Assembly (NCBI GenBank): GCA_030682575.1
Contig: JAUXNX010000024.1
Coordinates: forward strand, 1-36,490
From: Gammaproteobacteria bacterium
GTDB lineage: Bacteria; Pseudomonadota; Gammaproteobacteria; Pseudomonadales; Pseudohongiellaceae
Length of the DNA stretch: 36,490 nucleotides
Direction of reading: 5' to 3'
Positions 1 to 36,490 of this stretch are shown here, piece by piece; the first letter of the stretch is position 1, and each line of letters opens with the position of its first letter. The position numbers and the translations under genes were made by a program. The notes under the pieces were generated by a model. The model did no database searches, was not told where the DNA came from, and saw only the letters and a list, made by a program, of their open reading frames with translations.

Positions 1-120
1 ATACAGGCCCTGTGTGCAGTGATGCGCAAGTACCTGACGGGACTTTGGGCCTGCATCAAGAACGATGTTCCGTTCGATTCAAGCAGCTTGTTCAGCGACA
101 TTCATCTGAAAAGCACTTGA
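1..120 (+). CDS. IS110-family-like transposase, C-terminal fragment (cut by window edge)
   Basis: An open frame runs from the first base to a TGA at 118-120, giving 39 residues with no start inside the window. The peptide contains the run AVMRKYLTGLWACIKNDVPF. The pattern of a Met-Arg-Lys followed by hydrophobic residues and then Pro-Phe-Asp is typical of the extreme C-terminus of IS110/IS116/IS902 (Transposase_20) enzymes. Those enzymes are DEDD-type recombinases and their elements lack terminal inverted repeats, so no end repeat is expected. The rest of the gene is outside the window, so intactness cannot be judged. The family call rests on a short tail only. Confidence 0.6.
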   Translation: MQALCAVMRKYLTGLWACIKNDVPFDSSSLFSDIHLKST

Positions 121-154
121 TCTCGAACGGAGTATCTACAGGGAAGGTGGTTCC

Positions 155-619
155 TCACGCACCGATCCTGGACGCACGACCTAATAGCTCGATCAGCACC
201 GCCGTATCAGCCTGGCCCATATGTTCGATGAACGCGGTCTGTGCCTTCCTCCACATCGGCAACACCTTTTTCAGAATCTTCTCACCGGCAGTAGTGATAG
301 CGACATCACGCGTACGATGCCACCCTTCGTCGCCCACTGACACGAGTCCTTGCTGCTGCAGAGGCATCAGGTTGCGACTCATGGAGGTGCGATCCAGTCC
401 CATCTTGTTGGCCAACTCGGTAATCGACAGGGGGCCGGAAACGTGCAGGATGAACAGCACGCTGAACTGGGTCACCTGCAAACCGCTGCTCTTCAGCGCC
501 GCGTTGTATTGCCTGCTGACTGCGAGCGTCGCCCGGCGCAGGAAGAACAGATTGCACGGACTCTCCAGTGGCGTGAATGACGGATCGAGTGACGGTTTCG
601 CTTTGCCTTTGCCAGCCAT
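155..619 (-). CDS. MarR-family transcriptional regulator
   Basis: The 154-residue protein has the MarR layout. An N-terminal helix (RRATLAVSRQYNAAL) is followed by a winged helix-turn-helix from about residue 45 to 110, with the recognition-helix region LANKMGLDRTSMSRNL, a wing rich in charged residues (DEGWHRTRDVAIT) and C-terminal dimerisation helices. The ATG at 619 is preferred over a TTG at 637 because AGAAGG lies eight bases upstream of it. MarR proteins bind as dimers to palindromes and usually repress a divergent neighbour. Here the divergent neighbour is a TonB-dependent receptor starting at 792, and the 172-bp gap contains a perfect 12-bp palindrome. The ligand cannot be read from sequence. 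Confidence 0.9.
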   Translation of the reverse strand: MAGKGKAKPSLDPSFTPLESPCNLFFLRRATLAVSRQYNAALKSSGLQVTQFSVLFILHVSGPLSITELANKMGLDRTSMSRNLMPLQQQGLVSVGDEGWHRTRDVAITTAGEKILKKVLPMWRKAQTAFIEHMGQADTAVLIELLGRASRIGA

Positions 620-700
620 GATCAAATCCCTTCTCAAGAAGTACCTGTTGTAATCAATTGCGTTTTCAGTATATCGCCAGTTGCCATTCGATGGTCATGC

Positions 701-732
701 GTCACAAAAAGACACACATAGTGTATATACAC
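701..732 (+). promoter_or_regulatory. Candidate promoter with palindromic operator for the TonB receptor
   Basis: GTGTATATACAC at 721-732 is a perfect palindrome, and ACAC/GTGT half sites repeat just upstream (ACACATAGTGT, 714-724). The palindrome covers a possible -10 (TATATA, 724-729) placed 17 bases after a possible -35 (GTCACA, 701-706, 4/6). A repressor bound here would block polymerase. The adjacent MarR protein is the obvious candidate, but that assignment is inference. Confidence 0.42.
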
Positions 733-791
733 GTTTGAGGGCGTATTGTAGTTTTCAAGGCAACAATAACAACCGCTGGGTGGAGAAGTCT

Positions 792-2948
792 ATGTCGAAT
801 AATGCTGGGTTGCGATTGAGCGCGCGATCAGGGGCGATTGCATTCTGTTTTCTTCATGGAATGTCTTCTGCGCTGGCGCAGGCGCCTGAAACCGATTCGA
901 CTGTGATTTATGGGGCGGAGTTCTTCCAGGCGTCCGGAGCCCTGACGGTGAATGACATGCTGGATCGTGTGCCCGGCATCGACATGATTCTACAGAGCAG
1001 TGGCGCGTCGTCGGTGTCCAGCGATGGCAATCGGGGACTGGGCGCGAGTTCGCAGATTCTGATCGACGGCAAGCGCATGGCGGGCAAGGCCAACGAAGCG
1101 CGGGCCCAGTTGGCGCGCATTCCGGCAAGTCAGGTCGAGCGCATCGAAATCATTCGTGGCTCTTCCAGTGACCTGGATGTGCAGAACGCCGGCCAGATCG
1201 TGAACATCGTGTTGCTGGAGGCGCTGGCCAGCAACAGTCTCTCTACGGAAATCAATGCCACGCATTTTGCGGATGGGACGCTGGAGCCCGGAGGCTCGCT
1301 GGCCTACAGCGGGCAGAGCGGTCGTCTCACCTATCTGGTGAGTGGGCAGGTGGTGAGCGCCTATGAGCATTCGGAAAGTTTTGAAACCAGCATTCTTGGT
1401 GACTTTTCTCTCAATGAAACCATTGCCGCAGATCGTTATCGCGATCAGACGAACTACACGTTCAACACAAATCTCACTTTTGCGTTGACCGAGAATGACC
1501 GCATCGCATTCAACGCGTTGTACGGTGAGCAGGACCCGCCCATTAAACTGTATCGCACATTCACCGACTATCAGGTGACGCCAGCCAATGTCTACTACGA
1601 GACAGAAACCATTCCCAGCACAGCAAGCAACTGGGAGATTGGCGGTGACTACGAACATCGCTTTGCCAACAGCAGCCGACTGAAGTTCCTGGTCATCGCC
1701 AACAACAGGGAGAACGATTCCACTCGTGAGCGCTTCCGGTCGAACACGCCCACTGACCTTGGGACCAAGAATCTGTATCTGGATACCACCAGCCGTTATC
1801 AGGAAAAGATCATTCGCTCTTCCTACACGTTCAACCTGGCGCCAACCCATGGTATTGAACTGGGCATGGAGCGCGCGCAGACCACGCAGGATTCCGGATT
1901 GCGTCAAGGCGTTCGTACTGCCGCGCCAGGCAATCCTGAATATGGCGGTCTAACCCCGCTCGTGCTGCCCAACGCGTTTTCAACCGTGGAAGAGATCCGC
2001 TACGAACCTTTCGTGGTTCATAACTGGCAGATCAATTCGCGCATGACACTGGAGAGTTCGTTGGTTGCAGAGACTTCGGAGATAGCGCAGACCGGCGATG
2101 TGTCGCGCAAGCGCGATTTCGATTTCATCAAGCCGAAACTGGATTTCCGTTTTGATCTGAGCAATACACTGCAGTTCAAGGCTCTGCTGGAACAGTTTGT
2201 GTCGCAACTGACGTTCGCAGATTTCTCGCGCGCCATCAATGAACGCGATGACGATCAGGACACAGTAGCCGGCAACCCGGATTTGAGTCCGGAAGAGAGC
2301 ATCAGGGCTGAGCTCAGTCTTGACTATCGGCTGCCAAGCGATGCGGGCACGCTCAATACGCGCTTCTTCTATTACGACTTCGAAAACAAGATTGGCAAGA
2401 TCGACATATCAACGTCGGTCAACAATCTGCAATCCACCAACGGCAATATAGGGCCCGCCGTGGCGTATGGCCTGATCAGCAATGCCAGCCTGCGACTCGG
2501 TTTCCTCGGCTTGCCCCAGGTGCTGGTGACTACTGCCCTGACCGTGCAGGCCGCCAAGTTCGAGGATGATCCTTTCGTTCCCTACTCGCACCGATTTCCG
2601 CCGTACGATCGCGGCAGTCTGCGCATCGGATTTCGGCATGATGTTCCTGCCTATAACCTGAGTTACGGCATGACCTACAACGGTCGCGCCCACGATGGTC
2701 GCTACATCTACGAGAACGACAGCCGGTTTACCTGGATCATTCCGACCAATCTGAGTGCATTTGTGGAAATGGTGGGGTTCGCGGGGCTGACCTATCGACT
2801 GGAGGGAAGCAATCTCGCCAACTTCGAAGCCTGCGCCATGCGGCGCCGCTATGACGGCTACATGCGTGATGGCATCATCAAGGAGATCGAGCGTAACTGT
2901 TCCACCACGGGCACGCAGGTCGCGTTCAAGGTGCGGGGGACGTTCTAG
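792..2948 (+). CDS. TonB-dependent outer-membrane receptor
   Basis: The product is 718 residues. A signal peptide ends near SSALAQA, followed by a plug domain (VNDMLDRVPGIDMI, then LIDGKRMAGK, then VERIEIIRGSSSDLDV, the usual plug motifs) and a beta-barrel whose last residues end in Phe (KVRGTF), as outer-membrane barrels do. The ATG at 792 is chosen because it opens the signal peptide and has GGAG seven bases before it; the frame is open upstream to 681 but that stretch is not protein-like. Such receptors use TonB-ExbBD energy to import scarce ligands. There is no N-terminal signalling or carboxypeptidase-like domain, and nothing identifies the substrate. It is divergent from a MarR regulator. 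Its stop codon overlaps that of the convergent cyclase gene. Confidence 0.9.
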   Translation: MSNNAGLRLSARSGAIAFCFLHGMSSALAQAPETDSTVIYGAEFFQASGALTVNDMLDRVPGIDMILQSSGASSVSSDGNRGLGASSQILIDGKRMAGKANEARAQLARIPASQVERIEIIRGSSSDLDVQNAGQIVNIVLLEALASNSLSTEINATHFADGTLEPGGSLAYSGQSGRLTYLVSGQVVSAYEHSESFETSILGDFSLNETIAADRYRDQTNYTFNTNLTFALTENDRIAFNALYGEQDPPIKLYRTFTDYQVTPANVYYETETIPSTASNWEIGGDYEHRFANSSRLKFLVIANNRENDSTRERFRSNTPTDLGTKNLYLDTTSRYQEKIIRSSYTFNLAPTHGIELGMERAQTTQDSGLRQGVRTAAPGNPEYGGLTPLVLPNAFSTVEEIRYEPFVVHNWQINSRMTLESSLVAETSEIAQTGDVSRKRDFDFIKPKLDFRFDLSNTLQFKALLEQFVSQLTFADFSRAINERDDDQDTVAGNPDLSPEESIRAELSLDYRLPSDAGTLNTRFFYYDFENKIGKIDISTSVNNLQSTNGNIGPAVAYGLISNASLRLGFLGLPQVLVTTALTVQAAKFEDDPFVPYSHRFPPYDRGSLRIGFRHDVPAYNLSYGMTYNGRAHDGRYIYENDSRFTWIIPTNLSAFVEMVGFAGLTYRLEGSNLANFEACAMRRRYDGYMRDGIIKEIERNCSTTGTQVAFKVRGTF

Positions 2949-4780
2949 ATATCCTTCGAATAAAACTGAAACGCGTTCTTGCCCTTCTCCTTGGCCGCAT
3001 ACATCGCTGCATCGGCATGGTTCATCAGCAGTTGTTCGTCGTCACCATCCAGTGGGAACAGGCTGATGCCGATGCTGGCGCTGACGCTGCATTCCTCGTC
3101 ACCGATGCTCACCGGTTTGCTCAGCGTTGCCAGCAGTTTGCCGGCAACGGTATAGGCATCCTCGGGCTGATTGACTGCGGTGAGCATCGCGACAAATTCA
3201 TCGCCGCTGATGCGGGCGACGACGTCGCTGGCGCGTAGCGTATCGCGCATTCTGTTGGCCATGACCTTCAGCAATTGATCACCTGCCGCGTGTCCGAGCG
3301 TATCGTTGATTTGCTTGAAGCGATCGAGGTCGATGAACATCACAGCGAAGTGGCGTTTGTGTCGCTGCGCTGAACGTATCTCTGAATTGAGCAGCTCACT
3401 GAACAGCATGCGGTTGGGCAAACCGGTGAGACTGTCGTGCGTGGCCATGTAACGTATGCGCTCTTCGGCGCGTTCGCGTTCCGCTTCCCGTTCTATGGTG
3501 TGCAGTGCGATCGTGAGATTCTGGGTGATCCGTTCCAGCAACTGCAGTGTCTCGTCATCGAACGCGCGCTTCTCCCTGGCGCAGAGCATCAGCACTCCAA
3601 TGGGGCGATGATCCCGTATGATGGGAATGGCGGCAGCGGCCTTGATGTCGGCACCGGCGGCCATGGAGTGCCACAGCACTGTGCGAGGATCATTCAGGAA
3701 GTCGTTGCTGATGCTGGGCTTGCCGGTGTTGTACGCTGCACCGACCAGACCTGTACCGTCTGTTTCGGAGTAGTCGATGGGAACACTGAGGTCGCGCAAC
3801 ACCTGCTTGCCCAGCCCTGCGATGGCGGTCATCTTCGCGTGCGAGGAGCCAGGTTCCACCAGCAGGATGCTGGCACTGACGAAGCCGCCGAAGTCTATGG
3901 CGGCGCGGCATATCTGTTGGAACAGTTCAGCGGAGGAGCGTGCCCGTACAATGGATTCATTGCTGGCGTTGAGTGTGGCGTACATTCGCGCGGCACGCTG
4001 CGCAGCCTGTTCGGCAAGGATACGGCGTGTCACATCACTGGAGATGGTGCTCAACAGCCAGCGCCCATCCACTTGCACGGCGCGGCGGTGAAACTCCCAC
4101 CATGCCTTGCGTGTGCCAGACTTGTCTGCATAGATCTGCGCTTCTGCTGTCAGACCGCTGTCGCCTGCAGCAATGACCTCTGCGTAGATCCGTGCGATCT
4201 CTTCGGGAGTCTGTGATGTCGACTGATGCGGCTGCAGTTTCATGTATTCTTCGCGCGTGTAACCCGTCAGGTCGAGCAGCGTCTGGTTTACGTACAGGAA
4301 GCGCTGGGATTCCACGTCGGTGATGATGATGCAGTCGTGAGAAGCGTCGATCGAAGCACGGAACCAGCGCAGCTCGGCCATGGCTTGTTGTGATTGCGTG
4401 ACATCCTGCCCGACACCTCGATAGCCGAGCACTTTACCGTTTGCATCGTTGAACGGCGCACCACTCACACTGACATAACGGCGCGAACCGTCTGCGAGTG
4501 TGCGCTCCATGATGACATTGCTGAAGGATTTCCCTGCGTCGAGCAGTGCCTGATGAGAGGGCCAGTCAGCAGACTCGCCTGCCAGCTTGAGCCCGATGTC
4601 CCAGCGCGATTTGCCCCGGAACAAGGTGGCATCAGCTCCGGGATCGCCCTCGATATTCCTGCCATGAAAGCGCGTGAAGCGAAACGCACTGTCCTGCTCC
4701 CACACCCAGTCGGCAGCAAGGCCGACGAGGCTGCACAGGTGTGACCACTCTGGTAGCTGGTGTTCAGTGGTGTGATTCAC
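2945..4780 (-). CDS. PAS-PAS-GAF-GGDEF diguanylate cyclase
   Basis: The 611-residue soluble protein has a first PAS domain (about 12-128), a second PAS (about 138-252, with FLYVNQTLLDLTGYTREEYM), a GAF domain (about 268-430) and a GGDEF domain (about 443-608). The active-site loop reads SGDEF at 525-529, Ser replacing the first Gly, a change found in active enzymes. An inhibitory I-site RASD (516-519) lies exactly five residues before it, so the enzyme should make cyclic-di-GMP with product inhibition. Translation starts at a GTG preceded by AAGGGGG. The protein ends with NAFQFYSKDI, the point at which GGDEF-EAL proteins continue into the EAL domain; no EAL follows. No transmembrane segment is seen. 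Confidence 0.92.
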   Translation of the reverse strand: MNHTTEHQLPEWSHLCSLVGLAADWVWEQDSAFRFTRFHGRNIEGDPGADATLFRGKSRWDIGLKLAGESADWPSHQALLDAGKSFSNVIMERTLADGSRRYVSVSGAPFNDANGKVLGYRGVGQDVTQSQQAMAELRWFRASIDASHDCIIITDVESQRFLYVNQTLLDLTGYTREEYMKLQPHQSTSQTPEEIARIYAEVIAAGDSGLTAEAQIYADKSGTRKAWWEFHRRAVQVDGRWLLSTISSDVTRRILAEQAAQRAARMYATLNASNESIVRARSSAELFQQICRAAIDFGGFVSASILLVEPGSSHAKMTAIAGLGKQVLRDLSVPIDYSETDGTGLVGAAYNTGKPSISNDFLNDPRTVLWHSMAAGADIKAAAAIPIIRDHRPIGVLMLCAREKRAFDDETLQLLERITQNLTIALHTIEREAERERAEERIRYMATHDSLTGLPNRMLFSELLNSEIRSAQRHKRHFAVMFIDLDRFKQINDTLGHAAGDQLLKVMANRMRDTLRASDVVARISGDEFVAMLTAVNQPEDAYTVAGKLLATLSKPVSIGDEECSVSASIGISLFPLDGDDEQLLMNHADAAMYAAKEKGKNAFQFYSKDI

Positions 4781-4836
4781 AACGCCCCCTTTTCTTATTA
4801 TTTTTTGTTTTTCAGTAGACCGTCGCGTCCTTGCAT

Positions 4837-5856
4837 TTATCCCATCGGGTAAGGAATCTCCTTGTGGACTTCAATGCACTTCTTCATGACATCGTCGCTG
4901 AGTTTGATATCCAGCGCAGCAAAGGAATCGTCCAGTTGTGATGCATCCCGCGCTCCGATGATGGTAGAGGCAACGAAGTCATGCTGCATGCTCCAGGCCA
5001 CCGCCAGTGTCACGGGCGGAATACCCGCCGCTTTGGCAATGTCGATGTAGCGTGCAGTGGAGGCCAGTGTGCCCTTGTTGAGGAAACGGTCGGCCATCGC
5101 GCGCTGCCTGGGGTTCTCCAGTTGCAGGTATTCACCGAAGCGGCTGCGTGCCGGAATGGGGTCTGCATTGTACTTGCCGCTCAACATGCCGCCGCCGATG
5201 GGCGAGTATGGAAGCAGGGACACGTGTTCCTTTCGGCATACAAGTGCCAGCTCGTCCATAAAGCGTCGATTGAGCAGGGAAAAATTATTCTGGATGGACT
5301 GGAAGCGCGCTAATCCTTCGTACTCCGCAATCGTGTTGGCCTTGGTCAACCCATAGGCGTTCTCGTTGGAAGTGCCGATGTAACGCACCTTGCCCGATTG
5401 CACGAGGCGATCGAGTGCCTCCATGGACTCAGCAATCGGAACCACGGTGTCCGGCCAATGCACCTGATACAGATCAATGTAGTCGATGCCCATGCGCCGC
5501 AGACTGCCTTCCACTGCGCGCTCGATGTGGTGGCGATCGATGGCGGTGAGGCCGCTGCGAATTGGTGGCACGAACCAGCCGGATGCGGCACCGGCTACCT
5601 TGGTGGCAATGATGAGAGAGTCACGATTACGAGTCTTGATCCACTTGCCGAAGATTGTCTCGGTGGTGCCGGCCAGGTCACCGGTGGGTGGTACCGGATA
5701 GACCTCGGCGGTGTCGTAGAAGTTGATGCCGCGTTCGTAGGCCTTGTCGAGGATGGCCAGTGATGCCTTCTCGTCGCTCCATGTGCCGAAGCTCATGGTG
5801 CCCATGCAGATGGGGCTGACCCGCAGGCCACTCTTGCCGATGTAGCGATACTCCAT
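4837..5856 (-). CDS. Aldo/keto reductase, Tas-like
   Basis: The 339-residue NADPH-dependent (beta/alpha)8 oxidoreductase has the full catalytic tetrad of the family: Asp48 and Tyr53 in FYDTAEVYPVPP, Lys86 in IIATKVAG, and His133 in VHWPD. The YPVPP context and the overall length resemble the E. coli Tas subgroup rather than the short AKR5 type. The ATG at 5856 has AGGA eight bases upstream. It lies downstream of the multicopper oxidase on the same strand with a 125-bp gap, so co-transcription is possible but not shown. The substrate is unknown. The gap holds a GCGC-rich inverted repeat but no clear terminator. Confidence 0.92.
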   Translation of the reverse strand: MEYRYIGKSGLRVSPICMGTMSFGTWSDEKASLAILDKAYERGINFYDTAEVYPVPPTGDLAGTTETIFGKWIKTRNRDSLIIATKVAGAASGWFVPPIRSGLTAIDRHHIERAVEGSLRRMGIDYIDLYQVHWPDTVVPIAESMEALDRLVQSGKVRYIGTSNENAYGLTKANTIAEYEGLARFQSIQNNFSLLNRRFMDELALVCRKEHVSLLPYSPIGGGMLSGKYNADPIPARSRFGEYLQLENPRQRAMADRFLNKGTLASTARYIDIAKAAGIPPVTLAVAWSMQHDFVASTIIGARDASQLDDSFAALDIKLSDDVMKKCIEVHKEIPYPMG

Positions 5857-5981
5857 GGAGATTCCTGTTGCTGATAGTTGTTATTGATGGCCGTTATTCA
5901 TGAACATTCTGTGACGAAATCATAGCGCGCTGACAAGCGCCTGACCACCCACGAACAGCTTCAGCGGAGAGCACCAGACAG

Positions 5982-7523
5982 TTACACCACGACAAACTGT
6001 CCCATCATGCCGCGGTCTTCATGCTCCAGCATATGGCAGTGATACATGTAGGGCGTTTCGGGATCGGTGTAATATTCGAAACGCACCAGCACCCGCACCA
6101 GCTCACTGGGACGCACGCGCACAGTGTCCTTCAGCCCCTGTTCTTCCGGGGGCGGAGGGGTGCCGTTGCGATCCAGTATCTGGAAGTGCACGTTGTGAAT
6201 GTGAATGGGGTGCGTCATGGGAGAGGTGTTGTTCAGCTCCCAGATTTCGATATCGCCCAGCGGTACCTGCTCGTTGACGAAACCCAGGTTGTGATGGCGC
6301 CCGTTTATCGAGTAGTTGCCGCCGCCGAAACCGCCACCGAAACCGGAGCGCAGCCCGGAGTGTGCGCCTCTGTCCTCGCCGCTGCGATGCCCGTGTCCCA
6401 TCATCAGGTTCAGGCGCCGGGTCGTCACTGCGGCTGAGGGATCAAGTTTCGTGATCACTGACAACGCTGCAGGCACAATCGGCGACGGCGCCAATGACGA
6501 CTGTGGTCGAATGGACAGAATCTCGAAACTTTGTGTGTCCATGCTTCGCAATAAACGACTCAGATCACCTGGATGCTCAGGGTACGTGGACACCATGCCG
6601 TGACTGAGCAAAATGACCTCTCGACCATCACTCACATCGACAATAATGTCTGCGCGTTCCGCTGGCGCCATCATCATGCTGGTGCGTTCGAACGGAGTCT
6701 CAAGAAGACCGCCGTCACTGGCAATCTGCACAAAGGGGCGGTTGTCACTGAATGCGAACGTGAAGGTTCGTGAGTTGGCGGCATTGAGAATGCGCAGGCG
6801 CATTTTCTGTGTCGTGGCGACAAAGTGTGGCCACACTGTTCCATTGACCAGAATGGTGTCGCCCTGAATGCCCTGCACGAGTTCATCATAGCGGGTGATG
6901 TAGCGGAACGAGCCATCGCGATTGAAGTTGCGATCCTGCACGATCAGGGGAATGTCATCGACCCCGTACTGTGAAGGCAACTCGATCGACGCGCTCTGCT
7001 CATCCTCCACGATCATCATGCCGGCCAGCCCCTTGTAAACCTGAGGGCCGGTGTTGTGCATCATGTGGGAGTGATACCAGTTGGTCGCTGCGCGCTGATG
7101 CAGAGTGAACTCCGGGCTCCACGTTGTGCCCGGTTCAATGGTCTGGGCAGGGCCGCCGTCGCAGATCGCCGGTACCAGAAAACCATGCCAGTGCATGTTG
7201 GTGGCTTCCTGCAGATTGTTGGACACATTGAGGCGAATGGTCTCGGTGTCGCGCATCCTGATGGTCGGGCCAAGAAAATTGCGATTGATGCCCCAGGTGG
7301 GGGTGGTCAGTCCCGGCAGGAATTGCGAGGTACCTTCCTGCAGGCTCAGATTGTAATGACGAACACCGTCGATCAGCGTGCCTTCGAGCAACTCAGGGAT
7401 CTGCAGGGGATTGGGGAATTTGTCAGCCTCCTGCGCAATGGCGTGCCATGGCAACCTGACGCCGCCGCTCAGGGCTGCTGCACCGAGGGCAATGGATTTC
7501 AGGATGGTGCGTCTATTGGTCAT
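5982..7523 (-). CDS. Tat-exported CueO-like multicopper oxidase
   Basis: The 513-residue protein starts with a twin-arginine signal (NRRTILK, then a hydrophobic stretch, cleavage likely after HAIA near residue 30). Three cupredoxin domains carry the copper ligands: HWH at 111-113, HSH at 151-153, HPIHIHNVHF in the third domain, and the C-terminal HCHMLEHEDRGMM that supplies the T1 His-Cys-His and a Met. CueO-type enzymes oxidise Cu(I) in the periplasm. Between about residues 385 and 430 lies a His/Gly-rich insert (GHGHRSGEDRGAHSG, then Gly-Phe repeats), in the place where CueO has its Met-rich copper-binding insert. The frame is open 78 bases further upstream, but the Tat motif fixes the ATG at 7523. 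Confidence 0.88.
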   Translation of the reverse strand: MTNRRTILKSIALGAAALSGGVRLPWHAIAQEADKFPNPLQIPELLEGTLIDGVRHYNLSLQEGTSQFLPGLTTPTWGINRNFLGPTIRMRDTETIRLNVSNNLQEATNMHWHGFLVPAICDGGPAQTIEPGTTWSPEFTLHQRAATNWYHSHMMHNTGPQVYKGLAGMMIVEDEQSASIELPSQYGVDDIPLIVQDRNFNRDGSFRYITRYDELVQGIQGDTILVNGTVWPHFVATTQKMRLRILNAANSRTFTFAFSDNRPFVQIASDGGLLETPFERTSMMMAPAERADIIVDVSDGREVILLSHGMVSTYPEHPGDLSRLLRSMDTQSFEILSIRPQSSLAPSPIVPAALSVITKLDPSAAVTTRRLNLMMGHGHRSGEDRGAHSGLRSGFGGGFGGGNYSINGRHHNLGFVNEQVPLGDIEIWELNNTSPMTHPIHIHNVHFQILDRNGTPPPPEEQGLKDTVRVRPSELVRVLVRFEYYTDPETPYMYHCHMLEHEDRGMMGQFVVV

Positions 7524-7562
7524 GGTGGTCTGCTTCGACAACTGGAAAGACAATGGCTGCGC

Positions 7563-7591
7563 AGTATAACGGCGATGCTGCTCTGGTTGAA
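7563..7591 (-). promoter_or_regulatory. Candidate sigma-70 promoter of the multicopper oxidase
   Basis: Reading the minus strand, TTCAAC (7591-7586) is followed after 17 bases by TATACT (7568-7563), a 5/6 match to the -10 consensus and about 40 bases before the ATG. The -35 match is weak (3/6). No convincing CueR-type site was seen. Confidence 0.33.
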
Positions 7592-7688
7592 CCCTGAGCA
7601 AACTTGAGGCTGGTAAAAGGTCATATCGTAGTCTTGAGCGTCATCCTGTAAGATCGCATTCTTTGTTCCAGGCCGTGAGACAGAATTC

Positions 7689-9065
7689 ATGAAACAACTT
7701 TTTACCCTGATCCTGCTGGCGAGTTTCAGTCTGAATGCCTTTGCCGATATCTTCGCTGTGTTCCGAGAAGAAGACGGCGGCACCAATTGGCAATATGTTG
7801 CCAATACCAGCGCCAGTCTTTTGATTATTACTCTTTCGATCGTGCTGGCCTTCCTGATCCGCGCCAATATCCGTGCAAAACGCTCGAACAAGGCGCTGAC
7901 TGAAATCAAGGCCACGCTGGAAGAACGCGTCGCGCAGCGCACAGCTGTGCTGGAGGAAACCACGGCGCAGTTGAGCAAGCGCGAGGCGTATATCGCCAGT
8001 ATCGTGAACTCCATGCCAGTGATGCTGATCGGCCTCAATCAACAGTTGCAGGTGACGCAGTGGAACAAGACTGCCGAAGACACCACCGGGCGCCCGTTTG
8101 AAGACGTGGCTGGAATGAATCTGTGGAAGGCGTACGCGGGCATCACACTCACCGAAGAGCAGGTGAACAATGTCCTGATCACCGGCGAAACCATGCACCT
8201 CAAACACACGCAGCGTGGCCAGTACAGTTTCGACATTACGCTCTATCGCCTGGACCTGCACGACGACACCGGTATCGTCATTCTGATCTCCGATATCACC
8301 AAGCAAGTGAATGCAGAGTACAAGGTGGCGGAGCGGGATAAAGTATCTGCGCTTGGCGAGCTGGCCTCGGCGATGGCCTACGACATCAGCTTGCCGATCA
8401 ACACCATTTTCCAGCGTGTCTCCAGGGCCAGGCAGCAGATCGAAGCGGCGAATCTGGGGCCGGTGCAGGAGCTGTTCCTGCAGGAAGTCGATACCGTCCG
8501 GCAGAGCACTGAGCAGGCCAAGGCCATTGCCCAGAATCTGCTCGACCTGTCGAGCAGTTACCGCAACACGAAGCAACACGCTGATGTCGCGACCATCATG
8601 GAGCGCAGTATCGAACTGGCTACAGAACTGTTCGCAGACGTGGACAATCTTGCATTCGGTGACATCGAGATTCGTCGCGATTACACACCGTCGTTGCCGC
8701 AGATTCCCTGCTACCCCGAGGAACTGGAACAGGTATTTGCGCGCTTGCTGCGTAATGCGTACTACGCGTTGAAGACGAAGCAGTGGGAGGCCGACAGCAA
8801 GCCGTCAATCAGGATCGAGATCGGCGAGTTTGTGGATTCAATCTGGATCAAGGTGGACCACAAGGGGCTGTGCCTGAACGCCGACGAGCAGACAGAAATC
8901 TTCGAGCCTTTCTTCTCGGTCTCAGCCACGGCGACCAGTTGCCCGGTCGAGCATCGATTATCGTATCCCTACTTCATCATCACGGATCGTCATCGTGGTC
9001 ACTTGTCGGTGACGTCAGATGAGAAGCACGGCACGAGTTTCAATATTCAGTTGCCGATGGTGTGA
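7689..9065 (+). CDS. PAS-containing histidine-kinase-like protein with degenerate catalytic core (pseudokinase)
   Basis: The 458-residue protein has a signal-like N-terminus, one membrane segment (about 43-58), a coiled coil (about 65-98), a PAS domain (about 100-208), and regions matching the HisKA (218-290) and HATPase (340-456) folds. The H-box reads ALGELASAMAYDISLP, where active kinases of this type have Ala-His-Glu; the phospho-acceptor position is Tyr231. The N-box Asn356 (LLRNAYYAL) and F-box FEPFF remain. The G1 motif has become DHKGLC (390-395), and the G2 glycine loop is replaced by CPVEHRLS. Autophosphorylation therefore looks impossible. No response regulator is adjacent. It is divergent from the copper oxidase and followed by a bidirectional terminator shared with ssrA. 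Confidence 0.85.
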   Translation: MKQLFTLILLASFSLNAFADIFAVFREEDGGTNWQYVANTSASLLIITLSIVLAFLIRANIRAKRSNKALTEIKATLEERVAQRTAVLEETTAQLSKREAYIASIVNSMPVMLIGLNQQLQVTQWNKTAEDTTGRPFEDVAGMNLWKAYAGITLTEEQVNNVLITGETMHLKHTQRGQYSFDITLYRLDLHDDTGIVILISDITKQVNAEYKVAERDKVSALGELASAMAYDISLPINTIFQRVSRARQQIEAANLGPVQELFLQEVDTVRQSTEQAKAIAQNLLDLSSSYRNTKQHADVATIMERSIELATELFADVDNLAFGDIEIRRDYTPSLPQIPCYPEELEQVFARLLRNAYYALKTKQWEADSKPSIRIEIGEFVDSIWIKVDHKGLCLNADEQTEIFEPFFSVSATATSCPVEHRLSYPYFIITDRHRGHLSVTSDEKHGTSFNIQLPMV

Positions 9066-9096
9066 GGGGGGGGTTCAGGCTCTTCATCGCCAAACT

Positions 9097-9134
9097 AAAA
9101 AGCCCGAACTTCCTTGAAGAAGTCCGGGCTTTTC
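9097..9134. terminator. Bidirectional Rho-independent terminator between the sensor gene and ssrA
   Basis: AAAAGCCCGAACTTC pairs with GAAGTCCGGGCTTTT across a short loop, with one mismatch. The stem is flanked by A and T runs on either side, so it can end transcription from the plus-strand sensor gene and the minus-strand tmRNA gene. Confidence 0.85.
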
Positions 9135-9138
9135 AATT

Positions 9139-9496
9139 TGGTGGAGGCGGGGGGATTTGAACCCCCGTCCGTCAGTCCGCTGCCTTTGGATCTACATGTT
9201 TAGCGTCGTCTATTAAGTTAACCCGGGCCGGCCCGACGGGCAGGGCGGTTTGGGCGAGCCCAGTACTTTTAGCTGCTTCGCGCTGGGCGCGCTAGGCTGG
9301 CGATCCTGTTCTATATGACAGTCACAAAAACACCGGTTTACAGGCATCCCGGGGTGACCGCTAACCGCACTAAGCGGCTAGAGCGTAGCTATCGTCGTTG
9401 GCAACTATTAAGTTGCATGAATTGATTTACGAGAGTTCATACCCTCTCGACATGCACCTCAGGGTTTGATACCGGCGTCGAATCCAAAGCGCCCCC
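9139..9496 (-). ncRNA. ssrA: tmRNA (trans-translation RNA), tag peptide ANDDSYALAA
   Basis: A one-piece tmRNA of 358 nt is encoded on the minus strand. The 5' end GGGGGCG (9496-9490) pairs with the 3' acceptor strand CGCCUCC, followed by the discriminator A and an encoded CCA (9141-9139). The tRNA-like 3' half contains GGGGGUUCAAAUCCCCC, the T-arm. The message part (9402-9370) reads GCC AAC GAC GAU AGC UAC GCU CUA GCC GCU UAG, the tag ANDDSYALAA, to which the charged Ala adds one residue; its LAA end is the ClpXP-type degron. The gene lies just downstream of smpB on the same strand, its protein partner in rescuing stalled ribosomes. Confidence 0.98.
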
Positions 9497-9572
9497 GTTA
9501 GTGTGTGCAGCTTAGCACAAGAGTGTAGATGGGGCCGAGGGATGATTTTTCAATGCATGGATCGCGCAGGAG

Positions 9573-10055
9573 CTATCGATGTGCGTGCCGCACCACGCGC
9601 TGCTTCTCGATCGCCCATTCGCGATCCTTCACGACATCGCGCTTGTCGTGGGCCTGCTTGCCCTTGGCCAGGGATATCTGGCACTTGATGAGGTGGCCCT
9701 TCCAGTAGAGCTTCGTGGCCACGCAGGTGTGTCCCTTCTGCTGTACGCTGGAGAACAAGCGTGCCAGCTCCTTGCGGTGTAGCAGCAGCTTGCGCGTGCG
9801 GTCGGGCTCGCAGATCACGTGAGTGCTGGCAGTATTCAGTGGCACGACGTTGCAGCCGATCAGCCAGGCTTCGCCGTCTTTCAGAATGACGTAGCTGTCC
9901 GTCAGCTGCACTTTCTTCTCGCGCATGCTTTTGACTTCCCAGCCGAGCAGCATCATGCCGGCCTCGAAGGAGTCCTCGATGAAATAGTCATGAAGGGCTT
10001 TCTTGTTGCGGGCGATGGTGGTGTCGACTGTCTTGGGCTTTCCGGATTTTGCCAT
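9573..10055 (-). CDS. smpB: SmpB, tmRNA-binding protein
   Basis: The 160-residue protein has the SmpB beta-barrel sequence: [39 protein letters not shown], then [20 protein letters not shown] and a basic tail ([15 protein letters not shown]) that folds along the empty mRNA channel of stalled ribosomes. SmpB binds the tRNA-like part of tmRNA and is essential for trans-translation. The ATG at 10055 matches the family N-terminus (MAKSGKPK); the frame is open a further 171 bases upstream but that part is not SmpB-like. ssrA follows 76 bases downstream on the same strand. No strong ribosome binding site precedes the ATG. Confidence 0.97.
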
Positions 10056-10081
10056 AGCGCGGCATTGTACCTGCGCTGCCC

Positions 10082-10107
10082 CTGTGGGAGCCAGTCTTGC
10101 TGGAGAT
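10082..10107 (+). repeat. REP-like palindromic element, copy 1
   Basis: This 26-bp element begins CTGTGGGAGCCAG and ends GCTGGAGAT, with CCAG/CTGG forming a short stem. It matches 20 of 26 positions with an inverted copy at 11280-11305. The GTGGGAGC head followed by a small stem resembles Pseudomonas-type REP sequences. It lies between the divergent smpB and hydrolase genes. Confidence 0.6.
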
Positions 10108-10216
10108 TGAATCTGCTGGATCGCCTTAGCGGGTGAATCTAGCTGACACTGTCGCTTTTCATGCCGGTTCTCTTGCGCTACCGTGTTGTCCTTCCTCCCA
10201 TGCACAGGTGAGCACC

Positions 10217-11125
10217 ATGAAAACAAGAAAAAAAATGCTGGTTCTGGCCTTTATCCTCCTTGCGGGTAGCAGTTCCTGGTCCGTATTGGCACAGACGAAG
10301 ATTCCCTATGGCCCCGATCCGATGCAATACGGAGAGCTCTCTCTGCCTGCCGGTGATGGGCCGTTTCCTGTGGTCACCTTCCTGCATGCTGGCTGCTGGC
10401 GCTCCACCGAAGGCATGATCAGCAGTTATCGCGCCATGGCAAAGGCGATGACCGAGCATGGAATTGCCGCTTGGAATCTGCAGTATCGCGGTGCCACCAG
10501 CCCGGGTGGTGGCTGGCCCGGCACGTGGTTGGACATCGCTAATGGCTTCGATGCATTGGTCGGTCTCGCCGGGCAATATCCCCTCGATCTGCAACAGGCC
10601 GTTGTGGTGGGTCACTCATCCGGCGGGCACTTCGGCGCCTGGCTGGCCACTCGCACGCAGTTGCCCAAGGACAGCGAGATCTATGTCGATCCAGCTCTGA
10701 ACCCTTCCGCGTTGGTGATGGCCGATGCCTACATTAATCCAATGGTCATCGATTCCATCGGCGTAAGTGGCGAGATTTATTGCGGAGAGCCTCTGCTGGA
10801 GAAGCTGACGGGGGCACCGGTAGACGAGAAGGGAGCAAACTTCCGCGCGATCTCCCCGCTGGAGTGGTTGCCTTGGGGTATTCCACAGGAATACGTGGTC
10901 AGTACTTATCGCTACCCTCTTTCCCTGCCAAGGGAGTTGGCTCAGGGCAAGACTGCGTTGCAAACCTTGCCGGACTATCCGGCCCTGGCAATCATGGCCG
11001 GTGACGAGGTCAGTGTGCGTATCATCGCCAACGAGGAGCATGGGGACTTCGTGAAGGAAGGCGCACGTGGTTATCACGCGACGATCTCGGCCGTGCTGCG
11101 ACTACTTGACAAGGCGAGTGAGTAG
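10217..11125 (+). CDS. Exported alpha/beta hydrolase (esterase-like)
   Basis: The 302-residue protein begins with a basic N-terminus and hydrophobic core ending WSVLAQ (signal peptide, cleavage near 26), so it should act in the periplasm or outside. The fold signature is a nucleophile elbow GHSSGGH with Ser134, an oxyanion loop FLHAGCW, and a late His275 in NEEHGDF. These suit a serine esterase or S9-type peptidase-like hydrolase. The acid residue is not certain. The ATG at 10217 has AGGTGA eight bases upstream and opens the signal peptide; the frame is open to 10133 but without a signal-like start. REP-like elements lie on both sides in opposite orientation. Substrate unknown. Confidence 0.85.
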
Positions 11126-11173
11126 AACCGGTAGCTCAAGGTAATGGTCCGGCGTGAACCAGCCAAAGCAATC

Positions 11174-11201
11174 GTTGGCGATGTCCGGCGCCGACTTTTT
11201 T
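11174..11201 (+). terminator. Rho-independent terminator after the hydrolase gene
   Basis: GTTGGCG (11174-11180) pairs with CGCCGAC (11189-11195) through seven base pairs including one G-U. The loop is eight bases, and six T residues follow. The hairpin lies about 50 bases after the hydrolase stop. Confidence 0.75.
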
Positions 11202-11279
11202 GTCCACCACCACCGTTCTGACCTGTCTGGCCGATAGGGTTGGCATCACACAGTATGGGAGGTATGTGCTGCGCGTGCT

Positions 11280-11305
11280 ATCACCAGCGGGGCTGGCTCC
11301 TGCAG
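11280..11305 (-). repeat. REP-like palindromic element, copy 2 (inverted)
   Basis: On the minus strand this reads CTGCAGGAGCCAG, then CCCC, then GCTGGTGAT, matching copy 1 at 10082-10107 in 20 of 26 positions. The stem here is CCAGC/GCTGG, one pair longer than in copy 1. The two copies enclose the hydrolase gene in inverted orientation. Confidence 0.6.
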
Positions 11306-11378
11306 TGGAGGGGCTGCTAGAATCGCGCAAAAGTTTTCTGGACCAGCAAACTAAGCGATTGAGATAAAAGGGTTTTCC

Positions 11379-12806
11379 ATGGCGATTGAACGCGGTCAAT
11401 TCAGCTCCAAACTGGGTTTCATTCTCGCGGCTGCAGGCTCGGCCGTTGGGCTTGGCAATCTGGTGGCGTTTCCGGTGATGGCCTCCAAGAATGGCGGAGC
11501 CGTTTTCCTCTTCGTGTATGTGCTGTTTGTCGCCCTGATCTGTCTGCCGGTGATGATGGCCGAGATTGCGATGGGGCGACGCACCCAGCGCAATCCGGTT
11601 GGTGCGTTCGTTGCGCTGTCGGACGGTAGCAGGGGTTGGCGTATGGCAGGGAATCTCGCCATTCTCACGCCGTTCATGATCGCTGTGTTCTACACCATCG
11701 TGACAGTGTGGATCGTGATCTATCTGCTGAAAGCGCTGACAGGCGGGCTGGGAGAACTGGCGCTGCCGGAAACATTTGGTGGCATGGTGGGGTCGCCTTC
11801 CGTGTTCATATACTTTGTTGTGGTGCAGATTCTGGTGTTTGCTGTGCTGCTCAGTGGTGTGAAGAAGGGGATAGAGCGGCAGGCGAAAATCCTCATGCCG
11901 ACGCTCGCCGTCATGCTGGTCGGATTGATCATCTTCGTCATGACGCTGGATAACGCCAGTGCGGGCATTCGCTACTATCTGGTGCCGGATTTCAGTCAGT
12001 TGGACAGTACAGTGGTCAATGCAGCGTTGAATCAGGCGTTCTTCTCACTGTCTCTGGGCATGGGCATCATGATTACCTACGGCTCCTATTTCAGCAGCAG
12101 TGACAGTATTCCCGGATCGAGCAGATTGGTGGCAATTGCAGACACCGGGGTGGCATTTCTTGCCGGCCTGCTGATTCTTCCCGCAATCTTTGCGTTCAAT
12201 CCGGCGACCAATCCGGAAGATCTCTCCAGCAGCAGTGTGGGGCTGATCTTCACGTATCTGCCGCAAATATTCCTCTCCATGCAGGGAGCGGTCGGCATGG
12301 TGGGGGCCAGTATCGTGGCGGCGGTGTTCTTCGCGCTGGTGTTCTTTGCAGCGTTCACTTCGCTGGTGTCCATTCTGGAGATCCCGATTTCCTACATGAT
12401 CGACGAGTGGAGTTTTTCGCGAACCAGGGCTGTGCTGACACAGGCAGCGTTGGTGAGTTTCTTCGCGATTTTTGCGGCGATGTCTTTCGGCATGTCACCA
12501 TTTTTGACTGATTTCATTCCCTATGGCGGTGGACCGAAATCTTTCTTCGACCTGCTCGCGGATACCTTTTCGGAAGTGATCCTGCCGTTCGTCGGTTTCC
12601 TCGCGTGCACCCTTTGTGCGTATCGCTGGCGCAATGGTGGGTTATCGTCCGAGCTTGTTGTCGGGGATGACAGCTACGCGGGTTCCCTGGCAGAGAAATA
12701 CATCAATTTTTCTCTGCGTACCTTCATTCCAGTCGTATTGCTTTTTGTGTTTCTGAACTCTCTGTCGCAAAAGTATTTCGCGTTCGATCTGCTGAGCCTG
12801 ATATGA
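11379..12806 (+). CDS. Sodium-dependent transporter of the neurotransmitter:sodium symporter (NSS/SNF) family
   Basis: The 475-residue integral membrane protein has about 11-12 hydrophobic segments. The N-terminus SSKLGFILAAAGSAVGLGN, then FPVMASKNGGAVFLFVY, is the TM1/TM2 signature of NSS proteins (LeuT fold), where unwound TM1 holds Na+ and substrate. In this protein the usual Trp-Arg after the Gly-Asn motif is replaced by Leu-Val-Ala, a bacterial variant, so ligand inference from LeuT is unsafe. Substrates in the family are amino acids or amines. AAAAGGG lies before the ATG. The stop overlaps the ratA start by four bases (ATGA), which suggests translational coupling in an operon with ratA and rnfH. 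Confidence 0.93.
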   Translation: MAIERGQFSSKLGFILAAAGSAVGLGNLVAFPVMASKNGGAVFLFVYVLFVALICLPVMMAEIAMGRRTQRNPVGAFVALSDGSRGWRMAGNLAILTPFMIAVFYTIVTVWIVIYLLKALTGGLGELALPETFGGMVGSPSVFIYFVVVQILVFAVLLSGVKKGIERQAKILMPTLAVMLVGLIIFVMTLDNASAGIRYYLVPDFSQLDSTVVNAALNQAFFSLSLGMGIMITYGSYFSSSDSIPGSSRLVAIADTGVAFLAGLLILPAIFAFNPATNPEDLSSSSVGLIFTYLPQIFLSMQGAVGMVGASIVAAVFFALVFFAAFTSLVSILEIPISYMIDEWSFSRTRAVLTQAALVSFFAIFAAMSFGMSPFLTDFIPYGGGPKSFFDLLADTFSEVILPFVGFLACTLCAYRWRNGGLSSELVVGDDSYAGSLAEKYINFSLRTFIPVVLLFVFLNSLSQKYFAFDLLSLI

Positions 12807-13249
12807 CAACCCGGATTGACCGCAGTGCACTGGTGATGTTCTCGGCGCAACAGATGTATGACCTCGTCAATGACATCGAGAGTTATCCGCTGTTCATGCA
12901 GGGCTGCCAGCGTGCCCAGGTATTGAGCCGTTCCGACACCGAAGTGGTGGGAGAGCTCACGCTTGGCAAGGCAGGATTGCAGCACTCGTTCATCACGCGA
13001 AACACATTGAGGCCCTGTGAAGAAATGCAGATGAATCTGGTCGAAGGGCCATTCCGGAAATTCAGTGCGTCATGGCGCTTTCAATCCCTTGGAGAGAATG
13101 CATGCAAAGTGACTCTGCAAATGGAATTTGATTTCGCGGGGGGACTGATGGGTTACGCACTGGAGAAACTTTTCAATCATTCGGCCAATACTCTGGTAGA
13201 TGCTGTCGTCACACGTGCCAATCAGCTCTATGCTGCGTCCGGACGATGA
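12803..13249 (+). CDS. ratA: RatA/Coq10-type START-domain protein
   Basis: The 148-residue protein has a complete SRPBCC (START/polyketide-cyclase) fold sequence: SALVMFSAQQMYDLVNDIESYPLFMQGCQRAQVL at the N-terminus and LEKLFNHSANTLVDAVVTRA in the C-terminal helix. The family was named RatA in E. coli, where it was reported to affect 70S ribosome assembly as a toxin. The same fold as Coq10 suggests lipid or quinone binding, and the real role is debated. It overlaps the transporter upstream by ATGA and is followed after ten bases by rnfH, the ratA-rnfH (ratAB) pairing common in Gammaproteobacteria. Confidence 0.93.
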   Translation: MTTRIDRSALVMFSAQQMYDLVNDIESYPLFMQGCQRAQVLSRSDTEVVGELTLGKAGLQHSFITRNTLRPCEEMQMNLVEGPFRKFSASWRFQSLGENACKVTLQMEFDFAGGLMGYALEKLFNHSANTLVDAVVTRANQLYAASGR

Positions 13250-13259
13250 GGATCAACAC

Positions 13260-13604
13260 ATGAGCTCTGAACCCGGGATGATCGAGGTGGAAGTGGCTTT
13301 TGCATTGCCTCATGAGCAACGCATCATCGCGCTGCAGGTTGCGCAGGGGACCTCGGCACTGGAGGCAGTGCAGCAGTCGGGAATCCTTGGCCACTTTCCA
13401 ATCATCGACATAGACGCTGCGGCGATCGGGATTTTCTCCCGTGTGCTGGATGGCAAATCCATGCCCCTGCCGGGGGACTATGTGTTGCAACCACGCGATC
13501 GGGTGGAGATCTATCGTCCACTGCAGCTTGATCCCAAGCAGGTGCGTCTATTGCGTGCTGCCAGGACGAAGAAGGCACGACAGTCACAGAAGAGCGGGCG
13601 TTGA
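13260..13604 (+). CDS. rnfH: RnfH/RatB family ubiquitin-fold protein
   Basis: The 114-residue protein has a beta-grasp sequence: MIEVEVAFALPHEQRIIALQV, then GTSALEAVQQSGI, a GIFSRVLDGKSMPLPGDYVLQPRDRVEIYRPL core and a basic tail (RAARTKKARQSQKSGR). This is the UPF0125/RnfH signature; the molecular role is not established. The ATG at 13260 is used because GAGG at 13247-13250, overlapping the ratA stop, gives a suitable ribosome site. A longer in-frame start at 13200 would overlap ratA by 50 bases. It is the last gene before the inserted CC-tail/ArsA and zinc modules. Confidence 0.9.
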   Translation: MSSEPGMIEVEVAFALPHEQRIIALQVAQGTSALEAVQQSGILGHFPIIDIDAAAIGIFSRVLDGKSMPLPGDYVLQPRDRVEIYRPLQLDPKQVRLLRAARTKKARQSQKSGR

Positions 13605-13630
13605 GGGGGCGCGGACATCAGGCGTATACT
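13601..13630 (+). promoter_or_regulatory. Candidate promoter of the CC-tail protein/ArsA pair
   Basis: TTGAGG (13601-13606, overlapping the rnfH stop) and TATACT (13625-13630) are separated by 18 bases. The implied start site would be near 13637, leaving a leader of only about 13 bases with AGGAG before the ATG at 13650. Confidence 0.42.
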
Positions 13631-13649
13631 CGCGACTCAGGAGAAGACC

Positions 13650-13940
13650 ATGGATCAGAACGATATTCCCGGCAATGACAAACGCAAGAGCCTTCTCGCT
13701 CGTATCGAAGACGGCCTGCGTGAGTACTATATCGGTCCGCATCGCCGCGAATTCGCCCGTGCCCAGCGTGACGAGGATGATCTGTTCATGCTGCTGGTAT
13801 TCTCCGAGAGTCTCGGTATTCCCAATCCCGCTACCTACTACACACTTGAGCTGTTGCCCGTGGTGTACGACCGGTTTCATGACTGGCATCGTCGCATGGG
13901 TATGGAGCGCTCACCTCTGGATCATGTCACATGCTGTTAG
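13650..13940 (+). CDS. Small protein ending in Cys-Cys, partner of an ArsA-type ATPase (cory-CC-star type)
   Basis: This 96-residue protein has no signal peptide or membrane span. It is rich in charged and aromatic residues (LREYYIGPHRREFARAQRDEDDLFMLLVFSESLGIPNPATYY) and ends exactly in HVTCC. Cys95-Cys96 are its only cysteines. From memory, NCBI names such proteins cory-CC-star after this C-terminal pair and notes ArsA-type ATPase neighbours; I know of no experimental function. AGGAG lies eight bases before the ATG. The ATPase gene starts inside its last codons (10-bp overlap), a sign of tight co-translation. A terminal di-cysteine could bind metal, form a disulfide or be an attachment site; that is inference. 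Confidence 0.85.
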   Translation: MDQNDIPGNDKRKSLLARIEDGLREYYIGPHRREFARAQRDEDDLFMLLVFSESLGIPNPATYYTLELLPVVYDRFHDWHRRMGMERSPLDHVTCC

Positions 13941-14914
13941 AACTGGCTCGATCCAAGCGTATTTTCTTCTTTGGCGGTAAGGGCGGAGTGGGAAAAACCA
14001 CTGTATCGGCGGCAACAGCCCTGGCCATGGCGATGGAGGGCAAACGTGTGCTGCTGATCTCCACCGATCCTGCACATAACCTCGGCCATCTCTTCAATCG
14101 TGAGATTGGTCCTCGTCCAGTGCGTCTTGCTCCCAATCTCGATGGTATGGAGCTTGATCCCCAGCTGACCGTCAACGAGCACCTGGATGAAGTCTCCGGT
14201 TCACTGCGAAAACTCATGGCGCCGCATCTGGCCGGAGAAGTGGACAAGCACATTGAACTCTCACGCGACGCACCCGGCATGCAGGAAGCTGCAATCATGG
14301 AGCGTATCGCCGAGGTGGTGGAGCAGGGCGCCCGCGATTACGACATGCTGGTGTTCGACACGGCACCTTCTGGACACACAGCGCGTCTGATTGCGCTGCC
14401 GGAGATGATGTCAGCGTGGACCGATGGGTTGATCCAGCGTCGGGACAAGGCCGAACGTTTCAGCTCCGTGCTGCGGAATATGGGTAGTGACAGGTCGATG
14501 GGTAATACGGTATTTGGTGGTCCAACAGATCCGCTGGTAGAGCGCGAAAGCACCATCCGCAGTTTGCTCAATCGGCGCAAACGGCGTTTCAGCGATTTGC
14601 GCTCGGCATTGTCAGATGCTGAGCGCACGTCGTTCATCATCGTGTTGGCTGCCGAGCGGCTGCCGGTGTTGGAGACCATAGAGCTGCACGATCAACTCAG
14701 GCGCACGGGTGTGAAAGTGGGCGGACTGATCGTCAACAAACGTCTGCCCGACGGCTTGGGCGACTTTCTGACAGAGCGGCGTACGCAAGAAGAAGTACAT
14801 CTGGCTACTCTGAAAGAAGCCCTGCCTGAATTGCCCAGACAGGATCTGACGCTGGTGGCTCACGACGTGGTGGGGCTTGAAGCGTTGGAGCGGTTTGCGA
14901 AAAGCCTGAAATAG
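13931..14914 (+). CDS. ArsA/Get3/TRC40-family ATPase (single-domain)
   Basis: The 327-residue protein carries the deviant Walker A GGKGGVGKT (15-23), the switch I region STDPAHNLGHLF and the switch II/A-loop DTAPSGHTARL, so it is a dimeric SIMIBI ATPase of the ArsA/Get3 family. It has one ATPase domain, not the two of classical arsenical-pump ArsA, and contains no cysteine at all. It therefore lacks both the As(III)-binding cysteines of ArsA and the zinc-binding CxxC of Get3. No arsB, arsR or arsD is nearby, so arsenic resistance is unlikely. It overlaps the upstream CC-tail gene by ten bases and probably works with that protein. Confidence 0.9.
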   Translation: MLLELARSKRIFFFGGKGGVGKTTVSAATALAMAMEGKRVLLISTDPAHNLGHLFNREIGPRPVRLAPNLDGMELDPQLTVNEHLDEVSGSLRKLMAPHLAGEVDKHIELSRDAPGMQEAAIMERIAEVVEQGARDYDMLVFDTAPSGHTARLIALPEMMSAWTDGLIQRRDKAERFSSVLRNMGSDRSMGNTVFGGPTDPLVERESTIRSLLNRRKRRFSDLRSALSDAERTSFIIVLAAERLPVLETIELHDQLRRTGVKVGGLIVNKRLPDGLGDFLTERRTQEEVHLATLKEALPELPRQDLTLVAHDVVGLEALERFAKSLK

Positions 14915-14917
14915 TTG

Positions 14918-14958
14918 TTGGCAGACGTCGAAATTCGATGTTATGTTACAAGATAACA
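14918..14958 (+). promoter_or_regulatory. Zur-type box overlapping a sigma-70 promoter
   Basis: TGTTACAAGATAACA (14944-14958) matches the 15-bp Zur core TGTTATANTATAACA at all but two of the 14 defined positions. A TTGGCA -35 (14918-14923, 5/6) and TATGTT -10 (14942-14947) are 18 bases apart, so the box covers the -10 and the start site. Zinc-loaded Zur would repress here. The downstream small His/Cys protein and ZnuD-like receptor fit that regulation. Zur itself is not in the window. Confidence 0.7.
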
Positions 14959-15037
14959 AAACGTGAGTTTGTAACAGTTTTCACTTTTCTGAAACTTTTC
15001 CAAAATGCCAAGGTCAATAGGATGTGCCCGCAAGTCC

Positions 15038-15089
15038 GCCTCCAGACAATCGAAGAGCTCATCATGCTCCCTTTGATTGTTCTGGAGGC
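15038..15089 (+). promoter_or_regulatory. Large stem-loop in the leader of the zinc module
   Basis: GCCTCCAGACAATC (15038-15051) pairs with GATTGTTCTGGAGGC (15075-15089) over 14 base pairs with a single bulged base. The apical part contains a second small stem, GAGC/GCTC around TCATCAT. It is followed by CTTTGCGTTTGCG, not a true U tract, so it is a poor terminator. It lies in the predicted 180-nt leader between the Zur box and the first gene. I do not recognise an RNA family. Confidence 0.6.
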
Positions 15090-15137
15090 TTTGCGTTTGC
15101 GCCTCGTTGACCTGATGAGCCAGAGTCTATCGTGCGA

Positions 15138-15440
15138 ATGACTGAAGATAGAATCAACAATCTGAAGACGAGTGTCGGGAAATTCCTGGCGTTCAGTTTC
15201 GTGCTGGTTTTCCTGTTTGCTCAAAGCACCTCCCTGGTGCATACGCATGCTGGTGATCTCAAGAAGCATGTCGATTGTGAACTCTGTCTGAAAGTAGGTT
15301 CCGGCGACGACGTGCTCGCCACCACGCATTCGATCCATGAATTTTCTGCATCTGCGGAGCACACCGCGCAACAGCCAACCCTGGCAACCAGCTTCAAGGC
15401 TATTACGGCCAAGTCCCGCTCGCCCCCCCTGTTCGTCTGA
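15138..15440 (+). CDS. Small exported His/Cys-rich protein, putative zinc-binding (zinc-uptake accessory)
   Basis: The 100-residue protein begins with a hydrophobic segment (FLAFSFVLVFLFAQ) typical of a signal peptide. It continues with a metal-ligand-rich segment, LVHTHAGDLKKHVDCELCLK, containing three His and a CxxC, followed by further His residues. Proteins of this look are found beside zinc importers and have been annotated as zinc chaperones. The position between a Zur box and a ZnuD-like receptor supports zinc binding in the periplasm, but the function is inferred. The start is uncertain: ATG at 15138, or GTG two codons earlier at 15132; neither has a strong ribosome binding site. Confidence 0.7.
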   Translation: MTEDRINNLKTSVGKFLAFSFVLVFLFAQSTSLVHTHAGDLKKHVDCELCLKVGSGDDVLATTHSIHEFSASAEHTAQQPTLATSFKAITAKSRSPPLFV

Positions 15441-15448
15441 TCCTGACA

Positions 15449-15511
15449 ACCGCCAAGGCGGTAATTCCATGTTTTGCGCCTGACAGCTTGTCTTCGTGAC
15501 GATTGGCTGTC
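15449..15511 (+). promoter_or_regulatory. Two small hairpins between the zinc protein and the receptor gene
   Basis: ACCGCC-AA-GGCGGT (15449-15462) and GACAGC...GCTGTC (15482-15511, with an inner GTC-TTCGT-GAC) lie in the 124-base gap. Neither has a U tract. They could set transcript processing or differential expression within the operon. Confidence 0.35.
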
Positions 15512-15564
15512 GTTGCTTCATCCACTTCAGTTTCAGAATTCTTGCAGATATTTAAGGACTTACT

Positions 15565-17658
15565 ATGCTATTCAAACGATCTCCTCTTAGCCTTGCTGTG
15601 ACACTGGTTATTGGCGGCGCTACCTTGAGCGTGCCATCAACCCTCTTCGCGCAATCAGTATCAGCCAACGAAGCCGCCATTCCCGTTATCGAAGTCACTG
15701 CTTTGGGAGTGGATGAGAACGCCAACCTTATTGTTGCCCCCTACAACATTCTGGAGGAGCGTGAGGTGTTCACGCGCGGAGGCAATCTGGGCGATCTTCT
15801 GAATGGTTTGCCCGGAATTCATTCTGACAGTTTTGGTGGTGGCGCGAGTCGGCCGGTGGTGCGTGGACAAACCTCGCCGCGCCTGAAAGTCTTGTCTGAT
15901 GGCGGCTCCATTCTCGATGCGTCGGACATCTCTCCGGATCACGCGATTTCAGCCGATCCGTTGCTCGCGCAGCGCATAGAAGTTTTGCGCGGCCCGGCAA
16001 CTCTCCTTTACGGGGGGGGAGCGATAGGTGGTGCGGTTAACATTCTGGATAACAAGATCCCAACTGCCATGCCTGACTCAGGCATCGACAGTTTTATTGC
16101 GATCCGCGGTAATACAGTGGCGGACGAAAGAGCGGGAGCGGCCAGTGTGACTGCGCAGGCTACTAACAATATTGCCTTGCATCTCGAAGGCTCTTTGCGT
16201 GAGTCCGACGATTACAAGGCCCGCAACTGGACCGAATCGCGCGTCGATGGCACCTTCTCGGAAAGCAAGAACAGCAGCATTGGTGCTTCCTGGATAGGGG
16301 ACAGTGGTTACATGGGATTGGCTTACACATATCGAGATGATGAGTACGGACTGCCGGGCCACAATCACGAGTACGAAGGGTGTCATCCCCACGGCAGTGC
16401 CCTGCATTGCGGCAGCGATGAAGAGGAAGAGCATGATCACGAAGAGGAGTACGAAGAAGTGCCCGTGGTTGATCTGAATAGCAGGCGAATCGATCTGCGC
16501 GGGGAGTACAACGATCCTGTAGCAGGCATACACCGGATTCGCCTGCGCGGCAGTCATACGGACTATGAACATCACGAACTTGAAGAAGGTGTTATTTCCA
16601 CTACCTTCCGTAACAAGGGCTACGAAGGCCGTATTGACATTGATCATGCTCCCGTTTTTGGCTGGCATGGCGTTGTCGGTTTACAGTTTTCTGATACGCG
16701 CTTCAGTTCCATTGGCGCTGAGACATTCATTCCCGTAACTGATTCCAGCATGAGAAGTGTTTTCGTGGTGGAGCATTATGAGTTGACCGAAAGCTGGCAC
16801 ATTGAAGGTGGGGCGCGATATGAGAATCAGTCTTACAAACCTGTTCGCGATCCACGTAATCGCCCGAGCTACGACAAATCTGCATTCTCGTGGTCCGCTG
16901 CATCCATCTGGACATTGACAGATGACACTAGCCTGGCGGCGACATTCTCCAGAGCGCAGCGTCTCCCGCAATCTCAGGAGCTGTACGCCCGCGGCGTTCA
17001 CCTCGCGACGAATACCTACGAATGCGGTTTGGTGAATCACCCGCTGACGTGCGGTGGCGCGGCAAACAATGCCAGCATCGAGAAGGAAACGTCCCGCAAT
17101 ATCGATTTGTCCCTGCGTAAACATACGGGGGCGCTCACCTACAGCCTGAATCTTTTCCGCAACAATGTGGATGGTTACATCTTTGCCCGCACGCTGGATC
17201 AGTACGAGGATTTCCGTCTGATCAAGTACACGCAGCGCGACGCTGTCCTCGAGGGCCTGGAAGCGGAGATCAGTTACGAGTTCAGTCCCGTTCTCGCGGC
17301 AACGGTATTTGGTGATCGCGTGGAGGCGCATCTTTCTGGCGTCGACAGACTGCCACGTATTTCACCGCAGCGAGTTGGTGCGCGTGTGAACTTCATGGTC
17401 AGCAATATCGAGACGGAGATCGAGTATTACCACGTGAGCCGACAGACCGATGTGGCTGCCTTTGAATCTGAAACACCAGGTTACAACATGGCAAACATCA
17501 GTTTGAATTACAGTTTCCCTGCAGATGCGAGGTACTCGGTTTTCCTGCGTGGTTCCAATTTGCTGGATGAGGAAGTCTGGAGTCACACGTCCTTTCTTGC
17601 CAGCGTGATTCCGATGCCAGGCCGTAGTCTGAGTGCAGGGTTCAAGATGAGTTTCTGA
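15565..17658 (+). CDS. znuD: ZnuD-like TonB-dependent zinc receptor
   Basis: The 697-residue outer-membrane receptor has a signal peptide ending STLFAQ (about 30), a possible TonB box (IPVIEVTAL), a plug domain (LGDLLNGLPGIHSD, RPVVRGQTSPRLKVL, QRIEVLRGPATLLYGGGAIGGAVNI) and a barrel ending MSF. An extracellular loop at about 264-298 is loaded with metal ligands (HNHEYEGCHPHG, then HCGSDEEEEHDHEEE), the hallmark of the ZnuD zinc receptor. AAGGA precedes the ATG. It is last in the Zur-controlled module and has its own strong terminator. A copper or other metal ligand cannot be excluded, but Zur control and the His/Glu loop favour zinc. Confidence 0.87.
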   Translation: MLFKRSPLSLAVTLVIGGATLSVPSTLFAQSVSANEAAIPVIEVTALGVDENANLIVAPYNILEEREVFTRGGNLGDLLNGLPGIHSDSFGGGASRPVVRGQTSPRLKVLSDGGSILDASDISPDHAISADPLLAQRIEVLRGPATLLYGGGAIGGAVNILDNKIPTAMPDSGIDSFIAIRGNTVADERAGAASVTAQATNNIALHLEGSLRESDDYKARNWTESRVDGTFSESKNSSIGASWIGDSGYMGLAYTYRDDEYGLPGHNHEYEGCHPHGSALHCGSDEEEEHDHEEEYEEVPVVDLNSRRIDLRGEYNDPVAGIHRIRLRGSHTDYEHHELEEGVISTTFRNKGYEGRIDIDHAPVFGWHGVVGLQFSDTRFSSIGAETFIPVTDSSMRSVFVVEHYELTESWHIEGGARYENQSYKPVRDPRNRPSYDKSAFSWSAASIWTLTDDTSLAATFSRAQRLPQSQELYARGVHLATNTYECGLVNHPLTCGGAANNASIEKETSRNIDLSLRKHTGALTYSLNLFRNNVDGYIFARTLDQYEDFRLIKYTQRDAVLEGLEAEISYEFSPVLAATVFGDRVEAHLSGVDRLPRISPQRVGARVNFMVSNIETEIEYYHVSRQTDVAAFESETPGYNMANISLNYSFPADARYSVFLRGSNLLDEEVWSHTSFLASVIPMPGRSLSAGFKMSF

Positions 17659-17690
17659 ATCCGGAAATGAATCTCTGCTACTAAATTGAA

Positions 17691-17725
17691 AACGGGTTGT
17701 GCCTAGCGGTCAGCCCGTTTTTTTT
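17691..17725 (+). terminator. Rho-independent terminator of the zinc module
   Basis: AACGGGTTG (17691-17699) pairs with CAGCCCGTT (17711-17719) with one G-U pair and an 11-base loop. A run of eight T residues follows (17718-17725). Confidence 0.88.
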
Positions 17726-17753
17726 CGACAGCTTGTTTTTTGTGAGAAGTGCC

Positions 17754-17843
17754 ATGTCGTTATATGAAAAATTGACCGAACTGCAGGGCGAAAAACCTTT
17801 GCATGGACACGACTACATTGTAGTCGCGGAGCCAATATCTTGA
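17754..17843 (+). CDS. Possible 29-residue small protein, unknown
   Basis: An ATG at 17754 opens a 30-codon frame ending in TGA at 17841-17843, with GAGAAG five bases before the ATG. The peptide (MSLYEKLTELQGEKPLHGHD, then YIVVAEPIS) is hydrophilic, with one His-Gly-His-Asp. I do not recognise it. It sits just after the zinc-module terminator and ends eight bases before the convergent bamE stop. An inverted repeat lies within its last third. It could be a real microprotein, a decayed gene start, or chance. Confidence 0.25.
   Translation: MSLYEKLTELQGEKPLHGHDYIVVAEPIS
17810..17826. repeat. Inverted repeat (hairpin) near the bamE 3' end
   Basis: CGACTACA and TGTAGTCG flank a single T, giving an 8-bp perfect inverted repeat, or a 7-bp stem with a 3-base loop. 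There is no U tract on either strand, so it is at best a weak terminator for bamE. Confidence 0.4.
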
Positions 17844-17850
17844 ACTCTCA

Positions 17851-18285
17851 TCAGGAGTTGCTGCCAGTTGGCGCTGTAACTGAAGTGCCGCCGGCAGTTT
17901 CTTCGGTTGGCTTGAAGTCACCCGTGAAGTGCGTCAACAGATCATTCTCGAAGAACATCGTGATTCGCTCCTGCCCCCTTATACCCCCGCCAGGTTGATA
18001 ACTGTACACATAGTCCCAGCGATCCTGATCGAAGGGATCACGCACCAGCGGTGTGCCCATCACGAAGATGACCTGCCGCTTGGTCATACCGGGGCGCAAC
18101 TGATCCACCATTTCCTGGGTAATGATATTGCCTTGCTGGATATCGATCTTGTAGACGCCAGGGAACTGCAGCCTTGGTACGCTGCATGCGCCCAATACTA
18201 AAGCCATAACGACAATCAGCAATGCCCGACCTGAGCGCAATCCTGCATTCTGGTGGGACTTGCGGGTATTTTGTTTCTGAAACAT
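17851..18285 (-). CDS. bamE: BamE, outer-membrane assembly lipoprotein
   Basis: This is a lipoprotein of the beta-barrel assembly (BAM) complex. A lipobox VLGAC places the lipidated Cys at residue 34 of the chosen form. It is followed by the BamE/SmpA core: [46 protein letters not shown], then [13 protein letters not shown] and [17 protein letters not shown]. The start is uncertain: ATG at 18285 has GAG about ten bases upstream, while 18300 and 18315 are in-frame alternatives, and the long pre-sequence suggests the true start may be later still. It is divergent from fur, the conserved bamE/fur arrangement. Confidence 0.93.
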
Positions 18286-18372
18286 GAAGATTCTCGGCAT
18301 GATGCAAACTTTCATCTGGTTCGGTTAGGGGGCATAATACCTCACCTGTTGCGGCGGACCAAAGAGAGAATC

Positions 18373-18798
18373 ATGTCAGGAGAAAATCAGGAATTACGCA
18401 AGGCCGGCCTCAAGGTCACGCTGCCACGAGTCAAGATTCTGCAATTGCTGGAGAATTCCGAGACCCGTCATCTGAGTGCCGAGGATGTCTACAAAGCGCT
18501 GATTGAAGCAGATGAGGATGTGGGACTGGCGACAGTGTATCGCGTGCTGACTCAGTTTGAGACTGCCGGTCTGGTGATGCGCCATCATTTCGAGGGTGGT
18601 CATTCGGTATTCGAGTTGAGTACCATGGAGCACCACGATCACATTGTCTGCAACAAGTGTGGACTTGTAGAAGAGTTCTACGACGAGGTGATCGAGACGC
18701 AACAGGAGAAGATTGCTGCGAAGTTTGGTTTCGAGATTACCGATCACAGCCTGTATCTCTATGGAATCTGCAAGACGTGTCAGAAAGCGCAGGCCTGA
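18373..18798 (+). CDS. fur: Fur, ferric uptake regulator
   Basis: The 141-residue Fe(II)-dependent repressor has a winged-helix DNA-binding domain (LKVTLPRVKILQLLE, SAEDVYKAL, VGLATVYRVLTQFETAGLV) and a dimerisation/metal domain with EHHDHIVCNKCG and a second CxxC near the end (CKTC). These are the regulatory and structural metal ligands of true Fur. The ATG at 18373 matches the usual N-terminus and follows GAGAG; the frame is open further upstream but overlaps bamE. It lies tail-to-tail with recN, five bases apart. No clear Fur box was seen in the 87-bp bamE-fur gap. Confidence 0.97.
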   Translation: MSGENQELRKAGLKVTLPRVKILQLLENSETRHLSAEDVYKALIEADEDVGLATVYRVLTQFETAGLVMRHHFEGGHSVFELSTMEHHDHIVCNKCGLVEEFYDEVIETQQEKIAAKFGFEITDHSLYLYGICKTCQKAQA

Positions 18799-18803
18799 TG
18801 CTC

Positions 18804-20504
18804 TCAAGCGCTGAGCATTTCCTGCGCGTGAGCGAGAGACTCCGGCGTAAAATCTTCCGAGCCTGATTCGCCCCCGAGCATACGGGCAATCTCCCTGATT
18901 TTTTCCTCACTGCTCAGTTCTCTGATGCGAGTACCTGTAGCGGCAGCCTTGCCATTTTCAGACTGCACCAGCTTGCTGACGAACAGATGCTGGTGTCCCT
19001 GACTGGCTACCTGTGCCTGGTGGGTGACACACAGCACCTGCCCACGTCCCCCGAGTTCCCGTAACAACCTCCCAACGGAACGTGCCACACCGCCGCCAAT
19101 GCCCACGTCCACCTCGTCGAACACCAAGGTAGGTGTTGATGAGGTCTGGGCAGTGATGACCTGAATGGCGAGGCTGATGCGGGAGAGTTCGCCGCCGGAT
19201 GCGATCTTGAGCAGAGGTCGCGGCTCCTGGCCAGGGTTGGTGCTGACGAGAAATTCCACACTCTCCAGACCATGTGGTGATGGATTGTCGGAGTTGCCCG
19301 GTGTCAACGCTACACTGAGTCTGGCATTGCTCATTCCCAGCTCGGCTATCTGCAGATTGATTTGTTCGGCCAAGCGCATGCCTGCATTCTGGCGATGCTG
19401 AGACAGTTTCTCCGCGAGTTGCAGATACCGTTGCTTCAGCTCGCGGTCCTGCGCCGCAATCTGCGCCAGAGCCTCATCGCTGTGCTGAAAACCGTCGAGT
19501 TGCTGGCGAAGTCTGTGATGCAGACTGGCCAGTTCGTCAGGTTTCAATCTGTGCTTGCGTGCAATCTGATGTATGGCAGCCAAGCGTTGATTGATCTCCT
19601 CCAGACGCAGAGGGTTGGCCTCAAAGTCGTCGATACTGCGGCGCAGCTCCACAATGGCCTCGTCGATCTGGATGGAGGCAGTGTTGAGCAGTTCCGCCAC
19701 GGGATCCAGTGCACGGGTCCGCGTGGCGAGTTCCTGCAACAGATGCAGGGCCTGATTGAGGTCGCGCTGCAGCGTGTGTTCATCATTTTCGCAGCACATA
19801 TCCAGCAATTGCTGGGCGGCAGCCAACGTGGTGTCGGCACTGTTGAGGCGGCGGTATTCCTCATCGAGCGACTCCAGCTCTCCTGCTTCCAGAGCGAGTT
19901 CATCCAATTCGTTGAGCTGGTAACTGATCAGTTGCACCTGGGCAGAGAACTCCTCGGATTGCTGGCTCAGCTCCTCCAGCCGCTCCCGGTTCTTCTTCCA
20001 TTCCCTTACCACTTGGCGTAAATCCTCCACTAGAGCTTTATCGCCAATGAACTCATCCAGCAAGCGCAAATGAGTGGCCCGGTCGAGCAACGACTGGTGT
20101 TCGTGCTGGCTGTGAATGTCGATCAACATCTCGCCAATAGTCTTCAGTACCTGGAGGGTGACAGGAAAACCGTTGACCCACGCCTTGGAGCGACCATCGT
20201 CGCTGACCACACGGCGCAGCAGGCATTCCTGCTGGTCATCGCCAGTCAGCAGCTCGTTCTCTTCCAGCCAGGCTCGCGCCAGCGGCTGATCATTCGTATC
20301 GAAATGCGCTGTAATATCGGCCTTGCTGGCATTGCTGCTGATGATACCCTTGTCCGCGCGATCCCCCAGTGTGAGCCCGAGCGCCCCCAGGATGATGGAC
20401 TTGCCAGCGCCGGTTTCACCGGTGATGACAGTCATGCCGGGGCGGAAGTCGATCTCCAGATGGTCGACTATTGCGTAATGGCGAATGGACAGCTGGGTAA
20501 GCAT
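18804..20504 (-). CDS. recN: RecN, SMC-like DNA repair ATPase
   Basis: The 566-residue protein has the RecN arrangement: an N-terminal ATPase half with Walker A GETGAGKS (29-36), a central coiled coil (about 150-370, rich in Glu/Gln/Leu) and a C-terminal half with the ABC signature SGGELSRISLA and Walker B TLVFDEVDVGIGG. It bridges DNA ends during double-strand-break repair. RecN is usually SOS-induced; I did not find a convincing LexA box in the 260-bp gap before grpE. The gene is divergent from grpE and convergent with fur, as in Pseudomonas. Confidence 0.97.
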   Translation of the reverse strand: MLTQLSIRHYAIVDHLEIDFRPGMTVITGETGAGKSIILGALGLTLGDRADKGIISSNASKADITAHFDTNDQPLARAWLEENELLTGDDQQECLLRRVVSDDGRSKAWVNGFPVTLQVLKTIGEMLIDIHSQHEHQSLLDRATHLRLLDEFIGDKALVEDLRQVVREWKKNRERLEELSQQSEEFSAQVQLISYQLNELDELALEAGELESLDEEYRRLNSADTTLAAAQQLLDMCCENDEHTLQRDLNQALHLLQELATRTRALDPVAELLNTASIQIDEAIVELRRSIDDFEANPLRLEEINQRLAAIHQIARKHRLKPDELASLHHRLRQQLDGFQHSDEALAQIAAQDRELKQRYLQLAEKLSQHRQNAGMRLAEQINLQIAELGMSNARLSVALTPGNSDNPSPHGLESVEFLVSTNPGQEPRPLLKIASGGELSRISLAIQVITAQTSSTPTLVFDEVDVGIGGGVARSVGRLLRELGGRGQVLCVTHQAQVASQGHQHLFVSKLVQSENGKAAATGTRIRELSSEEKIREIARMLGGESGSEDFTPESLAHAQEMLSA

Positions 20505-20654
20505 GGGGCCGAGGGATTCCAGAGTGGTCAGTGGGCTTTTTTGTGGAACTGTAGTTGCTGGTGAATATAGCGCATGAAGCCCGGAGTTGTCAGTGTCGGG
20601 CAGATCCGGGACGAACCATGCCAGGCAAAAACCATGGAATTAATCCAGATTTGG

Positions 20655-20682
20655 GTTGAATAGGAGCGCACCGCCCCCATAT
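20655..20682 (+). promoter_or_regulatory. Sigma-32 (heat-shock) promoter of grpE
   Basis: GTTGAA (20655-20660) is followed after 14 bases by CCCCATAT (20675-20682), a near-perfect match to the RpoH consensus CTTGAA-N13/14-CCCCATNT. It lies 82 bases before the grpE ATG. Confidence 0.82.
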
Positions 20683-20764
20683 CCGCATGCAGACCGAATT
20701 GTGATACTCCCTGACTCCCTTAATTATTGGTTGAATGCATAGATACTGAGCGACAGGTGGACGA

Positions 20765-21379
20765 ATGAGCGATAACCCGGAACAACAGAACATGAACGCA
20801 GAAGGAGAAAGTGGCGTGGAAGAGAATGTCGGATCCGCAGAGCTGGGGGAGCAGAATCAAGGTGGCGACGAGCAGTCGCAGTTGCGCGAAACGCTGCAGA
20901 AGCTGGCTCAGGCTGAGACTCTGATCATGCATCAGAAGGACGAAGTGCTGCGAGTACAGGCCGAGATGCAAAACCTGCGCAGACGCACCGAGCAGGATGT
21001 CGAGAAGGCGCACAAATTCGGTCAGGAACGCCTCAGCACTGAGTTACTCGCCGTAATGGACAACCTCGAACGCGCATTACAAGTGTCGATGGATCGTGAA
21101 GACGAAGCCGTCAAATCCCTGTTGCAAGGAGTGGAGTTGACCCTCAAGAGCTTTGTGGACTGCTTCCGCAAGTTTGGTATCGAGCAGATCGACCCGCTGG
21201 GTGAGCCCTTCGATCCGCAGTTGCATCAGGCCATGGCCATGCAGGAGAACCCGGACGTTGAGCCGAATACCGTGACGGCGGTCATGCAGAAGGGCTACAC
21301 CTTGCATGGCCGCGTGATACGACCAGCGATGGTCATGGTCTCCAGAGCGCCAACTGTCAGCATTGATGAAAAGGTGTGA
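20765..21379 (+). CDS. grpE: GrpE, DnaK nucleotide exchange factor
   Basis: The 204-residue protein has an acidic, low-complexity N-terminus (about 1-45), a long coiled coil (about 48-100, with AEMQNLRRRTEQDVEKAHKF) and the C-terminal four-helix/beta-wing part (DNLERALQVS, then FGIEQIDPLGEPFDPQLHQAM, VMQKGYTLHGRVIRPAMVMV), the GrpE signature. It releases ADP from DnaK. AGGTGG precedes the ATG. It is followed by dnaK after 174 bases, with a separate heat-shock promoter in the gap. Confidence 0.97.
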   Translation: MSDNPEQQNMNAEGESGVEENVGSAELGEQNQGGDEQSQLRETLQKLAQAETLIMHQKDEVLRVQAEMQNLRRRTEQDVEKAHKFGQERLSTELLAVMDNLERALQVSMDREDEAVKSLLQGVELTLKSFVDCFRKFGIEQIDPLGEPFDPQLHQAMAMQENPDVEPNTVTAVMQKGYTLHGRVIRPAMVMVSRAPTVSIDEKV

Positions 21380-21427
21380 ATCAGAAACGCAAGAGCGAAA
21401 AAGGAGCGAGGAATTACCCCGTTCTGA

Positions 21428-21455
21428 CTTGAAATAAAGCGCACCGGGCCAATAT
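21428..21455 (+). promoter_or_regulatory. Second sigma-32-type promoter, upstream of dnaK
   Basis: CTTGAA (21428-21433, perfect -35) and GCCAATAT (21448-21455, 6/8 of CCCCATAT) are 14 bases apart, the same spacing as the grpE promoter. It would start a dnaK transcript with a leader of about 90 bases. Confidence 0.65.
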
Positions 21456-21553
21456 AGGTGGCCAGAAGCAACACAAATACTTCCAACTGAATTTAGTAAA
21501 CAGCTCATCCGGCAACAGACTGTTGCCCGGACTTGCGAGGCGGAGAAACGAGA

Positions 21554-23470
21554 ATGGGTAGAATTATCGGGATAGACCTGGGAACCACGAATTCATGTGT
21601 GGCAATCATGGATGGTGGCAAGGCACGGGTAATCGAGAATGCGGAAGGGGATCGCACCACTCCGTCGATCATTGCTTTCACCAAAGACGGTGAGACTCTG
21701 GTAGGTCAGCCCGCCAAGCGTCAGTCTGTCACCAACCCCAAGAACACACTGTTTGCCATCAAGCGTCTGATAGGCCGTCAGTACAACGATGATGTTGTGC
21801 AGAAGGACATCAAGATGGTGCCCTACGAAATCATGAAAGCCGACAACGGTGATGCGTGGGTGCGCGTGAATGGCGACAAGATGTCTCCTCCGCAAATTTC
21901 CGCGCAAGTGCTCAAGAAGATGAAGAAGACCGCCGAGGATTTCCTGGGCGAGCCGGTGACCGAAGCGGTGGTGACAGTGCCTGCCTACTTCAACGATTCC
22001 CAGCGTCAGGCCACCAAAGACGCCGGCCGCATCGCCGGTCTGGAAGTTAAACGCATCATCAACGAGCCGACTGCCGCAGCGCTGGCTTATGGTATGGACA
22101 AGAAGGGTGGTGATGCCACCATCGCCGTGTTCGACCTCGGTGGTGGTACATTCGATATTTCCATCATCGAGATTGCCGAGACCGATGGCGAGCACACCTT
22201 CGAAGTGCTCTCTACCAACGGCGATACGTTCCTTGGTGGTGAAGACTTCGACCTGCGCCTGATCGAGTATCTCGCAGCCGAATTCAAGAAAGAGACTGGT
22301 ATGGATCTGCACAACGATCCGCTGGCACTGCAGCGTCTGAAGGAAGCTGCTGAGAAGGCGAAGATCGAGTTGTCCTCTGCCCAGCAGACCGAGATCAATC
22401 TGCCGTACATCACGGCAGATGCGAGTGGTCCGAAGCACCTGGTGCAGAAGCTGACGCGTGCCAAGTTCGAATCCCTCGTGGAAGATCTGGTTGACCGCAC
22501 CATGGGTCCGGTCAAGACCTGTCTGCAGGACGCTGGCCTCGATATCTCCAAGATCAACGACGTGATTCTGGTCGGTGGTCAGACCCGTATGCCGATGGTG
22601 CAGAAGAAAGTGGCCGATTTCTTCGGCAAGGAAGCCCGTCGTGACGTGAACCCGGATGAGGCGGTTGCGATTGGAGCGGCGATTCAGGGCGCGGTTCTGT
22701 CCGGTGAAGTGAATGATGTGCTGTTGCTGGACGTGACTCCTCTGTCTCTGGGTATCGAGACCTTGGGTGGCGTGGCCAGCATCCTGATCGAGAAGAACAC
22801 CACGATTCCGACCAAGAAGACGCAAGTGTTCTCGACTGCGGACGACAATCAGACAGCCGTGACTATTCACGTGGTGCAGGGCGAGCGCAAGCAGGCGTCG
22901 CAGAACAAGTCGCTGGGCCGCTTCGACTTGGCAGACATTCCTCCATCACCACGCGGCATGCCGCAGATCGAGGTGGCGTTCGACTTGGACGCCAACGGTA
23001 TTCTGAACGTGTCCGCGAAAGACAAGGCCACTGGCAAGCAGCAGTCCATCATTATCAAGGCGTCCAGCGGTCTGTCGGATGAAGAAATCGACAGAATGAT
23101 CAAGGATGCCGAGGCTCATGCGGCAGATGACAAGAAGTTCGAACAGTTGATTACCGCGCGCAATACTGCGGATGGTCTGGTGCATGCAACCCGCAAGACG
23201 CTGGAAGAAGCTGGCGACAAGGTTGATGCCGCCGAGAAGGAAAAGATTGAAGCGGCAGTGGTAGCTCTTGAAACGGCGATCAAAGCCGGCGATATCGCCG
23301 ACATTGAAGCGAAGACCAAGGAGCTGACTGACATCTCTTCTGATCTCGCTCAAAAGATGTATGCAGAGAAGCAGGCCGGTGCGCAGGCTGATGGCGGAGC
23401 GCAGAGCGGTTCCGCTGACAACGACGACGCCGTAGATGCCGAGTTCGAAGAAGTCAAAGACGACAAGTAA
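21554..23470 (+). CDS. dnaK: DnaK, Hsp70 chaperone
   Basis: The 638-residue Hsp70 has a nucleotide-binding domain (1-385) with [12 protein letters not shown], the second phosphate loop [14 protein letters not shown] and [14 protein letters not shown]. The linker [13 protein letters not shown] is followed by a substrate-binding domain and a helical lid ending in the conserved acidic EEVKDDK tail. The ATG at 21554 gives the standard [10 protein letters not shown] start; an in-frame ATG at 21533 would add seven residues that do not belong to the family. GGAG lies upstream. It folds nascent and stress-damaged proteins with DnaJ and GrpE, both adjacent. Confidence 0.99.
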
Positions 23471-23520
23471 GCTGCGATTGCCGCTTCATAAGCGGTGCCA
23501 GCAGCAGACGGCAAGAGCAG

Positions 23521-23553
23521 AAAACCGGATGGGTAATTCCTGTCTGGTTTTTT
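23521..23553 (+). terminator. Terminator or attenuator between dnaK and dnaJ
   Basis: AAAACCGGA (23521-23529) pairs with TCTGGTTTT (23543-23551) with one G-U and a 13-base loop, ending in a T run. It should reduce read-through from dnaK into dnaJ, giving less DnaJ than DnaK. Confidence 0.65.
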
Positions 23554-23624
23554 GCGTTACAGGACGAGATGGTTTGATGAGCAGAAAAATGTTCTGAAAC
23601 CACGAAACGAGATATTACAAAACC

Positions 23625-24746
23625 ATGTCCAAGAGAGACTATTACGAAGTGCTGGGTGTTGCGCGTGACGCATCGGAAGCCGACTTGAAGAAGGCCTATC
23701 GGCGTGTTGCGATGAAGCACCATCCTGATCGTAACCCCGACGACAAGGATTCGGAGGAGAAGTTCAAAGAGGCCAACGAGGCCTTCGAAGTGCTCTCCGA
23801 CGCTCAGAAGCGCGCCCGTTACGATCAGTATGGCCACGCGGGGGTGAATCAACAGGGTGGCGGTGGCGGCGCGCAGGATTTCGGTGACATCTTCGGCGAT
23901 ATCTTCGGTGATATCTTTGGTGGTCAGCGTGGTGGCGGTGGTCGTAGTCATGTGCGAAAGGGTGCGGATCTGCGCTACACGCTGGAGCTCGATCTTGAAG
24001 AGGCGGTTCGTGGCACGAATGCAAAGATCCGCATACCAACGGCAGTGGCGTGCAAGACTTGCAATGGCAGTGGTGCCAGGAAGGGTTCCAGCCCCGTGGA
24101 TTGTGGCACCTGTAACGGTATTGGTCAGGTTCGTATGCAGCAGGGCTTTTTCTCCGTGCAGCAGACTTGTCCTCGTTGCCAGGGTTCCGGCAAGCAGATA
24201 AAAGATCCATGCGGCACCTGCCATGGACGCGGTAGCGTGGAAGAACAGAAGACTCTGTCGGTGAAAGTGCCCCCTGGTGTTGATACGGGTGACCGCATTC
24301 GATTGACTGGTGAAGGTCAAGCGGGCACTCACGGTGGGCCATCCGGCGATCTCTACGTGCAAGTCTCAGTGCGTGAGCACAAGCTGTTCCAGCGCGATGG
24401 TATTGATTTGCACTGCGAGATCCCCATCAGCTTTGTTGATGCTGCCCTGGGTGGAGAGTTGGAAGTGCCCACACTGGATGGTCGTGTGAAGTTGAAGATT
24501 CCACCGGAGACTCAGACCGGCAAGTTGTTCCGTCTGCGCAACAAGGGTGTGGTACCCGTCCGTGGCGGTGTGACAGGGGATCTGTTGTGTCGGGTAGTAG
24601 TAGAGACGCCTGTGAATCTCACCAAACGGCAGAAAGAAATTCTCGCAGAGTTTCATGATATTGCTGAAACCGAAGGCAAACAGTCACCGAAGAAGACGTC
24701 ATGGTTTGATGGTGTGAAGAAGTTCGTGGATGAGTTGCGCGCCTGA
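23625..24746 (+). CDS. dnaJ: DnaJ, Hsp40 co-chaperone
   Basis: The 373-residue type I Hsp40 has a J domain (1-70) with the HPD motif in [11 protein letters not shown], a Gly/Phe region (about 75-115, with repeated DIFGDIFGD), and a zinc-finger domain with four CxxCxGxG motifs ([32 protein letters not shown]). The substrate-binding C-terminal domain has [15 protein letters not shown]. It delivers clients to DnaK and stimulates its ATPase. It follows dnaK after 154 bases, with a terminator-like hairpin in the gap and only a weak ribosome binding site. Confidence 0.99.
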
Positions 24747-24759
24747 TTTCAGAATACGT

Positions 24760-24787
24760 GCGGAGCGAAATGCCGAATTTGCTCCGC
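24760..24787. terminator. Weak terminator-like hairpin between dnaJ and the PfkB kinase
   Basis: GCGGAGCGAA (24760-24769) pairs with TTTGCTCCGC (24778-24787) over ten pairs including one G-U. It sits between convergent genes, but there is no good T run on either strand. Confidence 0.45.
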
Positions 24788-24846
24788 GCATTGTTACCCT
24801 CTGCACGAACTTGCTTGCCCCCGAGGATTATTCCAGTACTCACGTT

Positions 24847-25851
24847 CTATTCACTCAGTTCAAGCCGCTCCAGAATTTCGCGATGCTGCTCTGCACTCAG
24901 CCGAGGACCGAACTGTGAAACCACCAGCGACGAGGCCAGGCTGGCAATTTTCCCTGCAGTGTTGAAGTCGTAACCTTTGGCGATGCCGTAGAGGAATGCG
25001 CCGGAGAACATATCGCCTGCACCGTTCGTGTCAACTGCTCGCACGGTGTGTGGTTCGACATTGAGATACTGTGCGCCATCGAACAACAATGCGCCGCGCG
25101 CGCCGAGCGTAACAGCAAACTGTGCAGCCTTTTTCTCAAGCGCCTTGCATGCGTCCTCCAGCGAGTTTGTGCCGGACCACAGCAGGGCTTCCTTTTCGTT
25201 GCAAAAAAGCAGATCCACGCCCTCACCAATGAACTCGTTGATACCTTCCTTGAAGTATTCGACCATTGCGGGGTCGGAGAATGTCATGGCGAACTTGACG
25301 TCATGCTCTTTCGCATATCTCTTCAACTCCAGAACGGCTGATCGCGCAGTTGGTGATGTCACCAGATAACCTTCAGTGTAAGCATACTTGGAATTGCGAA
25401 TGGCATCGTAGTCCAGCTCGTTCACTGAAACCAGTTGTGATATAGCCAGCGATGTCAGCATGGTGCGCTCCGCGTCCTGTGTCACCATGACCAGGCATCG
25501 ACCTGTCACGCCGTCTTCCAACGCAGCGGAAAGATTGGTGCTGATATTCTGATTGCCAAGTTCCCGCACGTAAAAGTGTCCGGTTTCATCATTGGCAACC
25601 TTGCACGAAAAGAACACGCGGCTACCAAACTGACTCATGGCATACATGGAGTTTGCCGCAGAACCACCGCCAGCGCGTTTCTTCAGGCCATAGCGTCTGG
25701 TCAGCAGGTTGATCAATTCCTGTTGTTTGTCATCATCGATCAGTGTCATGAATCCTTTCTCGATGCCCGCATCGATGAAGAACTGGTCGTCCACCTCGAA
25801 CTCCTTGTCCACCAGTGCGTTGCCGATGCCATAGACGTCGTATTTCTTCAT
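24847..25851 (-). CDS. PfkB-family carbohydrate kinase, probable adenosine kinase
   Basis: The 334-residue ribokinase-fold enzyme has the N-terminal GIGNALVDKEF, the GGGSAANSMYAMSQFG glycine motif that contacts the sugar, and the PfkB signature 2, AVDTNGAGDMFSGAFLYG, with the catalytic Asp in GAGD. The length, and the cluster of sequences that begin MKKYDVYGIGNALVD, correspond to bacterial proteins annotated as adenosine kinase. That would place it in purine salvage (adenosine to AMP), but ribokinase or another nucleoside kinase activity is possible. It is last in a minus-strand run, 49 bases after hemL, without an obvious terminator between. Confidence 0.85.
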   Translation of the reverse strand: MKKYDVYGIGNALVDKEFEVDDQFFIDAGIEKGFMTLIDDDKQQELINLLTRRYGLKKRAGGGSAANSMYAMSQFGSRVFFSCKVANDETGHFYVRELGNQNISTNLSAALEDGVTGRCLVMVTQDAERTMLTSLAISQLVSVNELDYDAIRNSKYAYTEGYLVTSPTARSAVLELKRYAKEHDVKFAMTFSDPAMVEYFKEGINEFIGEGVDLLFCNEKEALLWSGTNSLEDACKALEKKAAQFAVTLGARGALLFDGAQYLNVEPHTVRAVDTNGAGDMFSGAFLYGIAKGYDFNTAGKIASLASSLVVSQFGPRLSAEQHREILERLELSE

Positions 25852-25900
25852 TCAACTGTATCCTTTGATTACTGTTCTCTTGTTTGGGTAGCGAAGGGCT

Positions 25901-27214
25901 TCAGAGTGCCGCAAAGGCGCGTTCTGCAGCATTGAGGGTCAATTGGATTTCCTCCTCGCCATGTGCTGCAGAGACAAATCCTGCTTCGAACGCGGAGGGT
26001 GCCAGATAGACGCCATTGTTCAGCATCACGTGGAAGTACTTGCGGAACCGTTCGACATCGCAGGCCATGACCTGCTCGAATGTCGAAATCTTTGCTTCAT
26101 TGGTAAAGAAGCAACCGAACATGCCGCCGACTTGATTGGTGGTGAAGGAAATCTTCGCGGCATCGGCGCGATCTTGCAGCCCCTTCATCAAGGTGCTGGT
26201 ACGTTGAGTCAGTAAAGTGTAGAAATCCGGCTTCTGAATTTCGTTCAGCATCGCCATGCCTGCTGCCACAGCCAGCGGACTGCCTGCGAGTGTACCTGCC
26301 TGATAGACTGGCCCCATCGGTGCAATCATTTCCATGATGTCGCGGCGACCGCCAAAGGCACCAACGGGAAGGCCGCCACCGATGACTTTGCCAAGCGTGG
26401 TCAGATCAGGTGTGACATTGTAGACAGACTGAGCGCCGCCGAGAGCAACGCGAAAACCGGTCATCACTTCGTCGAAAATCAGCACGCTGCCGTATTGATC
26501 GCATACATCGCGCAGTGCCTGCAGGTAGCCTGGAAGAGGAGGCACACAGTTCATGTTGCCTGCGACTGGCTCCACGATGATGCAGGCGATGTCCTTGCCG
26601 TTGGCCGCAAACAGTTTTTCCAGTGCATCAACATCATTGTAGGGAAGCACATAGGTTTGATCGGTGTAGGACTTGGGGACACCGAGTGAGTCCGGCTCAC
26701 CAAGAGTCAGCGCTCCTGAGCCTGCCTTTACCAGCAACCCGTCTACGTGTCCGTGATAGCAGCCCTCGAACTTGACTACCTTGTCGCGACGTGTGTAGCC
26801 ACGTGCCACACGAATTGCACTCATGGTAGCTTCGGTGCCGGATGTTACCAGGCGCACTCGTTCAATGGATGGCACCAGCGTGCATATGGTGCGCGCGATG
26901 GTGATCTCCGCTTCAGTGGAAGCGCCATAGCCAAGTCCATGTGTCAGTTGTTTCTGCAGAGCTTCAATGACGGCAGGATGTCTGTGTCCGAGAATAAGAG
27001 GACCCCAGGCACCTACGTAGTCGATGTAGCGGTTCTCGTCTTCGTCAATGAGCCACGCCCCTTCGCCGCCTTGAAAGAATAGCGGGTTGCCTCCCACGCC
27101 TCGAAATGCTCGCACGGGGGAGTTGACACCGCCGGGAATGTAGCGCTGGGCTTCTTCAAACAGTGCCGCTGAGCGGCTGACTTTTTTATCGGGATTACTC
27201 GCAAATGCAGACAT
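25901..27214 (-). CDS. hemL: Glutamate-1-semialdehyde 2,1-aminomutase
   Basis: The 437-residue PLP enzyme of the C5 tetrapyrrole pathway converts glutamate-1-semialdehyde into 5-aminolevulinate. It shows the family start [14 protein letters not shown], the phosphate-binding [14 protein letters not shown], the cofactor Asp in [12 protein letters not shown], and the Schiff-base Lys276 in [26 protein letters not shown] precedes the ATG. It lies 20 bases after thiE on the same strand. The thiD-thiE-hemL order is also seen in Pseudomonas. The use of HemL indicates the glutamyl-tRNA route to heme. Confidence 0.98.
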
Positions 27215-27234
27215 GATTCCCTCTCACCGATTTT

Positions 27235-27879
27235 TCAGGTGGTAGATGGTACAAATAGTGTGTTCAGTTGGCGTATCCGAACGGCGACGTCGGGAAAGGC
27301 GAACAAGTAGTGAATGACGGCCAGCAGATCGGCGCCGGCGTCCAGCAAGGCTGCGCCATTTTCAGCGTTGATGCCGCCAATTGCAACAATCGGGAGGGCC
27401 AGTGTCTGCCGGGCACGATGCAGGATTTCAAGGCTGGCCGGTGCTGCCAGTGGCTTGGTGCTGGAGGGATAGAAACGTCCGAATGCAACATAGGAAGCGC
27501 CTTGCTTCTCTGCCTTTTGCGCCAGCACCAGATCACTGTGACAGGTGATGCCGATGATGGCTTTGTCTCCAAGACGTAGACGCGCTTTTTCCAATCCGGA
27601 GTCACTCTGGCCCAAGTGAACGCCATCAGCTCCTACTGCTATGCACAGGTCGACATCGTCGTTGATCAGCAGTGGGGTGTCGTACTGATTGCAGAGGCTC
27701 TTCAGGAGTTGGCATTCCAGGAGGCGCTGCGCTGAATTCCCTTTCTTGTTGCGATACTGCAGCAGGCTGATCCCGCCTATCAGGGCTTCGGTCACACGTT
27801 CTTCGAGCAAGCTGCCCGGTAACTGGGTTTCGTCGGTAATGGCGTAGACCCCCCTCTTGCACACAGATCCGGCGGTCAT
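27235..27879 (-). CDS. thiE: Thiamin-phosphate synthase
   Basis: The 214-residue TIM-barrel enzyme joins HMP-pyrophosphate and thiazole phosphate into thiamin phosphate. It has the family motifs: GVYAITDE at the start, LLQYRNK, LINDDVDLCIAVGADGVHLGQSD, GRFYPSSTKP, and AIGGINAENGAALLDAGAD near the phosphate site. Its ATG directly abuts the thiD stop codon (TGA then ATG), so the two are translationally linked. It does not contain a fused ThiD domain. Confidence 0.97.
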   Translation of the reverse strand: MTAGSVCKRGVYAITDETQLPGSLLEERVTEALIGGISLLQYRNKKGNSAQRLLECQLLKSLCNQYDTPLLINDDVDLCIAVGADGVHLGQSDSGLEKARLRLGDKAIIGITCHSDLVLAQKAEKQGASYVAFGRFYPSSTKPLAAPASLEILHRARQTLALPIVAIGGINAENGAALLDAGADLLAVIHYLFAFPDVAVRIRQLNTLFVPSTT

Positions 27880-28674
27880 TCAACGATTCCAGTAACTGCG
27901 GTTGGGGAGGTGCTGGCCAAATCCGGTGCGAATGCCATTCTTGAGCGACTCCCATGTAAAGCGTTGAGCCTGCTGAGCGGCTTCACCGATTTCCAGGCCA
28001 TGAGCCAGATAACCAGCCAGACACGCGGCCAGTGTGCAGCCAGAGCCATGATACTCGTGTTCCAGTCTTGGCCATTCATAACTGCGAATCGGTTGATGGC
28101 GAGTATAGAGGCGATTGATTACCTGCGGACTGCTGGCGTGAGTGCCCGTCAGCAGAACGTAGTCACAGCCACGTTCGAGCATTTCATTCGCACAGGCGTC
28201 AAGGCTGTCGGCGCTGGGAGACAATGCCATAGCCTCATTGGTATTAGGTGTGGTGATGGTTGTCAGTGGCAGCAACAGAGTGTTGATGGCGTCCACGATA
28301 TTGTCCTCGGTGAACTCGTATCCTCCTCCTGCACGCATGATTGGGTCGAGTACGACCGGAATGTCAGGATAGTCTGTCAGGAGTGTATGAATGACTTCGA
28401 TGGTTTTGATGCTGCTAAGCAGGCCGATTTTGAAAGTCTGGACGGGAATGTCCTCCAGAATCGCCCTGGCCTGGGAAATCAATAATGTCGGATCTGTTGG
28501 ATAAGATTCCATGACATTACGCGTATCCTGCACTGTCAGTGCGGTGACAACAGGCAGGCAATGGCAACCGGTGCTGAAGAGCGCTTCGATGTCTGCCTGT
28601 ATGCCGGCACCACCCGATGGGTCCAGCCCGGAGAAGCACATGACATTGGGTTTTCTGTCAGAGAATTTCTGCAC
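27880..28674 (-). CDS. thiD: Hydroxymethylpyrimidine/phosphomethylpyrimidine kinase
   Basis: The 264-residue ribokinase-fold kinase phosphorylates HMP and HMP-phosphate for thiamin synthesis. Motifs are FSGLDPSGGAGIQADIEA at the N-terminus, TALTVQDTRNV, VVLDPIMRAGGG, TPNTNEAMAL, and the catalytic EYHGSGCTLAACLAGYLAHG. Translation appears to start at a GTG (28674); the ribosome site is weak and the exact start is not certain, though the conserved core begins at residue 12. It sits between hemJ (44 bases upstream) and thiE on the same strand. Confidence 0.96.
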   Translation of the reverse strand: MQKFSDRKPNVMCFSGLDPSGGAGIQADIEALFSTGCHCLPVVTALTVQDTRNVMESYPTDPTLLISQARAILEDIPVQTFKIGLLSSIKTIEVIHTLLTDYPDIPVVLDPIMRAGGGYEFTEDNIVDAINTLLLPLTTITTPNTNEAMALSPSADSLDACANEMLERGCDYVLLTGTHASSPQVINRLYTRHQPIRSYEWPRLEHEYHGSGCTLAACLAGYLAHGLEIGEAAQQAQRFTWESLKNGIRTGFGQHLPNRSYWNR

Positions 28675-28717
28675 AGTGATTTGGCCTTGATGATCAAAGC
28701 GGAGATCAGACTACTCA

Positions 28718-29140
28718 CTAGAAAGGTCTGACAACCACCAATATGACGATTGCGATCAGCAGCAGAACCGGAAACTCGTTGAAGTAGCGGTAATATACAT
28801 GACTGCGTGAATTCTTGTCGGCTCGGAACTGCAGCATGATGCGCCAGCACATGACGTGGTAAATGGCCAGGAGCAACACCAGACCGAGTTTGGCGTGCAT
28901 CCAGCCGGAGCTCATATAGTAGGACGGGTTGAATGAGATCAGCCAGATGCCCAGCGCAATAGTCAGTATGGCCGAGGGTGTGCCGATGCCGTTGAAAAGC
29001 TTGCGCTCCATGATGACGAAACGCTCCTTGCTGGTGCGATCTTCGCTCATTGCGTGGTAGACGAACAGGCGAGGCAGGTAGAAGATTGCGGCGAACCAGC
29101 AGACGACAGCGATGATGTGAAATGCCTTGACCCAGAGCAT
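28718..29140 (-). CDS. hemJ: HemJ-type protoporphyrinogen IX oxidase
   Basis: The 140-residue membrane protein has four hydrophobic segments. The family signature is at the start (MLWVKAFHIIAVVCWFAAIF, then YLPRLFVYHA), and KLGLVLLLAIYHVM holds a conserved His. HemJ oxidises protoporphyrinogen IX, the penultimate heme step, in bacteria lacking HemG or HemY. The ATG at 29140 is chosen because AGGA lies five bases upstream; an in-frame ATG at 29152 has no such site. It heads the minus-strand run hemJ-thiD-thiE-hemL, so two heme genes share this strand. Confidence 0.92.
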   Translation of the reverse strand: MLWVKAFHIIAVVCWFAAIFYLPRLFVYHAMSEDRTSKERFVIMERKLFNGIGTPSAILTIALGIWLISFNPSYYMSSGWMHAKLGLVLLLAIYHVMCWRIMLQFRADKNSRSHVYYRYFNEFPVLLLIAIVILVVVRPF

Positions 29141-29252
29141 ATCTGTCCTCATTTACCAGGATTTGATGGAGAAGCGGCAGTACGGGAACTGTACCAAATC
29201 TGTGAAGCTGTCCGGCGCGAGAGGCTACACTAGCACAGCTGATAAAATGGAT

Positions 29253-29286
29253 CGAGCCGGAAAACAGGGGTATTATCCCCGGCTCG
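29253..29286 (+). promoter_or_regulatory. Stem-loop in the argC leader
   Basis: CGAGCC (29253-29258) pairs with GGCTCG (29281-29286), and inside it GGGG-TATTAT-CCCC forms a second stem, with GGAAAACA bulged on the left. A possible -10 (TAAAAT, 29243-29248) just upstream would put this hairpin at the very 5' end of the argC mRNA, though no clear -35 is present. No ArgR box was recognised. Confidence 0.45.
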
Positions 29287-29339
29287 CAATTTCCCGTAGT
29301 TGAACGAGTCCAGCATTTACAAGCAGGCAGGAGGAACCA

Positions 29340-30377
29340 GTGATCAAGGTCGGCATAGTAGGAGCAACAGGGTATACCGGAGTGGAGTTACTGCGTCTTC
29401 TGGCTCCCCGCAAGGATGTCAGTCTGCGAGTGATTACTTCTCGCGAACAGCAGGGAACAGCAGTTGCAGACCTGTTTCCCAATCTGCGTGGACACATTGA
29501 TCAGGCATTTTCTTCGCCCGACTCCGAAGAGTTGTTCGGCTGTGATGTAGTGTTCTACGCAACACCACATGCGGTGGCCATGAAGACGGTGCCGGCCTTG
29601 CTTGCCAGAGGCGTACGTGTCATCGATCTGTCCGCTGACTACAGGCTGCGAGACCAGCAGCTTTGGGAGCAGTGGTACAACGTGACCCACGAAAGTCCGG
29701 AACTGCTGAGCGATGCGGTGTATGGTCTGCCTGAGGTCAACAGAGCGAAGATCGGCGGGGCACGTCTGCTGGCAGTGCCCGGTTGCTATCCGACAGCCAT
29801 TCAGCTCGGGTTCCTGCCGTTACTGGAACAGGGTTTGATCGAAACTGGCAGTCTCATCGCTGACGCGAAATCGGGTGTGAGCGGCGCAGGACGCAAGGCT
29901 GCGGTTGGAAGTCTGTTGTCCGAAGCCTCTGAATCGTTGCATGCCTATGGCGTAACAGGTCATCGACACCTGCCCGAGATCTGCCAGGGCCTGGACGCTT
30001 ATGCAGGTGAAAAAGTGAAACTCACCTTCATTCCTCATTTGACTCCAATGATCCGAGGAATTCATGCCACGCTTTACGCTCCGCTGAAAGCTGGCAGGAG
30101 CGGGACGGACCTTCAGTCTGTATTCGAAGAGAGATACAAGAACGAGCCCTTTGTTGATGTCCTGCCAAAAGGCCAGTTCCCAGCAACGCGTAATGTCAGA
30201 GGCGCGAATCACTGTCAGATTGCTGTCTGCTATCTGGAACAAAACAATATGGTCGTGGTCCTCTCTGTTATCGACAATCTGGTTAAGGGAGCCTCAGGCC
30301 AGGCTATACAGAACATGAACATCATGTTTGGCCTGGATGAAACGGAAGGTCTTCACACCATAGCCCTGTTGCCATAA
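29340..30377 (+). CDS. argC: N-acetyl-gamma-glutamyl-phosphate reductase
   Basis: The 345-residue NADPH-dependent enzyme makes N-acetylglutamate semialdehyde in arginine synthesis. The Rossmann start [18 protein letters not shown] is followed by the catalytic Cys in [20 protein letters not shown], then [11 protein letters not shown], and the late His in [17 protein letters not shown]. Translation starts at a GTG with a strong GGAGG site. It leads the argC-DUF6776-bactofilin-erpA order that is conserved in Pseudomonas. Confidence 0.97.
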
Positions 30378-30402
30378 CTGACAGTCGAATCGGAGCTGTT
30401 CC

Positions 30403-31149
30403 ATGCCAAATGTCGTCAAAGGAAGCCGGCAGCAACGAATGATAGTGGTGCCGTATAGGCCCTGGTACCGTGCAACCGTTGTCGGATTGCTTGCAATTGG
30501 CTTGCTGGCAGTTGCCGCCGGAGGTTTTCTTTATGGCCAGTTTGACGCCTCCCGCGACTACCTGGTCACCGCTGCCGACAACGCAAGGCTGACGGCAGAG
30601 GTTGCCAGTATTCGGGAAGAAGCAGCTTCACTGCGCTCGCAGGTAGCGATCTCGGGGCGTACCAGCATCATGGATCAGCGCGCCAATGAGGAGGTGCAGA
30701 GCACCATCAATGGTCTTCGACAGCGCATCATGCAGTTGGAACAGGACGTTATGTTCTATCGACAGGTCATGGCGCCAGAGCAGACGGAAACCGGCCTCAT
30801 CATTGCAGAATTCGCTGTCGTTCCGACGGAGCTTCAGAATCGGTATCGTTACAAGGCTGTGTTTCGTCAGGCGGGTACGGGTGACAGTGTCATGGAAGGA
30901 AGTGCGCAGATCGCGGTCAGTGGCACCCGCAACGGCGAGCATGTACTGATTCCTCTTCAGGAATTGGTGCCGGAACCTGCAGTGGTGGATTCAACCCTCA
31001 GATTCCGGTATTTCCAGAACATAGAGGGTGACATGGAAGTGCCTGAGGACTTCATGCCAGGCCAGATCGAAGTTCGTGCAGAATCAATCAGGCCGACGCC
31101 AAGGAAAGTCGAAAAAATCTTCAGTTGGACGGCAGTAGTGGAGGGTTGA
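30403..31149 (+). CDS. Single-pass membrane coiled-coil protein (DUF6776-like)
   Basis: The 248-residue protein has a basic N-terminal cytoplasmic stretch, one membrane helix (about 25-46), a periplasmic coiled coil (about 58-125, regular Leu/Ile/Met heptads) and a C-terminal beta-rich domain (about 130-248). It matches what I recall as DUF6776, found next to a bactofilin gene in many Gammaproteobacteria. Function is not established; the layout suggests a cell-envelope protein that may anchor or position the bactofilin. GGAG lies nine bases before the ATG. The bactofilin start follows its stop after two bases. Confidence 0.8.
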   Translation: MPNVVKGSRQQRMIVVPYRPWYRATVVGLLAIGLLAVAAGGFLYGQFDASRDYLVTAADNARLTAEVASIREEAASLRSQVAISGRTSIMDQRANEEVQSTINGLRQRIMQLEQDVMFYRQVMAPEQTETGLIIAEFAVVPTELQNRYRYKAVFRQAGTGDSVMEGSAQIAVSGTRNGEHVLIPLQELVPEPAVVDSTLRFRYFQNIEGDMEVPEDFMPGQIEVRAESIRPTPRKVEKIFSWTAVVEG

Positions 31150-31151
31150 GA

Positions 31152-31625
31152 ATGTTTGGTTCTGGTGACAAGGGCAAACCTGTGCAGGGACCTGCGCATA
31201 CATTGATTTCAGGGCAGACCGAGATCAGTGGCGATCTTCGCTTCACAGGTGAATTGATCGTCGAGGGCAGGATTCGAGGCAATATCTACGCGGACGATGA
31301 ATCGGCAGCGGTTATTCGTGTAACCGAATCAGGGGTCGTGGAGGGAGGAATCTGGGTACCTTCTGCCGTGATCAACGGCTTGGTGAAGGGCGATGTGCAC
31401 TGTGTCAAACACATCGAGCTGGCCGCAAAGGGTGTGATCATGGGAGATGTGTATTACACATTGATAGAAATGGTTATGGGCTCCGAGGTCAATGGCAGTC
31501 TCATGCACATTGCCAGAGTTCAGAAAGAAACAGAGCGACTTGCTGCAACTCCAGGCAACGTACTTTCCTATGATGCGGAGAATCACGAGCAGGACTCTCG
31601 CTATGGTGCTGCAGACAGTGAATGA
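31152..31625 (+). CDS. Bactofilin (polymer-forming cytoskeletal protein)
   Basis: The 157-residue protein has the bactofilin beta-helix: GPAHTLISGQTEISGDLRFTGELIVEGRIRGNIYA and repeated short turns with Gly (GVVEGGIWV, GLVKGDVHC, GVIMGDVYY, SEVNGSLMH), flanked by short disordered ends. Bactofilins form nucleotide-free filaments on the inner membrane and organise cell-wall enzymes. The ATG at 31152 is used, with GGAGG upstream overlapping the previous gene's end; a start at 31125 would overlap that gene by 25 bases. The close link to a membrane coiled-coil protein, and a peptidoglycan peptidase two genes away, suggests envelope work. Confidence 0.93.
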   Translation: MFGSGDKGKPVQGPAHTLISGQTEISGDLRFTGELIVEGRIRGNIYADDESAAVIRVTESGVVEGGIWVPSAVINGLVKGDVHCVKHIELAAKGVIMGDVYYTLIEMVMGSEVNGSLMHIARVQKETERLAATPGNVLSYDAENHEQDSRYGAADSE

Positions 31626-31629
31626 ATAG

Positions 31630-31659
31630 TTGACTGATTTACTGGGTTTTCGCCATAAT
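31630..31659 (+). promoter_or_regulatory. Sigma-70 promoter of erpA
   Basis: TTGACT (31630-31635, 5/6) and CATAAT (31654-31659, 5/6) are 18 bases apart. The implied start site near 31666 gives a leader of about 55 bases. No IscR site was confidently seen. Confidence 0.68.
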
Positions 31660-31720
31660 CGCGCCACTGCAAGGCTGGCGCTTGGCGCCCTGCACCTCTC
31701 CTAGTATCGATGGTGAAACA

Positions 31721-32074
31721 ATGTCTGCTGTCCAATCTCACGATCCGACGATAATTTCCCTCACGCAAAATGCTGCGAACAAGGTAAAGACGCTCATTAC
31801 GGAAGAGGGGAATCCGCATCTGAGGCTGCGGGTTTTCGTCACAGGAGGTGGTTGTTCAGGCTTCCAGTATGGTTTCAGTTTTGATGAAGAAGTTAACGAA
31901 GACGATACGGTAGTGAGCGACTTCGGTGCGGAAATGTTGGTTGATCCCCTGAGTTACCAATACCTTGTAGGTGCCAAAGTGGACTATGTAGAAGGGTTGC
32001 AGGGTGCGCGCTTTGTGGTGACTAACCCGATGGCGTCGACTACCTGTGGTTGCGGCTCCTCCTTCTCAGTGTAA
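31721..32074 (+). CDS. erpA: ErpA, iron-sulfur cluster carrier (A-type)
   Basis: The 117-residue A-type carrier has the three conserved cysteines, one in [20 protein letters not shown] and two in the C-terminal [11 protein letters not shown], which bind and hand over Fe-S clusters. The Gly-Phe-Gln-Tyr-Gly context and length fit ErpA. It supplies clusters to apo-enzymes such as IspG. The ATG at 31721 has GGTGA upstream; the frame is open to 31682 but without a suitable start. It has its own promoter and converges on anmK with a nine-base gap. Confidence 0.96.
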
Positions 32075-32083
32075 ATTGATTCA

Positions 32084-33223
32084 TCAAAGAGGCGGCTTGC
32101 TTCCATTCTCTGCCAGATAGATTCCTCCCAGAATGCAGGGTTTTCTGGCCCCCGTCACACTCCTGCAGTCGATCGCCTCTCCCTTCCAGGTCTTGCTGGC
32201 CATCCAGGCGAATGCCATGCCCTCGACCCAATCCGGCGAAAGCCCGAGTTCTGCACTTGAAAACACTTTGATGTCTGGCAGCAACTTAGAGAGGCGCCCT
32301 AACAGGGTTTTATTGTGAGATCCACCACCACATACGGCGATCTCCTGAATTCCTCTGCTCGTCCAGTCAATGCTTTGAGCTATGGAGAGTGCTGTGAGTT
32401 CGAGGAGAGTGGCTTGCACATCCGCGTCGGAAACATCCTCGAATCCCACCAACTTTCGCTGCAGCCAGTCGAGATTGAAGAGTTCACGCCCGGTACTTTT
32501 GGGAAACGGTAACGCGAAGTAGGGTTCATCCAGCAGCCTGGAGAGGAGGTCTGGGTGGGGAGAGCCAGATGCTGCCCACTGACCGGCGCGGTCATATGGC
32601 AGGTCTTGCTTCAGATTGATCCAGGAGTCCATCAGAACATTCCCCGGGCCATTGTCAAAGCCGATCAGATCGTTTTGCAAGTCGTGTTTCAAGAGAGAAA
32701 TATTGGCGATACCGCCAATGTTTAACACAGCGCGTCGCACAGCATCGTCATGGAAATATGCTTGATGAAACAGGGGGGCCAGCGGAGCTCCTTGCCCGCC
32801 GACGGCCATGTCCTTCCTGCGGAAATCTGCGATCGTTGTAATACCGGTGCATTGACTGATGGTGTTCGGGTCGCCAATCTGCAGAGTGAAGGCGTCAGGA
32901 CCGGCGGGGTGGTGCTTCACTGTTTGCCCATGGCTGCCGATGGCCATGATGTCGCTGGTCGTGAGGTTGGCCTTCTTGAGAAGGTTATTCACAGCATGTG
33001 AAAAGACTCTGCCCAAGGCTACATCGGTTTCACCGAGAAGGACAAGAGATAGTGCCCTGTCTGCACACAAGGTCAGAATGTTATCGCGTAGAGTTTTTGG
33101 GATGGGCTCGCTGTGTGTGGCCAAAAGGCTTGGTTTGGTGCCTGAGAAATCGGCAAGAATGCAGTCCACCCCGTCGATGCTTGTGCCGGAAAGCAGGCCG
33201 ATAAAATACTGGGGGGTTGGCAT
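32084..33223 (-). CDS. anmK: Anhydro-N-acetylmuramic acid kinase
   Basis: The 379-residue ASKHA-fold kinase converts anhydroMurNAc released by lytic transglycosylases into MurNAc-6-phosphate for recycling. Visible motifs are FIGLLSGTSIDGVDCIL (phosphate 1), GSHGQTVKHHP, ADFRRKDMAVGGQGAPLAPLFH with the catalytic Asp, and NIGGIANIS, then CGGGSHNKTLLGRL. It lies downstream of the M23 endopeptidase on the same strand (53-base gap), so wall cleavage and wall recycling are genetically linked, as in Pseudomonas. Confidence 0.96.
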   Translation of the reverse strand: MPTPQYFIGLLSGTSIDGVDCILADFSGTKPSLLATHSEPIPKTLRDNILTLCADRALSLVLLGETDVALGRVFSHAVNNLLKKANLTTSDIMAIGSHGQTVKHHPAGPDAFTLQIGDPNTISQCTGITTIADFRRKDMAVGGQGAPLAPLFHQAYFHDDAVRRAVLNIGGIANISLLKHDLQNDLIGFDNGPGNVLMDSWINLKQDLPYDRAGQWAASGSPHPDLLSRLLDEPYFALPFPKSTGRELFNLDWLQRKLVGFEDVSDADVQATLLELTALSIAQSIDWTSRGIQEIAVCGGGSHNKTLLGRLSKLLPDIKVFSSAELGLSPDWVEGMAFAWMASKTWKGEAIDCRSVTGARKPCILGGIYLAENGSKPPL

Positions 33224-33276
33224 GGAGAGCTTCCTGGCTGACTGCAGGGTTGGGAGTCAGCATTGAAATGTACACT

Positions 33277-34647
33277 CTAGTGGTGCTGCTCCGACACTCC
33301 GCTTCCGTTAAGACTCAGCAGTCTGGAATCATCGTGGTGGTTCAGAAACTTGACTAACAGTTCTCTGGTTTGGCTCCTGAATCTCTGCATTTCCGACGGG
33401 TCGATGGATATAGCTTTGGGCATTTGATCAAGCACTGTGCGCGGATCCTTATGTACTCCGTTCAGAACAAATTCGTAGTGCAGATGTGGGCCCGTGGAAC
33501 CGCCAGTAGTACCAACAAAGCCAATAACCTGCCCTTGCTTGACACGAGCGCCCTTCTTGATGCTTTGCCCGTAGTCGTCCAAATGAGCGTACTTGGTCTC
33601 GAATTGGCCATTGTGCTGGATTACCACTAATTTGCCGAAGGAGCCGTTTCGTGCCGCCCAGGTTACTACGCCATCAGCCGTTGCGCGCACAGGAGTACCT
33701 TTTGGAGCGGCGTAATCCGTGCCTTTGTGTGCTCGGATGGTGTTAAGGATTGGGTGTTTACGATTGAGATTGAAGTTGGAGCTGATACGGAATACATCAA
33801 GAGGCGTGCGCAGGAAAGCTTTACGCATGCTTTCACCCTCGGGATTGAAGTAACCAACGTCCCCTGTTTCATTCTCATAGCGGACGGCGATGTACTGTTT
33901 ACCTTGATTCGTGAACTGTGCGGCGATGATTTCTCCGTTGCCGATGAATTCACCATCGAGATACTTCTCTTCATAGAGGATGCTGAAACTATCACCTTGA
34001 CGCGGATCTAGAATGAAGTCGATCACGCCACCAAATATGTCAGCCATTTCCATGATTGATACGGTGGGAATATCGGCACGTTGTCCTGCCATGAACAAGC
34101 TATCATTGATCACGCCTTCTTTGAATGTCGGAACAATCTCAGCAGTTCTCTTGATGGCTTCGACAACGTAATTATCGTTATTCAGTGTAAAAACATAGCC
34201 GTCCAGGGGAGACTTCAGAACCTTCATCTGTGTCAGCGTGCCAGGCTCCGGTATGTAGAAGCTCAGTTGGTACCCAGGGTATAGCTTATTGAGTACTTGT
34301 GCTTCCTCGGTACTGTTCAGCACCTTATACATATCTTGAGCATTCAGTCCGACTTTTGTGAAAATTGCTGAAAGATTGTCACCTGACTCAACTTCCATCT
34401 GCGTCCAAAACTCCCCGGTGGCGTCTGATGTCGCTGCGGCAGAATCTGTTTCGGGATGGGTGGCGAGTTCCTCATGCGGAAGAGCTGTCAGGGGAGGGGG
34501 GAGGGAGAATCTGGCTCCATGTGCTGCCTCTTCCGTTGCTAAAACCATCAGCACAACCAGTCCCAGCCCCAAAATGCCAGCAAGCATCAGATGGTGACGA
34601 GGAAGGTATTTGCTAAGGATCGCTATAGCAGAGTCAACAAAACCCAT
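33277..34647 (-). CDS. Membrane-anchored M23 peptidoglycan endopeptidase (MepM-like)
   Basis: The 456-residue protein has a membrane anchor (about 20-38), a Pro/Ala-rich spacer, a LysM/OapA-like domain (about 83-165, with VESGDNLSAIFTKVGL), a central domain, and a C-terminal M23 (lysostaphin-type) domain. The Zn ligands are in RAHKGTDYAAPKGTPV (His and Asp) and in GPHLHYEF (His-x-His). It should cut D-Ala-mDAP cross-links to allow wall growth. It is divergent from tyrS and upstream of anmK. Enterobacterial MepM is about 440 residues with the same order. Confidence 0.93.
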   Translation of the reverse strand: MGFVDSAIAILSKYLPRHHLMLAGILGLGLVVLMVLATEEAAHGARFSLPPPLTALPHEELATHPETDSAAATSDATGEFWTQMEVESGDNLSAIFTKVGLNAQDMYKVLNSTEEAQVLNKLYPGYQLSFYIPEPGTLTQMKVLKSPLDGYVFTLNNDNYVVEAIKRTAEIVPTFKEGVINDSLFMAGQRADIPTVSIMEMADIFGGVIDFILDPRQGDSFSILYEEKYLDGEFIGNGEIIAAQFTNQGKQYIAVRYENETGDVGYFNPEGESMRKAFLRTPLDVFRISSNFNLNRKHPILNTIRAHKGTDYAAPKGTPVRATADGVVTWAARNGSFGKLVVIQHNGQFETKYAHLDDYGQSIKKGARVKQGQVIGFVGTTGGSTGPHLHYEFVLNGVHKDPRTVLDQMPKAISIDPSEMQRFRSQTRELLVKFLNHHDDSRLLSLNGSGVSEQHH

Positions 34648-34719
34648 GAGAATACTAATAATCTTTCTCTTCTTTTTCTGTGCCTAAACAAGGCGTTTTA
34701 GATGTAAAACGAGCGGCAA

Positions 34720-34747
34720 TTCTTATGATTTTTCCTGAGCGGGTCAA
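34720..34747 (-). promoter_or_regulatory. Candidate promoter of the M23 peptidase-anmK pair
   Basis: On the minus strand TTGACC (34747-34742, 5/6) is followed after 16 bases by TAAGAA (34725-34720), a weak -10 (3/6). On the plus strand a TAAAAT at 34769-34774 may serve tyrS, but no -35 supports it. Confidence 0.3.
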
Positions 34748-34887
34748 GTCTTATTCCGATTAGTAGTGTAAAATCTGCGGCCTTCTCAAATGGCCATCAT
34801 CGGATTGGACAGCAGATTTTGCAAATAATTCTATGATGTTGCTGTAGTTCGAGGGGTTTCGGTGTTTTTAATTTTCAGGAATAGGCT

Positions 34888-36171
34888 ATGTCAGCTACAT
34901 CTATAGACATTATTGAGGATTTGGAGGCCAGGGGGTTGGTCTCCCAGATGACCTCAGGGGATGAACTCAGGGTGTTTCTTAATAAAGGGAGAACTCTCTA
35001 TAGCGGCTTTGATCCCACAGCAGAGAGCCTGCACATTGGCAATCTTGTTCCTCTTCTTGCGCTACGTCGATTTCAGATGGCAGGTCACCGGCCTATTGCT
35101 CTTGTCGGTGGTGCCACCGGGCTGATCGGCGACCCTAGTTTCAAAGCGTCAGAAAGGATGCTCAATTCCAACGATACGGTTGCCATATGGGTTAATCGCT
35201 TAAAAGGGCAGGTATCTCAATTTCTCGACTTTGATCGTGGAAGTAGTTCCGCCCTCGTCGTGAATAATCTGGATTGGGTCAGAGATCTTAATGTGCTGGA
35301 TTTTCTTCGTGATGTTGGTAAGCATTTTTCAGTGAACGCGATGATTCAGAAAGATTCTGTCAGGCAACGTCTTGATAGGGAGGGGGCGGGTATTTCCTAT
35401 ACAGAATTCAGCTACATGATTCTGCAGTCCTATGATTTCGCGGAATTGTATAGCCGTCATGATTGCACGTTGCAAATCGGTGGTAGTGATCAGTGGGGTA
35501 ATATCACAGGCGGAATTGATCTGGCGCGGCGCTTACATCGCGCACAGGTGTATGGACTGACTATTCCGTTGGTCACAAAAGCTGATGGTCAGAAATTTGG
35601 AAAAACAGAGACAGGAACTGTCTGGCTGGACGCGAACAAGACGTCCCCCTATGCTTTCTACCAATTTTGGCTGAATGCAGCGGATGCGGATGCTTATACT
35701 TTCCTAAGATTCTTTACGTTTCTCAGTCCTGCAGTCATTGCTGATATAGAGGTGGCGGACAAGTCTGCGCGAGGAAGGCCTGAGGCCCAAGGGATTCTTG
35801 CCAAAGAAGTTACGCGGCTTGTGCATGGCGAAGAGGGGCTTGCTGCAGCTGAGCGAATCAGCGGGGCATTGTTCTCTGGTGATTTGACCTCTCTGAGTGC
35901 GAAAGACTGTGAACAGTTGAAGCTTGATGGGTTGCCCTCTACCGCGCTGGCCGGAGCGGCGAGAAATATTGTTGATGTTCTGGTTGATGCTGGGTTGGCG
36001 CAATCAAACAAGATGGCCCGCGAATTCATCGCCAATAATGCCGTTAGTGTTAATGGCCAGAGAGTGGCGTCAGATGGATTTTCTTTGATTGCCGATGTGG
36101 CACTATTTGGCAAGTACTTCATTGTTCGGCGGGGCAAAAAACTATTCCATCTTGCCTATTCTACCGAGTGA
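34888..36171 (+). CDS. tyrS: Tyrosyl-tRNA synthetase
   Basis: The 427-residue class I synthetase has HIGN (49-52) as the HIGH motif, [14 protein letters not shown] and GGSDQWGNI for tyrosine and ATP binding, KFGKT as the KMSKS equivalent, and a C-terminal S4-type RNA-binding domain (about 360-425, with [19 protein letters not shown]). This is the E. coli-type TyrRS (424 residues). AGGAATAGG precedes the ATG. It lies immediately before the rRNA operon promoters, as in Pseudomonas; no terminator is seen between them. Confidence 0.98.
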
Positions 36172-36202
36172 GACAACTTTGCAAGAATTAGCGATTCTGT
36201 GG

Positions 36203-36230
36203 TTGCCACAAATGCGCTTTATGGCATAAT
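36203..36230 (+). promoter_or_regulatory. rRNA operon promoter P1
   Basis: TTGCCA (36203-36208) and CATAAT (36225-36230) are 16 bases apart and followed by a GC-rich discriminator (GCGCGCCCC), the pattern of growth-rate-controlled, stringently regulated rRNA promoters. Confidence 0.72.
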
Positions 36231-36314
36231 GCGCGCCCCTGTGATGAGTTGGAGAGGTTTGGGGAAATCGGTAATCTGATTTTCTGGGAAGAGTAAGAAA
36301 TTTACAATCCCCTC

Positions 36315-36342
36315 TTGCCAAGATCTCACATGTGCGTATAAT
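36315..36342 (+). promoter_or_regulatory. rRNA operon promoter P2
   Basis: TTGCCA (36315-36320) and a perfect TATAAT (36337-36342) are 16 bases apart, followed by ACGCGGCC. The -35, spacer length and GC-rich discriminator match P1, 112 bases upstream. Confidence 0.82.
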
Positions 36343-36490
36343 ACGCGGCCTCCTGACCACGAAGGTTGAGGAAAAAGTTCTTTAAAAAGTTGAGATTAAG
36401 TAATAGAGGTGGGTGCTTGCTGAAGGTGGTTTTGCATAAATTGCAAGATTATCAAAGGTAAGCAACTGCGTTAATTTATTAAGTTAGAAA
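36343..36490 (+). other. rRNA operon leader, with boxA; 16S gene lies beyond the window
   Basis: GTTCTTTAAAAA (36377-36388) resembles the boxA antitermination signal TGCTCTTTAACA used by NusB-S10 on rRNA leaders. Downstream is a TTGCA/TGCAA inverted repeat (36432-36446). No 16S sequence begins before position 36490; the 319 bases after tyrS hold no protein gene. Confidence 0.75.

What the first reader, a model, noticed from the sequence alone, without database searches (positions are those of the whole stretch)
13650..14914. CC-tail small protein translationally coupled to a cysteine-free ArsA-type ATPase
Seen: a 96-residue protein ending in exactly two cysteines, its only ones, whose gene overlaps by ten bases an ArsA/Get3-type ATPase that has no cysteine at all. 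Known: ArsA uses cysteines to bind As(III), and Get3 uses a CxxC for zinc. Inference: the ATPase has lost metal or thiol chemistry and the small partner supplies it from its C-terminus, or the CC tail is the cargo or attachment signal the ATPase handles. No ars gene is nearby. From memory the pair recurs (cory-CC-star) but has no experimental function.
Basis: partly seen in the sequence, partly recalled or inferred. Interest (0 to 1): 0.7.

Follow-up and report, generated by a model that had tools for sequence, protein, structure and literature searches.

The report
ATPase module for a nutrient transporter
A tiny protein ending in two cysteines and the ATP-burning enzyme encoded right after it are most likely add-on parts of a bacterial nutrient importer of the CstA (carbon-starvation) family, a link proposed in 2010, rather than an arsenic or metal system.

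Summary
In detail: a 96-aa protein ending in its only two cysteines (NCBIfam cory-CC-star) overlaps by ten bases a cysteine-free, single-domain ArsA/Get3-type ATPase.

The missing piece is a third gene. In 43 of 109 distinct loci (Gamma- and Alphaproteobacteria, Actinomycetota, Bacillota) a short CstA-family transporter gene lies upstream. In the window's near relatives the pair sits in the ratA-rnfH block with cstA elsewhere. Counting the window's genome, 23 of 26 cory genomes have a short CstA. The window's assembly shows none; the contig expected to carry it ends in a transposase-like gene.

Castillo and Saier (2010) already proposed CstA-CstX-ArsA operons; cory is almost certainly CstX.

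Added here: CC is kept in 109 of 109 loci. A divergent lineage keeps the gene partnership without cysteines, against metal supply to the ATPase. YbdD, the other CstA partner, also ends in CC, without detectable homology. Fourteen cory loci hold a further, unnamed CstA-linked protein; its CC pair reads TGA-Cys in Cytobacillus, a selenocysteine candidate. This favours thiol or selenol chemistry at the transporter, untested.

The parts
13650..13940 (+). cory-CC-star (probable CstX), 96 aa; predicted helices 9-52 and 62-82, uncertain CC tail
13932..13937 (+). TGC TGT, the terminal Cys-Cys codons; TG of the first codon also completes the ATPase start codon
13931..13940 (+). ten-base overlap of the two genes
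13931..14914 (+). single-domain ArsA/Get3-type ATPase, 327 aa, no Cys
13973..13999 (+). deviant Walker A GGKGGVGKT; each position at least 97% conserved in 105 aligned ATPases (two seen to differ: GKGGGGKT in L084, GKGGLSKT in L076)
14357..14380 (+). DTAPSGHT (DTAP) motif; D[TS]AP[ST]GH in 105 of 105 aligned ATPases
14759..14770 (+). GDFL where the archaeal chain 3zq6 has CEFC (that this is the Get3 zinc motif is recalled)
   Evidence: alignment

Best explanation
The pair is the ATP-dependent accessory module of a short CstA-type (carbon-starvation family) transporter, i.e. the CstX-ArsA part of the CstA-CstX-ArsA operons proposed in 2010. Shown by sequence: family identities, conserved order CstA-cory-ATPase in many lineages, and one-way dependence (cory goes with a CstA, while short CstA can exist without cory). 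Inferred: cory is a helical adaptor that touches both CstA and the ATPase dimer, and the ATPase cycle energises or gates uptake by CstA (pyruvate in E. coli relatives; the short CstA's substrate is unknown). Inferred with less weight: the C-terminal Cys-Cys is a reactive dithiol working at the transporter, as the CC/CU tail of the unrelated partner YbdD/KCU-star may do.
For: CstA frame upstream on the same strand in 43 of 109 distinct loci (annotated 'carbon starvation protein A'; PF02554). Short CstA in 23 of 25 genomes with a real cory gene among the 26; with the window's own genome, 23 of 26. Class sample: any CstA in 7 of 8 cory genomes against 51 of 361 others (Fisher 1.2e-5); the close short type (my reading of score and frame) 7 of 8 against 4 of 361 (1.5e-11). 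Actinobacterial sample: CstA in 22 of 23 cory hits, 17 of 17 above cut-off, against 53 of 273 others (1e-13). 41 of 43 CstA proteins of cory genomes lie on one side of a branch with SH-aLRT 99. Of four cory-less genomes nested there, G348 has only short P-loop matches, G622 only sub-threshold ATPase matches, and the full ATPases of G644 and G569 carry the ArsA_HSP20 domain of the Get3d kind. In a divergent lineage small protein and ATPase are both duplicated beside CstA. YbdD is needed for CstA pyruvate uptake in E. coli (PMC5847655, passages). Earlier independent proposal: PMC2963123 (abstract, section 3.2, Table 1, passages); its cluster 18 includes Pseudomonas stutzeri, and Stutzerimonas stutzeri L071 has CstA-cory-ATPase here.
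Against: No CstA in the window's own assembly nor in G369; G374 has only a long CstA. G171 has CstA and cory but no ATPase over threshold anywhere. In 64 of the 80 scan loci the pair is not beside CstA. No interaction or activity was tested and no complex was modelled. Published CstX sequences were not at hand, so cory = CstX rests on size, operon and organism; the paper calls CstX single-TMS, which I did not test. CC-less cory paralogues exist, so the tail's role is not universal.
Confidence: 0.62

Rival explanations
1. The ATPase is a Get3-like targeting factor: it holds a hydrophobic helix of cory or CstA and delivers it to the membrane, so the module assembles CstA rather than energising it.
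For: Alignment over residues 9-326 with the single-domain chain 3zq6 (167 bits); TIGR00345 covers Get3 and ArsA alike.
Against: Cory ends in a polar stretch and CC, not in an evident membrane anchor (no transmembrane prediction was run). Short CstA exists without the module.
Confidence: 0.2
2. One reading: the cory tail supplies metal or thiol chemistry that the ATPase lost, or the tail is the cargo of the ATPase.
For: CC kept in 109 of 109 loci. In 15 evaluable loci its codons give no ATG/GTG/TTG start in the ATPase frame (five out of frame, ten would need the rare start CTG), yet CC is kept.
Against: The ATPases have no conserved Cys and no CxxC. Cysteine-free cory paralogues keep the gene partnership. 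The usual partner is a nutrient transporter.
Confidence: 0.13
3. In this lineage the partner is the neighbouring sodium-dependent (NSS/SNF) transporter at 11379-12806.
For: It lies two genes upstream (PF00209); a homologue was found in 58 of the 96 loci compared, seven of which are not cory loci.
Against: NSS is next to ratA in 6 of 15 cory-less genomes, so it belongs to the block; it is absent in cory loci L022-L024.
Confidence: 0.03
4. In this particular genome the pair is a leftover after loss of cstA.
For: No CstA match in 3.73 Mb, estimated 100% complete (only one search had a positive control). The orthologue of the TetR-type gene beside cstA in the near relative G370 lies at a contig end that runs into a transposase-like start (Pfam HTH_Tnp_1 below cut-off).
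Against: A contig end at a mobile element is also what a collapsed repeat gives, so the gene may be unassembled. Both frames are intact, and 8 of 10 tested relatives with the same layout have a short CstA.
Confidence: 0.3

Closest known systems
CstA-CstX-ArsA operons (Castillo and Saier 2010, PMC2963123)
   Same: CstA transporter, CstX of about 90 aa, single-domain ArsA homologue of about 330 aa; tandem ArsA pairs in one cluster, duplicated CstX in two archaea; proposed coupling of CstA to ATP hydrolysis.
   Different: In the window lineage the pair is unlinked from cstA and placed in the ratA-rnfH block. No CC tail of CstX and no YbdD parallel appear in the parts I read (abstract, sections 12 and 27, passages).
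NCBIfam NF041419 cory-CC-star protein
   Same: Above cut-off, ends in CC, followed by an ArsA family ATPase.
   Different: The model name gives no function and no link to CstA; I did not see the model's full description.
CstA-YbdD and BtsT-YjiX-YjiA of E. coli (PF04328 / NF033934 KCU-star)
   Same: CstA-family transporter plus small helical protein ending in CC (CU in KCU-star), in the BtsT operon also a P-loop NTPase.
   Different: Long CstA (about 700 aa); small protein of 65-67 aa with no detectable homology to cory; the NTPase is a GTPase and absent beside E. coli cstA and most other loci read.
ArsD-ArsA-ArsB arsenite pump
   Same: Small protein, ArsA-type ATPase, carrier that can work alone (recalled).
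   Different: ArsA there has two domains and arsenite-binding cysteines; none here.
Get3 / TRC40
   Same: Single-domain ATPase with full-length alignment.
   Different: CxxC replaced by GDFL in the window.

Membership tests
cory-CC-star (NF041419) | profile score at or above 80 bits | tested here: met
   134.5 bits
cory-CC-star (NF041419) | C-terminal Cys-Cys | tested here: met
   window and 109 of 109 distinct loci
CstX of CstA-CstX-ArsA operons | about 90 aa, encoded with a single-domain ArsA homologue of about 330 aa | tested here: met
   96 aa and 327 aa
CstX of CstA-CstX-ArsA operons | in one operon with cstA | tested here: not met
   not in the window; met in 43 of 109 relatives
CstX of CstA-CstX-ArsA operons | never without CstA (the paper's statement) | tested here: inconclusive
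   no CstA in the window's assembly, but the expected spot is a contig end
CstX of CstA-CstX-ArsA operons | single transmembrane segment | not tested
   only a fold prediction was run: two helices
CstX of CstA-CstX-ArsA operons | sequence match to the published CstX proteins | not testable with these tools
   their sequences are not in the text read; only organism overlap (P. stutzeri; L071)
ArsA arsenical pump ATPase (TIGR04291) | score at or above 650 bits, two ATPase domains | tested here: not met
   153 bits; 327 aa, one P-loop domain
ArsA arsenical pump ATPase (TIGR04291) | arsenite-binding cysteines | tested here: not met
   no Cys at all
GET3/ArsA/TRC40 family (TIGR00345) | score at or above 135 bits | tested here: met
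   241.1 bits
Get3 proper | CxxC | tested here: not met
   GDFL aligned to CEFC of 3zq6; none in 106 rows
Get3 proper | binding of tail-anchored clients | not testable with these tools
   needs biochemistry
YbdD/YjiX (PF04328, NF033934) | profile match | tested here: not met
   no Pfam match; hhalign probability 0.5%
YbdD/YjiX (PF04328, NF033934) | small CstA-linked protein ending in CC or CU | tested here: met
   a likeness of kind only: 22 of 24 aligned YbdD-type proteins end in CC, 2 in CPC

The most novel reading that the evidence does not exclude
CstA-family importers have repeatedly taken on unrelated small proteins with a vicinal Cys-Cys or Cys-Sec pair: YbdD/KCU-star, cory/CstX, and an unnamed protein with GCCGR that reads as Sec-Cys in Cytobacillus. 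The pair is a reactive dithiol or selenol at the transporter, and in the cory branch an ArsA-type ATPase makes a proton-driven importer ATP- and redox-controlled, an import counterpart of ArsAB.
Probability: 0.3. Interest if true: 0.8.

Novelty: new member of a known kind. Interest (0 to 1): 0.52.

Why it matters
The CstA-CstX-ArsA proposal dates from 2010, and my ten paper searches, in a library that lacks most subscription papers, listed no experiment on it that I recognised. Linking it to the NCBI family cory-CC-star, to a strictly kept CC tail and to the experimentally required YbdD of E. coli CstA makes an unnamed gene pair testable as part of a transporter. If the ATPase energises CstA, ArsA-type ATPases would drive nutrient import as well as arsenite export; if the CC pairs are redox-active, nutrient import in this family has a thiol chemistry for which I saw no published test in those searches.

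Tried and rejected
1. NSS transporter as partner: rejected by the synteny control. 2. Homology of cory and YbdD: not detectable; predicted helix layouts differ (two; three). 3. CC as a mere by-product of the overlapping start: disfavoured by 15 evaluable loci, but ten of them keep an in-frame CTG, a rare start, so only five exclude it strictly. 4. YjiA-type GTPase as a general partner of CstA-YbdD: seen in E. coli btsT, Rahnella and Klebsiella; not beside E. coli cstA, in Paracoccus, in two Pseudomonas plasmids, nor in the 20 regions of the class read. I use it as a parallel only. 5. PDB fold search with the cory model: no match; PDB sequence search with the cory profile: best E 0.79. 6. Phage link: one unannotated 10-kb record of 50,697, not pursued. 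7. I first took the CstA link to be new; brought up PMC2963123. 8. SECIS-like hairpin after the Cytobacillus TGA: z -2.36 on 44 bases, only -0.77 on 81 bases, so inconclusive.

Not done: complex prediction, transmembrane prediction, tree of the ATPases, search for selenocysteine genes in Cytobacillus, search for the fourth protein in the window's whole genome. Haloarchaea were not examined beyond the Haloferax control, which rings below cut-off. The YbdD set leaves out G284, whose copy has a stop inside. Other short CstA-like genes of lower score in cory-less genomes of the class (for example G082, G110, G227, G272, G311) are outside my 'close short type'; one of the four I did count (G116) falls outside the main group.

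They showed the cstA-cory gaps, the fourth protein and its TGA; I raised the odds of the novel reading from 0.22 to 0.3 and the interest from 0.45 to 0.52 for that reason.

Full report
OBSERVATION. Window 13650-13940 (+) encodes a 96-aa protein with exactly two cysteines, the last two residues; 13931-14914 (+) encodes a 327-aa ArsA/Get3-type ATPase with none; they share ten bases. The small protein matches NF041419 cory-CC-star at 134.5 bits (cut-off 80) and the ATPase TIGR00345 at 241 bits (cut-off 135); the ATPase fails the arsenical-pump model TIGR04291 (153 against 650).

RECURRENCE. One genome-contig scan (80 loci kept of 312 relatives), a class sample of 369 genomes (9 hits, 8 above cut-off), an actinobacterial sample of 296 genomes (23 hits, 17 above cut-off) and plasmids (6 records, four regions read) gave 113 cory loci, 109 without four duplicates; all 109 end in Cys-Cys. 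Not in this count: six weak hits (G312; G565, G420, G599, G423, G626), two plasmid records not opened, and relatives beyond the 80 kept. One of six scan patterns contained the CC end. The ATPase frame is present on the same strand in 105 of 109; three of the others lie at contig ends, and G171 has CstA and cory but no ArsA/Get3 ATPase over threshold anywhere.

THE THIRD GENE. A CstA-family transporter (PF02554, short form near 570 aa) is encoded upstream on the same strand in 43 of the 109 loci (RefSeq annotation): Pseudomonas, Luteimonas, Lysobacter, Pseudochrobactrum, Paracoccus, Cytobacillus, Kocuria, Mycolicibacterium and others. In 29 the gap is under 100 bases, in one 215, in 13 it is 400-549 (measured to 90 codons before the cory stop). 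The other loci are 64 of the 80 scan loci, all with ratA and/or rnfH, the window, and L265, which starts at a contig end.

WHOLE GENOMES. Of 26 genomes chosen for a cory hit, 25 have a CstA and 23 a short one (types read). Without a short one: G369 (none), G374 (long only), and G312, whose cory-like hit is below threshold and lacks the tail. In the class sample any CstA occurs in 7 of 8 cory genomes and 51 of 361 others, the close short type in 7 of 8 and 4 of 361. In the actinobacterial sample CstA occurs in 22 of 23 and 53 of 273; the miss, G626, has a 23-bit cory hit. The samples overlap with the 26. So cory goes with CstA, while CstA does not imply cory.

THE WINDOW'S OWN GENOME. Two searches found no CstA (the second had no positive control). 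In the near relative G370 cstA stands beside a TetR-type gene. The 75%-identical orthologue here lies at the end of contig C13, and the last 90 bases or so of that contig read as the start of a transposase-like protein (HTH_Tnp_1 at E = 0.014, below cut-off). Either cstA was displaced or the assembly stops at a repeat.

EVOLUTION. In a tree of 77 CstA proteins (quick method, SH-aLRT only, midpoint root) 41 of 43 from cory genomes lie on one side of a branch with support 99, with 11 from cory-less genomes, four of them nested (G348, G644, G569, G622). G348 has only P-loop matches and G622 sub-threshold ones; the ATPases of G644 and G569 carry ArsA_HSP20 (PF17886), the mark used for the Get3d kind, and no cory lies beside them. 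CstA of Kocuria and Mycolicibacterium groups with those of Pseudomonas and Lysobacteraceae, which suggests transfer (inference).

A CC-LESS BRANCH. In G420, G565, G599 and G423 two tandem cory-like proteins without cysteine in their last 90 residues (8 of 8 copies), below the NF041419 cut-off (36 and 31 bits in G599), accompany two ATPase genes and a CstA (partial in G599 and G565; the G420 set is on two contigs). Castillo and Saier describe tandem ArsA in Pyrobaculum arsenaticum and Symbiobacterium and two CstX in P. arsenaticum and Thermococcus kodakarensis. Paired duplication suggests one small protein per ATPase subunit (inference).

THE CC TAIL. In 89 of 109 loci the first Cys codon also completes an ATG, GTG or TTG in the ATPase frame; in 15 evaluable loci it does not (five out of frame, ten CTG), yet CC is kept. 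YbdD/YjiX (PF04328) ends in CC in 22 of 24 aligned proteins and in CPC in two; the five tested match NF033934 'KCU-star family selenoprotein' below its cut-off of 85 (70 bits for YbdD). Reviews list that family, one giving the motif CU (PMC9312934, PMC13188914, table passages). In E. coli pyruvate uptake fell to 20% without ybdD (PMC5847655, passages). Cory and YbdD show no profile similarity. In two Pseudochrobactrum records ahpC, ahpF and a LysR-type gene lie upstream, a weak redox hint from one genus.

A FOURTH PROTEIN. The 13 wide gaps all hold one conserved protein of about 100-140 aa. Its motif GCCGR has the first Cys in 12 of 13 and the second in 13 of 13. A profile of 12 rows finds it in 17 distinct loci of the set: 14 cory loci (with L265) and, right after CstA, the cory-less G644, G569 and G622. 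No Pfam or NCBIfam model reaches its cut-off in the proteins tried; weak thioredoxin-type matches were listed for two. In Cytobacillus spongiae the frame starts at an ATG after GGAGGG, and TGA stands exactly at the first Cys; the annotated gene begins after it. A hairpin follows, but its score depends on the stretch folded. It is a selenocysteine candidate from one record. The protein was not seen in the window or the other loci searched.

THE ATPASE. It aligns over residues 9-326 with chain 3zq6 (a methanogen Get3, recalled), with GDFL for CEFC. Among 105 aligned ATPases the P-loop and DTAP motifs are nearly invariant and no Cys column is conserved; switch I reads DPAHNLGH in 83 and has Asp at the last place in the other 22. 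That this place is the catalytic Asp of Get3 is recalled.

PRIOR WORK. Castillo and Saier (PMC2963123) reported 26 CstA-ArsA associations, 24 with CstX, never CstX without CstA, and proposed that CstX couples CstA to ATP hydrolysis. I found this only after building the same picture. 'cory-CC-star' gave no paper, nor did 'carbon starvation protein' with 'ArsA family ATPase'. PMC6104027 (passages) treats control of cstA by a small RNA in Haloferax volcanii; the words ArsA and CstX do not occur in it.

VERDICT. The finding is real. Its best reading is a known but, as far as I could see, untested kind of system: an ATPase plus adaptor for a CstA transporter. Added here are the link to NF041419, the test of the CC tail, the YbdD parallel, the fourth CC protein, the unlinked lineage that includes the window, and the one-way dependence across genomes.

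Noticed in passing
L099 7612-7983 (NZ_CP089998.1, Cytobacillus spongiae) and the cstA-cory gaps of L014, L015, L253-L261, L264; also L265, L310-L312: An unnamed CstA-linked protein with a conserved GCCGR motif; in Cytobacillus the first Cys codon is TGA, a selenocysteine candidate whose annotated start lies after the TGA.
   Followed up: partly
window 15132-15440 and 15565-17658 (+): A small protein with no family match, then a ZnuD-like TonB receptor (641 bits, cut-off 950) with a His/Glu-rich stretch, just before bamE and fur; homologues follow the pair in many loci of this lineage.
   Followed up: partly
G000 contig C13, last bases (L281:3816-3905): Contig ends in a transposase-like start at the place where the near relative carries cstA.
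   Followed up: partly
L282-L285, L287 (G423, G599, G420, G565): CstA with two cysteine-free cory-like genes and two ATPase genes.
   Followed up: yes
L076 near 5207: The ATPase of this MAG has an altered P-loop, GKGGLSKT.
   Followed up: no
H67, NZ_CP120994.1: A 10-kb record labelled Streptomyces encodes a YjiX 89.6% identical to that of E. coli; probably mislabelled or contaminated.
   Followed up: no
L017, CAMCRC010000073.1: A MAG labelled Klebsiella pneumoniae carries a locus whose cory protein is 92% identical to the window's; the label is probably wrong.
   Followed up: no
H87, MT836486.1 4010-4252: An unannotated 10-kb record filed as a phage encodes a cory protein 74% identical to that of Pseudomonas; probably a bacterial fragment.
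   Followed up: no
L220 and L238: Two YbdD-type proteins end in Cys-Pro-Cys instead of Cys-Cys.
   Followed up: no
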